Assembly: GCF_004101865.1 (NCBI RefSeq)
Contig: NZ_CP026118.1
Span: 3,985,001 to 4,049,000 of the forward strand
DNA: 64,000 nucleotides
Direction of reading: 5' to 3'
Source: Halobacillus litoralis
GTDB taxonomy: Bacteria; Bacillota; Bacilli; Bacillales; Halobacillaceae
In this document: positions 1 to 64,000 of the stretch, one piece after another
Position numbering within the stretch: the stretch's first letter is position 1
Layout: the number at the start of each line of letters is the position of its first letter
Notes under the pieces: generated by a model
Told to the model about the DNA's origin: nothing
What the model saw: only the letters and a program-made list of their open reading frames with translations
Databases searched by the model: none
Made by a program: the position numbers and the translations under genes

Positions 1-2
1 TG

Positions 3-308
3 CTTGGAGACAAAGGGCGAATCGGGTTTATAGAATCCACCTTCTACGCAGGAGAGGACCAAAAATATATGTGGCATTTTTGGGGCGAATCAAGTGAACT
101 GGATGGTTCGTTATTGGTGAAAGCCACCCACGAAAAAACAGGGCAGGAAAAAAAGGTTCTTCAGGTCGATGCATTAAGCGGTCCGAACAATACAGCGGAT
201 GCTCACATACCATCATTAATGAGTCTGCCTGAGAGTGGCATCTGGCTGTTGGATGCCTACATTGGCGGCGATTACTTTGGGACAGTGACTGTGAAAGTGT
301 ACGAGTGA
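3..308 (+). CDS. C-terminal part of a DUF4871-like protein (5' end outside window)
   Basis: The frame is open from the first bases of the window, so the gene begins upstream and only about 101 residues are seen. An internal ATG at 69 is not a start, because the same frame reads through a typical segment before it. The visible part has a KYMWHFWG motif and ends in a beta-rich stretch with GGDYFGTVTVKV. This resembles the C-terminal region of DUF4871/YhfM-like extracellular proteins. The match is from memory and moderate; function is unknown. A small membrane protein gene follows after 14 bases, probably in the same transcript. Confidence 0.5.
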   Translation, partial: LGDKGRIGFIESTFYAGEDQKYMWHFWGESSELDGSLLVKATHEKTGQEKKVLQVDALSGPNNTADAHIPSLMSLPESGIWLLDAYIGGDYFGTVTVKVYE

Positions 309-322
309 ATAGGAGGAATCAT

Positions 323-502
323 ATGAATCCATTGATTATCCTTATCATCATCCTTATCAGTGTAACCCTTGATTACCTTTGGTTCGATGTCGACCGGAAG
401 CGTTGGGGTTGGATGAAGAAATGGCCCCGCTTTCAGAAGGGGCTGTTCCTGGCTAGCTTCGTTATCGCAGCAGTGGTGATTTATATTGGTCTCGCTCTTT
501 AA
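323..502 (+). CDS. small two-helix membrane protein, 59 aa
   Basis: The start is the ATG at 323, because AGGAGG lies at 311-316 with correct spacing; a GTG further upstream in frame would place that ribosome site inside the gene. Residues about 3-18 and 41-57 are hydrophobic helices, joined by a basic loop (DRKRWGWMKKWPRFQK). No family is recognised. It follows the partial DUF4871-like gene closely and is likely co-transcribed with it. Confidence 0.6.
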   Translation: MNPLIILIIILISVTLDYLWFDVDRKRWGWMKKWPRFQKGLFLASFVIAAVVIYIGLAL

Positions 503-602
503 TGTTTTTATAGAGGAAAGCTGTGATTCAACTCGAAATGCACTTAACTTATTTGTCCGATTGAATGGCTGAAAAAAATGTATGAGGAAGCGGGTGAAGT
601 AA

Positions 603-1043
603 ATGAAGATGGAAGTGAAAGAATTAACCACAGAAGAAGATGTTCGTTCTGCGTTTCCAATTATGAATGAATTGCGGACGCATTTGACGGAAGAGGATTA
701 TGAATGTCTGGTGCTGGAAGCCATGACTAAAGATCGCTATCAAATGTTCGCCCTGTTTGTAGAGGACGAAATTGTAGCAGTTACAGGTTTTAAACCGATG
801 ATCACCTTATATTACGGACGTTACGTTTGGATTTGTGACCTTGTCACAAGTTCTGATCAGCGTTCGAAAGGTTATGGAGAAAAGTTGATCAGTCATGTAG
901 AAAGGTGGGCGGCGGACCAGGGCTATGGAAGTGTAGCACTTTCTTCAGGGTTGTCCCGTACGGAGGCCCATCGTTTCTATGAAGAAAAAATGGATTATGA
1001 CAAAGTAAGTTATGTATTCCGAAAGACTTGGGGCAGCACATGA
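603..1043 (+). CDS. GNAT family N-acetyltransferase, 146 aa
   Basis: The protein has the GNAT core: a beta strand ending in VWICDLVTS followed by the acetyl-CoA pyrophosphate loop (QRSKGYGEKLISH, about residues 88-101) and a C-terminal AHRFYEE motif before the last strands. This indicates transfer of an acetyl group from acetyl-CoA to an amine; the substrate cannot be told. Length is normal for a single-domain GNAT. It is one of six GNAT-type genes in the window. Confidence 0.85.
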   Translation: MKMEVKELTTEEDVRSAFPIMNELRTHLTEEDYECLVLEAMTKDRYQMFALFVEDEIVAVTGFKPMITLYYGRYVWICDLVTSSDQRSKGYGEKLISHVERWAADQGYGSVALSSGLSRTEAHRFYEEKMDYDKVSYVFRKTWGST

Positions 1044-1228
1044 TACAATATTGGAGTGATAGAAAAGAAGGAAAAGAGGGGGCGCGCCTCCCCTCCCTCA
1101 AGGTCTTGGTCCCGGTACGGTAGGGCAGTTCGTCGTTGCAATCGGTTGCTTGTCCCTTTTCTTTAAAAGTTACGGTGAGTGGGGTCTTAAGCTTGCAGGG
1201 GTGAACAAGATGTTTGCGCTTTTATGCT

Positions 1229-1591
1229 TTAACCATTGCAGACCATCACGATATTACCATCCGGATCTTTGATATTGAAAAAAGCGATGTCGTCATATTT
1301 TTCCATATCTCTTACAATCTCGTAACCGAGGTCATGCACGTAACGGTAAGCTTCATCGATGTCTTCAGCATGAAAGTTGAATAGTGGATTCGGTGATGGT
1401 ATGACATATTCAAGGCCGCTATCAAGGAGTACACCGGTATGTTGATTCATAGGCAGGTTGTAGATGGGTGGGGTGACTTTCTCCAAATCATACTCTTTTC
1501 CTAACAACTTTGAATACCATTTTACAGCTCTTTTTAAATCACTCACTGGTACGAATGTCGTGTTCAACTCATTCAGGATCGGGCTATGCAA
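1229..1591 (-). CDS. VOC family (glyoxalase/bleomycin resistance fold) protein, TTG start
   Basis: A 120-residue single VOC module: the first beta-alpha-beta unit contains FVPVSDLKRAVKWYSKLLG, and the C-terminal strand carries FNIKDPDGNIVMV, the usual place of the last metal ligand. The start is TTG at 1591, with AAAGGAG at a proper distance upstream on the minus strand; no better ATG exists. VOC proteins are metal-dependent isomerases, dioxygenases or thiol transferases, and the substrate here is unknown. The gene stands alone, convergent with the upstream acetyltransferase. Confidence 0.8.
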   Translation of the reverse strand: MHSPILNELNTTFVPVSDLKRAVKWYSKLLGKEYDLEKVTPPIYNLPMNQHTGVLLDSGLEYVIPSPNPLFNFHAEDIDEAYRYVHDLGYEIVRDMEKYDDIAFFNIKDPDGNIVMVCNG

Positions 1592-1885
1592 CAGAATTCA
1601 CTCCTTTGTAATGTTCCCTGTATCTACCATACCATGGAAAAGTGGTCATTGTGTGAAAATTCATGCTTTTACGACGGGAAGTATATAAAATGCATGGTTA
1701 TGTGTATAGATGGCGAGATTACATAAGCCAAATACGAAAAGTATGTCAGGGGTAACCAGAGAGCTGAGGATTGTACGAATAAAGATATATGTTTACGTTG
1801 GACTTCCGGAGCCCATTTCTTTTTATCCTAAATTATGAGGGGCCGACTGAAAGCGAATGTTCTGCTTTTAAGAGCAATATCCAGG

Positions 1886-1917
1886 TTGACTCTGTGGTGC
1901 ACCCAAAGGTTTATTAT
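1886..1917 (+). promoter_or_regulatory. MerR-type promoter with 20-bp spacer
   Basis: TTGACT (1886-1891) and TATTAT (1912-1917) are separated by 20 bases instead of 17. Centred in the spacer is the palindrome GGTGCACC. Overlong spacers with a central dyad are the hallmark of promoters untwisted by MerR-family activators. It would start transcription about 13 bases before the MerR gene at 1937. The remaining intergenic DNA from 1592 to 1885 shows nothing else I can support. Confidence 0.6.
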
Positions 1918-1936
1918 AGAACTGGGAGGAAGGGCC

Positions 1937-2281
1937 ATGTACAAAATCAGCGAATTTGCAGAACTGACCGGGTTGAGTAAAGAAACTCTGCGTTACTATG
2001 CGGAAGTAGGATTACTGGAGCCGGCCTATATTAATCCGGATAATCATTACCGCTATTATGATGATGGGAGCTTCTTCCTGGCACTTTTGTTAGGGAAACT
2101 GCGGGAATTCGGTTTCACAATCCAAGAGATGATCTCGGTAATGGAAGACGAATCCTTCGAACATTTGGAAGATCTGCTGCTTGAAAAAAAGAAAAAGATT
2201 CAAGAAGAAATTGATAGTCTTAATTTACGAATGGGAGAAATTGATGAGTTTTTGAAATCAGGGAAGGAGGACGCAGAATGA
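1937..2281 (+). CDS. MerR family transcriptional regulator, 114 aa
   Basis: Start ATG at 1937 follows GGGAGGAAGGG. The first 70 residues are a MerR winged helix: YKISEFAELTGLSKETLRYYAEVGLL followed by a wing with NHYRYYDD. The C-terminal third (about 75-110) is a charged coiled coil, the dimerisation helix. There is no long effector-binding domain, so sensing must use the short tail or the partner protein. It overlaps the next gene, an SRPBCC protein, by four bases (ATGA) and probably controls this two-gene unit through the 20-bp-spacer promoter just upstream. Confidence 0.9.
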   Translation: MYKISEFAELTGLSKETLRYYAEVGLLEPAYINPDNHYRYYDDGSFFLALLLGKLREFGFTIQEMISVMEDESFEHLEDLLLEKKKKIQEEIDSLNLRMGEIDEFLKSGKEDAE

Positions 2282-2727
2282 TTCATTGGGAAGAGGAAAA
2301 AATCATAGAAACGAATATTGAACAGGTTTGGGAACTTTTTGCAGACCGGAACATTCAACGGATCATGCCGAAAGTTGAGGAACATGTACTGGTTGAAAAG
2401 AGTGAGACCGAAGTCGGTGCATTACACAGACAAACGTACCGGGAGGGAAAACGGCTTGAAACGTATACAGTGGAAACACTTGCCTATGAAGACTCACCCG
2501 AAAAGAAACAAAAAACAATCGCCTTCATCATTGGGAAATCTTTCCAAGTCACAGCTTCATTCACTTTAGAAAAAGTAGATGAAAACCGCACGAAGTTGAT
2601 TTATTCCGGTCAAAACAAAGGTGTGAATTTTGTAGGGAAAGCGATGATGAAGCTTGCGAATAAAAAAGGCAATGAAAAAGTGGTCCAGGAATTTCTGGAT
2701 CGTGTCGATCAGGAAGCTAAAATATAA
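2278..2727 (+). CDS. SRPBCC (START/polyketide cyclase-like) family protein, 149 aa
   Basis: The protein begins with a strand typical of the helix-grip fold (IHWEEEKIIETNIEQVWELFAD), continues with alternating strands and ends in a long amphipathic helix (KVVQEFLDRVDQEAK). SRPBCC proteins bind hydrophobic ligands in a deep cavity. No catalytic residue can be named. Translational overlap with the MerR gene suggests it binds or removes the compound that the regulator senses; that is inference. Confidence 0.75.
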   Translation: MIHWEEEKIIETNIEQVWELFADRNIQRIMPKVEEHVLVEKSETEVGALHRQTYREGKRLETYTVETLAYEDSPEKKQKTIAFIIGKSFQVTASFTLEKVDENRTKLIYSGQNKGVNFVGKAMMKLANKKGNEKVVQEFLDRVDQEAKI

Positions 2728-2844
2728 AAAGCATCTGACTACAAGTTTTTATGAAACGTTGCTTGTCTAAACTTAATGACTTGCCGTACTATTTCTTATC
2801 AGGTTACTTATTGGGAAAAGTCTGATCTTACAACGGGGGCTCCA

Positions 2845-3189
2845 ATGAAAAAATGGTTATGGCTTATAGCCTTCATGTTTTTGTGTGCGTGCGCGAGCAG
2901 TAAAGATGACGTGGCGAAATATTATCCAGAGCTTATACCAGAGGAAACGGGGCATTATACGCTCGTATCCATAGGCGATAATGTGGTGTGAGAGGATTTG
3001 GAAGAAAAGGGAGCTCGCAATGTTAATCCAATCATTAATAGGGATTCAGTGGAAGGTTTCAATAAATCCTACCCACAAATAGAAGTGAAATCGGCCCCTG
3101 CTTATTTACTGTTCAATCAAGATGGGCTTGCTCTTAAAACAACCTCTTTTGAGGAGGTCGTCAAGTTACTGAATAATGAAGAAAGGTGA
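2845..3189 (+). pseudogene. small lipoprotein gene interrupted by an in-frame TGA
   Basis: From ATG 2845 the frame encodes a lipoprotein signal (MKKWLWLIAFMFLCAC, with lipobox LCAC) and then 48 codons to TGA at 2989-2991. The same frame continues without interruption for another 66 codons to 3189. The second half (EVKSAPAYLLFNQDGLALKT, then a helix) resembles the end of a thioredoxin-like fold. The simplest reading is one lipoprotein of about 114 residues with a single nonsense mutation. Sequencing error is possible. Function is unknown. Confidence 0.6.
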
Positions 3190-3307
3190 AGGCACTCAAG
3201 CTTCACCTTATACTCACTTCTATAAAGAACCAGCTCTTTCACAGACCGTGCTGCATATGAAGTGGATCAGGATAATACTTCAAATATATTCTTCTTTACC
3301 TGATACA

Positions 3308-3352
3308 AAAAAGGGAGCCACCCGGTTATTACGAGGTCGGCTCCTTTTTTTC
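3308..3352. terminator. bidirectional terminator between lipoprotein remnant and guaC
   Basis: GGAGCC (3314-3319) pairs with GGCTCC further right. The hairpin is preceded by an A-run and followed by TTTTTTT, so it can serve the plus-strand remnant and the minus-strand guaC, whose stop lies just beyond. Confidence 0.8.
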
Positions 3353-3382
3353 AATAAAACAAGGCGTTTGCGTGGTTGTTCA

Positions 3383-4366
3383 TTAGTAAACTTTGTCCCC
3401 ATTGAATATGGAATTCTTTACGACTACATAGTCTACGTGACGAATGGCATCAAGCTCAGCGCCGCCTGCATAACTGATAGCTGACTGCAAATCTTGCTCC
3501 ATTTCGCTCAAGGTATCTTTCAAGGAGCCTTTGTGTTCGACATACATTTTCTTACCTTCTACATTCTTCTTTTCACCTTTTTGAAATTCAGAAGCAGAGC
3601 CGAAATATTCTTTAACTAACTTACCTTCTTTTTCAACGGTTTCCCCTGGGGATTCTTCGTGACCGGCAAAGAGGGATCCAATCATAACCATTGATGCGCC
3701 GAAACGAATCGATTTCGCTACATCACCATGGGTTCGGATGCCACCATCGGCAATTATCGGCTTGGTTGCTGCCTTCGCACACCAGCGTAGAGCGGCTAGC
3801 TGCCAGCCCCCCGTCCCGAAACCTGTTTTGATTTTCGTGATGCATACTTTACCTGGACCGATTCCTACTTTCGTAGCGTCTGCTCCGGCATTTTCCAATT
3901 CACGTACAGCTTCAGGTGTGCCGACATTTCCAGCGATAACGAATGTTTCCGGCAGGGATTTTTTGATATGCTGGACCATTTCAATTACCGCCTGCGAGTG
4001 TCCGTGAGCAATATCTATTGTGATGAATTCAGGCTTTAAATCTTTCTCGGCAAGCTGATGAATGAAATCGTATTCTTCCGTTTTGACCCCGACACTGATC
4101 GAGGATATTAATTGACGTGCTTTCATTTTCTCAATAAATTGCTGGCGTGTTTCCGGGTGAAAACGATGCATTACATAGAAATAACCGTTTTCGGCAAGGT
4201 CTATGGCAATTGACTCATCAATAATGGTTTGCATATTAGCTGGAACAACTGGAAGTTTAAATGTGTGCCCACCTAAAGTGACAGACGGATCACACTGAGA
4301 CCGGCTGCTAACGACACATTTTGCAGGAATTAACTGTATATCTTCGTAATCAAATACATTTTCCAT
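3383..4366 (-). CDS. guaC: GMP reductase
   Basis: Catalyses NADPH-dependent deamination of GMP to IMP in purine salvage. The 327-residue protein has the IMPDH/GMPR TIM barrel: N-terminal [17 protein letters not shown], a VPANMQT motif, the [18 protein letters not shown] phosphate-binding region, and the catalytic loop [11 protein letters not shown] with nucleophile Cys175. There is no CBS insert, which separates GMPR from IMP dehydrogenase. The ATG at 4366 is chosen over an in-frame GTG nine bases upstream because AGGGGTG precedes it and the family begins with MENVF. Monocistronic; a PurR-box-like site lies upstream. Confidence 0.97.
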
Positions 4367-4411
4367 ATGATACACCCCTAAATACGAATGATTTATTTAT
4401 GTTTTGTTTTA

Positions 4412-4425
4412 AATGTTCGTACATT
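4412..4425 (-). promoter_or_regulatory. possible PurR box upstream of guaC
   Basis: On the minus strand ATGTACGAACATT matches 11 of 13 positions of the PurBox consensus AWWWCCGAACWWT, about 45 bases before the guaC start. PurR represses purine genes in Bacillus. A second box is normally required for tight binding and I do not see a clear one, so this is a candidate only. Confidence 0.35.
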
Positions 4426-4500
4426 AGTAATCTACACTAAATTTACCCAAGTGTCAAAATAAGATGGTAAAATGAAAGGTGAATAGAAGGGGGAGGTACG

Positions 4501-5049
4501 ATGTTTCTACATAAAATTGATGAGGATTTGTCTTTGAAGCTGCCAGAAGAAAAAGATGCTGCAACTCTTTTTACATTGACAGACAACTCACGATTAACCT
4601 TAAGGGAATGGCTGCCATGGGTGGATGGTACGAAAACTCTGGAGGATACAAAGTCTTTCATTAATTTTGGCAGGAAGGGATTTTCCGAAAACAAAAGTTT
4701 GACTGCATTGATTCTTTTTAAGGAAGAAATAGCAGGGACCGCAGGCTTTAACGAACTTGATCATACGAACAATGTTGCTAAAATCGGCTATTGGCTGGGG
4801 GCGGAATTTCAAGGGAAAGGGATTATGACACGTACAGTTACAGCGTTAGTGGAGTATGCTATTTCAGAGATGGAGATGAACCGTGTGGAAATACGAGCTG
4901 CAGAGGAGAACGAAAAAAGTCGTGCTATTCCAGAACGTCTCGGTTTCACAGAGGAAGGGCGGATTAGACAAGGTGAATGGTTGTACGATCATTATGTCGA
5001 TCATATCGTGTACGGAATGTTAGCTTCTGAATGGAAAGAACAAAAGTGA
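4501..5049 (+). CDS. RimJ/RimL-type GNAT acetyltransferase, 182 aa
   Basis: The order of motifs (LREWLPWVD, AGTAGFNEL, AKIGYWLGAEFQGKGIMTRT, then EIRAAEENEKSRAIPERLGF) is that of the RimJ/RimL/YdaF group of GNAT enzymes that acetylate protein N-termini or small amines. In the acetyl-CoA loop the usual G-x-G-x-A/G is AEFQGKGIM. Start ATG 4501 follows GGGGGAGG. Single gene, convergent with the FusB-like gene through a shared terminator. Confidence 0.88.
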   Translation: MFLHKIDEDLSLKLPEEKDAATLFTLTDNSRLTLREWLPWVDGTKTLEDTKSFINFGRKGFSENKSLTALILFKEEIAGTAGFNELDHTNNVAKIGYWLGAEFQGKGIMTRTVTALVEYAISEMEMNRVEIRAAEENEKSRAIPERLGFTEEGRIRQGEWLYDHYVDHIVYGMLASEWKEQK

Positions 5050-5077
5050 AGCGTTGCTTTTATATAATCAATTAAAA

Positions 5078-5105
5078 AACCATCCGCTCTGGTAAGCGGA
5101 TGGTT
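5078..5105. terminator. bidirectional terminator
   Basis: AACCATCCGCT (5078-5088) pairs perfectly with AGCGGATGGTT (5095-5105) around a six-base loop, flanked by A- and T-rich stretches, between two convergent genes. Confidence 0.85.
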
Positions 5106-5109
5106 TAAT

Positions 5110-5748
5110 TTATCCCTGCATGTGCTGGACGAATTTTTTAAGGTTGTTTTTTGACTTCAGGTTCTGATTACACTTATTGCTGTCATGGCATATATAGTTA
5201 CCTCGAGAGATAGTTCCTTCGTTTAAGCTGCCACCAATGGTAGAAGTGAACAAACCGACTTTTTCGTAATCATGACAAATCGTGCAAATGCTTTTCTGCC
5301 GCGATGGGTGATAGTGACCGATGATACCTTCAAGTTTACCATCGATATAAGTCACAATGTATTTACGATTGGCACCAGGGTCATTCCAGCTGATGTAAGA
5401 GGTTTCAGACCAAGCTATGTCAACAAGGGAAGGGACGTTGAGTTTTTTTATTTTGGGGAAAAGTTCTTTTATATGGTCTTCAGTTAATTCAGGAAATGGA
5501 ACTACATATTGTTTTAATCGTGAAAAATAGAGGATAGCGTCTGTTTCATCATGCACTTGTTGAACCTGGGAGATGAGCTGATCTTGTTCATTAGTAAGCT
5601 CTGTGAAAAGGGCGAGAACTTTTTCGTAGGTAATCGACTTCAAAGCTTGCGTCACGGAAGAGTCGTTTGACGTCATGTGTCCATTCAACAGGTTATGAGC
5701 TTGATCTTTTATAAAATGATATTGATCCACACGGATGAATGCATTCAT
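5110..5748 (-). CDS. FusB/FusC family elongation factor G-binding protein
   Basis: At 212 residues this has the family's usual size. The N-terminal half is a helical bundle that in FusB contacts EF-G, and the C-terminal half is a treble-clef zinc domain with ligands visible in SICTICHDYEK and GNYICHDSNKCNQNL. The fusidic-acid resistance proteins FusB/C pull stalled EF-G off the ribosome; chromosomal homologues in Bacilli are common. Whether this copy confers resistance is not known. Start ATG follows CGGAGG. Monocistronic. Confidence 0.88.
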   Translation of the reverse strand: MNAFIRVDQYHFIKDQAHNLLNGHMTSNDSSVTQALKSITYEKVLALFTELTNEQDQLISQVQQVHDETDAILYFSRLKQYVVPFPELTEDHIKELFPKIKKLNVPSLVDIAWSETSYISWNDPGANRKYIVTYIDGKLEGIIGHYHPSRQKSICTICHDYEKVGLFTSTIGGSLNEGTISRGNYICHDSNKCNQNLKSKNNLKKFVQHMQG

Positions 5749-5926
5749 TTGTATACCTCCGTTCTTGTAGTTTGTAATTCTATTATTCCAGAGCTTCTGA
5801 TACCTATCAACTCTTTAGAATCCAACCTCAGTCACTACTGCTTTTTCACATGGACCATCAGCTTTAGGATTATCTTCAACCAATTTTGGAAGCATATAAA
5901 TAAACCATAGTTACAGAAGAATTGGA

Positions 5927-6900
5927 ATGAGCGAAACGGGTATATTCCGTTATCATTATGGAGGCTTGATGAAACGTTTGGATGAACTCAGACGTAAAGA
6001 AGTCATGGAAAATCCTGATTCGCTTTATTATGACTGGTTAGATGCAAAGGAAGGAGTAGGTTGGATGGCGTGGACACAGCAGTTTATTCATACAGAACGT
6101 GGGAAATTTGAAGTGTTCGTCAAAGGGCAGGGGCCGCCTCTCGCAGCCACTCATCTTTATTCAGAGTTTAACGAGACAGGTGATTATTTCGCTGATAGTT
6201 TTACAAGTACATACAAGGTTTATTTAATCAACTTGAGAGAATGTGGCGAATCTGAACCAGCGCATTCCCCCCATCAATTAAGCCTTCTTGAAACAGTTTT
6301 AGACCTTGAGGCGATCCGTCAAACGACCGGTTTAGAGCGGTGGAGTTTTGCTGGCCATTCGACTGGTGGAATATTGGGAGTGGTTTACTCGATTTACTTC
6401 TCGGAAAGCATAGATGCTCAGTTCATCGTCAGTGCTGCAGGAAGGGAATATATGACTTTCTCACCGCAATGTATATATAATGAAAATCACCCCGATTTCA
6501 AAACCATGCAGGATTTAATAGAAAAATTGAAAAAATCGGATTTATCACATGAAAAAAGGAAAGCACTGACTATAGAAAGGACGAAGCTTTCTTTATATAG
6601 ACCTGATCTCTACAAAGAAATATTCAACAAAAATATTGAAAAACTATGTCAGCCACTCGCATGAGTTTCTTTGCGCGTGAATTGCATTTATTCGATGTAA
6701 CGAGGAAGCTGCAGTTGATTGATGTTCCGACAAGAATTGTATGTGGACAGCATGATGTCCAATGTCCACTTCCATACTCGATAGAAATGGCAGAATATAT
6801 TCCACATGCTGAGTTGATCGTATTCGAGCACAGCAATCATTATCCTCACTTGGAAGAGCCTGCTCATTTCAAAGCCATAATATCCCGTGCTTTTGACTAG
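5927..6900 (+). pseudogene. alpha/beta hydrolase gene with a one-base frameshift
   Basis: The first frame (5927-6664) carries the nucleophile elbow GHSTGG and the core of an alpha/beta hydrolase of the proline-iminopeptidase-like type but stops at 6664. The missing C-terminal part, with the acid (CGQHDVQ) and histidine (EHSNHYPHLEEP) strands, continues in another frame to 6900. The frames join if one A is restored in the run at 6639-6643. This is either a true mutation or a homopolymer sequencing error. The start is uncertain: ATG 5927, or ATG 5969 with GGAGG close before it. Confidence 0.75.
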
Positions 6901-6965
6901 TATTATATGGAAGTGGTAAAGTAACGTTGATATGCAAGCGTTTTATTTTGAAAGGGGTCAAAGAC

Positions 6966-7256
6966 ATGCATCAAGATTCAAAGCAGCCAGGACCAAAGAG
7001 TAATTTCTCGAAATTCAAGGAACTGTGGTTCCTCCTTTTTATGCTTTTATTTACAGTGATCCATAATGTAATGGACCATTTGTTGGGAGATAGTTGGAAT
7101 TACCTGGGTTATGGGGTTGTTTTTCTCGTCACATACATCCTGTTCCGTTATATGAGGTTATCGCTTCCTATTTTGAGAAAACAACTTTCATGGGGTTCCT
7201 TGGTAGGATTTTATGTAGCGGGTGTTTTTTTACTTGGCTTCATCATGCTTCCTTGA
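6966..7256 (+). CDS. three-helix membrane protein, 96 aa
   Basis: ATG 6966 follows AAAGGGG; an earlier in-frame ATG at 6927 lacks such a site. After a polar N-terminus of about 20 residues there are three hydrophobic helices near residues 22-40, 45-61 and 77-94. No family is recognised. It stands between the disrupted hydrolase and the Nudix gene. Confidence 0.65.
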   Translation: MHQDSKQPGPKSNFSKFKELWFLLFMLLFTVIHNVMDHLLGDSWNYLGYGVVFLVTYILFRYMRLSLPILRKQLSWGSLVGFYVAGVFLLGFIMLP

Positions 7257-7273
7257 TTGAGGAGGGAGGAGGC

Positions 7274-7360
7274 ATGGGCAAGCTTGAATGTTTTCTCTTC
7301 TTAAAGAGCAAAATCAGTTTTCATGGCAAGAGATCGCTTTTCATCGATAGGCGAAGGTGA
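7274..7360 (+). CDS. possible 28-residue peptide
   Basis: ATG 7274 is preceded by GGAGGGAGGAGG, an unusually strong ribosome site, and opens a 28-codon frame encoding a basic peptide (MGKLECFLFLKSK start). Composition gives no support for a gene, and the frame may be chance next to a purine-rich stretch. Confidence 0.2.
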   Translation: MGKLECFLFLKSKISFHGKRSLFIDRRR

Positions 7361-7393
7361 ACATGACACAAAGAGAATGAGAGAAGGCTAAAC

Positions 7394-7852
7394 ATGGATT
7401 ATGTTAGTGAATTAAGAAGGCTCGTTGGCCACCGTCCTTTAATATTGCCTGGCGCTGTCGTTATCATAGTCAATGAAAACGGTGAAATTCTATTGCAACA
7501 TCGTACTGATGGCGGGTGGGGACTGCCGGGTGGTCTTATGGAGCTTGGTGAGAGTCTGGAACAAACGGCAAGAAGAGAAGTATCAGAAGAAACAGGTCTC
7601 AGGATAGGTTCTTTGCAGCTGCTTGATATATTTTCGGGCGAAGATTACCACTTAAAAGTGGATAATGGTGATGAATTATACTCTGTTACAGCGGTATATA
7701 TGACAAAAGAAATTGACGGGGAGCTTTCCCCAGACCCCAAAGAATCTATTGGACTATCATTTTTCCCTGCTGACCGGCTCCCTTCCAATTTGAAGAAGGA
7801 GTATCAAGATTACATAGCCCCTTACCTTGACCTTCAGAGGTCGGAACAATGA
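7394..7852 (+). CDS. Nudix hydrolase, 152 aa
   Basis: Residues 47-69 match the full Nudix box GX5EX7REUXEEXGU with all metal-binding glutamates in place. The fold hydrolyses a nucleoside diphosphate linked to another moiety. The flanking strands (AVVIIVNENGEILLQHR and the acidic middle with VTAVYMTKEIDG) fit the ADP-ribose/(d)NTP group, but the substrate cannot be assigned. Length is typical of a stand-alone domain. Confidence 0.93.
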   Translation: MDYVSELRRLVGHRPLILPGAVVIIVNENGEILLQHRTDGGWGLPGGLMELGESLEQTARREVSEETGLRIGSLQLLDIFSGEDYHLKVDNGDELYSVTAVYMTKEIDGELSPDPKESIGLSFFPADRLPSNLKKEYQDYIAPYLDLQRSEQ

Positions 7853-7970
7853 AGATGGCTAGATGTGTAAATCAGCTTTCGCTTTACGGATGTCTGCTCC
7901 TAAACGTCAGTTTGTATATGAAAAGTGATAATTGGATATCGATCATATTTTTTCAAAAGGTGGGAGGGCA

Positions 7971-8240
7971 TTGCTTGAAGTGTTAATGATTATCACAACT
8001 GTTGCTCTAGTTGGAGGTTATTTTTATATTCTGATGAAGAGAAGGAAGCATCAGGATAATCCCCATGGATGGAAAGGTTATGTGACACCAACCGTATTTT
8101 TGCTTGCGCCTGTTTTGGCGTTAGCTTCATATTTATTTGAGTTCGGGGGCATGGTCACCTGGTTCATCCTGGGCTTCGCATTTTTGTCAGGTGCTTACTT
8201 TACAAAATATTTACCTCAACCAGAAGAAAGCCATTCATGA
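7971..8240 (+). CDS. three-helix membrane protein, about 89 aa
   Basis: The frame is open from 7932; I place the start at TTG 7971, seven bases after AAGGTGG. GTG 7980 or ATG 7986 are alternatives. Hydrophobic helices near the N-terminus (VLMIITTVALVGGYFYIL), the middle and residues 60-78 are separated by basic loops. Not recognised. A strong terminator overlaps its stop codon, so it is probably transcribed alone. Confidence 0.6.
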   Translation: MLEVLMIITTVALVGGYFYILMKRRKHQDNPHGWKGYVTPTVFLLAPVLALASYLFEFGGMVTWFILGFAFLSGAYFTKYLPQPEESHS

Positions 8241-8255
8241 GCTTTCTTCTTTTTT
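8222..8255 (+). terminator. terminator overlapping the stop of the preceding gene
   Basis: AGAAGAAAGC (8222-8231) pairs perfectly with GCTTTCTTCT (8241-8250) and is followed by a T-run. The stop codon at 8238-8240 lies in the loop. Confidence 0.85.
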
Positions 8256-8363
8256 GTGGTGCCAGAAATTCTTATGAATATTCTGCATGAACAAGACTCT
8301 AATGGATAATCCCACATGTCAGGCAAAAGATAAGTTCACCTGACTTTAGTGGAGGAGAATCCT

Positions 8364-9068
8364 ATGAGTTACTTAGAAGTTTTAAGCCGAGGCTTAGTTT
8401 TATTCAGTACGTTATATTTTTTGGCGCGAGTATTAAATAAGAAATTGATTTCCCAAATGACGTTTTTTGATTTTGTGGCTGGAATCACTCTTGGTTCGAT
8501 GACGGCTACCCTGACATTTTCAGTGAATGTATCTCTGGGAAAAGGAGTTTTCGGGCTTATTCTTTTTGCCCTTCTTGTGCTCATCATAGATGTTTTGTGT
8601 TTGAAAAATTTTCATCTGAGAAAGGTCTTCAATAGTGAGCCGACCGTTTTAATGGACAATGGAAAAGTTTTAGAAAACGGCATGAAAAAAGTGCGGTTTA
8701 CTGTCGATGAATTGCTGATTCAATTGAGGAAGAAAAATGTCTTTCATTTTTCTGATGTGGAGAGTGCAGTGTTGGAGACGGATGGTTCGGTGAGTGTCCT
8801 GAAGAAGGCGGGCCGACAGACTATCACTCAACAGGACTTGAATATAATCAAAAAAACCGCGGGTCTACCTCAAATTGTGATGATAGAAGGGAACGTTCTC
8901 CCGTATAGTCTCAAGTCTATGGGAAAAGATGAGTCATGGCTGAAGAATCAATTGAAGCAGCGCGGGATAAGTGATTTGACAGACGTCATTGTAGCACAAT
9001 TGTCTGCGACTGATGAATTATACATCGATACCAAAAAGGATAGGATTGATTTTTCGTCTGACGAATAA
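8364..9068 (+). CDS. DUF421 domain (YetF/YcaP family) membrane protein, 234 aa
   Basis: ATG 8364 follows GGAGGAG. Three N-terminal helices (to about residue 80, including MTFFDFVAGITLGSMTA) anchor a cytoplasmic domain with VLMDNGKVLENGMKKVRFTVDELL and FSDVESAVLETDGSVSVL. This arrangement is characteristic of DUF421 proteins such as YetF, YdfS and YkjA, which are linked to spores in Bacillus. The molecular role is unknown. Monocistronic. Confidence 0.9.
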   Translation: MSYLEVLSRGLVLFSTLYFLARVLNKKLISQMTFFDFVAGITLGSMTATLTFSVNVSLGKGVFGLILFALLVLIIDVLCLKNFHLRKVFNSEPTVLMDNGKVLENGMKKVRFTVDELLIQLRKKNVFHFSDVESAVLETDGSVSVLKKAGRQTITQQDLNIIKKTAGLPQIVMIEGNVLPYSLKSMGKDESWLKNQLKQRGISDLTDVIVAQLSATDELYIDTKKDRIDFSSDE

Positions 9069-9143
9069 AGTGTTAAATAATTTTCTTTCATTTGGTCACA
9101 ATAATTCATGTGCTTAAAAATGATGAAAAGGGAGGTTATAACA

Positions 9144-9992
9144 CTGTTCTTCCATGTAAAAGAACTTCAGTACAATGCGAAGCCTTCAAAACCCGATCCT
9201 GTGTATGCAAAGAAACTACAAGAAATCCTCGGGGGACAGTATGGGGAAATGTCAGTTATGATGCAGTACCTTTTTCAGGGCTGGAACTGTCGTGGAAATG
9301 AAAAATATCGCGATATGCTGTTGGACATTGGGACCGAAGAGATTGCCCATGTTGAAATGATTGCGACAATGATTGCGCAATTATTAGATGGTGCCCCTGT
9401 AAATGATCAGGAAGATGCGGCCATGGACCCTGCAATCGGTGCTGTTCTAGGGGGGATGAACCCACAGCATGCCATTGTTAATGGACTGGGTGCGCAGCCT
9501 AATGATAGTGCTGGCTACCCGTGGAATGCCCGTTACACAATTGCGAGTGGCAACTTACTTGCTGATTTCCGAGCGAATTTGAATGCAGAAACTCAAGGCA
9601 GGCTCCAGGTTGTCCGTCTATATGAAATGACCACAGATCCCGGCGTGAGAGATATGCTTTCTTTTCTTATTGCAAGAGATAAGATGCATCAGAATCAATG
9701 GATGGCAGCAATCGAGGAACTTGAAGAGAGTCAAGGTGCAGTTGTCCCTTCAAGCTTTAGTCCTGAACATGAAATTTCAGATGTAGCCTACTCGTTTATG
9801 AATTTCTCTCAGGGAGAAGAAAGCAAGACAGGTAGATGGGCACGTGGATCTTCTATGGATGGGAAAGCGCATTTCAATTATGTCCAGCAGCCTGAAGCTA
9901 ACGGGCAGAAACCACAGCTGAATCCATCACCACCATATATGCATGGCACGCCGCCCATCAGTGACGGTGGACCTGCTGAAATGAATCACTAA
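9144..9992 (+). CDS. manganese catalase, apparent CTG start
   Basis: Non-haem dimanganese catalase decomposing hydrogen peroxide. With CTG 9144 as codon 1 (GGGAGG eight bases upstream) the dinuclear metal ligands fall at Glu35, Glu66, His69, Glu149 and His182, almost exactly the numbering known for this family, and the N-terminus FFHVKELQYNAKPSKPDP matches CotJC/YdbD-like relatives. The upstream ATGs at 9108 and 9120 would put the ribosome site inside the gene. The C-terminus is a proline-rich tail. Spore coat and cytoplasmic forms both exist in Bacillus. It is followed 18 bases later by a DUF3231 gene. Confidence 0.93.
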   Translation: MFFHVKELQYNAKPSKPDPVYAKKLQEILGGQYGEMSVMMQYLFQGWNCRGNEKYRDMLLDIGTEEIAHVEMIATMIAQLLDGAPVNDQEDAAMDPAIGAVLGGMNPQHAIVNGLGAQPNDSAGYPWNARYTIASGNLLADFRANLNAETQGRLQVVRLYEMTTDPGVRDMLSFLIARDKMHQNQWMAAIEELEESQGAVVPSSFSPEHEISDVAYSFMNFSQGEESKTGRWARGSSMDGKAHFNYVQQPEANGQKPQLNPSPPYMHGTPPISDGGPAEMNH

Positions 9993-10010
9993 AAACAGGA
10001 GATGATAAAA

Positions 10011-10517
10011 ATGGGTATTATGTCTGGAAGTCAACAAAAAGAACCATTACACTACGGTGAAGTCTTTAGCTTATGGAGTTATTTAAGTGTTTCCAAAGGC
10101 GCACATGCACGTTACCAAACGTTTTATAATCATGCTGGGGATCAGGAGTTGAAACGTCTCCTTGAAGAATTAGCTCGTGGGATTGAACAGGAAACAAAAG
10201 AAGTAGCAGAAATCCTAAAAGCTAATGGTGTGGTATTACCGCCTTCTCCTCCAGAGCGTTCTGTAGCTGATGTAGAGGATATTCCTGTAGGAGCTCGTTT
10301 GAATGATCCGGAGATCAGTGCCATTATTTCCAGTGATATAGCTCAAGGCTTAGTCGCCTGCAGCCAGGCAATGGGCGGAGCGCTCCGTGAAGATATCGCT
10401 ATCCTATTCGGGCAGTTCCATATGAACAAAGCTCAAGCAGGGGCCAAAGTTTTGCGTCTGAATAAGGAAAAAGGCTGGGTTGTTTTACCTCCAATGCACA
10501 AATCCAAAAAAGATTGA
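10011..10517 (+). CDS. DUF3231 family protein, 168 aa
   Basis: ATG 10011 is chosen because AGGAGA precedes it by eight bases. The N-terminus MGIMSGSQQKEPLHYGEVF and the helical body with a ferritin-like heptad pattern are typical of DUF3231 proteins, distant relatives of CotF-type spore proteins. It follows the manganese catalase after 18 bases without a terminator, so the two are probably one unit. The biochemical role is unknown. Confidence 0.85.
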   Translation: MGIMSGSQQKEPLHYGEVFSLWSYLSVSKGAHARYQTFYNHAGDQELKRLLEELARGIEQETKEVAEILKANGVVLPPSPPERSVADVEDIPVGARLNDPEISAIISSDIAQGLVACSQAMGGALREDIAILFGQFHMNKAQAGAKVLRLNKEKGWVVLPPMHKSKKD

Positions 10518-10543
10518 ATACTGGCCAAAAATAGGAATAAAAA

Positions 10544-10577
10544 CAGGGTCCATGCATTTTTTAAAAGCAGGACCCTG
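10544..10577. terminator. terminator between convergent genes
   Basis: CAGGGTCC (10544-10551) pairs with GGACCCTG (10570-10577), with T-rich DNA on both sides. It separates the catalase/DUF3231 unit from the minus-strand DUF3243 gene. Confidence 0.7.
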
Positions 10578-10582
10578 GATTA

Positions 10583-10891
10583 TTATTTATTGGTTTCGTC
10601 TGTCAATTTAACCAGAACATGAGCAATGTGCTTGCGCTCTTCTTCATTAGCAACGTTCCACAGTTCATTGAGAACTTTTTCCTCACGGTTTCGAGGTTCC
10701 TCATGATCGGCCAGATAGTCGCCGACTCGCTTGGCGCCTTTAGTTAAACCTTCTTCTCCTAAACCGAGTTTTTCCCCTTTATGGACTTTGTCACCCAGAT
10801 AATCTTTGAATGATGAAAAACTGTTAAGAATATCGTCTTTTTTATCTTCGCTCAATTGAGCGGCAAAGTTCTTTGGATCGTGAGTACTCAT
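10583..10891 (-). CDS. DUF3243 family protein (YmfJ-like), 102 aa
   Basis: A small, charged, helical cytoplasmic protein. The motif FKDYLGDKVHKGEKLGL, the central NREEKVLNELW and the closing HVLVKL are diagnostic of DUF3243. In Bacillus subtilis ymfJ lies in another context; here the gene is single. ATG follows GGAGG. Function is unknown. Confidence 0.88.
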   Translation of the reverse strand: MSTHDPKNFAAQLSEDKKDDILNSFSSFKDYLGDKVHKGEKLGLGEEGLTKGAKRVGDYLADHEEPRNREEKVLNELWNVANEEERKHIAHVLVKLTDETNK

Positions 10892-11131
10892 TATTTTCCT
10901 CCTATATCTTTATTGATGATGATTGCCATATAATACATGTATCACTTGATGTAAGTTATCAAACGTTTTCAATACATGTTTTTGAATGATTGGTCTTATT
11001 TCACTAAAATCCCCTCTACATGTCCTGCTCTATTTCGAATGAAAAATAGATGTGATATGCTTGTAATGTAAAAATTTCCAAAAAAGTTCGGGAAGTACCC
11101 TTTCAATGGAAATAAAAAAAGGAGCATTTGT

Positions 11132-11878
11132 GTGGATTCAATGCCAAAGCCGCAAGTAATGATTGTAGGGACATTTCATATGAGGCACACCACGGATTTA
11201 GTAGCTCCGGATGCAGGAAGTGTATTTTCGGCTGCAAAACAAAGAGAAATCAAAAAGGTCATCGATTCGCTCGAACAATTCAAACCGAATCGTATCGCTG
11301 TTGAAGTCATCAAAGAAGATAATCAAATACTGAATGAAGAATATCAAAAGTACATACATGAGGATCTGGAAGCTGAAGTTAATGAAGTGCATCAGATCGG
11401 TTTTCCATTGGCTAAGCTGCTTGGGCACTCTGAAGTTTATGCTGTGGATTGGATGGGCACAGTAGGAAATAGAGGAATAGGAAATGTACTTAAATGGGCT
11501 GAATTCAATCAACCGGATTTATATGAATACATAGAAGAAGCCTATCTATCAAAGGAGAAAACTGAACTAAAGGATAAGAGAATCGATCGTCACGTATATG
11601 ATTGTAATAGAGAGGAGAGTGTGAAAAAGGAACATGAGTTGAATTTGGCTATCGCCAGAATCGGTAAGGACAAAGAATATATAGGGATCGACTGGGTAAG
11701 ATGGTGGTATCAAAGGAATTTAATCATATATTCGAATATAGCAGAGATAACAAAACAACCAACAGATCGTACATTGATGATTGTCGGCCATGCGCATGTT
11801 CATATATTATCGCAACTTTTGAAGGAAAGCGGATGCTTTGATGTTTTCCCAGCTACCGATTATTTACAAAAAACATAA
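11132..11878 (+). CDS. DUF5694 (TraB-like) domain protein, GTG start, 248 aa
   Basis: GTG 11132 stands seven bases after AAAGGAG. The protein opens with VMIVGTFHMRHTTDLV, then a helix with RIAVEVIKED, and ends in LMIVGHAHVHILSQLL. The paired GTFHM and GHAH motifs are what defines DUF5694, a family distantly related to TraB/GumN (Tiki-like) putative metal-dependent hydrolases. No signal peptide is present, so it is likely cytoplasmic. Monocistronic; substrate unknown. Confidence 0.7.
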   Translation: MDSMPKPQVMIVGTFHMRHTTDLVAPDAGSVFSAAKQREIKKVIDSLEQFKPNRIAVEVIKEDNQILNEEYQKYIHEDLEAEVNEVHQIGFPLAKLLGHSEVYAVDWMGTVGNRGIGNVLKWAEFNQPDLYEYIEEAYLSKEKTELKDKRIDRHVYDCNREESVKKEHELNLAIARIGKDKEYIGIDWVRWWYQRNLIIYSNIAEITKQPTDRTLMIVGHAHVHILSQLLKESGCFDVFPATDYLQKT

Positions 11879-11955
11879 ATCCAGCTTCGAGATGTTAGTA
11901 CATAACTCTCGGCGTATCGCCAACACTAAGAAAAAATGTACGAGGGGATGAGAAC

Positions 11956-12923
11956 ATGACGTTGTTTCGGCTTGGGTATGTAGCAATGAGTGTCAACCTG
12001 CAAAACGCTTCCCCATCTCAAACATTGACGTATAAGAAATTCGAACAAATTCAGGATCGAGAGGCAGCCCTTAGAAAGCTGGAAAGAATCGCTAAATCCA
12101 ATATTCAGAACTGTGTGCGTTTACTGAAGCATAATAAAGCTTATGATATCAATTTTTTTCGATTGAGTTCGCGTTTAATTCCCCTTGCTACCCACGAAGA
12201 GCTGGAGGACTGGAACTATCTTGCTGCTATTAAAGAGGATTTGCGGGAATTAGGTACCTTTGCAAGGGAAAATGAGATGCGACTTGATTTTCACCCTGAT
12301 CATTTTGTCGTCCTCAATTCTCCAAATAAAAATATATTCAAAACATCAATGGCTGTATTGAAATACCATTACCTTCTGCTCCATCATATGGGAATCGACC
12401 CGACCCATCGCTGTGTGTTTCATTTGGGGGGCGCTATCAAAATACAGAGAAATCACTCGAACGATTCATAGATAATTGGTCGCTCGTCCCTCAAGGCATT
12501 CAAAAAATGGTGATGATTGAAAATGATGATACCTCTTACACTTTGGGAAATGGTCTGTACGTATGTGAAAAACTGAATATTCCGCTCGTATTCGATCTTC
12601 ATCACCATCTAGCGAACGATGGCGGGGAAAACTGGACCACTTCCTGGAGTCGCGTCGTCTCTACATGGTCACACTCACCTTTGCCGCTGAAAATGCACAT
12701 ATCAAGTCCGAAGAATGAAAGTGAATTTAAAAGCCATGCAGACTATATTGACCTTGAAATGTTTTTGGATTTTGTAAGAAATGCCAATGGATCGACAGAG
12801 CAAATCGATTGTATGATTGAAGCGAAGAAAAAGGATGGAGCCTTATTTCAGTTAGTCGGAAAGCTGCGAGAGCACCCAAACATAGAAATGCGCTCTGACA
12901 GCTCATTTATCTGGAAGGATTAA
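11956..12923 (+). pseudogene. uvsE: UV damage endonuclease UvsE, frameshifted in a G-run
   Basis: The two frames together give a complete UVDE: RLGYVAMS at the N-terminus, metal-site segments DFHPDHF and FDLHHH, and a C-terminal ends-with-IEAKKKDGALF segment. UVDE nicks 5' of UV photoproducts, an alternative to UvrABC important in spores. The first frame ends at 12471. The family sequence resumes in another frame if one G is added to the six-G run at 12426-12431, giving HLGGRYQNTEKSLERF. Real phase-variable loss and sequencing error are both possible. Confidence 0.9.
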
Positions 12924-12969
12924 TTTAGAGATGTTGGATGAGTGGACCGGGTCGTCGGAGAATGAGTGT

Positions 12970-13262
12970 GGCCACTGAAAAACCCTTCTCAATCCAGCGG
13001 AGCTGTTGATGTTTGTTGTTGCTTCTCACGAATCGCTTGTCGGTGGATGCTTGCCGCGCGCACGGCCACAGCTAACCCAGTCAAGAAGATCCCTTGACCA
13101 CGTGGATCTTCGGCTCGTGCTGTTCCCGCTGGCGTCACCACCGAACGCTCATCGTGGAATCAAAAGTGGTCCATTAAAAAAAGCCGAGTTGGACGATAAA
13201 AGCGTCCAACTCGGCTTCTTTATTTGATGCCTAACCCAAAAAGATGCAGTTCTTCAGTGGCC
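12970..13262 (-). repeat. interspersed repeat copy 1, best-preserved ends
   Basis: This 293-bp non-coding element begins GGCCACTGAA and ends TTCAGTGGCC, a perfect 10-bp terminal inverted repeat. It contains two modules shared with the other copies: a segment containing CGCTTGTCGGTGGATGC (about 13,033-13,049) and a perfect 15-bp hairpin AAGCCGAGTTGGACG/CGTCCAACTCGGCTT (13181-13217). It is inverted relative to the copy at 22,285. A second, single-copy repeat-like tract with CCGCGGAAACTC continues to about 13,345. The hairpin, followed on both sides by short A/T runs, may end the acyl-CoA dehydrogenase transcript. No gene lies between 12,924 and 13,368. Confidence 0.85.
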
Positions 13263-13368
13263 TCGGAAGGAGACGCTTTCCGCGGAAACTCACTACGCTC
13301 CCGCGAAAAGCGAGTTATTCCCTGCAGCCCCGGTTCTCTTTTAAGACTCGAAACTAAGTCTCCCTCAA

Positions 13369-14562
13369 TTAAGGGCTCGATTTCCATGCAGGAAGCATCC
13401 GGTCCAAGGGCTTATCTTTTCTGTAACCAAGCACATATTCCGCTTGCATGATCGTATGGATTTCTCTTGTACCTTCATAGATGACAGGGGCTTTCGAATT
13501 TCGTAAATAACGCTCGACGGGATATTCATTCGAATAACCATAGGCTCCATGAATTTGGACAGCATCGTCGGCAGCCTGGTTTGCGAAGTCACAGGCCTGC
13601 CATTTTGCGAGTGAAGTTTCCCTGGTGTTGCGTATGCCTTTATTTTTTAAATCCCCAGCACGATAAACGAGGAGCCGACTCATCTGTAAACCTGCTTCCA
13701 TTTTTGCAATCATCTGCTGGACAAGCTGATGTCTGCCTATTTCTTTGCCGAAGGTTTTTCGCTCATGGCAATACTCGATGCTTGCTTCCAAACAAGCCAT
13801 AATTTGTCCGCATGCGCCGGCGGCCACGGTGAAGCGGCCGTTATCCAGAGCAGCCATGGCAATTTTGAATCCATCTCCTTCATTCCCCAGCAGGTTCTCT
13901 TTAGGCACTCTCACATGGTCGAAGAACAATTCTCCGGTATTTCCCGCGCGGATACCGAGTTTCCCCTTAGTCGCTTTTGAAGAAAAGCCTTCCCACGTCC
14001 GTTCAACAATGAATGCGGAGATACCATGGTGTTTCTTGCTTTTATCGGTATAGGCGAAGACCAGAAAATGATCAGCAGTGTCACATAAGGAAATCCACGT
14101 TTTCTGCCCGTTCAATATATAATGATTCCCGTCAGGTTTTGCGGTCGACTGTAAGGCAGCTACGTCAGAACCTGCTCCTGGTTCGGTCAGCCCGAATGCT
14201 CCGGTTTTTTCTCCTTTGGCCTGGGGAACAAGGTATTTTTGCTTTTGTGCCTCTGTGCCCCATTGAAGTATGCTCATACTGTTCAGACCTGTGTGGACAG
14301 AAACTGCGGTGCGAAAGGCTGTATCTCCGCGCTCGAGTTCTTCACAAACAATCGCTAATGAATTGTAATCCATTCCGCTCCCGCCGTATCTTTCCGGTAT
14401 ACAAACCCCCATTAATCCTAACTGTGCAAGCTTTTGTAAGGTCGCTTTATCAAAATGGCCGTTGGCATCCCAGCTACCGATATTTGGCATCACTTCTTTG
14501 TCCACAAAATCCCGAACTGTCTTTCTAAGCATGTTTTGTTCATCGCTCAACTCGAAATTCAT
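13369..14562 (-). CDS. acyl-CoA dehydrogenase, probable glutaryl-CoA dehydrogenase
   Basis: FAD enzyme of 397 residues with the family signature blocks FGLTEPGAGSD, GQKTWIS, FGKEIGRHQLVQQM and a catalytic-base segment VIYEGTREIHT with Glu363. YEGT-x-x-IH rather than YEGTSEIQ is common in glutaryl-CoA dehydrogenase-like enzymes, and the next gene is a family III CoA-transferase. I infer oxidative decarboxylation of glutaryl-CoA to crotonyl-CoA. ATG 14562 follows GAGGAG by seven bases. It is the second gene of a two-gene operon, 11 bases after the transferase. A generic short-chain role cannot be excluded. Confidence 0.85.
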   Translation of the reverse strand: MNFELSDEQNMLRKTVRDFVDKEVMPNIGSWDANGHFDKATLQKLAQLGLMGVCIPERYGGSGMDYNSLAIVCEELERGDTAFRTAVSVHTGLNSMSILQWGTEAQKQKYLVPQAKGEKTGAFGLTEPGAGSDVAALQSTAKPDGNHYILNGQKTWISLCDTADHFLVFAYTDKSKKHHGISAFIVERTWEGFSSKATKGKLGIRAGNTGELFFDHVRVPKENLLGNEGDGFKIAMAALDNGRFTVAAGACGQIMACLEASIEYCHERKTFGKEIGRHQLVQQMIAKMEAGLQMSRLLVYRAGDLKNKGIRNTRETSLAKWQACDFANQAADDAVQIHGAYGYSNEYPVERYLRNSKAPVIYEGTREIHTIMQAEYVLGYRKDKPLDRMLPAWKSSP

Positions 14563-14573
14563 CGTATCACTCC

Positions 14574-15764
14574 TCAAATCGTGTTCGCTTTCCTTAAACG
14601 ATCAATCTCTGTTCGTGAATAACCTAAAGCCAGCAAAATTTCATCTGTATGTTCACTCGGCTCAGGAGGATGAGTTTTCATTTGTACTGGGGTTCGGGAT
14701 AATTTTAACGGGCTCCCGATCATGCCTATTTCGCCTGCTTTCGGATGGTGGGCAGTGACAAACATGTCTCGTGCCTGTAACTGTTCGTCCGATCTTAATT
14801 CATCTAAATGCTGAATCGGTCCGAAGGGTATGCTCCTCTTCTGGCATTTCTTCTTCCACATCGCCGTTGTCTCTTTAGTGAAAGCTTCTTGCAAAAGAGA
14901 AGAAAGTTCCTTGCGGTTCGCCACTCGTCCTGAATTTGATTGAAATCGGGGCTCATGGGCTAACTCAGGCTGGCCTATGATCTCACACAGAGAAGCAAAC
15001 TGTTTGTCATTGCCGACTGCGATGACCATCTCGCCATCTTTTGTGTGGAATGTTTGATAGGGAACGATGTTGGCGTGATGGTTTCCGAGACGTTCTGGCA
15101 CTTTACCTGTCATCAAATAATTGCTGCCGATATTGATCAGTGAACTCACAGCTGAGTCATACAGAGACAAATCGATTTTCTGTCCGGTTCCGGAAAAGGA
15201 TCTCTCAAGCAATGCCGCTTGAACTCCTATGCAGGCATATAATCCAGTTAACACGTCCGTAATCGCGATTCCTGATTTCTGCGGACCTGATTTTTCATCA
15301 CCGGTTATGCTCATCAAACCGCTCATTGCCTGGATGATGAAGTCATAACCCGGAAGGTGGCGGTAAGGGCCTGTCTCACCAAAGCCGGTAATGGAACAAT
15401 AGACGATACCGGGATTGATCTTTTTCAGTTCAGGATAAGCTAATCCGAGTCGTTCCATAGTGCCGGTTTTAAAGTTGTGAAGGACAACATCACTCTGTCT
15501 GATTAGTTTTTTAATGATTTCTTTGCCTGCTTCGGATTTCAAATTCACGGTAAGGCTTTTTTTATTGCGGTTAGCGCACAAGTAATAGGCGCTCACTTTT
15601 TCTTGAAATGGTGGCCCCCAGTTCCTCGTTTCGTCACTTCCGCCAGGAGCTTCCACTTTAATTACTTCAGCACCAAGATCCCCCAAGATCATCGAACAAT
15701 AAGGACCGGCAAGTACACGGGTCAAATCTAGCACACGGATTCCTTTTAATGCGACCGTCAACAT
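14574..15764 (-). CDS. family III (CaiB/BaiF) CoA-transferase, probable glutarate CoA-transferase
   Basis: The 396-residue protein has the family's N-terminal GIRVLDLTRVLAGPYCSM, the ADLGAEVIKVE-like segment, the GYDFIIQAMSGLM block and the nucleophilic aspartate in AITDVLTG (Asp170, equivalent to Asp169 of formyl-CoA transferase). It moves CoA between carboxylates. Because its partner is an acyl-CoA dehydrogenase of glutaryl type, and the human relative SUGCT activates glutarate, I infer formation of glutaryl-CoA. First gene of the minus-strand operon, divergent from the aminotransferase operon. Confidence 0.88.
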   Translation of the reverse strand: MLTVALKGIRVLDLTRVLAGPYCSMILGDLGAEVIKVEAPGGSDETRNWGPPFQEKVSAYYLCANRNKKSLTVNLKSEAGKEIIKKLIRQSDVVLHNFKTGTMERLGLAYPELKKINPGIVYCSITGFGETGPYRHLPGYDFIIQAMSGLMSITGDEKSGPQKSGIAITDVLTGLYACIGVQAALLERSFSGTGQKIDLSLYDSAVSSLINIGSNYLMTGKVPERLGNHHANIVPYQTFHTKDGEMVIAVGNDKQFASLCEIIGQPELAHEPRFQSNSGRVANRKELSSLLQEAFTKETTAMWKKKCQKRSIPFGPIQHLDELRSDEQLQARDMFVTAHHPKAGEIGMIGSPLKLSRTPVQMKTHPPEPSEHTDEILLALGYSRTEIDRLRKANTI

Positions 15765-15789
15765 CGCTCACATCCTTCCTCTATATAAA

Positions 15790-15830
15790 AAGCCAGAAGA
15801 ACCCATACGATGTATGAATCCGACTGGCTT
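15790..15830 (-). promoter_or_regulatory. hairpin with U-run in the leader of the CoA-transferase operon
   Basis: AAGCCAG (15790-15796) pairs with CTGGCTT (15824-15830) and inside it CATAC pairs with GTATG. On the minus strand the stem is followed by TTTTTATA and ends about 25 bases before the start codon. It could be a transcriptional attenuator. Between here and 16,018, GATCATA and TATGATC also bracket a paired region. I could not match it to any known riboswitch or T-box. Confidence 0.45.
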
Positions 15831-16018
15831 GGGAACAACGATCATAATCAGGTGCAGGAGAGGGATGTCCTCTTTGGGCTACATCACATCTTATGCGGCA
15901 TCAGGAGGAGATATGATCCTGAAAATCCTCTATCATAGATTCATTTTTCCAGGAATAGGATAGATCAGTGGGACAATCTAGCGAGTAAGCGATCATGTTA
16001 TGGCTGGGGGTTTGTAGA

Positions 16019-17194
16019 ATGTCTAAAGGTTCGAAGCAGGTCAGTAGTTTACCCGCCTATCTGTTTTCGATTTTTCATAAAAAGAAAGTTGCATTAGAAG
16101 CGCAAGGAGTAGATGTCATAGATTTAGGAATCGGTGCCCCGGACTTGCCAACACCATCTTTCATCATCGATCGGTTGGCAAAGGAAGCTAGGGATCCTGA
16201 AAATCATAGATATTCGCCATATGGAGGTTGCCGGGAATTCAAACTGGCTGTCGTTGATTTTTATCAAAAGCATTATCGAGTGGAGTTGGATGCAGATTCC
16301 GAGGTTCTCGCTCTGATTGGATCTAAAGAGGGGATCGCCCATTTGATCAGTGCTGTTATAGACCCTGGTGATGGTGTTCTCACTCCGGACCCGGGATATC
16401 CTGTCTATCAATCAGCAATCCATCTCGCTCATGGTACAGGCGTGAAGTTTCCTTTAGATGAGGCGAATGGGTACACCCCTCGGTTAGAAAAGATTTCGGA
16501 AAGAGACATAAGACGATCGAAACTGATGTTATTGAATTACCCGAACAATCCGACAGGGGCCACTGTAGATCTGGATACCTTTGAAAAGGCGGTCTTATTT
16601 TCGAAGACTCACCACCTTTCTCTTGTCCACGACGCCGCCTACGACCTTGTGACATTCAGAGATTATCAAGCTCCGAGTCTATTGCAAGTACAGGGAGCGA
16701 AAGATGTGGCCGTCGAGTTCGGGTCTTTATCCAAAAGTTTCAACATGACCGGCTGGCGCATTGGATATGTTGTCGGTAATAGAGACTTGATCAAAGCGTT
16801 ATCGATTGTGAAAAGCAATATGGACACAAGTCAGTTTCTACCAATTCAAAAAGCAGCTGCAACAGCTTTGAACAGCGATTTCGTGGCTGTGAAAGAAAAC
16901 AACCGTGTCTACGAAGATCGGTTGGATATGATGATGAAGGCTCTACAGGAAATGAATATTGAAGCGGACAAGCCGCGAGGTACATTCTTCATCTGGGCGA
17001 AGGTCCCGGGTGGCCATACATCACAAGCATTCGCTGAAAAGATGCTTAGCGAAGCTGGTGTGATCATCACTCCCGGCAATGCATTTGGATCGAAGGGAGA
17101 AGGGTATTTCAGAATCAGTTTATCTGTACCGAAAGAGCGATTACATGAAGCAGTGAGTCGTATGAAAAAAGTGATGAAGGGAGGGACAATGTAA
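16019..17194 (+). CDS. class I/II PLP aminotransferase, probable 2-aminoadipate aminotransferase
   Basis: A fold-type I aminotransferase of 391 residues: substrate loop DLGIGAPDLPTP, SPYGG, NYPNNPTG (Asn177), VHDAAY (Asp205) and the PLP lysine in SLSKSFNMTGWR (Lys239). It looks like the LL-diaminopimelate/aspartate-aminotransferase-like subgroup. Context suggests conversion of 2-aminoadipate to 2-oxoadipate with 2-oxoglutarate as acceptor; this is inference. ATG 16019 follows GGGGG by eight bases; an upstream in-frame ATG at 15995 lacks a site. First gene of a four-gene operon; its stop overlaps the next start by one base. Confidence 0.85.
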   Translation: MSKGSKQVSSLPAYLFSIFHKKKVALEAQGVDVIDLGIGAPDLPTPSFIIDRLAKEARDPENHRYSPYGGCREFKLAVVDFYQKHYRVELDADSEVLALIGSKEGIAHLISAVIDPGDGVLTPDPGYPVYQSAIHLAHGTGVKFPLDEANGYTPRLEKISERDIRRSKLMLLNYPNNPTGATVDLDTFEKAVLFSKTHHLSLVHDAAYDLVTFRDYQAPSLLQVQGAKDVAVEFGSLSKSFNMTGWRIGYVVGNRDLIKALSIVKSNMDTSQFLPIQKAAATALNSDFVAVKENNRVYEDRLDMMMKALQEMNIEADKPRGTFFIWAKVPGGHTSQAFAEKMLSEAGVIITPGNAFGSKGEGYFRISLSVPKERLHEAVSRMKKVMKGGTM

Positions 17195-18837
17195 TGGAAG
17201 GAAAAATGATGACAAGTGCACAGGCGATTGTGGAGTGCATAAGGCGGGAGGGGATTCCGAACGTATTCTGTGTGCCGGGCGAAAGCTATTTGCCGGTGAT
17301 GGATGCAATTTCAGATGAACCGACAATCGAATTGATCTCTGCTCGTCATGAAGGCGGTGCAGCATTTATGGCTGAGGGGTATGCAAAAGCGAGTGGAAAA
17401 ACTGGGGTAGTCATGGGCACACGAGGCGTAGGAGCATCGAATTTAACGATTGGTGTACACACAGCTTATCAAGATTCCACCCCTCTCGTTGTTTTGCTGG
17501 GACAAGTCCATTCGAGCTTCAGTGGACGCGAAGGATTCCAAGAGGTGGACCTTGAAGCATTTTTCCGTCCGATTGCTAAATGGGTAGCTGAGATTCGCGA
17601 GCCACCGCGCGTCCCGGAAATCCTCCAACGGGCATTCCGTATTGCGCAAACTGGACGTCCGGGCCCTGTGGTCCTTTCCTTACCAGAGGATTTATTGAAA
17701 AAACAAGCCCCTATGACGTTCGGACCTGCCTTCACCAAGCCAGCTCCCCGGCCTAATCTCAGGGAATTGGAAGGTTTGGAAAAGTTTCTTCAACATTCGG
17801 ACCGGCCCTTAATCATTGCCGGTGGAGGTGTGAAGGGGGCAGGTGCGGAAGAAGCGCTTCAAGTTTTTGCGGAGAAATTCGAAATCCCGGTAATGTGCGC
17901 GTTCCGCCGTCACGATGTGTTTCCTAATGATGATGCACGTTATGTCGGCCATCTAGGCCTCGGAGTGCATCCGAACATTATAGAAACAGTAAGAGAAGCA
18001 GATACAATTCTTGCGATTGGAACACGCCTGTCCGAAGTGACCACACAGGACTACACCCTTTTGCAAGCCAATCAGAATTTGATTCATATCGATGTCGATT
18101 ACGGAACACTCGGGAAAGTGTATGCCCCGAATATCGGAATCATCGCTGATGCAAATGAAACTCTGCGGTCCATGATGGATTTTGAGATGCCTTTGAGATG
18201 GAAAGAGTGGGGAGCAACTCGAAGACGAGCGTATGAAGCAACTCTTCAAGTTCCTGGGAAAGCGACGGTGAACGGAAGGATCATAAGTATGATGCAGAAG
18301 CACTTGCCCTCAGATACGGTCTTCACGAATGATGCCGGGAATTTTGCAGGGTGGCTTCATTCATTTTTTCAATTCAGACAAAAGCATACCTATGTCGGTC
18401 CAACATCCGGTGCCATGGGCTACGGTATGCCGGCAGCATTGGGTGTGAAACTGGCTCACCCTGATAAAACGGTAGTTTCATTGTCTGGTGACGGTGGTTT
18501 CATGATGACTATGCAAGAATTCGAAACGGCGGTCCGTTATCAAATCCCGGTCATCAGCATCGTTTTTAACAACCGGATGTATGGAACGATCCGTATGCAT
18601 CAGGAAATCCATTATCCTTACAAAAAGATCGGAACGGACTTAGGAGAGGTTCCTTTTTCCAAATTAGCTGAAGATTTAGGGGCGGCTGGTTTTCATGTGA
18701 AGACCCCCGAGCAATTTGAAGAAGCACTTACTGCTGCTCTAAAAGAAAAAAAACCTGTCTTGATCGAAGTGGAAAGTGAAAGGGATCAGATATCCGTCTC
18801 TTCCACGATTCAACAAATGAGACAACGTACCAAATGA
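17194..18837 (+). CDS. ThDP-dependent decarboxylase (acetolactate-synthase-like), proposed 2-oxoadipate decarboxylase
   Basis: 547 residues with the three-domain ThDP fold: N-terminal PYR domain with catalytic Glu53 in SARHEGGAAFMAEGYA, a central nucleotide-type domain, and the C-terminal PP domain with the cofactor motif GDGGF (432-436) ending at FNN about 28 residues on. Annotation would be acetolactate synthase large subunit, but no regulatory subunit or ilv gene is near. Placed between an aminotransferase and an aldehyde dehydrogenase beside a lysine dehydrogenase, the simplest job is non-oxidative decarboxylation of 2-oxoadipate to glutarate semialdehyde. The TAATG overlap indicates coupling. 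Confidence 0.85.
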   Translation: MEGKMMTSAQAIVECIRREGIPNVFCVPGESYLPVMDAISDEPTIELISARHEGGAAFMAEGYAKASGKTGVVMGTRGVGASNLTIGVHTAYQDSTPLVVLLGQVHSSFSGREGFQEVDLEAFFRPIAKWVAEIREPPRVPEILQRAFRIAQTGRPGPVVLSLPEDLLKKQAPMTFGPAFTKPAPRPNLRELEGLEKFLQHSDRPLIIAGGGVKGAGAEEALQVFAEKFEIPVMCAFRRHDVFPNDDARYVGHLGLGVHPNIIETVREADTILAIGTRLSEVTTQDYTLLQANQNLIHIDVDYGTLGKVYAPNIGIIADANETLRSMMDFEMPLRWKEWGATRRRAYEATLQVPGKATVNGRIISMMQKHLPSDTVFTNDAGNFAGWLHSFFQFRQKHTYVGPTSGAMGYGMPAALGVKLAHPDKTVVSLSGDGGFMMTMQEFETAVRYQIPVISIVFNNRMYGTIRMHQEIHYPYKKIGTDLGEVPFSKLAEDLGAAGFHVKTPEQFEEALTAALKEKKPVLIEVESERDQISVSSTIQQMRQRTK

Positions 18838-18851
18838 AGGAGGAATACTAG

Positions 18852-20348
18852 GTGAGTTTAATTCAGGAAAAAGCACTGCGGAATTTCATAAATGGGGAAT
18901 GGGTGGAGCCAACGACAGGGAAGACGACAGCGGTCGTCAATCCAGCCACCTCTGAGACGATTGTACAGGTACCTTTATCAGGCAGTGAAGACGTGGTGGA
19001 AGCGACAGAAGCAGCAAAAGTGGCGCAAAAAAGCTGGGCGCTTGTACCAGCTCCGCAGCGGGCGGAAGTGCTTTATAGTGTCGGGATGATCATGAAGGAA
19101 AGAAAAGAAAAGCTTTCCCAGCTGCTGACAATGGAAAATGGGAAAGTGATCGAAGAAGCGCGCGGAGAGGTGCAAGAAGGTATTGATATGGCTTTTTACA
19201 TGGCTGGAGAAGGAAGGCGGCTTTTCGGTCAGACGACACCTTCAGAGCTGAAAGATAAATTCGCGATGAGCGTCCGCGCCCCCGTTGGAGTTGTCGGGAT
19301 TATCACGCCCTGGAATTTTCCGATCGCCATCGCAACGTGGAAGTCATTTCCTGCAATCGTAGCCGGCAATGCGGTGGTATGGAAACCGGCGACAGAAACT
19401 CCGATCATGGCGTATGAACTAGCGAAAATATTTGAAGAAGCAGGTCTCCCACGAGGGGTCATCAATGTAGTGTTCGGATCTGGTTCGACGGTCGGTGAAG
19501 CGATGATCGATCAAGATGACATCCGTGTCATTTCATTTACAGGTTCCAATGAAGTTGGCCGTAGGATCGCGGGTAAGTGTGGCCAAAGGTTGAAAAAAGT
19601 TTCGCTTGAGATGGGCGGAAAGAATGCCGTAATCGTGATGGACGATGCGGATCTTTCCTTAGCCGTCGAAGGGATCTTATGGAGTGCATATGGAACGAGC
19701 GGTCAACGCTGTACGGCATGCAGCCGTGTAATGGTCCATGAAAGTGTCAAAGATGAACTCGAAGAACGCCTGCAAAAAGAAATCGCAAAGCTGTCGATCG
19801 GAAATGGATTGGATGAGTCAATCAAAGTCGGCCCGATTATTAATCGAGCTGGTTTAGAGAAAGTCAAAAGCTATATGAGCGTTGGAAAAGACGAAGGAGC
19901 AAGACTTTTGACCGGTGGATACGTTATGGAAAACGGAGAGCACAAGAAGGGGAATTACTTTGCCCCGACGTTGTTCACAGATGTGAAACCGGATATGCGA
20001 ATTGCACAAGAAGAAATCTTCGGCCCTGTGGTGTCCCTCATCCCTGTGAAAAGTTTTGAGGAAGCCATCGAGATTAACAACAGTGTTGAATTCGGCTTGT
20101 CGAGTTCCATTTTCACTAGAGATGTAAACAAAGTTTTCGCTGCCCAGCGTGATTTGGACACCGGGATCGTCTATGTGAATGCAGGTACGACGGGTGCAGA
20201 AATCCACTTGCCATTCGGTGGTACAAAAGGGACAGGGAACGGCCATCGTGATTCGGGTGTCGCTGCTCTTGACGTATTCACCGAATGGAAAGCCGTGTAT
20301 GTTGATTTCAGTGGCAAACTGCAACGTGCTCAAATAGATGTGGAGTAG
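18852..20348 (+). CDS. NAD(P)-dependent aldehyde dehydrogenase, GTG start
   Basis: 498 residues of the ALDH superfamily with PWNFP (Asn155), FTGSNEVG, general base Glu253 in LEMGGKNA and nucleophile Cys287 in GQRCTA. The C-terminal FGGTKGTGNGHRDSG motif is like that of aldehyde dehydrogenases acting on semialdehydes. In this operon it could oxidise allysine (piperideine-6-carboxylate) to 2-aminoadipate, glutarate semialdehyde to glutarate, or both, since only one ALDH is present. GTG start at 18852, eight bases after AAGGAGG. Confidence 0.9.
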   Translation: MSLIQEKALRNFINGEWVEPTTGKTTAVVNPATSETIVQVPLSGSEDVVEATEAAKVAQKSWALVPAPQRAEVLYSVGMIMKERKEKLSQLLTMENGKVIEEARGEVQEGIDMAFYMAGEGRRLFGQTTPSELKDKFAMSVRAPVGVVGIITPWNFPIAIATWKSFPAIVAGNAVVWKPATETPIMAYELAKIFEEAGLPRGVINVVFGSGSTVGEAMIDQDDIRVISFTGSNEVGRRIAGKCGQRLKKVSLEMGGKNAVIVMDDADLSLAVEGILWSAYGTSGQRCTACSRVMVHESVKDELEERLQKEIAKLSIGNGLDESIKVGPIINRAGLEKVKSYMSVGKDEGARLLTGGYVMENGEHKKGNYFAPTLFTDVKPDMRIAQEEIFGPVVSLIPVKSFEEAIEINNSVEFGLSSSIFTRDVNKVFAAQRDLDTGIVYVNAGTTGAEIHLPFGGTKGTGNGHRDSGVAALDVFTEWKAVYVDFSGKLQRAQIDVE

Positions 20349-20397
20349 GTGGGGGAAGAATGATGAAAGATAAATAGAGAAAAAGGGAGTGCAGACG

Positions 20398-21549
20398 ATG
20401 AAAGTAGCTGTATTAGGGTCTGGACTAATGGGGAAAGAAGCGGCACGAGATTTAGTGCAAAGCGGCGGAGTTGAGAAGGTCGGTCTCGCAGACATCGATG
20501 TGAAACGAGCAGCTGAGGTTTGTGATTCACTGGGTTCATCGAAAATCGAAGCTTTCAAGATCGATGCTGGAAACACTGAAGAGCTTGCGAATTTCTTGAA
20601 AAATTATGATGTCATTATCAATGCCTTGTTCTATTCGTTTAATGAGATTGTAGCCAGGACAGCCATCGAAGTCGGTGTCCACTCTGTCGATTTAGGTGGT
20701 CACATCGGTCATATCACCGATAAAGTATTGGAGCTTGATGACAAAGCGAAAAATTCAGGTGTGACGGTGATTCCGGATTTAGGGGTCGCTCCAGGTATGA
20801 TCAATATATTAGCGGGCTTCGGCGCGAGTAAACTGGACCAGCTTGAATCGATTCGTCTCTTTGTAGGAGGCATCCCTGTCCAGCCGGAACCCCCGCTTGA
20901 ATACAACCATGTTTTTTCCATGGAAGGATTGTTGGATCACTACTCAGATCCATCTACAATCATTCGTGGAGGGAAACTGCAGGAAGTAGAATCCCTGACA
21001 GAACTGGAGAAAATCTACTTTGAACGGTTCGGGCCGTTAGAGGCCTTCCACACCTCTGGCGGAACGTCGACGTTGTTAAAATCCTTTCCGACGATTGAGA
21101 CGTTAGAATATAAAACCATCCGCTATCCAGGGCACGCAGAAAAAATGAAACTGCTTGTAGACTTGAACTTGACCGGCAGCAGTCATGTCGTCGATGTGGG
21201 CGGGGTCAAAGTGAAAACGCGTGATGTTTTATTAAAATCGATCGATCCGATTTTGGATCTGAAAGATAAAGACGATGCTGTGTTACTGCGAGTGATGGTC
21301 GGCGGCAGGAAAGCAGAAAAAGAGAAGCACTACCAATACGAGATGGTCACATATAAAGATCGGACGAGTAAGGTAACAGCAATGGCGCGCGCGACAGCCA
21401 ATACGATATCGGTCGTCGCGCAAATGATCGGTAATGATAAAATCAGCAAGCGCGGAGTTTGTCCTCCAGAGACGATCGTACCAGGCGATTTATACATTAA
21501 AGAAATGTCTGAACGAGGCGTTGTGATTCAGGAGAAAACCGAAGGCTGA
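20398..21549 (+). CDS. saccharopine dehydrogenase family; probable L-lysine 6-dehydrogenase
   Basis: 384 residues. An N-terminal Rossmann fold ([15 protein letters not shown]) is followed by the saccharopine-reductase-like domain with [30 protein letters not shown] and [14 protein letters not shown] recognise this pattern as that of Geobacillus L-lysine 6-dehydrogenase, which oxidises lysine to allysine with NAD and needs no 2-oxoglutarate; a true saccharopine dehydrogenase is the alternative. ATG 20398 lies eight bases after GGAG. Last gene of the operon, followed by a strong terminator. Confidence 0.85.
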
Positions 21550-21576
21550 GATAAAATATTTTAAAAGTTTTATCCG

Positions 21577-21609
21577 GAAACCCCCTTGCTCCATGGGCAA
21601 GGGGGTTTT
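21577..21609 (+). terminator. terminator of the lysine-catabolism operon
   Basis: AACCCCCTTGC pairs with GCAAGGGGGTT around a short loop, followed by TTTTCC, 28 bases after the dehydrogenase stop. Confidence 0.85.
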
Positions 21610-21821
21610 CCACTTCGTTCAGATTTGGCTGATCCGTGGAGATATTATACAATTTATATAAACTTTACATATTCAAGCATTGCACATCAAAGAAACTATG
21701 TATGTTAGTGGGAGGGCATGGCAGTTTTTCATGAGGGTATGAAATGAGAGCCCAGGTTTGATTCACCGTAAGGAAAGGTACCTATAGGTATTTAATAGAA
21801 ATGAAGTGAGGAGTGCATAAT

Positions 21822-22106
21822 TTGTATTTGAAAGAAGTGAACAATCTCCAATTCCATAGTCAGCTATCTTTGAAGCAAGTAGAAGATCGCCTTCTCATTA
21901 CGGCGGAGTTCCCTGACGAATTTTTAAAAGAAGTCGAAATGAAAGACCCATTCCTTTATGTCACTTTGTTAGTGAGAGGTGGAGCAAGAATAAAGATCAT
22001 TGATGAAGACAGTGCAAAGCTCCACATTCCTGCCAAAAAAGATTTTGAACAGAAAACCTACCACAAGATCATTGAATTTGCGAAAGAGCATGCAAAACAG
22101 TTCTGA
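21822..22106 (+). CDS. hypothetical protein, 94 aa, TTG start
   Basis: The TTG at 21822 is eight bases after GAGGAG and is a better start than the in-frame GTG at 21813. The product is hydrophilic and mixed alpha/beta, with a strand-turn pattern (RLLITAEFPDEFLKEVEMKDPFLYVTLLVRGG) and a final helix. I do not recognise it. It stands alone between the lysine operon terminator and a repeat element. Confidence 0.55.
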   Translation: MYLKEVNNLQFHSQLSLKQVEDRLLITAEFPDEFLKEVEMKDPFLYVTLLVRGGARIKIIDEDSAKLHIPAKKDFEQKTYHKIIEFAKEHAKQF

Positions 22107-22284
22107 TAAGCGGAAGCTTACTTTAGCGTTAGGACACTTATGGGTAGATTCTTGATTTTAACAGACAAAACCGCAAAATGATTTGTCTATATATTTTTAT
22201 CAAACGCATGCATAACGATTTTGAGCTACATGATTGGCAGAGGGGCGGGCTCAGTGCACCCCCCACGGAAAGCGATCCGTTTGA

Positions 22285-22530
22285 GACCAATGGAAGAACT
22301 GCATCTTTTTGAGTTATGTATCAAATAAAGAAGCCGAGTGGGACGATTTTATCGTTCCACTCGGCTTCTTTCAGTGGACAGGAAAATCACTCTTTTAGAT
22401 AGGTCACACTGTTGATTCCACGATAAGCTGAGGCTGTTCCCCGCGGCAAGCATCCACCGACAAGCGATTCGTTAGAAGCAACAACTAACATTAACAGCTC
22501 CTCCAGATTGAGAAGGGTTTTTCAGGGGCA
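22285..22530 (+). repeat. interspersed repeat copy 2
   Basis: Same composite element as at 12,970, in the opposite orientation: imperfect end GACCAATGGAAG, hairpin GAAGCCGAG...CTCGGCTTC (22330-22368), then the segment AAGCATCCACCGACAAGCG and the closing GGGTTTTTCAGGGGC. Upstream (22,240-22,284) a tract with ACGGAAAGCG is a remnant of the sequence that also adjoins copy 1. The 611 bp between 22,107 and 22,717 hold nothing else I can support apart from the start region of the next gene. Confidence 0.8.
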
Positions 22531-22717
22531 ACATCCGTTTCCTGTAGCCCCTAACTTTCACGAACATCTCGGAATCGTGTCTTCAAGATTAAGCATTTCT
22601 TTTAAAGATATGTTCTTTTTTACACCTAATATAATATCTTTAACAATAATAATTTATTGATAAACGATAAATTATGTGTTAGATTAAATTTACATAAACT
22701 AAAGTGAGGTGCTTTTT

Positions 22718-23200
22718 GTGAAAGATGGAACAACATTATTTTTGAAATTGGCTGTCATTCTTATCGGGACGCCCGTTCTTGCTTTGTGTATATTTTTTGT
22801 ACCTGGCATTGCGGATTATGCAGGAGAAGTCTTCCCTGATATTGCATTTATGAAATATCTTGTTTTCGTATATTTATATGTGACAGCGATCCCTTTTTAT
22901 TTTGCTCTTTATCAAGCTTTCAAACTATTGAACTATATCGATAACAATAAAGCTTTCTCGGATTTATCAGTAAAAGCTTTGAAGGTCATCAAACACTGTG
23001 CGATTACGATAAGTGTTTTATACGTCATCTTTATGCCGCTCTTATATATTATAGCGGAGGCCGATGATGCCCCGGGTCTCATAGTAATTGGTATGGTCAT
23101 CATCTTTGCTTCAACGGTGATTTCAGTCTTTGCGGCCGTCCTCCAAAGACTTTTGCAAGATGCGATTCATATAAAATCAGAAAATGATTTAACGGTCTGA
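22718..23200 (+). CDS. yoaS: DUF2975 family membrane protein (YoaS-like)
   Basis: 160 residues with four hydrophobic helices (about 8-30, 45-68, 90-115, 122-145), the DUF2975 arrangement. GTG 22718 follows GAGG by eight bases. It is followed nine bases later by a small Xre-type repressor and then a DUF817 gene, the same order as yoaS, yozG and yoaT in Bacillus subtilis. Function is not established; the DUF2975-HTH pair is widespread in Firmicutes. Confidence 0.85.
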   Translation: MKDGTTLFLKLAVILIGTPVLALCIFFVPGIADYAGEVFPDIAFMKYLVFVYLYVTAIPFYFALYQAFKLLNYIDNNKAFSDLSVKALKVIKHCAITISVLYVIFMPLLYIIAEADDAPGLIVIGMVIIFASTVISVFAAVLQRLLQDAIHIKSENDLTV

Positions 23201-23209
23201 GGTGAAAAA

Positions 23210-23425
23210 ATGACAATAATAATCAATATTGATGTGATGTTGGCGAAGAGGAAAATGAGCGTAACAGAGCTTTCGGAGAAGGTTGGAATTACGATGGCGA
23301 ATCTATCTATATTGAAAAATGGAAAAGCGAAGGCCGTCCGTTTCTCAACATTAGAGGGGATATGTAAGGCATTGGATTGTCAGCCTGGAGATATATTGGA
23401 ATACAAGAGTGAAAATGATCATTAG
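23210..23425 (+). CDS. yozG: small Cro/CI-type regulator (YozG-like), 71 aa
   Basis: A stand-alone Xre helix-turn-helix: VMLAKRKMSVTELSEKVGIT, NLSILKNGKAKAVRF and the conserved end LCQPGDILEY-like (CKALDCQPGDILEYKSEND). Such proteins usually repress the operon they are encoded in. It sits between the DUF2975 and DUF817 genes. Confidence 0.9.
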   Translation: MTIIINIDVMLAKRKMSVTELSEKVGITMANLSILKNGKAKAVRFSTLEGICKALDCQPGDILEYKSENDH

Positions 23426-23455
23426 TTCCAGTGATAAAGGCTGTGGGAGGTATAA

Positions 23456-24229
23456 ATGATGAGACCGTTAAAACAGCTCATTCGTTTCGGCCGGGAACAA
23501 GCCCTGTCCTGTTTGTTTCCTGTCGTTATCTTTGCTTCTCTGGCTATTACAAAAATAGTTCCACTCCCCATTCTGCCTAGATATGACTGGCTCCTGATCA
23601 TCAGTCTCCTCATGCAGTGGATGATGGTGCGTTCAGGACTTGAAACACGAGATGAACTGAAGGTGATTTCGTTATTTCACCTCATAGGTCTTGCACTTGA
23701 GTTATTTAAAGTGCATATGGGCTCATGGTCTTATCCAGAAGAAGGATATTCCAAGGTATTTGGAGTGCCATTGTACAGTGGGTTCATGTATGCAAGTGTA
23801 GCGAGTTATCTTTGCCAGGCATGGAGACGGTTGAAAGTCGATCTTATTAAATGGCCGCCATTTTGGATGGTCGTCCCTCTTGCAGCAGCAATCTATTTGA
23901 ATTTTTTCACCCACCATTATTGGATAGACATTCGCTGGTGGTTATCCGGCCTTGTCGTCGTTGTTTTTTGGCAGTCTTGGGTCATATACGAGGTTGGCGG
24001 GGCTCGCTACCGTATGCCAATCGCCCTGTCTTTTGTTCTCATCGGATTCTTCATATGGATAGCTGAAAATATCGCTACATACTTCGGTGCCTGGGAATAT
24101 CCAAACCAGGCTGATGCATGGAGTCTTGTCCATATAGGGAAGATGAGTTCATGGCTTTTATTAGTGATCGTCAGCTTTTTGATCGTTGCCACGTTAAAGC
24201 GGGTAAAAGCGAAGGATCGGATAGTATAG
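23456..24229 (+). CDS. yoaT: DUF817 family membrane protein (YoaT-like), 257 aa
   Basis: About eight hydrophobic helices with conserved aromatic and charged residues inside (HMGSWSYPEEGYSKVFGVPLYSG, NFFTHHYWIDIRWWL, ENIATYFGAWEYPNQADAW) are the signature of DUF817. ATG 23456 follows GGGAGG; a second ATG three bases later is equally possible. Third gene of the yoaS/yozG/yoaT-type unit. Function is unknown. Confidence 0.85.
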   Translation: MMRPLKQLIRFGREQALSCLFPVVIFASLAITKIVPLPILPRYDWLLIISLLMQWMMVRSGLETRDELKVISLFHLIGLALELFKVHMGSWSYPEEGYSKVFGVPLYSGFMYASVASYLCQAWRRLKVDLIKWPPFWMVVPLAAAIYLNFFTHHYWIDIRWWLSGLVVVVFWQSWVIYEVGGARYRMPIALSFVLIGFFIWIAENIATYFGAWEYPNQADAWSLVHIGKMSSWLLLVIVSFLIVATLKRVKAKDRIV

Positions 24230-24383
24230 CCAATTGATTTTGTATGAATGGACGTTAAGACATTCATTGGTACGCCGTTAGGGATAGCCACGTGGTCTCA
24301 GGTTCTGAAATGAAAAAATACTCCTCTGGTCAAATCTACATTGTGATAAACTTGAGAAAACAATCTCAATGAGGAGAAATACC

Positions 24384-25988
24384 ATGAACAAAGCGCGATT
24401 TAAACTGAGTACCATGATAATTTTCTATGTACTTTTGGTGGTCTTGTTTTCATTATTGATCACAGATCTTCTAATCACGGAGAGTACAAGCAATAATATA
24501 CGGGAGCAGCTTGAAGAGAAGGCACTGATCGTTTCCCGGATGGTAGCGGAATCAGAAATCGTTCAAGATGAATTGCAAAGCTCTTCAGAGAATCAAAACG
24601 TTCAGGATTATGCTATGAGAATACAAGAAGCATCAGATGTTATGTTTGTAGTCATTATGAATATGGAAGGAGTTCGTCAGTCTCACCCCAATCCAGAATT
24701 GATCGGCAAGCAATTTGTCGGAGGTGACGAGGCGAGAGTCTTAAACGGAGAAGAGTACATATCTGTATCTGAAGGAACGTTAGGGCAATCCGTTCGGGCC
24801 TTTACACCAATTATCGCAGACAACGGGGAACAGGTCGGGGCAGTGTCAATAGGGATCTCACTTGATGCACTTGAAGCATCGCAGCAAAGCAGCCATCGGA
24901 ATATCCTGATCGGCTCCTTAGTCGGGGCGCTTGTAGGTGTGATCGGGGCATATCTGTTGGCGCGGTATATTAAGAAAAACATGTTCGGACTTGAACCTGT
25001 AGCGATTGCGCGAATCCATGAGGAGCGAAACCGTATGCTTCACTCTGTCCGGGAGGGGATAATTGCCGTAGATGCCGATGCCAAAATCACCCTTGTCAAT
25101 AAATCAGCACGGGACATTTTTAAAAAAGCAGGACTTGAAGGTGAAGACCCGATCGGGCTTGAGGTTTCCGAGTACCTGCCACATTCTATGCTCCAGAGAG
25201 TACTGCACACAGGCGAGGCAGAAACCGATGAAGAGCAGATCATTAACGGATCATCCATTATCGTGAACCGGGTTCCTCTGGTCGTAAACGATGAAGTGGT
25301 CGGTGCGATCTCAACATTCCGAGATAAAACCGAAGTCAACCAACTGGCTGAGCAGCTGACAGGTGTAAGATTATATGCCGAATCGCTTCGTGCTCAATCC
25401 CATGAATTTAAGAATAAGCTGCATGTCCTGCTGGGTATGGCTGAATTGGAATCATTTGATGAGGTGAAGTCCTATATCAAACGGCTGGTTAATCACCAAA
25501 TCCATGAAGCGGATATCATGACGAATAAAATGAAGGATCCTGTTCTCGCTGGATTTATGATTGGCAAGCTCAGCTATGCTCGTGAACAAAACATCCGATT
25601 ATCTGTGAATTGTGAAACCGTTATTCCAGCAGCAAGTGATGAATCGGTGACCCATGAATTAGTCACGATTATAGGAAACCTGCTGGATAATGCAATTGAA
25701 AGTCTGGAAGGAAAGGAAGAGAAGCGCATTTCTCTTGTCTTATCTTATGTAGATGAATTGCTGGAAATTGATGTGAGTGACACAGGAAGCGGAATTCAAG
25801 AAGTGCCCCAGCAGGAGATCTTTCAAAAAGGAGTGTCGACGAAAGGAAATGACAGGGGTTATGGGCTGTATCTTGTAAAATCGAGTGTAGAATCCCTCGG
25901 CGGCTCCCTGGAGATTGAGTCCGAAGCAAATAAAGGAACGGATTTCAGCGTCATCATTCCCTATGAAGCGGAGGTGGAACAGGCATGA
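24384..25988 (+). CDS. malK: CitA/DcuS-type sensor histidine kinase, probable malate sensor
   Basis: 534 residues: helix 1 (10-31), an extracytoplasmic PAS-like sensor domain (to about 170, with SHPNPELIGKQ and the typical GQSVRAFTPI), helix 2 (173-195), a cytoplasmic PAS, and a SpoOB-type dimerisation helix with phospho-acceptor His340 in RAQSHEFKNKLHV, then an HATPase with GNLLDNAIES and GYGLYLV. This is the family of DcuS, CitS and MalK. The following malic enzyme and 2-hydroxycarboxylate symporter make L-malate the likely ligand. ATG 24384 follows GAGGAG. Overlaps the regulator gene by ATGA. Confidence 0.92.
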   Translation: MNKARFKLSTMIIFYVLLVVLFSLLITDLLITESTSNNIREQLEEKALIVSRMVAESEIVQDELQSSSENQNVQDYAMRIQEASDVMFVVIMNMEGVRQSHPNPELIGKQFVGGDEARVLNGEEYISVSEGTLGQSVRAFTPIIADNGEQVGAVSIGISLDALEASQQSSHRNILIGSLVGALVGVIGAYLLARYIKKNMFGLEPVAIARIHEERNRMLHSVREGIIAVDADAKITLVNKSARDIFKKAGLEGEDPIGLEVSEYLPHSMLQRVLHTGEAETDEEQIINGSSIIVNRVPLVVNDEVVGAISTFRDKTEVNQLAEQLTGVRLYAESLRAQSHEFKNKLHVLLGMAELESFDEVKSYIKRLVNHQIHEADIMTNKMKDPVLAGFMIGKLSYAREQNIRLSVNCETVIPAASDESVTHELVTIIGNLLDNAIESLEGKEEKRISLVLSYVDELLEIDVSDTGSGIQEVPQQEIFQKGVSTKGNDRGYGLYLVKSSVESLGGSLEIESEANKGTDFSVIIPYEAEVEQA

Positions 25989-26695
25989 TTCATGTGCTGA
26001 TTGTAGAAGATGATCCGATGGTCGCTGACTTGAATAAAAAATATGTGGAGCAAGTAGATGGGTTTCACCTTGCAGCTATGGCAGCCAATGTTGAAGAAGC
26101 TCTCAGATATTTAGATGAATATGATGTAGATTTAATCCTTCTTGACGTTTATATGCCTGGAAGGAACGGATTACAATTGCTTAAAGATCTTCGGGAAAAA
26201 GATGAACGAGTCGATGTTATTCTCATCACGGCTGCTTCGGAAAAAGAACAAATCCAAAAATCGCTGAGACTTGGCGCGGTTGATTATTTAATCAAACCTT
26301 TTGAGTTCGAGCGTCTTCAAGGAGCATTGATCAAATATAAAGAGAATTATGCCGTTTTTCAAGATAAAGAAAACGTAGGTCAGGATGAGATTGATCGAAT
26401 TTTCATCGCACAGGAGAATCGTCAAGAGAAAAACCGTATTCAGGTGCCGAAAGGTTTGACGCAAAATACACTGGAACTGATCTTACGTATCATCCGAAAG
26501 AAAGAGAATAGGGCGTTTTCAACCGATGAAATTGCGCAGGATACAGAGGTTTCACGAGTCTCTATACGGAAATATTTAAAGTTTTTAAAAGAGATAGACT
26601 TTCTGGAGGAGACACTGGTCTATGGAGTAGGTAGACCTGTTTATCAATATCAAATTAAAAATACGGATGATTTGGACCTCGAGTTCTATCATTAA
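25985..26695 (+). CDS. malR: response regulator, CitB/DcuR family, probable MalR
   Basis: 236 residues: receiver domain with acidic pocket (VEDD), phospho-acceptor Asp54 in LLDVYMPG, Thr/Lys switch (LITAAS, LIKPFEF), then a linker and a DcuR-type winged helix (STDEIAQDTEVSRVSIRKYLKFL). Cognate to the overlapping kinase. It would activate the malate symporter and malic enzyme downstream. A repeat element with a hairpin lies directly after the stop. Confidence 0.93.
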   Translation: MIHVLIVEDDPMVADLNKKYVEQVDGFHLAAMAANVEEALRYLDEYDVDLILLDVYMPGRNGLQLLKDLREKDERVDVILITAASEKEQIQKSLRLGAVDYLIKPFEFERLQGALIKYKENYAVFQDKENVGQDEIDRIFIAQENRQEKNRIQVPKGLTQNTLELILRIIRKKENRAFSTDEIAQDTEVSRVSIRKYLKFLKEIDFLEETLVYGVGRPVYQYQIKNTDDLDLEFYH

Positions 26696-26713
26696 AAAAG
26701 CGGCTGTTCCAGA

Positions 26714-27039
26714 GGCCAATGATGTAATGCAACTTTTTGAGTTATGTAACAAATATAGAAGCCGAGTCGGACGGTTTTATCGTCCAACTCGGCTTCTTTT
26801 ATTATTTCAATGAGACATTTGTATTTTATGACCTCGCCAAAGCTATGTGAATAGTCCAATTCAGCCTCGAGAGTATCTTCCATGTATTTATCCATCGTGC
26901 CTTCATTTACTGTTTAAAACATCTTGCGTAAAGATTCTGACCGGTTGCGCGGCCCTTCTTCACACCCACCGACAAGCGAATCGCGAGAAGCGGCAACAAA
27001 CATTAACAGCTCATCTAGATTGGAAGGGTTTTTTCAGCA
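26714..27039 (+). repeat. interspersed repeat copy 3
   Basis: Begins GGCCAATGATG, contains the TTTTTGAGTTATG motif and the hairpin GAAGCCGAG...CTCGGCTTC (26758-26796) 62 bases after the malR stop, where it can act as that operon's terminator, then a longer middle and CACCGACAAGCGAATCG ending at AGGGTTTTTTCAGC. It is the longest copy (326 bp). Between 26,696 and 27,170 the only other signal is the cre site. Confidence 0.78.
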
Positions 27040-27102
27040 AATTCCCTTACCAGGCTGCTTTTTTTAATTACAATAAAATCTTTACTTTCATATGATGGGC
27101 GG

Positions 27103-27116
27103 TTAAAGCGTTTTCA
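27103..27116 (+). promoter_or_regulatory. cre-like site before the malic enzyme gene
   Basis: TTAAAGCGTTTTCA matches nine of ten fixed positions of the CcpA consensus TGWNANCGNTNWCA, 55 bases before the malic enzyme start. It suggests catabolite repression by CcpA. Confidence 0.6.
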
Positions 27117-27170
27117 TTTATGGTGAAGTTATTACAGATGATTGAATTTTCTGGATTGGAGGTTCAGCAA

Positions 27171-28352
27171 ATGAGCAGAGAAAATCTTAGTGAAGAAACC
27201 ATCAATTTACATCGTGCGTTTAGAGGTAAAATCGAGGTGGCTAGTAAAGTACCTGTCAATACAGCAACAGATTTGAGTTTGATCTATACTCCAGGGGTTG
27301 CGGATATTTGTAAGGCAATTGCCGAGAACCCAAATGAAGCAGATGAGCTTACATCCAAAGGGAATATGGTAGCCATAGTGACCGATGGGACAGCCGTATT
27401 AGGATTAGGAGATATCGGTCCGAAAGCAGCAATCCCAGTTATGGAAGGAAAAAGTCTTCTTTTTAAGAAATTCGCCGGAATTGATGCTTTCCCTTTATGC
27501 CTGGATACCCAAAATACAGAAGAAATAATTTCTACTATAAAAGCATTAGCACCGACGTTTTCAGGTATAAACCTTGAGGACATCTCCGCTCCAAGATGCT
27601 TTGAAATTGAAGAAAGACTAAAAAAGGAACTCGATATCCCTGTCTTTCACGACGATCAACATGGAACAGCTATTGTCGTTTTAGCTGCTCTAATGAACGC
27701 ATTAAAAATCGTCAACAAACAAAAGAGTGATACAAAGGTTGTGATCAATGGCGCAGGTGCTGCTGGAATCGCAATTGCAGATTTGCTATTGTACGCAGGT
27801 TTCGTGGATGTGAACCTTGTAAGTCTGGAAGGCGTGTTGAGAAAGGGAGAAACCTGGATGAATCCAAGACAAGCATCTATGGCGGAAAAGACCAATTTGA
27901 ACGGGATCCGCGGTGGATTGGAAGAGGTCATTACTGGAGCAGATATTTTTATCGGCGTGTCCGCACCAGGTGTGCTGAGTAAAGAGCAGGTGAAAATGAT
28001 GAGAAAAGATGCGATTATTTTCGCTATGGCGAACCCGGTGCCGGAAATTTATCCGGAAGAGGCATTGGAGGCAGGAGCGGTAGTAGTCGGGACAGGGCGT
28101 TCGGATTATCCTAACCAGATTAATAATCTGCTGGCTTTTCCCGGAATTTTTAAGGGGGCCATTCATAGTAGAGTGAGAGACATTACGATTGATATGAAGA
28201 TAGCAGCAGCTGAAGGAATCGCCAAAGTCATCTCTGAGGAAGAGTTATCTCCAGAGTACGTAATACCTAGTGCGCTTAATCAAAAGGTTGCACAGACAGT
28301 AGCCGAGGCTATTGAACAAACAGTCAATGAAAAAGAAGAGTGCTTAGTTTAA
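27171..28352 (+). CDS. malic enzyme (NAD(P)-dependent, decarboxylating)
   Basis: Converts L-malate to pyruvate and CO2. The 393-residue length and the motifs SLIYTPGVA, DGTAVLGLGDIGP, DDQHGTAIV and an N(G)AGAAGIAIA Rossmann turn place it with the short bacterial malic enzymes such as YtsJ. Lys and Asp of the catalytic set lie in GKSLLFKKFAGIDAF and NLEDISAP. ATG 27171 follows GGAGG by eight bases; the frame is open 17 codons further but without such a site. Precedes the malate symporter gene by 40 bases. Confidence 0.95.
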   Translation: MSRENLSEETINLHRAFRGKIEVASKVPVNTATDLSLIYTPGVADICKAIAENPNEADELTSKGNMVAIVTDGTAVLGLGDIGPKAAIPVMEGKSLLFKKFAGIDAFPLCLDTQNTEEIISTIKALAPTFSGINLEDISAPRCFEIEERLKKELDIPVFHDDQHGTAIVVLAALMNALKIVNKQKSDTKVVINGAGAAGIAIADLLLYAGFVDVNLVSLEGVLRKGETWMNPRQASMAEKTNLNGIRGGLEEVITGADIFIGVSAPGVLSKEQVKMMRKDAIIFAMANPVPEIYPEEALEAGAVVVGTGRSDYPNQINNLLAFPGIFKGAIHSRVRDITIDMKIAAAEGIAKVISEEELSPEYVIPSALNQKVAQTVAEAIEQTVNEKEECLV

Positions 28353-28392
28353 CGCTGAGCATTCTCTATTTAATATAAAAAGGAGAGATTAT

Positions 28393-29721
28393 ATGTCCAG
28401 TTCAGCAGAGAGAGTTCATACAGAACAGCCCGCAGAGCAAAATATCACATTAATTTCCAACAAAAAGAAAGCGATTACAATATTTGGTCTTCCTCTTATG
28501 TGGTTTTTAGGGATTACAGTTCTTACATTAGTGAGTATGTACACAGGAAACTTACCTGGTGGCATGCTTGGAAGTCTTCTCATTATGATGGTTCTCGGTG
28601 AGCTCTTTGGATGGATCGGAGATCACACACCTGTATTAAAGACCTATCTGGGAGGTGGTGCCATTCTCGCCATCTTTGGAGCTGCGTATATGGTGTACGC
28701 TGGTTTAATTCCGGGTGAAACGGTTACAATGGTCAATGATTTCATGAAAGATGGGGCATTTTTGAATTTCTATATTGCCGCTTTAATTACAGGAAGCATT
28801 TTAGGAATGAATAAAAAGATTTTAGTTAAAGTCGGTCTCAAATACTTCTTACCGATTTTCGGTGCGGTAATTGGTGCTATGGCTGTTGCTGCCTTATTTG
28901 GTGCGATCGTCGGGTTTTCTCTAAGAGACGCCGTCCTGGTTATTACCATGCCTATTATGGGCGGCGGAATGGGGGCAGGTGCCGTACCTATGAGCCAGAT
29001 TTATAGTGAGTTAATGGGGAATGAACCGAGTTACTATATTTCAATGCTCGTTCCAGCGTTAGCCCTGGGTAATGTTTTTGCAATTATTATTGCAAGCATG
29101 CTCAATATCCTCGGAAAAAAAGTACCTTCCTTAACTGGGAATGGTCAACTACTGAAAGGTTTTGAATACAAAGAAGAGAAACCATCCTTCGACATTGGAA
29201 AGATGGGAATCGGTTTAATGGTTGCAATTCTGTTCTTTACCATCGGAACATTATTAGCTGGGTTTATCCCGCTTCATGCTTATGCTCTGATGATCATAAT
29301 CGTAGCTGCTGCTAAAATTGCTGGTGTTATACCTGAAAGTGTCTTAGATGGAGCGAATCAGTGGTATAAATTTGTAGCAAAAAACTGGACACTCGCTCTC
29401 CTGTTCGGAATCGGGATTGCTTACACTGACTTAGGTACAGTCCTTGAAGCCTTAACAGTTCAATACATTGTAACTGTTCTCGGTGTAGTGGTGGGAGCGG
29501 TGCTCGGAGCGGGGCTGCTCGGTAAGCTGGTCGGCTTTTACCCAATCGAATCAGCCATTACAGCCGGATTGTGTATGGCCAACATGGGTGGTACAGGAGA
29601 TGTAGCTGTGCTATCATCCTCAAGAAGAATGGAGCTTATGCCGTTTGCTCAGATTTCCTCACGCTTAGGAGGGGCTATCATCCTACTCCTGGCAGGGTTG
29701 CTTATCCCGTTCCTGATATAA
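28393..29721 (+). CDS. maeN: 2-hydroxycarboxylate:Na+ symporter, probable malate transporter
   Basis: 442 residues with about 11 membrane segments and the two family reentrant motifs, GGGMGAGAVPMS in the first half and GGTGDVAVLSSSRRMELMPF in the second. These define the 2HCT family (CitS, CimH, MaeN). The final RLGG segment carries the arginine that binds the substrate carboxylate. Coupling to the malic enzyme and MalKR-like system supports malate. Start ATG follows AAAAGGAGAG. Ends with a terminator. Confidence 0.93.
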   Translation: MSSSAERVHTEQPAEQNITLISNKKKAITIFGLPLMWFLGITVLTLVSMYTGNLPGGMLGSLLIMMVLGELFGWIGDHTPVLKTYLGGGAILAIFGAAYMVYAGLIPGETVTMVNDFMKDGAFLNFYIAALITGSILGMNKKILVKVGLKYFLPIFGAVIGAMAVAALFGAIVGFSLRDAVLVITMPIMGGGMGAGAVPMSQIYSELMGNEPSYYISMLVPALALGNVFAIIIASMLNILGKKVPSLTGNGQLLKGFEYKEEKPSFDIGKMGIGLMVAILFFTIGTLLAGFIPLHAYALMIIIVAAAKIAGVIPESVLDGANQWYKFVAKNWTLALLFGIGIAYTDLGTVLEALTVQYIVTVLGVVVGAVLGAGLLGKLVGFYPIESAITAGLCMANMGGTGDVAVLSSSRRMELMPFAQISSRLGGAIILLLAGLLIPFLI

Positions 29722-29726
29722 AGAAA

Positions 29727-29765
29727 CAAAAGGTCCATCTTCAATGTTTGAAGATGGACCTTTTG
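29727..29765 (+). terminator. terminator of the malate operon
   Basis: CAAAAGGTCCATCTTCAA (29727-29744) pairs with TTGAAGATGGACCTTTTG (29748-29765), a perfect 18-bp stem with a three-base loop. Confidence 0.85.
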
Positions 29766-29906
29766 CTTATGTACACTCGGTAAATTCAGTTACTGTTCCT
29801 CCTTCGCTATTGCCTCAGTGACGGGAAACCAAGTATGGTGAAAGCCAAAACAGACATTAAGGAATCAAAAGAATGGTCAAATCATGACATCAAAGCAGGC
29901 TTTTTT

Positions 29907-29914
29907 CATACAAT
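29907..29914 (+). promoter_or_regulatory. possible SigE -10 element for cwlJ
   Basis: CATACAAT matches the sporulation sigma-E -10 consensus, and cwlJ is under sigma-E in Bacillus subtilis. The -35 region is not convincing and the leader would be only about 12 bases, so this is tentative. Confidence 0.35.
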
Positions 29915-29932
29915 ATTTTTGGGGTGAAAAAT

Positions 29933-30370
29933 ATGCCAAGAGTAAAGTACACAGATTCAGATGTTGCCTTGATGGCAAGGATGATGAGAGCAGAAGCCGA
30001 GGGTGAAGGAAAACTGGGCATGTTATTTGTAGGGAATGTGATTGTTAACCGCGCTAGCGCAGATTGTTTAGACTTTAGAGATATAAGGACCATTTCTGAT
30101 GTTATTTATCAAGTGCAGGGAGGAAATTATTCCTTTGAAGCAGTTCAGAAAGGGAATCTTTTCTATAACAGAGCGAGATCTGTTGAAAAAAGATTAGCAG
30201 AGAAAAATTTAAAATATTGGAGACAGCACCCGGCTAAATATGGTTTATGGTATTTTAATCCATCTGGTTCATGTCCTCCGACTTGGTATGGGCAGACATT
30301 CTCTGGTCAATATAAGAATCATTGTTATTATGAACCAGCTGCTGGCACATGTGCCAGTGTTTACACCTGA
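29933..30370 (+). CDS. cwlJ: spore cortex-lytic cell wall hydrolase CwlJ
   Basis: Hydrolyses spore-cortex peptidoglycan during germination. The 145-residue protein is one hydrolase_2 (SleB/CwlJ) domain with no signal peptide, as CwlJ should be: LMARMMRAEAEGEGKLGMLFVGNVIVNR, SFEAVQKGNLF, AKYGLWYFNPSG and closing YYEPAAGTCASVY. ATG 29933 follows GGGGTG. In many Bacilli gerQ follows cwlJ; here it does not. Downstream hairpins end the transcript. Confidence 0.95.
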   Translation: MPRVKYTDSDVALMARMMRAEAEGEGKLGMLFVGNVIVNRASADCLDFRDIRTISDVIYQVQGGNYSFEAVQKGNLFYNRARSVEKRLAEKNLKYWRQHPAKYGLWYFNPSGSCPPTWYGQTFSGQYKNHCYYEPAAGTCASVYT

Positions 30371-30471
30371 GGTCGATTTTTCGAGTTTGAGTGGGGGATT
30401 CCGGCAGCGGAATGGCCCTTTTACATATTTGAAATCTAGTTAAAATACAGAGATGATTAAGCATATAGAAA

Positions 30472-30520
30472 AAGGACTCCGCATCCAAAAAATGAATTAT
30501 TGTCTGGATGCGGAGGTCTT
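30472..30520. terminator. long inverted repeat between cwlJ and SGNH gene
   Basis: AAGGACTCCGCATCCA pairs with TGGATGCGGAGGTCTT. A T-run follows only on the minus strand (TTTTTCTATA), so as a terminator it favours minus-strand transcripts; a weaker hairpin ATTCCG-GCAG-CGGAAT at 30,400-30,420 is nearer the cwlJ stop. Confidence 0.5.
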
Positions 30521-30653
30521 CATATATTTCATAAGAATATATCAACATTCTATCATGTCATAAACAGGTGTTTCTTCCTTATTTGACCCCACTGAAAAAG
30601 GTTTGATTAAGGGAGTGGCAGGGAAAGGAAGCTCATAGTCGGAGGTGCAACTT

Positions 30654-31358
30654 ATGAGAAAACAGAAAAAGTGGTCGATCGCTGCAATCATCATCATAAC
30701 CATCGCCATCGGTCTTTTCAGTTTCCAATCCACGATGTTCAGTCAAAAAGAAGAACGGATCGTGGCATTAGGTGACTCGCTTACGTTTGGAGTAGGTGAC
30801 CAAAGTGGCAATGGCTATGTCGAGAATCTCGATCAATGGCTGGACGAGCATCATGAAAGGAAAGTAACAGTAGATAATTACGCCATCCCTGATCAACAAA
30901 CAGATGGTATGTTAGGTCAAATGAATGAGGCAGCCGTTTTGAAATCTATTGAAAAAGCGGACTATATATTATTATTTATAGGGACCAATGATGTAATAAA
31001 GAGCAATGGTGGAGATTTGACGGAAATTCGTAAAGACCAGATCGCCAAAGGAGAGAAGGATTATGAGAAGAATCTGAAAAAAATCATGGATACCGTACGG
31101 GAAGAGAATCCTGATGCCCCGATATTGTTCCTGGGACTATACAGCCCTTATCCAGATCATGAAAAAATCAATACGATCATCAACAATTGGAACGAGAACA
31201 GTCGTAAATTGATCGATGGGTACGACAATGTCCACTATATAAAAACAAAGGACCTTTTCGAAGAAAAATCAAGGAAGCACTTCAGTGATGCGCTTCACTT
31301 GAATGAGCAAGGTTATGAGCGATTGACGAAAAGGATTCTTGATGAATATGACTTTTAG
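30654..31358 (+). CDS. secreted/membrane-anchored SGNH (GDSL) hydrolase, YpmR-like
   Basis: 234 residues. An N-terminal signal anchor (7-25) precedes an SGNH domain with block I VALGDSLTFGVG (Ser42), block III GTNDV and block V DALHLNEQGY, whose Asp and His complete the triad. Such lipases/acyl-esterases act outside the membrane. ATG 30654 follows GGAGGTG. Single gene. Confidence 0.9.
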   Translation: MRKQKKWSIAAIIIITIAIGLFSFQSTMFSQKEERIVALGDSLTFGVGDQSGNGYVENLDQWLDEHHERKVTVDNYAIPDQQTDGMLGQMNEAAVLKSIEKADYILLFIGTNDVIKSNGGDLTEIRKDQIAKGEKDYEKNLKKIMDTVREENPDAPILFLGLYSPYPDHEKINTIINNWNENSRKLIDGYDNVHYIKTKDLFEEKSRKHFSDALHLNEQGYERLTKRILDEYDF

Positions 31359-31436
31359 TGACTCATGGTTCGATATTCCGGAAGCCCACGAAGCAGTTCA
31401 GCAGGTGTGTGGGATGAAGTAATAAAACTTTCATGT

Positions 31437-31479
31437 GGAGAGGCGGGTGGAAAGCGGAATAACTTCCTCCCCCCTCTCC
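31437..31479 (+). terminator. terminator after SGNH hydrolase
   Basis: GGAGAGGCGGG pairs with CCCCCCTCTCC, followed by TTTATTG. Confidence 0.6.
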
Positions 31480-31542
31480 TTTATTGATGGATCAGGAAAA
31501 TGGTGGAGGCTTCAAATATTATTCATTGAAGATATAAAAAAC

Positions 31543-31572
31543 CGGGCTGTTCATAGCATGAACCAGCGCCCG
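31543..31572 (-). terminator. terminator of the crcB pair
   Basis: On the minus strand CGGGC-gctg-GTTCAT pairs with ATGAAC-a-GCCCG and is followed by GTTTTTTATA. The left arm lies in the last codons of the downstream crcB. Confidence 0.75.
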
Positions 31573-31922
31573 AGTTTAAATCCTGTATAAGCAAGACAGA
31601 TCCCAAAGAAATAGCTTGCCAGAACATAATAGATAAAGCCTTTCCAACGTTTGTTAATATGTAGTTGAATAGCTTCAAGTTTGAATGTGGAAAATGTCGT
31701 GAAAGCACCGAGAATTCCGGTCCCACATAGGAGAAACCACGTTTTGGTGAGGTCCAACCCGATAAGTATACCTAATAAAAACGAACCTGCTATATTGACG
31801 ATTAAAGTGGCGGTCGGGAGTGTGGAGGATTTGCGATTTTCTATCCACCGACTGACGGCATACCGAAGAATGGCCCCACAGAAACCGCCCAGGCCGACGA
31901 GCAGCAGTTTGAAGATCAGCAT
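31551..31922 (-). CDS. crcB: fluoride channel subunit CrcB/FluC (second copy)
   Basis: A 123-residue, four-helix protein with the Fluc signatures GGFCGAILRY, TLIVNIAGSFLLG and GAFTTFSTFKLE. Fluc dimers export fluoride; Bacilli often carry two genes whose products form a heterodimer. The gene overlaps its upstream partner by seven bases. No fluoride riboswitch is visible upstream of the pair. Confidence 0.95.
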   Translation of the reverse strand: MLIFKLLLVGLGGFCGAILRYAVSRWIENRKSSTLPTATLIVNIAGSFLLGILIGLDLTKTWFLLCGTGILGAFTTFSTFKLEAIQLHINKRWKGFIYYVLASYFFGICLAYTGFKLGRWFML

Positions 31923-32296
31923 GCAGCATTCCTCCTTTTACCGAAATGGAAGCCGAGCAAAGATAGTACTAAGCCGCCGCCAATACTTATGAATACATAT
32001 AGCGAGCTGAGGAAGAGGTCACCTCTTTCATAAAGTAAAACAGCATCCATGCTGAGGGTAGAAAAAGTGGTATAAGATCCCACAAGTCCTGTTCCAAGAG
32101 CTGCTTTCCATTCAGCTGAAAGTGCATATCTCTCTACCAGACCAATGGTGAACCAGGCAAGAATGAAGCTGCCGCTCAAGTTTACGGCAAGAGTGGAATA
32201 GGGAAACCATTGATCTGGACCAGTCAATAAGACACCCACCAAATACCTAAGTGATGCCCCGATGAATCCACCGATTCCGACATACAGATAAATCAT
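31916..32296 (-). CDS. crcB: fluoride channel subunit CrcB/FluC (first copy)
   Basis: 126 residues with GGFIGASLRY, TLAVNLSGSFILA and GSYTTFSTLSMD and four membrane helices. First gene of the two-gene crcB operon; ATG follows TAGGAGG and a TATAAT lies about 40 bases further upstream on the minus strand. Heterodimer formation with the next gene product is inferred from the pairing. Confidence 0.95.
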   Translation of the reverse strand: MIYLYVGIGGFIGASLRYLVGVLLTGPDQWFPYSTLAVNLSGSFILAWFTIGLVERYALSAEWKAALGTGLVGSYTTFSTLSMDAVLLYERGDLFLSSLYVFISIGGGLVLSLLGFHFGKRRNAAC

Positions 32297-32426
32297 TCCA
32301 AAAACCTCCTACGTATCTAATCGATATTATAATGACTTTTGAAGTAATTTGAAAGGAATGCTTTTTTTACGTGGCAAGAAGCCTTATAATTTACATAACA
32401 AGCAACATAATGAAAGAGGGTTACGA

Positions 32427-33566
32427 ATGGTTGTCAAGATTTTAAAAAACATGGATTTCTCAATTTTATTCGCGGTTTTGGCCCTGTCCGCTTTCGGTAC
32501 TGTCATGGTGTACAGTGCAAGTATGGTCAGTGGCGTCATGGTCTATGACGTAACCCCTGAATACTTTTTCAAAAAGCAACTCTTTTCTTGGGCACTCGGA
32601 CTAGTGGCGTTGTTTGCCGGGATTATCATACCTTACAAAAATTATCGGAAATTATTCAAACTGATTTTGCTCGTAACCGTCATTTTATTGATTCTTGTAT
32701 TTGTCATTGGACAAACATCAAACAATGCCCAATCATGGATCACCCTCCCATTGATCGGTCAATTTCAGCCGGCTGAAGTGGCGAAGATGGCGTTGATCAT
32801 TTATTTGGCTGCCATCTATACAAAAAAGAAATCCTATATCGAGGATTTCACGCGTGGGCTGTTACCTCCGATCATCATTACAATGGCGATAGTAGCCATG
32901 ATTTTCAAACAACCGGATTTAGGGACGGCTGTCATCGCTCTTGCGGTATCCGGACTGATTATTATGTCCAGCGGCTTGAAGCGCACCCATTTGTTTTTCA
33001 TGATCAGCTTAGCTGTGATCACTTCCTTTGTTTTGTATAACTTCGGGTTGAGTGAAGAACAATTGTCACGATTCGATGGAGCTTATCAGCCGTTTCAATA
33101 TGCCGATGACTCCGGATATCAGCTGATCAATTCTTACCTTGCTATACATAATGGAGGATTGATCGGGACAGGCCTCGGAGCAGGTGTGCAGAAACTTGGT
33201 TATCTGCCTGAAGCGCACACCGACTTCATCATGGCTGTCATCGCAGAGGAACTTGGTTTCATTGGAGTGGCCGTGGTTCTTGGATTGCTGGCCTTGATTG
33301 TGTTGCGTGGCTTCGTAGTCAGTATGCACAGTCATGACAACTTCGGTCGCTTACTATGTATCGGTGTTGCAGGTTTGATCGGTATTCAAGCAATCATCAA
33401 CCTCGGCGGTCTGACTGGCCTGATTCCGCTGACTGGTGTCCCTTTGCCTTTCGTCAGCTTTGGTGGAACGTCCCTACTCATGATGATGTTTTCGGCAGGG
33501 ATATTAATCAACGTTCATGCCGTATCACGCATAAGAAAAGTGCAGCAGGAACAACAGGCTGCCTAG
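32427..33566 (+). CDS. FtsW/RodA/SpoVE (SEDS) family peptidoglycan glycosyltransferase
   Basis: 379 residues with about ten membrane helices. SEDS marks are FQPAEVAKMALIIYLA (usually QPSE), a KQPDLGTA loop, the large extracellular loop with YQLINSYLAIHNGGLIGTGLG, the segment PEAHTDFIMAVIAEELGF and the terminal VPLPFVSFGGTSL. It polymerises lipid II with a class b PBP. Which of FtsW, RodA or SpoVE it replaces cannot be told; no PBP or cell-division gene is adjacent. ATG 32427 follows AAGAGGG; 26 upstream in-frame codons are probably not translated. Confidence 0.9.
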   Translation: MVVKILKNMDFSILFAVLALSAFGTVMVYSASMVSGVMVYDVTPEYFFKKQLFSWALGLVALFAGIIIPYKNYRKLFKLILLVTVILLILVFVIGQTSNNAQSWITLPLIGQFQPAEVAKMALIIYLAAIYTKKKSYIEDFTRGLLPPIIITMAIVAMIFKQPDLGTAVIALAVSGLIIMSSGLKRTHLFFMISLAVITSFVLYNFGLSEEQLSRFDGAYQPFQYADDSGYQLINSYLAIHNGGLIGTGLGAGVQKLGYLPEAHTDFIMAVIAEELGFIGVAVVLGLLALIVLRGFVVSMHSHDNFGRLLCIGVAGLIGIQAIINLGGLTGLIPLTGVPLPFVSFGGTSLLMMMFSAGILINVHAVSRIRKVQQEQQAA

Positions 33567-33586
33567 AAACGTCCCTCCTCCGGGAA

Positions 33587-33791
33587 GGTCACTTAAAAAC
33601 CCTTCCCACCCTAGAGGAACTGTCAATGTTTTTTTGTTACAGAACCCATCTGAAAAGAGTGATTTTCTTTGATTTAAAAACAAAGAAAATCACTCTTTTT
33701 TCTTGTACACTGAAAGAAGCCGTTTTGGACGATATATCGTTCAAAACGGCTTCTTTATTTGATACATAACCCAAATGTTGTCTTCCCACGG
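33587..33791 (-). repeat. interspersed repeat copy 4, degenerate
   Basis: Starts GGTCACTTAAAAACCCTTC, corresponding to GGCCACTGAAAAACCCTTC of copy 1, and ends with TTTGATACATAACCC near 33,770-33,791. The middle lacks the ACCGACAAGCG module and instead has a separate 19-bp hairpin. The second hairpin (33716-33753) is a near-perfect 38-bp palindrome GAAGCCGTTTTG...CAAAACGGCTTC: its arms differ from the other copies on both sides yet still pair. From 33,792 to 33,953 I see nothing supportable. Confidence 0.7.
33653..33699 (+). terminator. 19-bp perfect hairpin after the SEDS gene
   Basis: AAAAGAGTGATTTTCTTTG (33653-33671) pairs with CAAAGAAAATCACTCTTTT (33681-33699), followed by TTTCTTG. Confidence 0.8.
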
Positions 33792-33953
33792 GGGTGGCTT
33801 TTTTTCTTTTTATAGAAACCCATCATTCAATTTATGAGCAAGCAGATTTTCCAACTTAAACAGTACTGTTCATATTTTTCTTCATCAAGTGAAACCTGAA
33901 GCTTATTGATTCGTAAAGGAAAGGAAGAAGATTCTGACAAAAGGAGGGGAAGG

Positions 33954-34070
33954 ATGAATTTACTAATCGCTATATTGATGATTGTCGCCCCTGCAATGTT
34001 TCTGATTTACTGGGGACAGTCCGGTTATGATCATGGAGGAAAGAAAGATACGCATGATGATGAATCGTAA
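33954..34070 (+). CDS. 38-residue single-helix membrane peptide
   Basis: ATG 33954 follows AAGGAGGGG, a near-ideal ribosome site. Residues 3-20 form a membrane helix (LLIAILMIVAPAMFLIYW) and the tail is charged and rich in His, Asp and Lys. It overlaps the start of the next gene by 17 bases. Too short for ordinary gene calling; function is unknown. Confidence 0.6.
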   Translation: MNLLIAILMIVAPAMFLIYWGQSGYDHGGKKDTHDDES

Positions 34071-34533
34071 GGGAAAGCCATTGTATATGAAAATCCTCAT
34101 TGCCGCACTTATTATTGCATTGTTTTTTTCAGTGAAAACATGGAATGACAATCGTGAGCGCAGTTTGGGGGAGTTAGTGAATTATGATGAAGAGAAGTTT
34201 GCAGGATTAGGATTTACACAAAATAGAAATCAAATTCCGGAAGGGCAAGGATTTCAATGGTGGACCTCAAATGAGGAGGCTGCCAAAGAGCTTGATGAAT
34301 TTTTCAGTCAGTACAATGTGAAAAAAATATCTGAAGAGCATTATAACAAGCGCTTGAATAAAGAACCCACATTCCAATACGAAATCCAGCTCAGGGATTC
34401 AAATCCTATCCTTGTTCATGGTATGGCAACGAGGATTCATATCCTGGTCGGTCATTACTATGAAGTTACAAATGGCCCGATTGATAGAGAGTGGCTTGTT
34501 CAATTCAGTAAGAAATATGGTGAAAGTTCATGA
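34054..34533 (+). CDS. hypothetical protein with N-terminal membrane anchor, about 159 aa
   Basis: Three consecutive ATGs at 34054-34062 could start it; I use the first. After MNRKGKPLYM a helix (KILIAALIIALFFSV) anchors a soluble domain with FTQNRNQIPEGQGFQWWTS and a strand-rich C-terminus. No family is recognised. Overlaps the preceding 38-residue gene, and its stop overlaps the next start (ATGA), so three small genes form one unit. Confidence 0.65.
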   Translation: MMMNRKGKPLYMKILIAALIIALFFSVKTWNDNRERSLGELVNYDEEKFAGLGFTQNRNQIPEGQGFQWWTSNEEAAKELDEFFSQYNVKKISEEHYNKRLNKEPTFQYEIQLRDSNPILVHGMATRIHILVGHYYEVTNGPIDREWLVQFSKKYGESS

Positions 34534-34946
34534 CGGAACAGACCTTGAAAAAAGTAAGGAGCGTTCTATTATACATAGCTTTTGTTGCCCTTTCTTTATT
34601 GGTGTCTTACTTACTTGCATACCCAGCAGGTTATGCACCACTTGGATATGGGGTGATTTCAAAGCAGGAGGAAACTGTTAAGATACAGCCTTATAATACT
34701 TGGGGCATTGAAAAAGAACCGATAATCTTTCAACCGGTCGAAGGTGAAGAATGGGAGATGAAAAGGTTAGTAGATCTGATTGAAAAGCAGGACATGTGGT
34801 ACCTTATGTTCTTTGCGAGCTGCCTAATTGCGCTTTACATGGTTGGGACAGATTTACTGAAAGGTGAAACCCTGAAGAAAGTAGCGTGGGAGAAGTGTAT
34901 TTGTCGTACTGTTTCCAGCGATATCACTAGTCCAGCATCTCCATGA
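34530..34946 (+). CDS. hypothetical membrane protein, 138 aa
   Basis: Two helices (about 10-30 and 87-105) flank an outside-facing loop with YGVISKQEETVKIQPYN. ATG 34530 overlaps the previous stop. Not recognised. Encoded with the two small genes before it. Confidence 0.6.
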   Translation: MTEQTLKKVRSVLLYIAFVALSLLVSYLLAYPAGYAPLGYGVISKQEETVKIQPYNTWGIEKEPIIFQPVEGEEWEMKRLVDLIEKQDMWYLMFFASCLIALYMVGTDLLKGETLKKVAWEKCICRTVSSDITSPASP

Positions 34947-34992
34947 TATTCAGTATATATTGAAAAACTCGCTTTAATAGGAGGGAGTACGC

Positions 34993-35415
34993 ATGTCAAT
35001 CAAAGGGGTGAACCACCTCACTTTTTCCGTTTCAGACTTAAGCCGGTCAATCGCGTTTTATGAACAGGTCTTCACTGCCAAGCTTTTAGTGAAAGGAAAA
35101 AACACGGCCTACTTCGATTTGAACGGGATTTGGCTGGCATTGAATGTCGAGAGGGAGATTCCGCGTAACGAAATCGCATATTCTTACACGCATACGGCTT
35201 TCTCCATAGCTGAAGAAGACTATGATTCTATGTTTGAAAAATTAGAGAATTTGAATGTCAATATCTTAACAGGGCGCCCGAGGTCCGAGGACGATAAACG
35301 GTCCATCTACTTCACCGATCCTGATGGTCACAAGTTCGAATTTCATACGGGTACATTGCAGGAGCGACTGGCTTATTACAAAAAAGAAAAATCACATATG
35401 GAGTTTTTTGACTGA
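34993..35415 (+). CDS. fosB: metallothiol transferase FosB (fosfomycin resistance)
   Basis: A VOC-fold enzyme that opens the epoxide of fosfomycin with bacillithiol. The 140-residue sequence matches FosB along its length: IKGVNHLTFSV (His8), GKNTAYFDLNGIWLALN, SYTHTAF (His67), KRSIYFTDPDGHKFEFHTGT (Glu116), the three metal ligands. Start ATG follows AGGAGGG. It is intrinsic in many Bacilli and indicates bacillithiol as host thiol. Confidence 0.96.
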   Translation: MSIKGVNHLTFSVSDLSRSIAFYEQVFTAKLLVKGKNTAYFDLNGIWLALNVEREIPRNEIAYSYTHTAFSIAEEDYDSMFEKLENLNVNILTGRPRSEDDKRSIYFTDPDGHKFEFHTGTLQERLAYYKKEKSHMEFFD

Positions 35416-35445
35416 GCTAGTTTTTATATTCTAAAGGAGGAACAC

Positions 35446-35958
35446 ATGAATATCAGAAGAGCTGTATCAGAGGATGCCAGTCAAATCGCCAAAGTCCACG
35501 TTGATGTTTGGAGGACCACCTATGAAAATATCATACCAAATGAATACCTGAGACAGCTCAGCTATGATAAGCGAGAGCGATTGTGGAGAAAAAATATAAG
35601 AGAACTGGATGTTTATGTTGCTCAGAATGAACATGGGAATATCGTGGGATTTTCTACTGGCTCCCATAATTACAGGAACCGTTATAATGAATATGATGGG
35701 GAGTTGTCTTCCATTTACATATTAGAAGCTTATCAAGGCAGAGGGATAGGAAAGAAACTCTTGAAAGCTGTAGTCAGTCGTTTTGAAAATCTAAATATTA
35801 CTTCAATGATTGTGCTGGTGCTAGAAGAAAACCCTGCGAAACATTTCTATGAGTCTCTCAGAGCGAAACGGATAGACTCAGTGCAGATTAAAGGATACGG
35901 AGGAGAACTTACTGAACTTGTCTACGGTTGGAAGGATATACACTCGATACACATTTAA
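35446..35958 (+). CDS. GNAT family N-acetyltransferase, 170 aa
   Basis: N-terminal IRRAVSEDASQIAKVHVDVWRTTYENIIP is typical of a large GNAT subgroup; the acetyl-CoA loop is EAYQGRGIGKKLLKA and the closing motif NPAKHFYESLRAK. Substrate is unknown. ATG follows AAAGGAGGAAC. Thirty bases after fosB, so probably co-transcribed. Confidence 0.88.
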   Translation: MNIRRAVSEDASQIAKVHVDVWRTTYENIIPNEYLRQLSYDKRERLWRKNIRELDVYVAQNEHGNIVGFSTGSHNYRNRYNEYDGELSSIYILEAYQGRGIGKKLLKAVVSRFENLNITSMIVLVLEENPAKHFYESLRAKRIDSVQIKGYGGELTELVYGWKDIHSIHI

Positions 35959-36013
35959 ATTAGCTTCGCATTAGATCAGTTTGAAATTTTTGTCCGGGAA
36001 GGAGAGTGTTCGT

Positions 36014-36124
36014 ATCGGTTTTTGGGCTTCGATTTTTGTCGGTGGTATTTCTATTATTGGGTGGTTAACAATTTCATATTTTACCGGGTTAAGTGAAAAA
36101 GCAGATAACGGAGGGAAGAAATGA
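36014..36124 (+). CDS. possible 36-codon membrane peptide without a normal start
   Basis: From an ATC at 36014, eight to nine bases after AAGGAG, an open frame reads IGFWASIFVGGISIIGWLTI and a charged tail and stops in TGA overlapping the next ATG (ATGA). The helix-plus-tail design and coupling look gene-like, but ATC is rarely used as a start; the true start codon may have mutated. Confidence 0.3.
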   Translation: MGFWASIFVGGISIIGWLTISYFTGLSEKADNGGKK

Positions 36125-36750
36125 ACCGATTCCACCACGTCATCAAAGACGAAAAACAGTTGAGAGCGTTAATCGGAGAGCCAAATAAGCTTGTTAATAA
36201 TAAAGTGATCGATTATCTAGACGATAACTGTGCGAAATTCATTGCTCAATCTCCATTTCTGACTATGGCAACGTCCGATCGCCAAGGCTTTTGCGATGTT
36301 TCACCAAGAGGGGATTCTCCTGGTTTTGTGAAAGTGCTGGATGAAAAAAGTTTAATCATCCCGGAGCGACCGGGTAACAAGCGGACCGATTCCATGCATA
36401 ACTTGCTTTCAAACCCTCGTCTAGGACTGATCTTTTTTATTCCTGGGCTAGGAGAGACCTTAAGAATCAACGGCAAAGCGACGCTTGTTATGGATGACGA
36501 ATTGCTTGGACAAATGGCGTTTAAAGGGAAGAAGCCGTTGATCGGAATTGGAGTAGAAGTGGAGGAGTGCTTCATTCATTGTGCGAAAGCGTTCAAGCGG
36601 TCCGGTCTCTGGAACCCAGACACCTGGAAGCGAAAAGAAGAGCTGCCATCAGCGGCCAAGATGCTTGTCGAACATACCAAACTTCCAGATATGGATGAAG
36701 TAAATATTAAAAAGCGTCTTGATAAAAGTTATAACGAGCGTTTGTATTAA
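36121..36750 (+). CDS. pyridoxamine 5'-phosphate oxidase-like flavoprotein (MSMEG_1061 type)
   Basis: 209 residues of the split-barrel flavin family: FLTMATSDRQGFCDVSPRGDSPGFV is the usual FMN-binding strand pair, followed by RPGNKRTDSMHNLLSNPRLGLIFFIPG and ETLRINGKA. The long C-terminus with AFKRSGLWNPDTW separates this subgroup from true PdxH. Substrate unknown. ATG 36121 follows GGAGGG. Confidence 0.85.
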   Translation: MNRFHHVIKDEKQLRALIGEPNKLVNNKVIDYLDDNCAKFIAQSPFLTMATSDRQGFCDVSPRGDSPGFVKVLDEKSLIIPERPGNKRTDSMHNLLSNPRLGLIFFIPGLGETLRINGKATLVMDDELLGQMAFKGKKPLIGIGVEVEECFIHCAKAFKRSGLWNPDTWKRKEELPSAAKMLVEHTKLPDMDEVNIKKRLDKSYNERLY

Positions 36751-36848
36751 TTTATAAAAAGTTTTAAACAAATGAGCCACTCAGCAATGGAATTCATCCA
36801 GTGGCGTGGGGATTTGTAAAAAGAATATATAGGGGGAGCACACCACTA

Positions 36849-37631
36849 ATGAAATATGCAATTTCAGTAACAGATACGACCATGACTGGACATATCGAAA
36901 AAAGCGGGTTGGAAGTTTTGAAAAGACTTGATTCTTATGCGAAGTCTTTGGCTGCTATAACAGATTATGAGGAGCCGAGAGGGATAGTATTTCATGATTT
37001 GAAGTCAGCCACGGAATTATACTCTGACATTCCTTTGCCTGCATATACTTCAAGAGATCTGATACACCTCACTCCATTGGTGGATATATGGAAGGATCTA
37101 TTTCGCCAATCTGCCGGTGACTCAGAAAAAGCTCATACGTATTACGATAAGCTGGATATAGACGACATCGTTGAGATAGCAGCCCACGAACTCACTCATC
37201 ATGCAGAATTTTTCCACGATGATTTTGATGAAATAGACGAAACGAATATGTGGTTTGAAGAAGGACTTTGTTTTTATTTACCTAGAAAAATCATATTTTC
37301 AGAAGAGAAGCGGGAGGCGATTATGGAGGTGGAGTGTGATCTCATTCAACAATACAAAGATGAATATGGCGAGTATCCGCTTACCAAATTCGGACAAGCG
37401 GGTTACCGGGGAGGCGAACGTTTCGAATATTCAGCAGCTTTTTATGATTACTGGAGAAGCACTAAGGTGGTGACGACACTCGTTGAAAAGTATTACAATG
37501 GAGATGTAAACGCATTAGTAGAAGCCTATCAGAAGTGGATGAATGAGGAGAATGATATTGGCCTCCACACATTTTTCGTACGTGAGCAGGAGATGAGCCG
37601 ACAAGAAGCGAATCAATTATGGTTGTTTTGA
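36849..37631 (+). CDS. gluzincin-type putative zinc peptidase, 260 aa
   Basis: The HELTHH motif at 113-118 gives two zinc histidines (His113, His117) and the catalytic Glu114. A third ligand is expected in MWFEEGLCFYL about 20 residues on, as in gluzincins. There is no signal peptide, so it may be cytoplasmic. ATG 36849 follows GGGGGA at 11 bases; an earlier ATG in frame lacks support. Family name not certain. Confidence 0.75.
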   Translation: MKYAISVTDTTMTGHIEKSGLEVLKRLDSYAKSLAAITDYEEPRGIVFHDLKSATELYSDIPLPAYTSRDLIHLTPLVDIWKDLFRQSAGDSEKAHTYYDKLDIDDIVEIAAHELTHHAEFFHDDFDEIDETNMWFEEGLCFYLPRKIIFSEEKREAIMEVECDLIQQYKDEYGEYPLTKFGQAGYRGGERFEYSAAFYDYWRSTKVVTTLVEKYYNGDVNALVEAYQKWMNEENDIGLHTFFVREQEMSRQEANQLWLF

Positions 37632-37729
37632 TGAGCAGGGAGGATGCTGATGAGCATATCATATGATGAGAAATGATTAAGCGAATTTGTCGAGAAAATA
37701 TCTCCTTTAGGGTGTGAGGAAGAAATAAA

Positions 37730-37960
37730 GTGGAAGAATTCAAAACATATTTTTGGAAGCGTTTTTGGTTTGTTTTTATCCCTTTGTACGTGATAGCAAT
37801 TGTCAATGAACCTCTAATCATGGATAATCCATTTGATGAATTCGAAGATATTGGTGCTTTTTTGTTTCACTCAGCCTTTTATTTTGTTGCTTATGGTTTC
37901 CTCACCGCTATGCTTATCAATATACTATGGCGTTTTCACAAGCGGAAACATGGACGATGA
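37730..37960 (+). CDS. small two-helix membrane protein, GTG start, 76 aa
   Basis: GTG 37730 follows GTGAGGA. Helices near residues 10-25 and 43-64 flank an acidic loop (DNPFDEFED). Not recognised. Confidence 0.55.
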   Translation: MEEFKTYFWKRFWFVFIPLYVIAIVNEPLIMDNPFDEFEDIGAFLFHSAFYFVAYGFLTAMLINILWRFHKRKHGR

Positions 37961-38069
37961 AGTGTAAATTCGTTTGTGCTGTCCGCCATCTTTCTTATCA
38001 TTAATGGCGAATGTCGAGGGCTCCAAGCTAAAGCTGACCTTTTATTTGGACACAAAGAAAACAAAAAAG

Positions 38070-38098
38070 CCCCCTGGGCCGTTCAAAGCTCAAGGGGG
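38070..38098 (-). terminator. terminator of the methyltransferase gene
   Basis: CCCCCT (minus strand) pairs with AGGGGG and is followed by CTTTTTTG, just after the stop at 38,110. Confidence 0.75.
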
Positions 38099-38109
38099 AG
38101 ATTCAATAA

Positions 38110-38721
38110 TCATTTTTTACATACAGCTACACCTAACGGATAGTAGACCCCTTCTCTTGGAGGTTCAATGGTGACACCACGCTGGTAAAAAATCTCCTTG
38201 TCCGGGAAATCTTCAAATAACAAGCTGAATTCTTCCGAAGTAAGCTGGAAATAGTGAAACGGTGACCCGCTTGGATGGTTTCTTCCTTTTCCGAACGGAG
38301 TGGAAAGGACGAGCGTGCCACCAGGCTTCAACAGGTCATACATTCGCTTTATGAAAAGGCGGTCGTCTCTCACGTGTTCAATCGTTTCAAAGCTGAGGAT
38401 CGTATCGAATTGACCGATGTGTTGCGGCAGTTCTGAATCCATCGCATCTCCTTGCTTGAAGGTAAGCAGAGGATGATAATAATTATGGACAGCATATTGC
38501 AGCGTATCTTCACAAATGTCCACGCCAATGATTTCATCGATTTCTTCTTTTCTTTCCTTTGCAACCATCACGCTACCGTAGCCCGTCCCACATGCAATAT
38601 CCAGAACTCTTCCTTTTACGTAGGGGGTTGAAAAGGTATAGCGTGCGATGTGTTCCAGCAGCATATTGTTCATCGGATCCATTTCTTTCGGAATGACACG
38701 TTCACCGTTATCTTCTAGCAT
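38110..38721 (-). CDS. class I SAM-dependent methyltransferase, 203 aa
   Basis: Motif I VLDIACGTGYGSVMV binds SAM; motif II-like IGVDICEDTL, then FDTILSFETIEHV and LKPGGTLVLSTP complete a Methyltransf_11/25 fold. The last part FPDKEIFYQRG probably defines substrate. No substrate can be named. Single gene. Confidence 0.9.
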   Translation of the reverse strand: MLEDNGERVIPKEMDPMNNMLLEHIARYTFSTPYVKGRVLDIACGTGYGSVMVAKERKEEIDEIIGVDICEDTLQYAVHNYYHPLLTFKQGDAMDSELPQHIGQFDTILSFETIEHVRDDRLFIKRMYDLLKPGGTLVLSTPFGKGRNHPSGSPFHYFQLTSEEFSLLFEDFPDKEIFYQRGVTIEPPREGVYYPLGVAVCKK

Positions 38722-38859
38722 AAAATCATTTCACCGCTTTGTATTATTTTTTTGCTCTAAATATTATAACACAGCGGCCATCCGTGATGCTGATCGCTGT
38801 GTTAGTTTCCAACACGGATGATAAGAACAATTCAACACTGCAGTTGAAGGGAGGAGGCG

Positions 38860-39282
38860 TCACTTAACAACGATGACAGGAGATTGAATATACTTGACCA
38901 GTTTATGACTGACACTGCCAAGAATCAACGTCTGTAACTTGTTGCGGCCACGGCTTCCGATCACTACACAATCATATTCATGCTCGTTGGCATATTCCGT
39001 AATTACTTCAGCCGGATTACCATGAAGGATGATGACTTCCGCTTTAACGCCTTTTTCTTCGATCTCCTGGACGCTGCCCAAGAATTTTTCTTTGCGTTTC
39101 ATCGTAGCAGTATGGGAATCGCCATATTTTAAAACGTCTTCTTTGGATGATTCACCGTCTACTGCGTATATTAAATCGATAGTGACCTGATCTTTATATG
39201 GTTCCACCATTTTGAGAGTTTGTTCAATGGCTCTTGAAGAATGATCTGAACCATCTGTAGCTAGTAAAATTTTATTGAACAT
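38860..39282 (-). CDS. universal stress protein (UspA family), 140 aa
   Basis: A single USP domain with KILLATDGSDHS at the start and the ATP-binding signature GSRGRNKLQTLILGSVSHKL. Encoded 34 bases downstream of the SulP transporter in the same direction, so probably co-transcribed; such SulP-Usp couplings suggest a regulatory partner for the transporter. Confidence 0.93.
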   Translation of the reverse strand: MFNKILLATDGSDHSSRAIEQTLKMVEPYKDQVTIDLIYAVDGESSKEDVLKYGDSHTATMKRKEKFLGSVQEIEEKGVKAEVIILHGNPAEVITEYANEHEYDCVVIGSRGRNKLQTLILGSVSHKLVKYIQSPVIVVK

Positions 39283-39316
39283 TTGTAGATGTCTCCTTTA
39301 ACGTAAAATCTTTATT

Positions 39317-40777
39317 TTAATGGCCTGATTCTTTAGAAACTCCGCCCAGGCGGTTCAACAGGCGGTTACTTTCTCCGTTAAGTCCAACGAACCGGACCGG
39401 TATCTGTTGAGCATGGAATTTCGCTTCCACATGATCAAGTGCACCGATTGCGGAATCATCCCAAAGGTGTGATTCGCTTAGGTCAATGACGACTTCATCT
39501 ACATCGTCTTTATAGTTGATACCTTCTTGGAATTCGGTCACTGAAGCGAAGAACAACTGCCCTTGTACATAATAAATTTTCTTTCTGCCCTCATTAGCGT
39601 ATAGTCCGAGGACACGCACCTTAGAAATTTTGACAGCAAAGAAAATCATGCTCAGGACGACACCAGCAAGAACACCATAAGCAAGGTTATGAGTGAGGAC
39701 CACTGTCAGGACTGTGACTACCATTACTGCTGCATCGCTTAGCGGTACTTTGTGGAGGTTCTTCAAGGAACTCCAGTCAAAGGTTCCAATCGATACCATA
39801 ATCATGACCCCGGCGAGAGCAGCCATCGGAATTTGAACCACGACCCCACCTAAGACGATGATCATGAACATCAATACAATTCCAGCGACAAGTGAAGAAA
39901 GTCGTCCGTTACCTCCTGATTTCACGTTGATGACAGACTGCCCGATCATTGCACAACCGGCCATTCCGCCGAAGCATCCGGTCACGACATTGGCAATTCC
40001 CTGTCCACGGCTTTCTTGATTTTTATCACTATCTGTATCTGTCATATCATCGACAATGGAAGCAGTAAGCAGCGATTCGAGCAAACCGACAATGGTAAGT
40101 GCCATTGCGTATGGGAAAATGATCATCAACGTTTCGAAATTCAAAGGAATTTCCGGTAGAGCAAATAAGGGTAGAGTTTGTGTCAATTCTCCCATATCTC
40201 CAACGTTCCGTACACCGATATTCATACTGATCACAATTACAGATACTGTGACAATCGCTACTAAAGTGGAAGGTACAGCTTTTGTAATCAATGGAAAAAG
40301 GTAAATGATAGCAAGCGTCAATCCTACCAATACATAGATGATCCAGGGCTCGTTTACAAAGTGTTGTAATTGCGAAGTGAAGATAAGAATCGCCAAAGCA
40401 TTGACGAACCCGACCATTACGGAACGGGGGATGAACTTCATGAATCTAGCTAACTTGAAAACTCCGAATAAAACCTGCAGTATACCGGTTAATATAGTAG
40501 TGGCTAACAAGTATTCGATGCCGTGTTCAGCTACAAGTGTAATCATGACTAAGGCCATTGCACCTGTTGCCCCTGATATCATACCGGGACGGCCACCCAT
40601 AAATGCGATAACAACAGATATACAGAAGGATGCATAAAGCCCGACCATCGGATCTACACCTGCGATGATCGAGAAAGCAATCGCTTCAGGGATGAGAGCG
40701 AGAGCTACAACGATTCCTGAGAGAATGTCCCCTCGTAAATTACCAAACCAATTTTGCTTTAAAGATAAAGTCGACAT
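39317..40777 (-). CDS. SulP family anion transporter with C-terminal STAS domain
   Basis: 486 residues, about 11-12 helices with the SulP signature region ([16 protein letters not shown]) and a [21 protein letters not shown] segment, followed by a short STAS domain (after about 400; [23 protein letters not shown]). Members carry sulfate, bicarbonate or dicarboxylates; this shorter subgroup includes bicarbonate-type carriers, but the substrate is not determined. A cre-like site lies in the divergent promoter region. Confidence 0.92.
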
Positions 40778-40946
40778 AAATACCCTCTTCCTTTATTTAA
40801 AATTAAAGACCACTGAGTCTCGCAGTGATCAAATGCTTTCATTTGAAAAGTCTTGGTTTATTTTCATTGTTTATATTTAATAATCCTTTATAACCGAATA
40901 TAATAGATTATAAGATAAAGCAATCATTTGCAATGGTTTTTTCATA

Positions 40947-40960
40947 GGTAAACGTTTACA
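40947..40960. promoter_or_regulatory. cre-like palindrome between sulP and uspA
   Basis: GGTAAACGTTTACA matches nine of ten fixed CcpA-box positions on either strand; the core GTAAACGTTTAC is a perfect 12-bp palindrome. It lies 46 bases before the plus-strand Usp gene and 170 before sulP. Confidence 0.55.
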
Positions 40961-41005
40961 TGGATGAAGATTTTATAATTTCCAATTATGAAGGGGGATT
41001 TGATG

Positions 41006-41425
41006 ATGTACAATCGCATTTTGTTAGCTTCTGATGGCTCTGCCCACGCCGCCCGCGCAGCCGAACATGCAGTGCATTTAGCGAAATTGGAAACGGGGGC
41101 AACGGTTACCGTTCTTTATTGTATTGATGGCTCTACTTCAAAAACAGATGTTTTAAAAGAAGATGACCGGACGCTGCTACTAGAAAAAAGAAAGAACCGG
41201 ATTCAATCGACCGAAAAAGTGTTAGAAGAAGCTGATGTATCCTATGAAGTGGAACTCATTAAAGGAGACCCAGGGCCAAAGATCGTGGAATATGCAAATA
41301 CCAATAAATTTGAAGTAGTTGTAATCGGGAGCAGGGGTCTGAACGGCTTTCAGGAAATGGTTCTTGGAAGTGTGAGTCACAAAGTGGCAAAACGGGTGAA
41401 CTGCCCGGTTATGATCGTGAAATGA
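41006..41425 (+). CDS. universal stress protein (UspA family), second copy
   Basis: 139 residues from MYNRILLASDGSAHAARAA to the signature GSRGLNGFQEMVLGSVSHKVAKR. Tandem ATGs at 41003 and 41006; the second is better spaced from AAGGGGG and fits the family start. It is divergent from the SulP gene; the other Usp lies beyond sulP, so the transporter is bracketed by paralogues. Confidence 0.93.
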   Translation: MYNRILLASDGSAHAARAAEHAVHLAKLETGATVTVLYCIDGSTSKTDVLKEDDRTLLLEKRKNRIQSTEKVLEEADVSYEVELIKGDPGPKIVEYANTNKFEVVVIGSRGLNGFQEMVLGSVSHKVAKRVNCPVMIVK

Positions 41426-41482
41426 CAAAACGGCAAGCCTCGATTAGCGGCTGTATTTCATATTTTCTCAGACCATAAAAAA

Positions 41483-41510
41483 AGAGAGGATCTGTATGTG
41501 CATCCTCTCT
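41483..41510. terminator. bidirectional terminator
   Basis: AGAGAGGAT (41483-41491) pairs with ATCCTCTCT (41502-41510). On the minus strand it is followed by TTTTTTTATGG and lies right after the peroxiredoxin-like stop. Confidence 0.8.
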
Positions 41511-41513
41511 TCG

Positions 41514-42035
41514 TTATTCTTCAGGCAGATTTTTCAGGTGTTTCTTAATAAGTTGTGCAGTAGCGGATAAATCCAGAGGAGACGGCCGTCCGAAGGGTCC
41601 TGTCTGCTTTTGCTGGTACATCAATTTACCTTCTTCGTTGATTAAGAAATAGGCAGGCTCTCCATGAGCCCCATGGTCTTCATAGGGGGCACCAGTTTTA
41701 TGTGTGAAGACACCGAAGGCATCCAGCACTGTAAAGAACTCATCTACCAATACCGGAAAAGATAAACTTTCATGCTCCGCCATCTGTTTCAATGTTTTCT
41801 GGTTTTCTGCTGCAATCGCCGCTACTCTAATATCCATTTTACGGAATGTTTCCATATGATTCCCGATATCTTTAAGGGTTTTTATACAATACGGGCACCA
41901 TGATCCACGGAAGAAGACGATCAAATGCCAGGCAGTTATATGGTTGTTTTTCTGTTCCTCAAAAGAATAAGTTTCCTTTGAAATTGTAGGAAGCTTGAAA
42001 TTCGGTACCTGGTCGCCCAGTTGTAAATCATACAT
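41514..42035 (-). CDS. thioredoxin-fold AhpC/TSA (redoxin) family protein
   Basis: 173 residues: LGDQVPNFKLPTIS, FFRGSWCPYC with both cysteines of a CPYC active site at about 47-50, and a C-terminal AYFLINEEGKLMYQQ strand. It is a peroxiredoxin-like or thiol-disulfide protein; no signal peptide. Start ATG follows AAGGGG. Confidence 0.85.
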   Translation of the reverse strand: MYDLQLGDQVPNFKLPTISKETYSFEEQKNNHITAWHLIVFFRGSWCPYCIKTLKDIGNHMETFRKMDIRVAAIAAENQKTLKQMAEHESLSFPVLVDEFFTVLDAFGVFTHKTGAPYEDHGAHGEPAYFLINEEGKLMYQQKQTGPFGRPSPLDLSATAQLIKKHLKNLPEE

Positions 42036-42216
42036 ACAGCTTTACCCCTTTTGATGGTCTGAAGTTTTTACTAGGATAGACGAAAATATCGACTTTGAAA
42101 CATTGAAAACGCTTCTATTATATATAGAATGAATTAATGTCAAAATTTCATTGAGATATTCCACTTAAACGTATAAACTGTTACTATACTTGAATTAAAA
42201 GGTAGGTCGCATTTCA

Positions 42217-42405
42217 ATGGATCAAGAACGCGAAATCATGACAATTTCCCAAGTCGCTGATTACTTGCAAATCAGTGAGGTAACAACGTATAAATTAGTA
42301 CAAGAAGGGCGCATCCCGGGCTTTAAAATCGGCCGGCACTGGCGCGTAAGAAGAGATGATCTCCGTGAATATATTGCTGGTCTCCAGCATGGTGAGAATT
42401 TATAG
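42217..42405 (+). CDS. excisionase-type small helix-turn-helix protein, 62 aa
   Basis: MTISQVADYLQISEVTTYKLVQEGRIPGFKIGRHWRVRRDDLREYI is the short winged helix shared by excisionases and the MerR superfamily. No integrase or other mobile gene is near, so it is probably a chromosomal regulator, as often seen in Firmicutes. Confidence 0.88.
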   Translation: MDQEREIMTISQVADYLQISEVTTYKLVQEGRIPGFKIGRHWRVRRDDLREYIAGLQHGENL

Positions 42406-42418
42406 TGTATACAAAAGA

Positions 42419-42771
42419 TGCTGGGACAAAATAATTTTTCCGCTAGAAAACCCGAACGAATTCGTTCGGGTTTTCTTAATGAAGAAATAAATGCATACGC
42501 CGCTCCGGCAACATACTTGAGGCCACTGAAAAACACTTTTCAATCTAGAGGAACTGTTAAAGTTTGTTGTTGCTTCTCCCGAATCGCTTGTCGGTGGATG
42601 CTTGCCGCGGGCACGGCCTCAGCCCCCTCAGTAAGCAAAGACGGCTTACCGGCGTATTCCGCTCGTGCTATTCCCCCCAGGAGGAATCTATGTATGTTGC
42701 CTACGCTCCGTTTGATCCAATCCACACTATTGTTCGTCTTTTCCTGTGGCAGTTAGCGTTTTGTCTCAGCC
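42419..42771. repeat. repeat region with two nested elements
   Basis: An outer pair of inverted ends, CTGGGACAAAA (42,420 side) and TTTTGTCTCAG (near 42,755-42,768), encloses a hairpin AAAACCCGAACG/CGTTCGGGTTTT (42448-42475, possible terminator for the HTH gene) and, from 42521, a partial copy of the interspersed repeat starting GGCCACTGAAAAACAC with GCTTGTCGGTGGATGC. This copy lacks the GAAGCCGAG hairpin. Frames here are spurious. Positions 42,772-42,838 hold nothing. Confidence 0.7.
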
Positions 42772-42838
42772 CCTTTGTTTATGCTGACATTATCAAGTAA
42801 CACCGTTTGGATAAGTTTTGCCAGATGATCAGACTGGG

Positions 42839-43618
42839 CTAAAGTTGACCATCATACCAAGCGAAATAACCAAAATGAATGGCTGCAACAATAACAATTC
42901 CAAGCATACCGAACATCATTAAAGGAAACGCCCAGTCTTTCCTGTGAATTTTCATCGGCCGGTAAAATGTGCGTGCACGTTCCCCTGTGAAACCTTTGGA
43001 CTCCATTGCAATGGCTGTTCGTTCGGCTTTGCGGATCGCTCCTGCCAATAAAGGAATAGCAAACCGTTGATACTGAAGCCATTTTTCCTTGAAAGATTTT
43101 GCTTGGCCGACCCCTCGCACCCTGTGGGCAGCACGGACTTGTTGAAATTCGGTTCTCATCATAGGTAAAAACCGATAGCCGGCGAGGATTCCATAGGCTA
43201 ACTTTGGTGGAAGTTTCAACTGTTGGATCAGGCTCAGGATGAAGTGGACCATGTTCGTTGTGAAGACGAACAATAATGATAAAGTTGCAAAGGCAAGAAC
43301 TCTCAATGATAAGGATACCGCGACCCAAAGATCTTCGCGAGGAAACTCCCACCACAGTAAAGTGATCGTATGCTGCGGAGCACTGGCAGGGTTCGCGAAG
43401 GCGATGGTTGTCCATAACATTCCGAGTGCGAATAGAGTAAAAGGAATGAAATAATAAAAGTAATACTTTTTCCTGAAGGATCCGAACAAAAATGTAATAC
43501 CAACCGTCCAGACTATATAAACGAGTGGTGTGATCGGATCGAACAAAAAGGCGAGCACAAACACAACCCCGATAATCGTCAATGCTTTGACAGAGGGATT
43601 GATCTCATGAAGAAACAT
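42839..43618 (-). CDS. ykoC: ECF transporter T component of thiamine/HMP system (YkoC-like)
   Basis: 259 residues, membrane protein of the CbiQ/EcfT fold with several helices and the coupling segment YGILAGYRFLPMMRTEFQQVRAAHRVRG; a second conserved part AGAIRKAERTAIAMESKGFTG is the ATPase-contacting Ala-Arg-Gly-type motif. It is the last gene of a ykoFEDC operon, overlapping the ATPase gene by 14 bases. Confidence 0.93.
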   Translation of the reverse strand: MFLHEINPSVKALTIIGVVFVLAFLFDPITPLVYIVWTVGITFLFGSFRKKYYFYYFIPFTLFALGMLWTTIAFANPASAPQHTITLLWWEFPREDLWVAVSLSLRVLAFATLSLLFVFTTNMVHFILSLIQQLKLPPKLAYGILAGYRFLPMMRTEFQQVRAAHRVRGVGQAKSFKEKWLQYQRFAIPLLAGAIRKAERTAIAMESKGFTGERARTFYRPMKIHRKDWAFPLMMFGMLGIVIVAAIHFGYFAWYDGQL

Positions 43619-45233
43619 AGGATCGCTTCCTTTCCTCGATCATCTCTGTCATTGTGATACGTGGAGGCTTTTCGATGGAATACTTTTCGAGATCCTGGTG
43701 CTTCCACAATATCTCCGGTGGTTTATCGAAAGCGATGGTTCCTTTTTCCATCACCACAACGCGCGTAGCGAACCTGTCTACGAGGTCCATGTCGTGTGTG
43801 ATCATAATGATCGTCGTCCCTTGTTTATGCTTTTCCTGCAGCAAATCCATCAAACTTTCTGTCGAGCTGGCATCCTGCCCGAACGTCGGCTCATCAAGGA
43901 AAAGCATGCGTTGGTCAGAGACAATCATAGTGGCTACACTGAGCCTTCGCTTTTGCCCCTGACTCAACAAGAAAGGGTGTTGATTTTCCAGGCCATCTAA
44001 ACGGCAGAGTTGTAGTGTGCTATGAACCACTTCTTGTAAACGACTCTCATGTATACCTTCCACTTTCAGGCCGAATGCCACCTCTTCGAAAACCGAATCC
44101 GTGATGAATTGGTGTTCAGGATTTTGAAATACATAACCGATTTCACTGCGTAACTGTTGTTCGCCCCATTTGCTTAAAGTCCTATCATGCAAAGTGATCT
44201 TTCCGCTTGAAGGTTTCGTGATGCCTGCCAGCAGTTTGGACAAGGATGTTTTCCCGCTGCCATTTGCCCCGACAATAGCAATCCATTCTTTCTTATGAAT
44301 AGCCAAATCAATGCCGTTTAAAATCTTTTTCCAACCAATATTGCGTGTTGCCAGCCATTTTTCTGTTTGCTCTGCAGTCTTTTCTCCAACAATAGGAAAA
44401 TCACCGCCTGAGGCCACATAGTCAGCGATCGTTAACGGAAGATCCCCACACCAGTTATGACTTAGGGCCTGTTTTGTAGCATATGGCAAAGATATACCTT
44501 GTTGTTGCAGGGCAGGGGCAGAATGAAGCAAGCCTTCCTGAAGAGACCCATCATAATATACACTGCCGTCCATTTGTAAAATGAAAACACGGTCAAGGAT
44601 TTCAACCCAGCCTTCCAGTTGATGTTCGATTACGACCAGGGTCAAGGAAAGATGTTGTTTCAGGTATCTCAGCAAATCGATGAATTCCCGGGTCGCGATG
44701 GGGTCGAGGTTTGCTGTCGGCTCATCCAAAATGAGTACCTCAGGTTCCATTGCTAGCACACAGGCGAGCGCCAGCTTTTGCTTTTGCCCCCCAGAGAGTT
44801 GTGCGATCGTTTTTTCTTTAAATTCAAGCAAACCTACCCATGTTAAGACTTCCTCGACTTTTGCTCTCATAGCATTTAATGGCATAGATAAATTTTCAAG
44901 TCCGAATGCGACTTCATCTTCCACTGTTAGCATACAAAATTGTGTTTCAGGATCTTGGAAGACGACACCAATATGTTTGGAAATTTCACCTGGTTGATAA
45001 TCGTTTGTTCTCTTTCCGTGTACCCATACTTCCCCACTCATCTCTCCATCCAGTTCTCTTGGGTATAGTCCATTCAAACAATGGGTAAAGGAACTTTTTC
45101 CAGAACCGCTTGGACCGAGGATCAGCATATCATCACCCTCCATTATGGAAAGCGAGACATCCTGCAACACCGGTGTTACACAATCTTCATAAGAAAGACT
45201 CAGATTCTCTGTACGTAGGATTTGTTTAGTCAT
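43605..45233 (-). CDS. ykoD: duplicated ABC ATPase of thiamine/HMP ECF transporter (YkoD-like)
   Basis: 542 residues with two complete nucleotide-binding domains: Walker A GPSGSGKSS and GANGSGKTS, signature LSGGQKQKL and LSQGQKRRL, Walker B LILDEPTANLD and MLFLDEPTFGQD. Such fused pairs serve single-operon ECF transporters. It energises uptake via YkoC. Start overlaps the ykoE stop by four bases. Confidence 0.95.
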   Translation of the reverse strand: MTKQILRTENLSLSYEDCVTPVLQDVSLSIMEGDDMLILGPSGSGKSSFTHCLNGLYPRELDGEMSGEVWVHGKRTNDYQPGEISKHIGVVFQDPETQFCMLTVEDEVAFGLENLSMPLNAMRAKVEEVLTWVGLLEFKEKTIAQLSGGQKQKLALACVLAMEPEVLILDEPTANLDPIATREFIDLLRYLKQHLSLTLVVIEHQLEGWVEILDRVFILQMDGSVYYDGSLQEGLLHSAPALQQQGISLPYATKQALSHNWCGDLPLTIADYVASGGDFPIVGEKTAEQTEKWLATRNIGWKKILNGIDLAIHKKEWIAIVGANGSGKTSLSKLLAGITKPSSGKITLHDRTLSKWGEQQLRSEIGYVFQNPEHQFITDSVFEEVAFGLKVEGIHESRLQEVVHSTLQLCRLDGLENQHPFLLSQGQKRRLSVATMIVSDQRMLFLDEPTFGQDASSTESLMDLLQEKHKQGTTIIMITHDMDLVDRFATRVVVMEKGTIAFDKPPEILWKHQDLEKYSIEKPPRITMTEMIEERKRSYVSS

Positions 45234-45811
45234 GCTGCTCGTTGCTTTCTGCGTTCTTTTCCTAAGGCGAAGCTTGAGAGTACTCCCGTTTTTGCCAGAG
45301 AGTCACTGAGTGCTTTTCCTAGGACGCCTGAAATTAGCGCACCACTGATGATGCGGACAATGAACATGGCCAGTACATAACCGGTACTTAATGCAGCGAA
45401 GCCTGAGAGGAAGTAACCCCATACGAAACTGAAGACGGCAGCCATCATACCGGCGAGCATCAAAGTGAATAAATCATAGCGTTTATAACGGGTCATTGCG
45501 AACGCCGATTCTGCTCCAAGACCCTGGATCATCCCCGTTACCATCAATATCGGTCCCACCGCATTACCAAGCAACACTTCGACAGTGGCAGCAATTGTTT
45601 CTGACAGAAAGGCAGCACCGGGTTTGCGGATAATATAGGCAGCGATGATGGATACAATGAACCAAATCCCGAAGATGAAATCATAGCCGAGAGGTCCGAA
45701 AAAACCGACAAGAATTTTCCCCACAGGTAGAAACGCGAGGTAGACGACGGCGAATACAACAGAAAGTACGGACATGACGACAATTTCTTTAAGCTTCCAG
45801 CTATTCATCAT
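45230..45811 (-). CDS. ykoE: substrate-binding S component, HMP/thiamine permease (YkoE-like)
   Basis: 193 residues with about six helices; the family core is PVGKILVGFFGPLGYDFIFG, EVLLGNAVGP and GLGAESAFAMTRYKRYD. YkoE is the membrane S component for the thiamine pyrimidine/thiamine. Two adjacent ATGs; the first overlaps the previous stop. Placement under a TPP riboswitch supports the substrate class. Confidence 0.93.
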   Translation of the reverse strand: MMNSWKLKEIVVMSVLSVVFAVVYLAFLPVGKILVGFFGPLGYDFIFGIWFIVSIIAAYIIRKPGAAFLSETIAATVEVLLGNAVGPILMVTGMIQGLGAESAFAMTRYKRYDLFTLMLAGMMAAVFSFVWGYFLSGFAALSTGYVLAMFIVRIISGALISGVLGKALSDSLAKTGVLSSFALGKERRKQRAA

Positions 45812-46407
45812 TCAGTCTCCTTATGTGAAGGACTGTTGGCTGATACAGTGACCGTCATCACCGTATGCGAAGAACCGCTTTCTTCTGTTTCACGAAAGAC
45901 ATCTTCAAGCCCTGTGAAAATATCATGCGTATCCCCGTCCAGTCTTGTTGAATAATGAGCAGGGGAGACTTCGACCCCTTTTGATTTCATGGCTTCTATT
46001 TGTGCGTAAATGGTATCCATATAATCACCGCCACCCATAGGATATAATGAAAATTTAGCTGCAATCAGCAGGCGGAGGCCCGTTACTTTCGTTTCATTCA
46101 GACGTTCAGAAGACTCATCCATATACACATCTCCGGACGTATCTCCAGGGCATCCGATCGAAAAAGTACCTTGAAACGCTACGTGGACACCAGTTTTCGC
46201 GATATGCAAAAGAATTGCTTTCGTTACATCAAAAACGTGTTCCATTCGTCCTCTCACAGTTGTAGTCACATCATCGGTATGCAGCCATACTTTTGATGTA
46301 TCGACCTCTTTCAAACTATCCATAATGTACGTAACAAACTGATCGGACATCGGGTGCACAGAAAAGGAGCAGCCCACAATACGAGAATTTTCACATGCTT
46401 GATTCAT
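45808..46407 (-). CDS. ykoF: thiamine/HMP-binding protein YkoF
   Basis: 199 residues, two tandem Ykof-type ferredoxin-like repeats (FSVHPMSDQFVTYIMDSL and KFSLYPMGGGDYMDTIYAQI) that bind thiamine or its pyrimidine. ATG 46407 is chosen since AAGGAGG precedes it; the longer frame upstream runs into the riboswitch expression platform. First gene of the ykoFEDC operon. Confidence 0.94.
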   Translation of the reverse strand: MNQACENSRIVGCSFSVHPMSDQFVTYIMDSLKEVDTSKVWLHTDDVTTTVRGRMEHVFDVTKAILLHIAKTGVHVAFQGTFSIGCPGDTSGDVYMDESSERLNETKVTGLRLLIAAKFSLYPMGGGDYMDTIYAQIEAMKSKGVEVSPAHYSTRLDGDTHDIFTGLEDVFRETEESGSSHTVMTVTVSANSPSHKETE

Positions 46408-46431
46408 TTTTATTCCTCCTTTTTTAAGCAC

Positions 46432-46460
46432 AAAAAAACTGCATCCCATGGGAATGCAGT
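46432..46460 (-). terminator. expression-platform terminator of the TPP riboswitch
   Basis: On the minus strand ACTGCAT pairs with ATGCAGT followed by TTTTTTTG, 25 bases before the ykoF start. It is placed between the aptamer and the gene as expected for transcriptional attenuation. Confidence 0.9.
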
Positions 46461-46509
46461 CAACTATCGAAAAAGGAAGAACCTTGAAGGTCTTCGGCGA
46501 GAGCCGACT

Positions 46510-46596
46510 GCACTTCCCCACGCTAGTATTATCTAGTTCGGGTGCCAAGGGTCGGAATTATTTCCTCTCAGCCGCGTTACGCAGCTCCCCTAGTGC
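46510..46596 (-). promoter_or_regulatory. TPP riboswitch (THI element)
   Basis: The minus strand shows the conserved blocks ACTAGGGG, GGCTGAGAGG, ACCCTTGGCACCCGAACTAG and ATAATACTAGCGTGGGGAAG in order, closed by the P1 stem GCACT/AGTGC. Thiamine pyrophosphate binding would favour the downstream terminator and switch off ykoFEDC. Confidence 0.96.
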
Positions 46597-46632
46597 TAAT
46601 CAATGGTTATGCAGTTATCGTACTTTGATTTC

Positions 46633-46661
46633 ATAGTAGCGGATGTCGCTGGATTTGTAAA
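46633..46661 (-). promoter_or_regulatory. vegetative promoter of the riboswitch and ykoFEDC
   Basis: On the minus strand TTTACA (46661-46656) and TACTAT (46638-46633) are separated by exactly 17 bases, placing the transcript start about 30 bases before the aptamer. Confidence 0.65.
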
Positions 46662-46867
46662 CGGTTTGTCTTGAAGAGTTTTATTTAGTCCCTTTCGTGG
46701 GTTCTGCTTGGGGGAAAAATCTCTGATCGTCGAAAAACTTGGGCGATGTATAGTTCTTCATTGAAATCCGCAAACAAATTTGTATGTTTCACCTGAGCAC
46801 CTTGTCCACACTTAACACCTCCTGAAACATAGATTAGTAATAGTTTTATATGGAAGGAGGTGGTCAT

Positions 46868-47257
46868 ATGATAGGGCTGAAAACAGTATCGACTGGCGTA
46901 TTAAGAAAAGAACCTGTCACTATATCCGCTGTCGTCAACCTTGTTAATACAGGGCTGAGTTGTGAACAAGTCGTCATTGAAGTATGGAATTGGAGTTCTT
47001 ATTCAAATCCTGTACAATTGCCGGTATTAATCGGAAATAACCAGCCAGTTGACTTCCCATACTCTCTTCCCGCTGGTAACTTAGCTGTGATGTACACGAA
47101 TCTTTCAGGAGTTTTATTCTACGAAGTACGTGTAACTTATGCGGAAGATACGAATATCGTTGTAAACAGTTTTGGCAGAAGTAATGCATTAGCTGCTCAA
47201 GAAGGGAACACAGTCTTGAATAATCAATTTGTGCAAATTGAGAGCGACTGCTCTTAG
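46868..47257 (+). CDS. beta-rich hypothetical protein, 129 aa
   Basis: ATG 46868 stands seven bases after GGAGG. The protein has no signal or helix segments, is rich in Val, Asn and Thr, and shows repeated strand patterns (KEPVTISAVVNLVNTG, EVRVTYAEDTNIVVN). It ends in a cysteine near the C-terminus. Such composition is like extracellular or spore-surface beta proteins, but I do not recognise a family. Single gene with own terminator. Confidence 0.6.
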   Translation: MIGLKTVSTGVLRKEPVTISAVVNLVNTGLSCEQVVIEVWNWSSYSNPVQLPVLIGNNQPVDFPYSLPAGNLAVMYTNLSGVLFYEVRVTYAEDTNIVVNSFGRSNALAAQEGNTVLNNQFVQIESDCS

Positions 47258-47270
47258 TAAATAAAGATAG

Positions 47271-47298
47271 GATGCTTCTAAAAATGGAGCATCTTTTT
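47271..47298 (+). terminator. terminator after the beta-rich protein gene
   Basis: GATGCT (47271-47276) pairs with AGCATC (47288-47293), followed by TTTTTGATTTT. Confidence 0.65.
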
Positions 47299-47477
47299 GA
47301 TTTTGCGGATGTTTTAAAAAATTGGAGTAAAAAGTACCAGATTATTGAAACTATTTGTGGTTTTCCATCGTATTAATAATGAAAGCGATTGAACAAGACT
47401 TAGGAAAAAAGCCTGATACGGCACTGGATAAATGATTCTTTGTTTCAAAACCTAATCTCTATGGAAGGGGGACCGTT

Positions 47478-47924
47478 ATGTATTTTCCTTCGAAAAAAGA
47501 TTCCTGGTTAGCAATGATTCTATGGGGTGTTGTTCTAGTATGCCTGATAGATGGAATTTTCAACTTCCAATGGGGAGTTTACATGCTGCCGTCGCCACTT
47601 GATGGTTATTTTATGAAACTGGCAGTTCTGCTCATTATTAGCGGATCTTTATTGTGGGTCTGGTTCCGCACCGGGTACAAAATCGGGGAACAGTGGCTGA
47701 TCGTCCATTTTGGTCCAATTAAGAAAAAGATCCCTATAGAGGAAATAGGGAAAGTGTTTCCAAGCAAAGATCCATTCATTGCTCCCGCACTATCCGTAAA
47801 CCGCTTGGAAATCCATTATGGCAATGGGCGCTATGTTAAAGTTTCTCCGAAAGATAAGGGGTTGTTCCTGAAACAATTAAGAGAAAAATTGACCCGCAAG
47901 GAGAGTCCTTATGATCATAGTTGA
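47478..47924 (+). CDS. PH-like domain (bPH_4) membrane protein, 148 aa
   Basis: Two N-terminal helices (12-30 and 46-63) are followed by the bacterial PH module: YKIGEQWLIVHFGPIKKKIPIEEIGKV and SVNRLEIHYGNGRYVKVSPKDK. This is the DUF1200/bPH_4 type. Its stop lies 14 bases inside the next gene. Function unknown. Confidence 0.8.
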   Translation: MYFPSKKDSWLAMILWGVVLVCLIDGIFNFQWGVYMLPSPLDGYFMKLAVLLIISGSLLWVWFRTGYKIGEQWLIVHFGPIKKKIPIEEIGKVFPSKDPFIAPALSVNRLEIHYGNGRYVKVSPKDKGLFLKQLREKLTRKESPYDHS

Positions 47925-48534
47925 AAAGCTTATGAAAGTAGGAGGAAAGGAAATTCCTTATACTCACATTAAAAATGGTGGATCAAAAGTATGCTTTATG
48001 CTGTCAGGGGCAGGGTATACTTATGACCGCCCACTTCTCTATTATTCTACAATGTTGATGATTGAGAAGAATATAGATGTTATACAGATCCATTACTCTT
48101 ACACAGCAGAAGAGCTGAGTCAGCCTCTTGATAAAGTGTCAGCCATGATCAACAAGGAGGTAGACCCGATCGTTCATGAATGGACCAATGCTTACGAAGA
48201 CAGAGTTTTTCTTGGGAAGTCTATAGGAACCATCCCGATCCTAAATAAATATAAAGATAGACCAAAAACGAAATCCATTCTGCTCACCCCATTACTTAAA
48301 TACGAACCATTTGCAACCTTACTGGAAAGAAACAGTAATGAAGTTTTGATCTTCACTGGGACAAAGGATCATCATTATATTCAGCAAAGAATTAAACCTC
48401 TTAGGAACAGGACTTATGCAACTCTTGTCGAAATCCCTGATGCTGATCATTCTCTTGATAATAGTCCGGTCAACACACTTCGTTCTATTGAGACCATCAA
48501 GCAAGTATGCACGGCTATTCGTGGGTTCCTTTGA
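47911..48534 (+). CDS. alpha/beta hydrolase-like protein, 207 aa
   Basis: Nucleophile elbow LGKSIGTI (Gly-Lys-Ser-x-Gly), acid TGTKDHHY and base DADHSLD form a plausible triad in a small hydrolase fold. No substrate can be assigned. ATG 47911 overlaps the preceding gene; translation is probably coupled. Confidence 0.75.
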   Translation: MIIVEKLMKVGGKEIPYTHIKNGGSKVCFMLSGAGYTYDRPLLYYSTMLMIEKNIDVIQIHYSYTAEELSQPLDKVSAMINKEVDPIVHEWTNAYEDRVFLGKSIGTIPILNKYKDRPKTKSILLTPLLKYEPFATLLERNSNEVLIFTGTKDHHYIQQRIKPLRNRTYATLVEIPDADHSLDNSPVNTLRSIETIKQVCTAIRGFL

Positions 48535-48579
48535 TTTTTCTTCCGCTAATTCGGGTAACGAAAGAGTGGAGGTGTTCGT

Positions 48580-48879
48580 ATGACAGAGAAAGTAGATGAA
48601 CAGGAGCAAACAAAAGATGAATATGTAGACTTGAAGATGGGCAAACATGATGTATTTTTCAAAAAGAGTTATGAGATTCTCTACACCTTGAATGATTTCT
48701 TATTAGGGCTCTGGTTCCTGGTCGGAAGTGTGTTTTTTTATTTTGAATCAACGAAAATGTGGGGAGTCACTCTATTTGTGCTGGGAAGTATTCAAATGCT
48801 GATCAGACCGACGATTCGTCTTGTCCATCGTTTTCATCTTCGTAAGATTTACTCCCAAGAGTATGAAAATAAACTATAA
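48580..48879 (+). CDS. YrhK domain membrane protein, 99 aa
   Basis: After a charged N-terminus the sequence YEILYTLNDFLLGLWFLVGSVFFYF and VLGSIQMLIRPTIRLVHRFHLRK give the two-helix YrhK domain. GGAGG precedes the ATG. Function unknown. Confidence 0.85.
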   Translation: MTEKVDEQEQTKDEYVDLKMGKHDVFFKKSYEILYTLNDFLLGLWFLVGSVFFYFESTKMWGVTLFVLGSIQMLIRPTIRLVHRFHLRKIYSQEYENKL

Positions 48880-49017
48880 CGAGATTGTGTTCTGGTAGAG
48901 ATTGAAATTGGATTTTTCCAGAGCTCTGCAAATTTGGCGATACAAGCAAATTTTTTCAAATATTACCATTCGTGGTACGCTTTTCATAAAGCGACAAATA
49001 ATAAAGGGTGAACCGTT

Positions 49018-49398
49018 TTGAGATTATTCTTAGTTATCACTATGTTCATATTGCTCACTGGGTGCGGTGTTTCCAGCCAACCTGTCCAATCTATTGAAGG
49101 ACCGGTCACCTCTGTGAAAATCGGCGGCATGGAAGTCGAGTGTTCGGCTGCAGTGAAGAGGAATGCCAAAGGAGCTGCTGCTGCTACTGAAGAAGGTTAT
49201 CCATGTCTTGTACTTATGCCTGAAGATATCCCGGTAAAAACGGCGGATGGTGACACTGTGAGCATGCAAGCCTTCCGTGAACAAGCAAAAGAAGAAGATA
49301 TGCTTGATGTGAAGGTGGTTCTCGCCAATGAAAAAGATATCGGTGAAGATCCTGAAAGCAGGGAATTGACCGCTGCAGAAGTGGTCATTCTGGAGTGA
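49018..49398 (+). CDS. lipoprotein, 126 aa, TTG start
   Basis: Signal FLVITMFILLTGC with lipobox LTGC at about 13-16, then a soluble domain with VKIGGMEVECSAAVKR. TTG 49018 follows AAAGGGTG. Not recognised beyond being a lipoprotein. A second lipoprotein gene follows. Confidence 0.75.
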   Translation: MRLFLVITMFILLTGCGVSSQPVQSIEGPVTSVKIGGMEVECSAAVKRNAKGAAAATEEGYPCLVLMPEDIPVKTADGDTVSMQAFREQAKEEDMLDVKVVLANEKDIGEDPESRELTAAEVVILE

Positions 49399-49612
49399 GA
49401 ATTCTTTGCCTCAAAAGATTGAAACGAAAAATTCTGATGGTCGGCTTTACTTGTGCGTGACGGCAAGTTTGATATTATATTTTGCAGAAGCGTCCCCTTG
49501 TTTTCCATCCCCGCTATTTCATTCCAGGATACGAAGGTTGATGGATAGGTTTTGTTTCACCTTCTGATATTTGCTCAACCACTGCATCAGAAACATGAAA
49601 AGGAGAGACGGT

Positions 49613-49951
49613 ATGAAACGAGCGCTTTTCTTCTTTCTTATGATCCTTATTTTCACAGCTTGTCACCCTGGGCAGGGGGAAGGTGGTCTCCTTTCTAAAA
49701 AACAAGTCCTCACCATCAAGCCAGATGCTGACTACATAGAAATGAAAGATGGTGCGGTTTATACACATGGTGTCGATTGGATTGAAGAAAAGGACTATAC
49801 CAAAGGGGAAAGAGTGGGGATCGTTGAAGAGGGGATGGCGAACCACCTGCCAGTAGGTGCTGAACTTTATACAACAAAAGAGCCCTCGGGCGTATTGATT
49901 GCTGAATACAGTGGTGACACCAAAAGGTATTTAGTCGCTATGGGCGAGTAG
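49613..49951 (+). CDS. lipoprotein, 112 aa
   Basis: MKRALFFFLMILIFTACHPG is a lipoprotein signal with lipobox FTAC. The mature part (about 95 residues) has no known domain. ATG 49613 follows AAGGAGAG; an earlier in-frame ATG at 49571 lacks a site. The 214 bases before it, from 49,399, hold no other gene. The EamA gene follows after 20 bases. Confidence 0.75.
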   Translation: MKRALFFFLMILIFTACHPGQGEGGLLSKKQVLTIKPDADYIEMKDGAVYTHGVDWIEEKDYTKGERVGIVEEGMANHLPVGAELYTTKEPSGVLIAEYSGDTKRYLVAMGE

Positions 49952-49971
49952 CATAAAAAGGAGAAAGTCAT

Positions 49972-50880
49972 ATGAAGCTTAAAGGCAGCCTATTGGTATT
50001 GATCGGAGCTGCAAGTTTCGGGTTTACACCGATTTTTGTAAAAAAAGGTTTCGAATATGGATACACACTGGGGCAGTTGAATATTACACAAATGGTTATC
50101 GCCTTCGTTCTATTATGGGTGTTGTGCCTATTTAAGCGAGTATCCATCAAGGACATGAATAGAAAAGATGCACTTCAAGTAATGCTGACAGGGACATCCG
50201 TCGGTTTGACCGGCATTTTTTATTATGGAGCCATGCAGTACCTGCCAGCTTCACTTGCTATCATATTATTGTTTCAATTTGTCTGGGTCGGGATGATTTA
50301 TGAATGGATTTTCAGTAAAAGCAAGCCAACGAAAATCAATATGATTTCAATGGTAGTGACATTGACGGGTGTGTTCTTTGCCTCGGACGTTTTTCAGGGA
50401 GAAGTATTAGATTTGCCGGGAATGGGGATTTTACTAGGTTTCCTCTCAGCAATTACCTATGCTGGTTTCATCTTTTTCAGTGGAATCGTCGCCCCGAAAA
50501 CAGACCCTGTGCTGCGCAGCTGGTTTATGGTTACGGGTTCTACCATTCTTATTCTGATCGTGTTCATGAAAGATATCCCGACAATCCAGATGACCGACGG
50601 AAGGCTTTGGGTGGTAGGGGCCGGCATCGCTCTGGTCGGGGCGGTCATTCCCCCGCTATTTTTTGCTGGAGGAGCCCCGCACATATCAGGGAGGCTGGCC
50701 AACGTGCTCGGTTCTGTGGAATTACCAGTCGCGATCATTTCCGCTATGGTGATTTTGTCCGAAACGGTCACACTTTTGCAATGGCTAGGTATCCTTCTGA
50801 TTATTTGTGCGATATTGATTAATGAATTCGGTGGTAAATTGATGTATTCTTACCGAGAAGCTGTCGATAGAAGTGGCTGA
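49972..50880 (+). CDS. DMT family transporter (EamA type), 302 aa
   Basis: Ten predicted helices arranged as two EamA halves: SLLVLIGAASFGFTPIFVKKG at the start and AGGAPHISGRLANVLGSVELPVAIISAMVILSE in the second. Such carriers export metabolites or amino acids; the substrate is unknown. Ribosome site AAAGGAG. Confidence 0.9.
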   Translation: MKLKGSLLVLIGAASFGFTPIFVKKGFEYGYTLGQLNITQMVIAFVLLWVLCLFKRVSIKDMNRKDALQVMLTGTSVGLTGIFYYGAMQYLPASLAIILLFQFVWVGMIYEWIFSKSKPTKINMISMVVTLTGVFFASDVFQGEVLDLPGMGILLGFLSAITYAGFIFFSGIVAPKTDPVLRSWFMVTGSTILILIVFMKDIPTIQMTDGRLWVVGAGIALVGAVIPPLFFAGGAPHISGRLANVLGSVELPVAIISAMVILSETVTLLQWLGILLIICAILINEFGGKLMYSYREAVDRSG

Positions 50881-50984
50881 TCTTATCTGGAAAAGGGACG
50901 TCCCCCACTAATGCCTGTATAAGGGCGGTCATAACGATTGTTCATTGGTTATAATAGAAAATTCATTATAGAAGGAGCATGGAC

Positions 50985-51902
50985 ATGAAAACTTCTTTCA
51001 ACAAAACGGATGAGTGGATGAAGAGAAACGCCCGGCCATTAGAGGCAGCCAGGTGGGAGTATCATTTTCAAGAAGGGGAGAAAGACCGAGTACTCGATAT
51101 TCTGGCAGCATTCCAAAATGAAGATGGAGGTTTCGGTCACGGCATAGAACCTGATTTCTGGCTGCCTGCATCCTCACCGATGGCCACTTGGGCAGCGGGT
51201 CAGGTACTGAACGAAATTGGAGCCGATTCACAAGAAAAAATCGTCCAGTCTATGAATGAATATCTACTAGAAACCTATGAACCTGAATCAGGGATGTGGC
51301 CTTCTGTCCTCCCTGAAACCAATCACTACCCTCATGCTCCTTGGTGGCACTGGAAAGAGGGTGTTCAAGATAACTGGATGTTCAACCCTGGCGCTGAACT
51401 GGCCGGATACCTCATCAAGTGGTCGATAGAGGGGGGTGAAGCGGAGAAAACAGGCTGGTCCAGTGTCGGAAAAGCTGCTGCCCGGCTGATGGAAACAGAA
51501 ACCATGGATAGCCATGAAATCTGCAATTATCAACAGCTGCTTAAGCTGTTAAAGCCGGAAGCCTTCACCCAATACACCTCTTATTCCTACTCAGAATTAC
51601 AAGATAAAATAAATGAATTAGCTGAAAATTGTATGGAAAAAGACACCGCTAAATGGGGATCAGGTTACCAAACACTTCCTCTTGATATAATCGATCATCC
51701 TGGTCACCCTTTGGCTGGGAAGTATAAGCACTTGATCGAACAAAACCTGAATTATTATGAAGATCAATTAAATGCAGATGGAATCTGGGAAATCTCCTGG
51801 AACTGGGGCGATGCTTCCGATGCCTTCATGGTTAGTCAGCAATATTGGAAAGGTGTGCTGGCAGTCAACCGATATCAGCTTTTCCAAGCCTTCGGTTACT
51901 AG
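50985..51902 (+). CDS. prenyltransferase/squalene-cyclase-like alpha-alpha barrel protein
   Basis: About 305 residues; AAFQNEDGGFGHGIEPDF is a QW-type motif of the terpenoid cyclase/prenyltransferase barrel, with further repeats at ESGMWPSVLPE and LNADGIWEISWNWGD. The DxDD catalytic motif of class II cyclases is not seen, so catalysis is doubtful. ATG 50985 rather than 50979, since AGGAG is too close to the first. Confidence 0.7.
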   Translation: MKTSFNKTDEWMKRNARPLEAARWEYHFQEGEKDRVLDILAAFQNEDGGFGHGIEPDFWLPASSPMATWAAGQVLNEIGADSQEKIVQSMNEYLLETYEPESGMWPSVLPETNHYPHAPWWHWKEGVQDNWMFNPGAELAGYLIKWSIEGGEAEKTGWSSVGKAAARLMETETMDSHEICNYQQLLKLLKPEAFTQYTSYSYSELQDKINELAENCMEKDTAKWGSGYQTLPLDIIDHPGHPLAGKYKHLIEQNLNYYEDQLNADGIWEISWNWGDASDAFMVSQQYWKGVLAVNRYQLFQAFGY

Positions 51903-51957
51903 TAAGGATGTAAGCCATAAGACTGGAATAGCTGAAAGTCGGAACGGGGTGCTTTGA

Positions 51958-52440
51958 ATGGAAATAGTAAACGTAGAAGCAATATCGGATACAATCATCC
52001 GTGATTTTTTAGAGTTGCACTGGGGGAGCACGAAGATGGTGGTCTCCAGTGGGAGTTATGATTGCACAATACTCGATGGGTTTGCAGCATTAAATGATCA
52101 AGCTCGACTCATCGGCTTAGTCACCTACATCATCCATGATGTTGAATGTGAAATCATATCCTTAGATAGTATTGTTGAAGGTGAAGGCATAGGCACAAGT
52201 CTTGTTCATTCTGTTGAAAAGACTGCAATGGATTTGCAATGTCGAAAGCTTACACTTATCACAACCAATGACAATCTGACTGCCATTGCTTTCTATCAAA
52301 AAAGGGGATTCCGATTTTCCCGCATCTTACATAATGCAGTAGAACAAGCGAGAAAAATCAAACCAGAAATCCCTATGACTGGTAATCACGGCATTCCAAT
52401 AATTGATGAAATAGAAATGACCAAAAGATTTAACCCATAA
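51958..52440 (+). CDS. GNAT family N-acetyltransferase, 160 aa
   Basis: EISLDSIVEGEGIGTSLVHSVEKTA is the acetyl-CoA loop and LITTNDNLTAIAFYQKRGF the closing strand-helix. Substrate unknown. Ribosome site GGGGTG. It starts a run of four closely spaced genes. Confidence 0.85.
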   Translation: MEIVNVEAISDTIIRDFLELHWGSTKMVVSSGSYDCTILDGFAALNDQARLIGLVTYIIHDVECEIISLDSIVEGEGIGTSLVHSVEKTAMDLQCRKLTLITTNDNLTAIAFYQKRGFRFSRILHNAVEQARKIKPEIPMTGNHGIPIIDEIEMTKRFNP

Positions 52441-52452
52441 CAGGAGGAAAAA

Positions 52453-52938
52453 ATGATGAAATTTTGGGCGCAAGCGGTCTTTAATATTTGTGTTTTATTC
52501 GGAGCGGCTCTTGTCACCTGGTATGAGGGAAGTGCTATCCGAATGAATCCGTGGGAATGGAAGTATAGTGCTCATTTTTCACAAATGTTCCATGGAGAAG
52601 TCCATACGGAAACAGATATCTTAGCGATCGACCACTTCATTTATGCAGCAAAATTCAAACCATTTTTCCCACTCATTATGGCTGGTTGTATTCTTCATTT
52701 GATTGTATTGACAGGCTTTGGATTATTGAAAAAGGAAGCAAAAAAACCTGCCTTGTACCTATCTCTTCTTGGTGTTTCCCTTTTCATTTGCAGTGGAATC
52801 GTTTTTCAATCGCCTGCCTCTGGACTGAAACTGTTTTCCGCCTTTTTTCTAATTACAGGTATAGCATGTATCCTAATGGCGTTGCTGATCAAATCTCCCT
52901 TTTACCAAAATAGAATCTCTGAAAAATTCATCAGCTGA
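52453..52938 (+). CDS. DUF4306-like membrane protein (YjdJ type), 161 aa
   Basis: Four helices and a conserved N-terminal extracytoplasmic part with TWYEGSAIRMNPWEWKYSAHF, which I recognise from YjdJ/DUF4306 proteins. Ribosome site AGGAGG. Function unknown. Confidence 0.55.
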   Translation: MMKFWAQAVFNICVLFGAALVTWYEGSAIRMNPWEWKYSAHFSQMFHGEVHTETDILAIDHFIYAAKFKPFFPLIMAGCILHLIVLTGFGLLKKEAKKPALYLSLLGVSLFICSGIVFQSPASGLKLFSAFFLITGIACILMALLIKSPFYQNRISEKFIS

Positions 52939-53228
52939 TGAATTTTGTAAGATTAACAGGTTCTTTGATGGTGCTCAGTGGAATCCTCCTTCTGTTGTCA
53001 AATGCTGATGATACCTTCCATATGAATGACTTGCCCTATATGTTGATCATTGTCGGACTTATGCTTATTATTACTGTCACTATTTTGCTTCAAAAGGAAA
53101 GCAGTCTGCTCTGCCGTGTTGGGTTTCATAAATATGAACGCATTGGTTGGGATGAGGAAATGCCAAATCTTGAAGTCGTAAAATGCCAAAGGTGTAACAA
53201 AGAGAAGAAAGTAATGAGGACTTTTTAA
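52938..53228 (+). CDS. small membrane protein with C-terminal zinc-ribbon-like tail, 96 aa
   Basis: Two N-terminal helices (8-24 and 33-50) are followed by LCRVGFHKYERIGWDEEMPN and CQRCNKEKK, giving a possible C-x-H/C-x2-C metal site facing the cytoplasm. Overlaps the previous stop (TGATG); no independent ribosome site. Function unknown. Confidence 0.65.
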   Translation: MNFVRLTGSLMVLSGILLLLSNADDTFHMNDLPYMLIIVGLMLIITVTILLQKESSLLCRVGFHKYERIGWDEEMPNLEVVKCQRCNKEKKVMRTF

Positions 53229-53341
53229 GCGGAACTTAAGATTAGCCGTATTATCTGAGATGTGGATCATCCAACCGGACATAGTGCGGAAAAAGTTTCA
53301 GTATGGTGGAGGTGCAAACTGGATAATAGGAGGTAGGTATT

Positions 53342-53497
53342 GTGATTGCAGGACAGTTAGCAGCACTGTTTCTCTTTATCGGTATCCCGCTTCTTTTCCT
53401 CGTCCTTATTGCTTTTTTAGTGAGAATAAAAAAACAATTGACTAGGGTAGAAGAAGAATTGAAAGAGATGAAAAGAAAGCAAGACGACCGTCCATAA
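53342..53497 (+). CDS. 51-residue single-helix membrane protein
   Basis: GTG 53342 stands eight bases after AGGAGG. A helix (residues 7-28) is followed by a charged coiled-coil tail (LTRVEEELKEMKRKQ). The pattern resembles small scaffold-like or holin-like membrane proteins, but no family is recognised. Confidence 0.6.
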   Translation: MIAGQLAALFLFIGIPLLFLVLIAFLVRIKKQLTRVEEELKEMKRKQDDRP

Positions 53498-53573
53498 TTC
53501 CTGGAAGTTTTTCCACTGATTATAACTCTTGAACTATGGAAGGGACCTGAAAATATTAGGAGGTTGCTGAATC

Positions 53574-53933
53574 ATGATTGAAAGGTTAGATACAGTCTGT
53601 TTAAAAGTCCGCGATGTCATTGAGTCCAGTAAGTGGTATGAAGAAAAGTTAGGTTTCACTGTTTCTTTTGAGGGTGAAGGTTACAGGGTGCTCAGTATTG
53701 GGGAGAGCAGCGTTCCTTTAACCATAGAGGAAGGAGAAGTAGAAGCAGGCAGAAGCAAAAGCTATCCGATTTTCTATTCAAAAGATATTGAAACTACATA
53801 TAAGAAACTTCAATCAAAAGGTGTGCAGGTGAGCGAAATACAAAATGATGACGTGAACCACTTTTTTGACGTATACGACCAGGATGGCAACCGTATGCAA
53901 ATCTGTTTCTTTTCTCAAAACGGAGAAAAATAA
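53574..53933 (+). CDS. VOC family protein, 119 aa
   Basis: LDTVCLKVRDVIESSKWYEEKLGF and FFDVYDQDGNRMQICFF give the typical first and last elements of a single VOC module. Substrate unknown. Ribosome site AGGAGG. Confidence 0.85.
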   Translation: MIERLDTVCLKVRDVIESSKWYEEKLGFTVSFEGEGYRVLSIGESSVPLTIEEGEVEAGRSKSYPIFYSKDIETTYKKLQSKGVQVSEIQNDDVNHFFDVYDQDGNRMQICFFSQNGEK

Positions 53934-54082
53934 TATGGAACTCTAGTTATTGTTCACTCAATTTATTTATATCCTGCTCTATTAACCCCACTACCATTTT
54001 TTCCAACAATGATATGTTTCTTTATACAATACAATGGTCATCTAGTAAAATTCGATTAAATGGATATAAGGGAGTGGGAAGA

Positions 54083-54592
54083 ATGAATATCAGAGAAATG
54101 AAAACTAATGAAATTGATGACATAAAAACACTTCGGCTGGAAAGTTACAACGAATATGAAGAATTACTTTCCGAAAATCATTGGAGTGTATTGAAAAAAA
54201 CGCTTCTGTCTGATTATGATTTAAAAACAAATGCGAAAACATTTGTGATTGAACTTGATGACAACATTGTTGGGAGTGTTGTTTTATTCCCTCCTTCCAT
54301 TAAAGCTTATGATTGGAATGACAACGTTCAAAACTATCCGGAAATTCGTATGTTGTCCGTTAACCCTTCTTCTCGAGGGAGGGGGATTGCGAAGGCTCTT
54401 ATCAAACATTGCATTCAGGTTTCAAAAGAAGAAAAACATTCCCGCATTGGTCTTCATTCCGCTTCTTTCATGAATGCGCTGCCTCTTTATGAAAAATTGG
54501 GGTTTGAGCACTTTCCAGAACTCGATTTCGAGCCCCTGAATGATGGAATAATAGTCAAAGGATTTATCAAGGATTTGAATGCGGGCTCCTAG
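54083..54592 (+). CDS. GNAT family N-acetyltransferase, 169 aa
   Basis: ATG 54083 follows GGGAGTGGGAAG. IRMLSVNPSSRGRGIAKALIKHC is a textbook acetyl-CoA loop, and LHSASFMNALPLYEKLGF the end motif. Substrate unknown. Confidence 0.88.
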   Translation: MNIREMKTNEIDDIKTLRLESYNEYEELLSENHWSVLKKTLLSDYDLKTNAKTFVIELDDNIVGSVVLFPPSIKAYDWNDNVQNYPEIRMLSVNPSSRGRGIAKALIKHCIQVSKEEKHSRIGLHSASFMNALPLYEKLGFEHFPELDFEPLNDGIIVKGFIKDLNAGS

Positions 54593-54633
54593 AGACTCCT
54601 AACAAAGAAAAACAATTAGAAAGGTTGTTGGAT

Positions 54634-55158
54634 GTGGAAAGAAAGCTCTATTTAATTGCACCAACTGTAGAAATAAAAGAAGAATATTTGGCTTTCTATA
54701 AGGAATGGAAGGAAAGCGGGGAAGTCATGACTCTATGGGTGATCGAGAAAGATCCTTCTGACTTTGAAAATATGGTCCAATATTTTAGCAGCAATGCAAG
54801 AGGAGTGAGTTTGCCTGAAGGCTGAGTACCTGACTCGACTTACTGGTTGACAGACGAAAACAAGAAAGTATTGGGTGCTGTGAATATCAGGCATTCGTTG
54901 ACGGAACTGCTGATGAATGCGGGGGGACACATTGGATATGGAATCAGACCCTCTGAGCGTAAGAAGGGCTATGCCACTCGTTTGTTGGAACTTTCGCTTT
55001 TGAAAGCTAAGGAATTAGGAATCAAGAGAGCCCTGGTCGTATGTGATGAGAGTAATATCGGTTCCTTGAAGACCATCCTGAACAATGGCGGCCATCCAGA
55101 TGAGGATTTTATTGAGGAAGATGGGAATGTAGTGAAAAGATTCTGGATAAATACTTAG
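54634..55158 (+). pseudogene. GNAT acetyltransferase interrupted by an in-frame TGA
   Basis: One frame gives a normal GNAT of about 174 residues except for TGA at 54823-54825, between SLPEG and VPDSTYWLTDENKKVLG. The second half has HIGYGIRPSERKKGYATRLL and the C-terminal SLKTILNNGG. The lost residue is probably Trp, Arg or Gly, one base away. The start is likely GTG 54634, nine bases after AAAGG. Other genes here end in TGA, so the codon is a stop in this organism. Confidence 0.8.
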
Positions 55159-55170
55159 CTTTACCCGGGA

Positions 55171-55195
55171 GGAACTTCTTATTATGGGAAGTTCC
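55171..55195 (+). terminator. terminator after the acetyltransferase pseudogene
   Basis: GGAACTTC (55171-55178) pairs with GAAGTTCC (55188-55195), followed by TTCTTATTTT. Confidence 0.8.
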
Positions 55196-55286
55196 TTCTT
55201 ATTTTGAAGCTTAAGGGTTGCAAATTAAATGAGAATAGTGAAAGATAGATAAGTATTTATTTTTTACATGTGTTACGGAGGATATT

Positions 55287-56723
55287 ATGGAAACTACACT
55301 TAATCGAAAAATTATTCTTATTACCTTTATGATTGGCGCGTTTTTTGCTGTTCTGAATGAGACGCTTCTCAATATCGCTTTGACAGAACTTATGGAAGTT
55401 TTTGGTCTGGACGCACCGACAGTCCAATGGATGGCGACAGGATTCATGCTTGTCATGGGAGTTTTGATGCCGATCTCTGCACTATTGATCCAATGGTTTA
55501 CTACAAGGCAAATGTTCATCGGTGTCATGTCGATCTTTTTGACAGGTACGATCATTGCTGCATCTGCTTTCAATTTTCCGATGTTACTGACAGGTCGGAT
55601 GGTTCAAGCCGTTGGTACGGGATTGTTGATCCCGGTCATCATGAATGCACTGTTGCTGCTCTATCCACCTGAAGTGCGCGGGAAAATCATGGGAACGTTC
55701 GGCCTTGTCATAATGTTCGCACCAGCGATCGGCCCGACACTATCAGGCGTTATCGTAGACTTTCTAGGCTGGCGCTGGCTGTTTATTACAGTGATCCCAT
55801 TCGCCGTCTTCTCGATACTTTTCGCTGTCAAATACTTACAGAATGTTGGAGAAGTGACCCGTCCGAAAGCTGATTACTTCTCCATCCTATTATCATCCAT
55901 CGGTATAGGAGGAATCGTCTACGGGTTCAGCAGCGCTGGTGAGAGCGGAGAGGGCTTTGCGTCCATCCAGATCCTGACGGTCATCGGTGTCAGTCTTGTC
56001 AGTTTGATTCTTTTCGTCCTCCGCCAGTTGAAATTGGAGGAGCCTTTGCTTGATGTCCGTGTGTTTACTTATAAAAGCTATGCCAGGGGCATCACCATTT
56101 TCGTCATTGTCATCATGGCGATGTTCGCTTCTGAAATTGTCATGCCGATGTACTTGCAAGGACCTCTAGGGTTTTCTGCGAAAATGGCCGGGTTATTGCT
56201 GTTACCAGGGGCTTTATTGAATGGTTTGATGTCACCTGTCATGGGGACTCTTTTCGATAAATTCGGGCCGAGGAAGCTGATCATTCCCGGATCTATGGTC
56301 TTAGTGGGTGTGATGATTTTCTTCAGTAATATCAATCCATCGATTCCGGTATGGTCGTTCATCGTCGCGTATATTTTATTGATGCTGGCAGTTTCAGCCA
56401 TTTTGATGCCTGCTCAAACGAATGCATTGAACGAGCTGCCTAAGCACTTGTATCCACATGGTACAGCGATTGCCAATACTTTGCAGCCAATCGGTGGCGC
56501 GCTTGGTGTATCGATTTTCGTAAGTATCATGAGTCAAGGACAAAAAGGTTATTTGGGCGGCCAAACAGGTGCAATTACTGGGGAAGTCAGGAATCAAGCG
56601 ATGACAGCTGGTGTCCACCATGCCTATTGGTTTGCCCTTGCCTTATGTATCGTGATTTTTGTGATTTCTCTTTTTATCAAGAAAGCCATTGCACCAGATT
56701 ACGAACCAGAAGAGAATGTATAA
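55287..56723 (+). CDS. MFS drug:H+ antiporter, DHA2 (EmrB/QacA) family, LmrB-like
   Basis: 478 residues with about 14 helices. The N-terminal ITFMIGAFFAVLNETLLNIAL and FGLDAPTVQWMATGFMLV, motif C GTFGLVIMFAPAIGPTLSGVIV and the end AHYWFAL-like segment match LmrB-type lincomycin/puromycin efflux pumps of Bacillus. Substrate is not known. Ribosome site GGAGG. Confidence 0.93.
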   Translation: METTLNRKIILITFMIGAFFAVLNETLLNIALTELMEVFGLDAPTVQWMATGFMLVMGVLMPISALLIQWFTTRQMFIGVMSIFLTGTIIAASAFNFPMLLTGRMVQAVGTGLLIPVIMNALLLLYPPEVRGKIMGTFGLVIMFAPAIGPTLSGVIVDFLGWRWLFITVIPFAVFSILFAVKYLQNVGEVTRPKADYFSILLSSIGIGGIVYGFSSAGESGEGFASIQILTVIGVSLVSLILFVLRQLKLEEPLLDVRVFTYKSYARGITIFVIVIMAMFASEIVMPMYLQGPLGFSAKMAGLLLLPGALLNGLMSPVMGTLFDKFGPRKLIIPGSMVLVGVMIFFSNINPSIPVWSFIVAYILLMLAVSAILMPAQTNALNELPKHLYPHGTAIANTLQPIGGALGVSIFVSIMSQGQKGYLGGQTGAITGEVRNQAMTAGVHHAYWFALALCIVIFVISLFIKKAIAPDYEPEENV

Positions 56724-56726
56724 TAG

Positions 56727-56759
56727 AAAACCACTTCCCGTGAAGGAAGTGGTTTTTTT
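56727..56759. terminator. bidirectional terminator
   Basis: AAAACCACTTCC pairs with GGAAGTGGTTTT, followed by TTTT, between the MFS gene and the convergent potassium channel gene. Confidence 0.85.
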
Positions 56760-56791
56760 CATGTTCCGATACATTGTTTGTAGCAGAGTCA

Positions 56792-58159
56792 TCAACCGAT
56801 GATCATCGGTTCTTTTGGATAATGATAACGATCTTTGGACACTTTTCCTCTGATGATAAATAGGAAAGAGAAAATTCCGATTCGACCGATGAACATCAAG
56901 GCAATGATGATTATTTTTCCTGCCCAATGTAAATCCGCTGTGATGCCCATGGATAAGCCAGTGGTCCCGAACGCAGAACATGTTTCAAATATTATTTGCA
57001 TGAGAGTGAATTGCGGTTCGAAAAAATTTAATAATATGACTGCGAGTCCGGTAATGGCAATGGCCGTATTGATGACAATGAACGAACGGAAAATATCCTG
57101 AGGGTCAATTTCACGCCTGAATACCCGCACACTGCTTTTTCCACGTGCGTATGAAATCACACTGAGGAGTGTAATGGCAAACGTGGTTGTTCGAATTCCT
57201 CCTCCTACACTACTGGGAGATGCACCAATGAACATAAGGATACAAATGACCAGCAATGTTGGAGTACTAAAGTCACTAACATCCATCGTTGCGAGTCCGC
57301 CGTTACGGGTGGTTACAGATTGGAACAGGGAGAAGAATAATGCTTCATGCCATGATTTCCCTTCAAAAAAATAATTGCGATCAAGCAAATAGATGAGCAC
57401 CGTACCAACAAACACAAGGGCCCCGAAGGTGATGGACGTTAATTTAGCAAATAAGGAAAAGTTAATGAAGTTTTTTTGCTTATGTGTTAGGTAATCTTTT
57501 ATTTCGATCAGGACTGGAAAGCCGATCGCCCCAAGGGTAAGTAAAAGCATATTGATGAACTGCACAAAGTAATCATCCTCAAACATCACCAGAGATGTAC
57601 CGGTAATATCAAACCCGGCATTTGTTGTCGCACTTACAGAGGCGAACATCCCCTGGACCACGGATTCTCCGACAGTCGGGAAATATTGTGTGAAATAGAC
57701 GCTTAATATTAAAGCACCGACTGCTTCAATAAAGATGATAATCAAAAGAATTTGTTTGATGAGTTTGACCATCCCGGCAAACGTAGAGCGGTTTTGGTCT
57801 GTTTTGATCAGCTCCCGGCTTTTCAAACCGATTTTTTTACCAAGCATCAACCATATGAACGTCCCTAATGTCATGACACCGATCCCGCCGAATTGAAGGA
57901 TGAACATAAGGACAAAATAGCCGGGTGTATTGAAAGTATCTGCTGTTGAGATAACGGTTAGACCAGTTACGCTGACTGCACTGACAGCAGTAAAAAGAGA
58001 GTCAATGAAGCTGATATGCATGCCTTCTTTATGTAAAAAAGGTAAACTGATCAAGATCGTTGAAATAACTACAGCGGAAAGATAGAACAATACGATCACT
58101 TGAAAGGGAGTAAGCTTATCAAAAAATTTATAGAATTTCTTTTTATACGCATAGGACAT
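56792..58159 (-). CDS. TrkH/KtrB family potassium uptake channel subunit
   Basis: 455 residues with four M1-P-M2 repeats; the selectivity-filter turns are seen as AVSVTGLT, ATTNAGFD, SVTTRNGGL and AFGTTGLS, each with its filter glycine. Residues around MFIGASPSSVGGGIRTTTFA belong to the gate loop region. It resembles KtrB/KtrD; the cytoplasmic KtrA/C partner is not in the window. No c-di-AMP riboswitch is visible upstream. Confidence 0.94.
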   Translation of the reverse strand: MSYAYKKKFYKFFDKLTPFQVIVLFYLSAVVISTILISLPFLHKEGMHISFIDSLFTAVSAVSVTGLTVISTADTFNTPGYFVLMFILQFGGIGVMTLGTFIWLMLGKKIGLKSRELIKTDQNRSTFAGMVKLIKQILLIIIFIEAVGALILSVYFTQYFPTVGESVVQGMFASVSATTNAGFDITGTSLVMFEDDYFVQFINMLLLTLGAIGFPVLIEIKDYLTHKQKNFINFSLFAKLTSITFGALVFVGTVLIYLLDRNYFFEGKSWHEALFFSLFQSVTTRNGGLATMDVSDFSTPTLLVICILMFIGASPSSVGGGIRTTTFAITLLSVISYARGKSSVRVFRREIDPQDIFRSFIVINTAIAITGLAVILLNFFEPQFTLMQIIFETCSAFGTTGLSMGITADLHWAGKIIIIALMFIGRIGIFSFLFIIRGKVSKDRYHYPKEPMIIG

Positions 58160-58463
58160 GGCTGGAGCTCCTTATTTTGACACATCGACTGAGTAACAAA
58201 CCCTATATGGAGTTTATATTTTTATCATGGATTTGACAACAACATTTTACTTATTTAGTAATACTTCAGATGAATGGCTTAGGATACATTCAAGCTATTC
58301 GAACACACACTGCTTTAAATATATCATCTGATTTCGCAATAGTACCATATACCCTTGAATGAAAAGTGAAATTTGAGATGTAGGATATACGGAAAATCCG
58401 TAAACCTGTTTACAACATACCATAGGTGGAAAGTGAAGAATATGGTAACTGAAAGGAGGAGCT
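58160..58463. other. intergenic region between divergent genes
   Basis: This 304-bp AT-rich stretch lies between the Ktr-like gene (minus) and a hypothetical secreted protein gene (plus). I see only ribosome sites at both ends and a weak self-complementary stretch around 58,374-58,405 with TACGGAAAATCCGTA; no promoter or riboswitch I would defend. Confidence 0.6.
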
Positions 58464-59102
58464 ATGCATAAAGTATATCTTTCCATTATCGCGCTGATGT
58501 TAGTTGCTTTTTTCATGATGTTTTCATTCACTGAAGAAAAGAACCAAGAACAAAAGTTACCAAAGGAAGTAGAACAGGAGTCTTCAGAAACTGCTTCAAA
58601 TAAAAATCCAGATAAACTTGTCATTGATGCAAGCGTCTTTAAAGAATATTTTTCCGATGTGAAAGCGGAAGACCCTAATTTAGAAGGTTCTGAAAGTGTA
58701 AGTATTAAAACAGACGAAATTCCTGAAGACAGACATAGGCAAGTGGCTGCTGGTTTACTTATAAAAGCGAAAAAATACATTGATGCTAATGGGGAATGGG
58801 TACGAACTCCCGGCAATAAAGAGCCTGACTTGAATTCTCCCACGAATGCTCAATTAAAGGAACTTATGCAATTGAAGGACACGGAACTGGCAACGAGCAT
58901 CATCCAGAAATCTGTGCTTTTAAACGATGCCGAAGACCTGATTGAGGATGAAGAAATAAGTAAACAGCTTAAAGATGTTTCTGAAAAACTGATAGAAATT
59001 GAAATATATGAAAAAGAAACCTTCTATGACTTCAGCCTGGCATATAAAGAATACCAAGAGTGCGTCAAGCTCATTCTTGAGATGACTGCGGATATAGAAT
59101 AA
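58464..59102 (+). CDS. hypothetical secreted or membrane-anchored protein, 212 aa
   Basis: The first 22 residues form a signal/anchor (VYLSIIALMLVAFFMMF) without a lipobox, followed by an acidic linker rich in Glu and Ser, and a helical C-terminal half (TSIIQKSVLLNDAEDLIEDEE). No family is recognised. Ribosome site AAAGGAGGAG. The next gene is 81 bases on. Confidence 0.65.
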   Translation: MHKVYLSIIALMLVAFFMMFSFTEEKNQEQKLPKEVEQESSETASNKNPDKLVIDASVFKEYFSDVKAEDPNLEGSESVSIKTDEIPEDRHRQVAAGLLIKAKKYIDANGEWVRTPGNKEPDLNSPTNAQLKELMQLKDTELATSIIQKSVLLNDAEDLIEDEEISKQLKDVSEKLIEIEIYEKETFYDFSLAYKEYQECVKLILEMTADIE

Positions 59103-59183
59103 GATGGATGTAATAACGGACACTTTAAACGGGAGGAAATCCATCAGCCCTTCTGGAAAGTAAAACAAAGGAGCGAAGCATTT

Positions 59184-59480
59184 ATGACTACATCAAACAA
59201 AGAATCCAGGACTTGCAGCCAGGGTCATACGTATTATAAAAGCAGTGCCTGTCCAGTTTGCCCCATTTGTGAGGATGAACAAAAGCCCGACCAAGGATTC
59301 CTTTCAAAACTTTCAGCCCCGGCAAGACGTGCTCTTGAGAATCATGATATACATTCTTTGCAGGATCTATCCACATTAAGTGAGAAAGAAGTGCTGAAGT
59401 TTCATGGGATGGGTCCAGCATCTCTTCCCATTTTAAAAAAAGCCTTGGATTCAGAAGGCCTGACGTTCCGGTTACCATAA
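59184..59480 (+). CDS. RNA polymerase alpha C-terminal-domain-like small protein, 98 aa
   Basis: The N-terminal part has a Cys-rich cluster CSQGHTYYKSSACPVCPIC suited to one zinc; the rest (LSAPARRALENHDIHSLQDLSTLSEKEVLKFHGMGPASLPILKKAL) is an alpha-CTD/helix-hairpin-helix fold. Related small proteins in Bacilli are annotated as RNA polymerase alpha CTD-containing. It probably binds DNA; its target is unknown. Ends in a strong terminator. Confidence 0.8.
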   Translation: MTTSNKESRTCSQGHTYYKSSACPVCPICEDEQKPDQGFLSKLSAPARRALENHDIHSLQDLSTLSEKEVLKFHGMGPASLPILKKALDSEGLTFRLP

Positions 59481-59515
59481 AAGAAGCGATTCCCTATTAT
59501 GGAATCGCTTCTTTT
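59479..59515 (+). terminator. terminator after the alpha-CTD-like gene
   Basis: AAAAGAAGCGATTCC (59479-59493) pairs with GGAATCGCTTCTTTT (59501-59515), overlapping the stop codon. Confidence 0.85.
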
Positions 59516-59576
59516 ACTTTATAGAAAAAATATACTTTGGATTCATTGTCCAGCAATACGATGCCCTGAGGCAGTA

Positions 59577-61304
59577 CTATTTGGAAATCCACATCTTCGA
59601 AAAGTCAAAATGGCCGAACGACTGAAATCGGACGCCTTGCAACAAAGGATGAAAGGTTCGCACTTTGATCGGATGGTGTTGGAAAATAAGCAAATGGTTG
59701 TCCTTTATGTAGCTCTCGATCTTATTCATCAGTTTTTCTCTTTCTTCAGCTGTGTGACATCTTTTTATTTTCTCCAAATGTTGATCGATCCACTCTAAAC
59801 CTTGCTTTGGAAAAAGCCTTCTGAACAAGAGTGCATCATTATAAAAAGCACCAAGAAAAGATAAGTGATAATCGAGTGAGGAAACTTCCCCCATGAAAAT
59901 TAAATCTATTTGACTGTCAATCGTACGGTTATACATATCACTGAAATTGAACGAGTGACTTTCAAAATGAATCCCATATTTTCGACCTTCCTTTACGAGC
60001 CAGTCTGCTTCCTTTACCGCATTCGGAAAGTCTAAATGATAGACACGTAACTTTTCCCCACGATAACCGGATTCATCGAGTAAAGCCGTAATCTTGCTCT
60101 CATCTTTTTGTAAATGCTTGGACCGCCATGGCACAAAACTGCTCGCTTCAACGTATTGATCGACTTCTAAATCCATCGCCATTTTCTTTATATTCAATAA
60201 GTGAAAAACAGCTTCACGAAAGGCGGGGCTTTGGACGACATTCCGTTTATGGAAATTGAAGGTGAGAAAGCGGAAGCCAGTTTCAATTTCGTCTTTGCTG
60301 GCTGGAATTTCAGAAGTGGCTTCATCAACAGTCAAATTGATTGCACTGGCTGCTTCGCGGGAGACTTTGAAGAAGCTTACTTCATCCAATAAGGGACGCT
60401 CTTTGAAATAACTGTCAAAAGCACCTAATACGATTTTATTTTCTGTGCGTTGCTTTAAAAAGAATGGCCCGGTACCAATCCATTCCCATTCATCGAAAGG
60501 TACGTCTTCAGGTAGAATACAGAAATTTGATGAAGCCATATATCTTGGGAAAAAGGGGTTCGGCTTTTTCAAATGAACAATAATCTTGTAGGGATGAGGG
60601 CAATCCACTCTTTCAATGTCTGCTGCCATCCAGGCAGAGGACGCCGGCCCGTTTTGTACGCGTCTGATGGTTGCCGCTACATCACGACTCGTCAGTTCCT
60701 CCCGGTGGTGGAACTGAACCCCTTTTCTCAAATGAAAGGTCCACTGTTCACCATCGTTGTTCTCCTCATAATGATGGGCAATATGAGGGATGATCGCATC
60801 CTTCTCTGCATCATAATTCAACAAGGAATCTCCTAACTGTTCTATGAGGTGGGCTTCAAAGGTAACAGCTACTTCCAAAGGATCCAAGGTAGTGAAATCC
60901 CTTGTAATGAATGCATGTAAGACATCTTTCGCTTGATGATGATCATCATAACTGAACAAACGTCGGATATCAGAAGAGGATTTGGCGATCCATGCTTTAG
61001 GTATAGGCAGACGTAACAACTGGGCTACTTGATCAAGCTTTTCACTTTCCACACAGGTTTTAACATAGTCTTCTACTTCTTTTTGGAATGGCTGATAGAA
61101 GGTAAGGGTGGAGTGATGGCCTCTGCCTTTTCCTGGTTTGTAGTTCAGCCATTTACGGTCTGTCATCTCCTTGAGTATGCGCTTGCTGTTTTTGTTTGTG
61201 CAAAACCAAATCGATTCAAGCTCTTGTAACTTGAAAGAACAGGATAAATCCGTTTCACGATCATGGAAATGGGCACGCAAAGAGAAATAACGCATAGTAA
61301 ACAT
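59577..61304 (-). CDS. SgrR-like regulator fused to a solute-binding (SBP_bac_5) domain
   Basis: 575 residues: an N-terminal winged helix of the SgrR type (ESIWFCTNKNSKRILKEMTDRKWLNYKPGKGRGHHS) joined to an oligopeptide-binding-protein-like domain (LIEQLGDSLLNYD, WTFHLRKGVQFHH, IGTGPFFLKQ). There is no signal peptide, so the binding domain acts as a cytoplasmic sensor. It is divergent from an MFS gene, which it probably regulates. AGGAGG precedes ATG 61304. Confidence 0.88.
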   Translation of the reverse strand: MFTMRYFSLRAHFHDRETDLSCSFKLQELESIWFCTNKNSKRILKEMTDRKWLNYKPGKGRGHHSTLTFYQPFQKEVEDYVKTCVESEKLDQVAQLLRLPIPKAWIAKSSSDIRRLFSYDDHHQAKDVLHAFITRDFTTLDPLEVAVTFEAHLIEQLGDSLLNYDAEKDAIIPHIAHHYEENNDGEQWTFHLRKGVQFHHREELTSRDVAATIRRVQNGPASSAWMAADIERVDCPHPYKIIVHLKKPNPFFPRYMASSNFCILPEDVPFDEWEWIGTGPFFLKQRTENKIVLGAFDSYFKERPLLDEVSFFKVSREAASAINLTVDEATSEIPASKDEIETGFRFLTFNFHKRNVVQSPAFREAVFHLLNIKKMAMDLEVDQYVEASSFVPWRSKHLQKDESKITALLDESGYRGEKLRVYHLDFPNAVKEADWLVKEGRKYGIHFESHSFNFSDMYNRTIDSQIDLIFMGEVSSLDYHLSFLGAFYNDALLFRRLFPKQGLEWIDQHLEKIKRCHTAEEREKLMNKIESYIKDNHLLIFQHHPIKVRTFHPLLQGVRFQSFGHFDFSKMWISK

Positions 61305-61399
61305 TCATTCACCTCCTAAAAGGGGACATAATTTTCTTGATTGTACCCTTTTTACCCTTTTTTGGAAACCCCATAATAAATGGAGAAGGAGGGGGAGAC

Positions 61400-62659
61400 A
61401 TGTTCAAAGAACTGCATCAGAATATTAGAATCCGGATTTATACTTCATTCCTGAGCCGGGTGGTCGGAGCGGCCGTTTTCCCATTCATGGCGATATACTT
61501 CACAAGTAAAATGAATGCAACTGTTGCCGGTATCTTGATTCTCATTCAAGTAGGCGTGCAATTCTTCACAGGATTATATGGGGGTTACCTGGCAGATATA
61601 ATCGGGAGGAAGCGGTTGATGGTGACAGGAGAATATTTGAAGCTATTTGCTTTTGCTGGCATGCTGGCAGCCAATTCACCATGGCTTGAATCGGCCTGGA
61701 TCACATTCATTATGATGCTGCTCGTCGGTGTTTCAGGAGGACTTGTCAATCCAGCTGCCGAAGCCATGCTGATCGATGTAAGTACAAAGGAAACAAGGTC
61801 ATTCATGTACGCCATCAATTACTGGGCGATCAATATGTCGATGATGATCGGTTTAGTGATCGGAGGGTGGTTCTTTGAGAGGCACCTTTTCGAATTGATC
61901 GGTGTCCTGATAGGTATCAGCCTATTGACATTGTGGATGACCAGCACAAAAATTATCGATACATACAAAGTGTGTGACGAGAAAACGGGTGAAGGTTACG
62001 GGTGGAAACCTTTGTTGAAAAACTACCAGCTTGTGGTCAAAGATTTTTCCTTTCTAGCCTTTACTCTCGGAGGTGTAGCCATCTTAGGAATCGAATTTCA
62101 GCGCAATAATTTCATTTCCATACGGCTTGAGGAGGCAATCATTCCCCATATGGTTGATGTGTTTCACTTATTCTCTTTTCAACTGGATGGAATTCGCTTA
62201 TTGAGTTTATTAACGGTTGCTAACACCCTGGCCATCGTCTTCTTTACAGGAATTGTTTCGAAATGGATCAAAGGACGGAAAGAAGAACCGATCATGTACA
62301 CCGGATTCATATTGTTCGGACTAGGGTATGCATACATGGCCTTCAGTACGAATATCACGGGTTTATTCATAGCCGTAGCGGTCTTGTCGATTGGCGAATT
62401 ATTGTATGTGCCGACAAGACAATCAATATTAGCAGATATTGTAGATGATTCAAGGCGAGGGGCTTATATGGCTTTCAATGGATTGGTTTTTCAACTCGGA
62501 AAAATGCTGGGAGCTTTGGGTCTCATTCTTGGAAATATTCTCGGTGGGTATGGCATGGGGATGTTTTATCTTGTCCTTGTGGTTGCCGGGATCTTTTTCT
62601 CAAGTGTTGCAATCAGGGGACGAAAAGCGCCGATCACCGAATTCCGTGCAAGTAGTTGA
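61400..62659 (+). CDS. MFS transporter, 419 aa
   Basis: Twelve helices, with GGYLADIIGRKRLMVTGEY as the loop 2-3 motif A and SIGELLYVPTRQSILADIVDDSRRGAYMAFNGL in the second half. ATG 61400 follows GGAGGGGG; 21 upstream in-frame codons lack a site. Probably controlled by the divergent SgrR-like protein and thus exporting or importing a small sugar- or peptide-like compound; substrate unknown. Confidence 0.9.
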   Translation: MFKELHQNIRIRIYTSFLSRVVGAAVFPFMAIYFTSKMNATVAGILILIQVGVQFFTGLYGGYLADIIGRKRLMVTGEYLKLFAFAGMLAANSPWLESAWITFIMMLLVGVSGGLVNPAAEAMLIDVSTKETRSFMYAINYWAINMSMMIGLVIGGWFFERHLFELIGVLIGISLLTLWMTSTKIIDTYKVCDEKTGEGYGWKPLLKNYQLVVKDFSFLAFTLGGVAILGIEFQRNNFISIRLEEAIIPHMVDVFHLFSFQLDGIRLLSLLTVANTLAIVFFTGIVSKWIKGRKEEPIMYTGFILFGLGYAYMAFSTNITGLFIAVAVLSIGELLYVPTRQSILADIVDDSRRGAYMAFNGLVFQLGKMLGALGLILGNILGGYGMGMFYLVLVVAGIFFSSVAIRGRKAPITEFRASS

Positions 62660-62685
62660 ATATGGCATCATCTCATAGCAAAAAG

Positions 62686-62719
62686 AAAACCAGATCACAG
62701 AAAAGCGTGATCTGGTTTT
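62686..62719. terminator. bidirectional terminator
   Basis: AAAACCAGATCAC (62686-62698) pairs with GTGATCTGGTTTT (62707-62719), between the convergent MFS and hypothetical genes. Confidence 0.85.
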
Positions 62720-62723
62720 CCAT

Positions 62724-62954
62724 TTATTTTTTAATCAATTTCACATTGTAACTTGTTCCCGCTTCTGTACAAGTCATATAGGGCAAGCGTTCATACGGGA
62801 AATACTGGACGGATGTCGGATTCAGAGTCATGAACTCGAACAAATCCTCTGATGAATACAAATCATTCAACGGTAAATGAATTTCTCCACCATCCGTGGA
62901 AGGGATACGCGCTGCAATGTAGCCTTCATCTTTGATGAAATGTAAAAGATCCAT
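62724..62954 (-). CDS. hypothetical protein, 76 aa
   Basis: A hydrophilic cytoplasmic protein (MDLLHFIKDEGYIAARIPS start; strands around residues 15-30 and 60-76). AAGGAG precedes the start on the minus strand. Not recognised. Confidence 0.6.
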   Translation of the reverse strand: MDLLHFIKDEGYIAARIPSTDGGEIHLPLNDLYSSEDLFEFMTLNPTSVQYFPYERLPYMTCTEAGTSYNVKLIKK

Positions 62955-63060
62955 AAAAATCTCCTTAAAAGTGGCACAAGGATGTTGCCACTCCCTATAT
63001 ATTTTCCCGGGTTAGTGTTTGACTAAACAAATGCACGATTTGATAAAGGTTCTATAAAAA

Positions 63061-63090
63061 AGCGATCCAGCCTGATTTAGCCGGATCGCT
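63061..63090 (-). terminator. terminator of the DUF420 gene
   Basis: AGCGATCC (63061-63068) pairs with GGATCGCT (63083-63090); on the minus strand it is followed by TTTTTT. Confidence 0.8.
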
Positions 63091-63099
63091 GTTATAAAA

Positions 63100-63624
63100 T
63101 TAATAGTAAGGAGAAATCATCAAGTAGACGATGACACCTGTCAAACTGACATATAACCATAAAGGCATCGTCCATCTGGCAATCTTGCGGTGCTTATCCA
63201 CTTTCATAGCAAGCCCGCGGAACAATGTTAAGAGTGCAAGCGGCACAATCAAGGCTGCCAAAACGATATGAGTGATCAAAATGAAATAGTATACATTGGC
63301 TACGAAACCTTCGCCGCCGAACGAAGTAGACTCCGCCATAGAGTGGTACGTAAGATAGGAAACAAGAAATAAGGCGGTAGAGGTGAAAGCAGCGAAAATG
63401 AAGCGTTTGTGCCACTTTATATTTTTTCTCAAAATCATGAACAAAGCGGCTGACAAGAAAACAAATGTGAACGAATTGAGGACTGCGTTCAATAATGGAA
63501 GCAGCTTGATATCAAAATCTGTGTCGCCACCGGCTTTCGGCACGAACAATAGGGCTACAACGATGACGTTGATGGCAATTGACAGCCCGACGACCCATGG
63601 GACGTAATTGAATTCCTTCTTCAT
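63100..63624 (-). CDS. DUF420 membrane protein (YozB/CtaM-like)
   Basis: 174 residues with five helices and conserved histidines in RKNIKWHKRFIFAA, YLTYHSM, ILITHIVLA and KHRKIARWTMPLWLY, the DUF420 pattern. The family includes CtaM, needed for haem-A-type terminal oxidase maturation, and Bacillus YozB. ATG 63624 follows AAAGGA; the longer frame upstream overlaps a repeat. No cta gene is in the window. Confidence 0.88.
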   Translation of the reverse strand: MKKEFNYVPWVVGLSIAINVIVVALLFVPKAGGDTDFDIKLLPLLNAVLNSFTFVFLSAALFMILRKNIKWHKRFIFAAFTSTALFLVSYLTYHSMAESTSFGGEGFVANVYYFILITHIVLAALIVPLALLTLFRGLAMKVDKHRKIARWTMPLWLYVSLTGVIVYLMISPYY

Positions 63625-63768
63625 AGGATCGATCCTTTCTTTTTTGAATCTTAAATCAGTATAAATAAAACGAGCAGCGAATGCTATGACAGAAAAAGGA
63701 CAATATTTCTGTGAAGTTGAATTAAGCTGACAGCCCCGGTTGACTCGTATGAACGACCTGGGTATCTT

Positions 63769-64000
63769 ATGACAACTGCAACCTTTTGAGTTATGCCCCA
63801 AATAAAGAAGCCGAGTAGGACGTTTTTATCGTTCAACTCGGCTTCCTTATTTTGATGAGACATACGGACCTTTACCCCTCTGGGAGCTTTAGTATTCGTT
63901 TGGTATTGACGGTTAGCTGAGGCCGTGCCCGCGGCAAGCATCCACCGACAAGCGATTCGTGAGAAGCAACAACAAACGTTAACAGCTCCTCCAGATTGAA
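63769..64000 (+). repeat. interspersed repeat copy 6 (runs to the window edge)
   Basis: CAACTGCAACCTTTTGAGTT, hairpin GAAGCCGAG...CTCGGCTTC (63807-63845) and GCAAGCATCCACCGACAAGC, then AACAGCTCCTCCAGATTGA at the window end, where the closing AGGGTTTTTCAG should follow outside. The 376 bases from 63,625 to 64,000 hold no gene. Confidence 0.8.

Follow-up and report, generated by a model that had tools for sequence, protein, structure and literature searches.

A predicted lysine-to-crotonyl-CoA route via glutarate in two divergent operons of Halobacillus litoralis, and a putative glutarate-linked leader RNA in its relatives

The window analysed here is a 64,000-nucleotide stretch of Halobacillus litoralis DNA (GCF_004101865.1, contig NZ_CP026118.1, positions 3,985,001 to 4,049,000, forward strand). 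Six adjacent genes had been described in it from the letters alone as a complete-looking set for converting lysine to crotonyl-CoA via glutarate. All six ORFs proved to be intact and correctly placed, and their Pfam domains match the assigned families (Table 1). Since the genes on each strand overlap or lie 14 to 40 bases apart, two divergent operons are plausible, one with the CoA-transferase and the glutaryl-CoA-dehydrogenase-like (GCDH-like) genes on the minus strand and one with the aminotransferase, ThDP enzyme, aldehyde dehydrogenase (ALDH) and lysine-dehydrogenase-like (LysDH) genes on the plus strand. The inverted repeat that would terminate the latter operon was absent from the list of a separate scan of the window.

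Table 1 Features of the lysine/glutarate locus (positions in the window)
Feature	Position	Strand	Basis
GCDH-like acyl-CoA dehydrogenase	13369..14577	-	Pfam, PDB 3mpi
Family III CoA-transferase	14574..15764	-	PF02515
Terminator-like conserved hairpin, predicted leader of CoA-transferase-GCDH mRNA	15787..15830	-	alignment, fold z
Second conserved block, divergent intergenic region	15954..15976		alignment of 8 loci
Class I/II aminotransferase	16019..17194 (alternative start 15995)	+	PF00155
ThDP enzyme, PRK08199 subfamily	17194..18837	+	TPP N/M/C domains, NF006052
ALDH	18852..20348	+	PF00171
L-lysine 6-dehydrogenase-like (LysDH)	20389 (GTG) or 20398 (ATG)..21549	+	Sacchrp_dh_NADP + Sacchrp_dh_C
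Probable intrinsic terminator, aminotransferase-ThDP-ALDH-LysDH operon	21576..21612	+	inverted repeat with TTTT

The LysDH-like protein scored above the Pfam cut-offs for PF03435 and PF16653, and its top PDB match was 3abi (PH1688; E 2.6e-40, residues 3-381 aligned), which we take to be an L-lysine 6-dehydrogenase; the Geobacillus LysDH is a further known enzyme of this kind. The source names of close homologues are split between lysine 6-dehydrogenase and saccharopine dehydrogenase. The protein is predicted to oxidise lysine at C6 to allysine/P6C, which the ALDH would convert to 2-aminoadipate, and the score of this ALDH against the L-piperidine-6-carboxylate dehydrogenase model NF050084 was 423.9 bits, below the cut-off of 730. 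The aminotransferase, predicted to convert 2-aminoadipate to 2-oxoadipate, reached 504.6 of 507 bits with its top NCBIfam model, an LL-diaminopimelate aminotransferase subfamily, and matched 2x5d and 6l1l in the PDB. The ThDP protein passed the curated cut-off of NF006052 (PRK08199) with 737.9 against 539 bits. Its predicted reaction, the non-oxidative decarboxylation of 2-oxoadipate to glutarate semialdehyde, is based on the linkage and co-occurrence of its gene with LysDH; the PRK08199 family is broad, which counts against this assignment. The structure model of the enzyme had a pLDDT of 83.7, and the group-specific residues of the LysDH-linked ThDP enzymes included none indicating a substrate residue.

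Glutarate semialdehyde would then be oxidised to free glutarate, possibly by the same ALDH. The six families are indeed present, but completeness in the sense of the preliminary description would have one ALDH perform two oxidations, and this step may need a second, unlinked ALDH: a second ALDH gene adjoins GCDH in at least eight relatives, and a 59% identical ALDH homologue is encoded elsewhere in the genome of the window, at C1:3111398. The CoA-transferase, which is predicted to activate glutarate to glutaryl-CoA, is the sole match of the genome to PF02515 at E ≤ 1e-3 (E 4e-136, 454 bits). Its top PDB match was the succinate--hydroxymethylglutarate CoA-transferase 9br6 (E 3.7e-105), and its top NCBIfam model was the succinate--glutarate CoA-transferase NF052585, where it remained below the cut-off (435.7 against 750 bits). 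The GCDH-like protein, with acyl-CoA dehydrogenase N, M and C domains and 47% identity to its closest paralogue in the same genome, matched the glutaryl-CoA dehydrogenase 3mpi best among PDB entries (E 2.1e-97). It scored 382.6 bits against the Desulfococcus-type glutaryl-CoA dehydrogenase model NF045552 (cut-off 470) and higher with an acryloyl-CoA reductase model (392.2 of 640 bits). In decarboxylating glutaryl-CoA dehydrogenases, a Glu/Arg pair belongs to the glutaryl pocket, and Tyr-Glu is found where the catalytic base lies. The window protein contains ERGDTAFRT and IYEGT; the Arg aligns with 3mpi, the Tyr position is Val in 3mpi, and Tyr-Glu is common in the further acyl-CoA dehydrogenases that were compared too. 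This enzyme is predicted to convert glutaryl-CoA to crotonyl-CoA and CO2.

The neighbourhood of the ThDP gene was compared at 54 of the 55 ThDP loci outside the window, the gene fragment of G230 being left out. LysDH lay within about 9 kb of the ThDP gene at 36 of the 54 Bacilli loci, and each of these 36 contained an ALDH orthologue (≥50% identity); all six families, in varied gene order and in many genera, were found at 20 of the 54. Geobacillus and Anoxybacillus likewise carry the ThDP-ALDH-LysDH set, and linkage as well as co-occurrence was above chance. Among 299 genomes, 44 encoded both LysDH and ThDP where about 10 were expected by chance, and LysDH was missing from 10 of the order's 54 ThDP genomes. 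The CoA-transferase was present in 40 of the 44 genomes with both genes vs 1 of the 9 with LysDH but no ThDP (Fisher 4.6e-6). The P value was 6.6e-5 when the fragmented CoA-transferase of G057 was counted (2/9) and 8.5e-5 after the omission of three genomes with in-frame stops in LysDH, all three values being uncorrected for kinship. The exceptions, G011 and G057, belong to one genus. Outside the Bacillota, LysDH adjoined ThDP at only 4 of 50 ThDP loci, some of them on short contigs; these were alphaproteobacterial loci with consecutive LysDH-ThDP-ALDH genes (L138, L140, L144, L165), and on an Azospirillum plasmid these genes lie 9 kb apart. Five alphaproteobacterial ThDP-adjacent ALDHs were scanned (L137, L138, L140, L165, L190), and all scored above the P6C dehydrogenase cut-off. 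Since the alphaproteobacterial LysDH-linked ThDP enzymes cluster with proteobacterial members and apart from those of Bacilli in a FastTree phylogeny, the association may have arisen twice.

These observations suggest that the two operons probably form one catabolic route from lysine to crotonyl-CoA via free glutarate, accompanied in many relatives by a leader that would respond to a glutarate signal. The gene set, its linkage and its co-occurrence are what was observed, and from these we infer every substrate and the direction of flux. The pathway proposed in the preliminary description is supported in part, by linkage in varied orders, by LysDH/ThDP co-occurrence and by a CoA-transferase that tracks ThDP among LysDH genomes, one genus being exceptional, but not by the scores of the window ALDH, CoA-transferase and GCDH, which lie below curated cut-offs. 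The six families recur side by side in numerous genera, as expected of a conserved neighbourhood, and the recurrent neighbour families gave no sign of clusters tied to another pathway.

The first part of the route resembles lysdh-aasadh of Ruegeria pomeroyi, where LysDH and an adjacent aldehyde dehydrogenase make 2-aminoadipate; the scheme as presented for that organism ends at aminoadipate (PMC4334477), whereas the aminotransferase, ThDP enzyme, CoA-transferase and GCDH could continue it to crotonyl-CoA here. HglS (PF07063) converts 2-oxoadipate to 2-hydroxyglutarate in lysine degradation. That route likewise starts from 2-oxoadipate, but the ThDP enzyme would take the place of HglS here: PF07063 was found in none of the 28 genomes searched, that of the window included, which rejects HglS as a replacement for the ThDP step in these genomes and supports the preliminary description on this point. 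Mammalian DHTKD1 shares ThDP chemistry on 2-oxoadipate; as described, this 2-oxoadipate dehydrogenase is oxidative, complex-bound and yields glutaryl-CoA directly, unlike an acetolactate-synthase-like enzyme followed by a CoA-transferase. An engineered counterpart has been outlined, in which the ketoacid decarboxylase KivD and GabD turn alpha-ketoadipate into glutarate (PMC12861294). That pathway is synthetic, whereas the arrangement here is natural and conserved.

The upper operon might instead stop at 2-oxoadipate, with the ThDP enzyme catalysing another reaction such as carboligation or a side reaction, a 2-oxoacid dehydrogenase complex making glutaryl-CoA, and the CoA-transferase and GCDH serving external glutarate. 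Most of the closest solved ThDP structures are acetolactate synthases, glyoxylate carboligases or pyruvate oxidases, which agrees with this explanation, as does the occurrence of the CoA-transferase with leader RNA in genomes without LysDH/ThDP matches (e.g. G041, G111, G216). Nine LysDH genomes had no ThDP homologue at E ≤ 1e-100, with few candidates scored per genome, and five of them carry a GCDH homologue (79-83%) near LysDH, so that a ThDP-free route may exist. When the ORFs near LysDH in these nine genomes were read by eye, no ThDP replacement was recognised, nor was an E1/E2-type 2-oxoadipate dehydrogenase complex, which may be encoded elsewhere. This explanation is nevertheless unlikely, given that the CoA-transferase follows ThDP among LysDH genomes and that ThDP and LysDH occur together at the Bacilli and the four alphaproteobacterial loci. 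Less probable still is that lysine is not the physiological substrate and that the cluster serves to break down some other amino acid or diamine, or to produce 2-aminoadipate for use as an osmolyte. Halobacillus is a genus of halophiles, and Ruegeria pomeroyi under high salt is reported to favour the lysine dehydrogenase pathway, yielding the osmolyte aminoadipate (2014, PMC4334477). An osmolyte role, however, has no need of the ThDP enzyme, CoA-transferase and GCDH that are linked to the other genes at the 20 loci, and the occurrence of the ThDP-ALDH-LysDH set in Geobacillus and Anoxybacillus also argues against it.

The hairpin upstream of the window CoA-transferase gene has 17 bp, a 2x2 internal loop and a terminal five-U run (two U paired). 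Across 8 Halobacillus-type loci its stem is invariant and its loop variable; only one copy is present in the genome with up to 2 mismatches allowed, and the RNA fold z was -4.7 for the minus and -3.5 for the plus strand. The second block, weaker in L044, is a candidate promoter, operator or diverged RNA core; no sigma-54 promoter was recognised by eye in the window. Although the hairpin is kept, the window leader reached only 7.4 bits with leader model R1, and model R2 gave no match there at E ≤ 0.1. On nine Halobacillus-type loci R2 gave two weak matches (L034, 30.1 bits; L037, 26.9 bits), and the window would hold a divergent copy of the leader RNA.

In many relatives, the CoA-transferase-GCDH operon is preceded by a covarying terminator/antiterminator leader RNA. 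The preliminary description had not mentioned this RNA. The leader models also match upstream of glutarate dioxygenase (GlaH), a permease and class III aminotransferases. The model, consisting of two stacked hairpins and a GCCAG-type terminator, fits relatives and the GlaH leader of the Halobacillus litoralis genome itself. The antiterminator would be formed by ACUG:CAGU closing the two stacked hairpins and the terminator by GCCAGU...ACUGGC with a U-run; in computed folding of L109, the partial leader adopted the antiterminator and the full leader the terminator. Thirteen leaders were cut out, of which A2 omits L062 and L079 and A3 also L055, the Halobacillus-type leaders being in neither. In a shuffle test with 11 sequences, four of five measures exceeded all 500 shuffles, and pair types were reached by 38 of the 500. 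Core pairing was 91.6% vs 62.7% in shuffled sequences for 20 matches outside the training rows, in an alignment fitted to the model. It omits L210, which is a near copy, as well as L223, which showed no core and has no glutarate gene. Double changes occurred at 18 of 25 pairs in a set of 30 sequences that included 10 training rows; A5 omits the near copies L199, L202 and L210 plus L223, and dropping L223 favours the proposed reading. Because ACUG and CAGU are nearly invariant, covariation lends no support to the antiterminator helix itself.

Glutarate-linked genes lay downstream of 26 of 29 non-training matches of at least 40 bits and of all 24 new loci in the class. The 40-bit line removes antisense and terminator-only matches, which reach up to 38 bits, but also some genuine-looking sense matches at 30-38 bits (GlaH, CoA-transferase, permease). 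Of the 35 rows scoring 40 bits or more, three had no glutarate gene directly downstream (G042, the second row of G172, and G063), the match in G042 preceding a Rieske-type gene divergent from the CoA-transferase. Below 40 bits there were several further matches without one (e.g. G220, G241, G247, G104, G256), and no partner gene was evident for the copies in L275 (10617), L276, L277 and L280 (9308). Of the 67 genomes having a CoA-transferase of at least 53% identity, only 25 showed an R1 match upstream of it, as did 13 of 37 GlaH genes.

From this covariation and these gene associations we infer the ligand and the ON direction of the leader, and the leading reading is a glutarate riboswitch or a protein-dependent attenuator. 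Glutarate is likely to be the signal, since the same leader also precedes the GlaH-LhgO route. The two exits resemble those of Pseudomonas putida, whose glutarate catabolism, as outlined in PMC6667623, involves gcdR-gcdH-gcoT and csiR-csiD-lhgO, that is, CoA transfer with GcdH and CsiD/GlaH with LhgO; they have separate protein regulators there, GcdR and CsiR, whereas a single type of RNA leader precedes both exits in Bacilli. T-box, riboswitch and RAT leaders of Firmicutes place mutually exclusive antiterminators and intrinsic terminators upstream of operons. The present leader shares this design but, unlike them, matches no Rfam family: a known riboswitch was rejected for the divergent intergenic region, as no Rfam match at the leader exceeded the gathering score in the window and seven related loci, the only match being Bacillaceae-1 in L055, away from the leader. 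Chances are close to even, if slightly lower, that a protein antiterminator binds the leader or that it reports another signal such as tRNA or translation, and not glutarate itself. Dependence on a protein is common among attenuators with such a shape, the leader core is small for an aptamer, and a small gene for a DUF3870 protein is found repeatedly in the vicinity of GlaH and CoA-transferase-GCDH; HutP was not among the PDB matches listed for DUF3870, which excludes nothing as to a HutP-like antiterminator. A bolder and more tentative proposal is that Bacilli possess a new class of riboswitch that binds glutarate itself and activates CoA-transferase-GCDH, GlaH-LhgO and a feeder aminotransferase, aldehyde dehydrogenase and permease, lysine reaching glutarate via a new natural ThDP 2-oxoadipate decarboxylase.

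If the proposed route is correct, Bacillaceae and some alphaproteobacteria would close the gap between lysine and glutarate by a stand-alone ThDP decarboxylase, an enzyme that would be relevant both to lysine catabolism and to glutarate biotechnology. With the leader RNA, the two glutarate routes would share a single regulatory element, which would define a glutarate regulon of Bacilli and offer a glutarate sensor as well as functional leads for the APC permease, the class III aminotransferases and DUF3870.

The preliminary description had read six adjacent genes as a complete-looking route from lysine to crotonyl-CoA, and all six ORFs are intact in the window, with domains as expected. The ORFs of the CoA-transferase and the glutaryl-CoA-dehydrogenase-like enzyme (GCDH) overlap on the minus strand; on the plus strand, those of the aminotransferase and the ThDP enzyme overlap and are followed by the aldehyde dehydrogenase (ALDH) after 14 bases and the L-lysine 6-dehydrogenase-like enzyme (LysDH) after 40 bases. 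LysDH has saccharopine-dehydrogenase domains, its top solved-structure match is 3abi (PH1688), which we take to be a lysine 6-dehydrogenase, and close relatives are Halobacillus proteins labelled in part lysine 6-dehydrogenase and in part saccharopine dehydrogenase. NF006052/PRK08199 ('thiamine pyrophosphate protein') was the sole model above cut-off for the ThDP enzyme among the models shown, and its solved relatives are BbmA, acetolactate synthases, glyoxylate carboligases, pyruvate oxidases and, lower down, benzoylformate decarboxylases. The CoA-transferase best matched a solved succinate--hydroxymethylglutarate CoA-transferase, and GCDH best matched the glutaryl-CoA dehydrogenase 3mpi, with retention of an Arg, presumably the glutaryl-pocket residue; Tyr-Glu stands at the presumed base. 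The ALDH, CoA-transferase and GCDH of the window all scored under the curated equivalog cut-offs.

A search for the ThDP protein across 299 genomes of the order gave matches in 54 (E<=1e-100), and of the 55 ThDP genes lying beyond the window, 54 were fetched with approximately 9 kb on each side (less at contig ends). With neighbour identity limits of 50% (45% for the aminotransferase), LysDH was near ThDP in 36 of the 54 loci; these 36 carried the ALDH in 36, the aminotransferase in 32, GCDH in 24 and the CoA-transferase in 23, in ten arrangements including partial sets. All six families occurred together in 20 of the 54 loci. Loci with ThDP, ALDH and LysDH include those of Halobacillus, Virgibacillus, Lentibacillus, Oceanobacillus, Geobacillus, Anoxybacillus, Heyndrickxia and Aquisalibacillus. 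On a tree of the 54 proteins, the window protein and an outgroup, LysDH linkage required 3 changes, of which well-supported branches force 2, versus 15.4 with shuffled labels. The Anoxybacillus locus L118 has a class III aminotransferase and is missing the class I/II aminotransferase. A second ALDH (37-40% identity to that of the window) adjoins GCDH in eight loci; the one scanned, from L050, is SSADH-like and under cut-off, and the H. litoralis genome has a 59% match to it away from the cluster.

Other genes were seen around these loci. An IclR-type regulator family (F7; Pfam scan of the L072 member only) occurs in 14 loci (L038, L050, L072 and others), adjoining LysDH in 13 of them, and is absent from the window cluster. 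In the Geobacillus-type loci L057, L058, L061 and L068, LysDH adjoins molybdenum-hydroxylase-type genes, so called from FAD_binding_5 in L068 and Fer2_2 in L058. The loci L083 and L127 (the latter from Gottfriedia) have CoA-transferase-GCDH-ThDP-ALDH in a stretch without LysDH, and a TTGGCA-N7-TTGCA-like sequence, sigma-54-promoter-like by eye, upstream of the CoA-transferase.

LysDH (at least 59% identity) was present in 53 of the 299 genomes, three of them (G057, G065 and G081) with in-frame stops, and together with ThDP in 44, against approximately 10 by chance. The CoA-transferase (at least 53% identity) was found in 40 of the 44 genomes with both but in 1 of the 9 with LysDH and without ThDP, as well as in 5 of 10 with ThDP and without LysDH and 21 of 236 with neither. 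When the fragmented CoA-transferase of G057 was counted (2 of 9), the Fisher value was 6.6e-5, and it was 8.5e-5 when genomes with stops in LysDH were dropped; the identity limits were placed by eye at list gaps, only some of the candidates per genome were scored, and kinship was ignored in these statistics. The nine genomes with LysDH and without ThDP are spread over seven genera and five families, the genus of G011 and G057 is a clear exception to the pattern, and 2 of the 7 Halobacillus-genus genomes had no LysDH, ThDP or CoA-transferase matches alike. This pattern fits a ThDP enzyme predicted to yield free glutarate, which would then be obligatorily re-activated by CoA transfer. HglS was found in none of the 28 genomes searched, in keeping with the claimed difference from the HglS route.

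Of 50 PRK08199 loci from outside the Bacillota, some of which sit on short contigs, four have LysDH, ThDP and ALDH in a row; all four are alphaproteobacterial (L138, L140, L144 and L165), and the three checked (L138, L140 and L165) have a divergent Lrp-type regulator. The ThDP-adjacent ALDHs of L137, L138, L140, L165 and L190, an Azospirillum plasmid, all scored above the cut-off for the dehydrogenase of P6C, the allysine-derived intermediate. On the Azospirillum plasmid approximately 9 kb separates LysDH from ThDP-ALDH, and a different ThDP-dependent enzyme adjoins LysDH. A Rhizobium plasmid has LysDH with an ALDH, an aminotransferase and an FAD/Fe-S protein in a stretch without a ThDP gene, and on a Sinorhizobium plasmid LysDH stands without such partners. 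Overall, comparative genomics gives the pathway reading good support, the enzyme activities being predicted.

The divergent intergenic region was aligned across eight Halobacillus-type loci and contains a hairpin (see table) with five U at its end and one copy in the genome (<=2 mismatches); where it deviates from a perfect palindrome in the DNA, G-U pairs can form on the minus strand. Of 38 loci with sequence available 5' of the CoA-transferase, 25 carry a GCCAG...CTGGC-TTT hairpin 61-150 bases ahead of that gene; such a hairpin also precedes GCDH in 3 of 48 upstream stretches, and was found in 0 of 53 aminotransferase, 0 of 75 ThDP, 0 of 69 LysDH and 0 of 66 ALDH upstream stretches, certain named and unnamed loci in these counts being one genome. 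Outside Halobacillus, two stacked stems flanked by ACUG and CAGU form a core 5' of the GCCAG-type hairpin. In 11 sequences, 84.3% of cells pair. Double-change cells numbered 22, against 7.4 after shuffling and 3-7 in slid controls. All 500 shuffles were exceeded on four of the five measures, and the fifth, the number of pair types, was reached in 38 of the 500. The leader RNA is thus structured and conserved and goes with a very specific set of genes, and the window copy is divergent.

Features in the window, elsewhere in the H. litoralis genome and in locus L244
Feature	Position	Strand	Remark
Two adjacent ORFs, possibly one broken gene	window 11956-12471 and 12507-12923	+	resemble two parts of one UV-endonuclease-type protein
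Hairpin, stem invariant and loops variable	window 15787-15830	folds better on minus strand	eight-locus alignment
97-aa ORF 3' of LysDH	window 21813-22106	+	related ORFs in three further loci of the genus Halobacillus; that of L033 gave no Pfam match
GlaH-LhgO and class III aminotransferase-like gene	L270 (H. litoralis) 12376-13469 and 5382-7025 (C1:3030375, 3023381)		
Rieske-oxygenase-like gene (by eye)	L244 1694-2743	-	divergent from CoA-transferase; own leader copy (63 bits, R2)

The first leader model, R1, was trained on nine sequences 5' of the CoA-transferase and one 5' of GCDH, and matched in 55 of the 299 genomes (E<=0.01), including 25 of the 67 genomes with a CoA-transferase (at least 53% identity), 5' of that gene. 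The 35 matches of at least 40 bits preceded CoA-transferase/GCDH (20), glutarate dioxygenase (GlaH; 8), an APC permease (4) or none of these (3). With six training rows removed, 26 of 29 preceded one of these genes, the 29 including G236, closely related to a training row, and G292, included in the earlier leader alignment A2. GlaH, above the glutarate dioxygenase cut-off in all five proteins scanned, is present in 36 of the 299 genomes (37 genes), and for 13 of the 37 genes an R1 match ends 53-105 bases ahead of their matched part. The GlaH of H. litoralis is followed by an L-2-hydroxyglutarate-oxidase-like gene (401-aa ORF), and leader copies precede both this GlaH-LhgO pair and the class III aminotransferase-like gene. 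A second model, R2, built from 30 sequences with double changes at 18 of 25 pairs, matched in 39 of 398 genomes of the class (E<=0.001), 32 of them outside the order. CoA-transferase/GCDH or GlaH lay downstream in all 24 new loci, one per genome from 24 of the 32 (23 plus L259, whose gene came from tblastn on the longer stretch L285), and G427, the one inspected among the eight remaining, has an R2 match with GlaH. Additional copies stand ahead of genes for class III aminotransferases, an ALDH, DUF3870 and the permease, and four have no clear partner gene. In L276 and L277 a leader match lies 5' of a gene for a protein of approximately 1,100 aa. The APC-type permease accompanies glutarate genes and the leader RNA in L208, L210, L211, L213, L062 and L118; as a guess, it might transport glutarate or 5-aminovalerate.

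Among the matches listed in mainly open-access literature, none describes a 2-oxoadipate decarboxylase of the ThDP type acting in lysine catabolism, or an RNA that responds to glutarate; on this mainly open-access coverage, the novelty of either is not established.

In silico, the L109 leader adopted an antiterminator fold up to CAGUU and a terminator fold at full length, and the leader of the H. litoralis GlaH gave a terminator, its truncated form ending at GCCAG having the inner hairpins only. Glutarate would be the simplest signal for the leader RNA to read because it is the common substrate of GlaH, as judged from its family, and, putatively, of the CoA-transferase. The response would probably be ON, since the downstream genes are catabolic. 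In P. putida, the two glutarate routes are described as being under two different protein regulators (PMC6667623), whereas in Bacilli one leader type stands before both routes.
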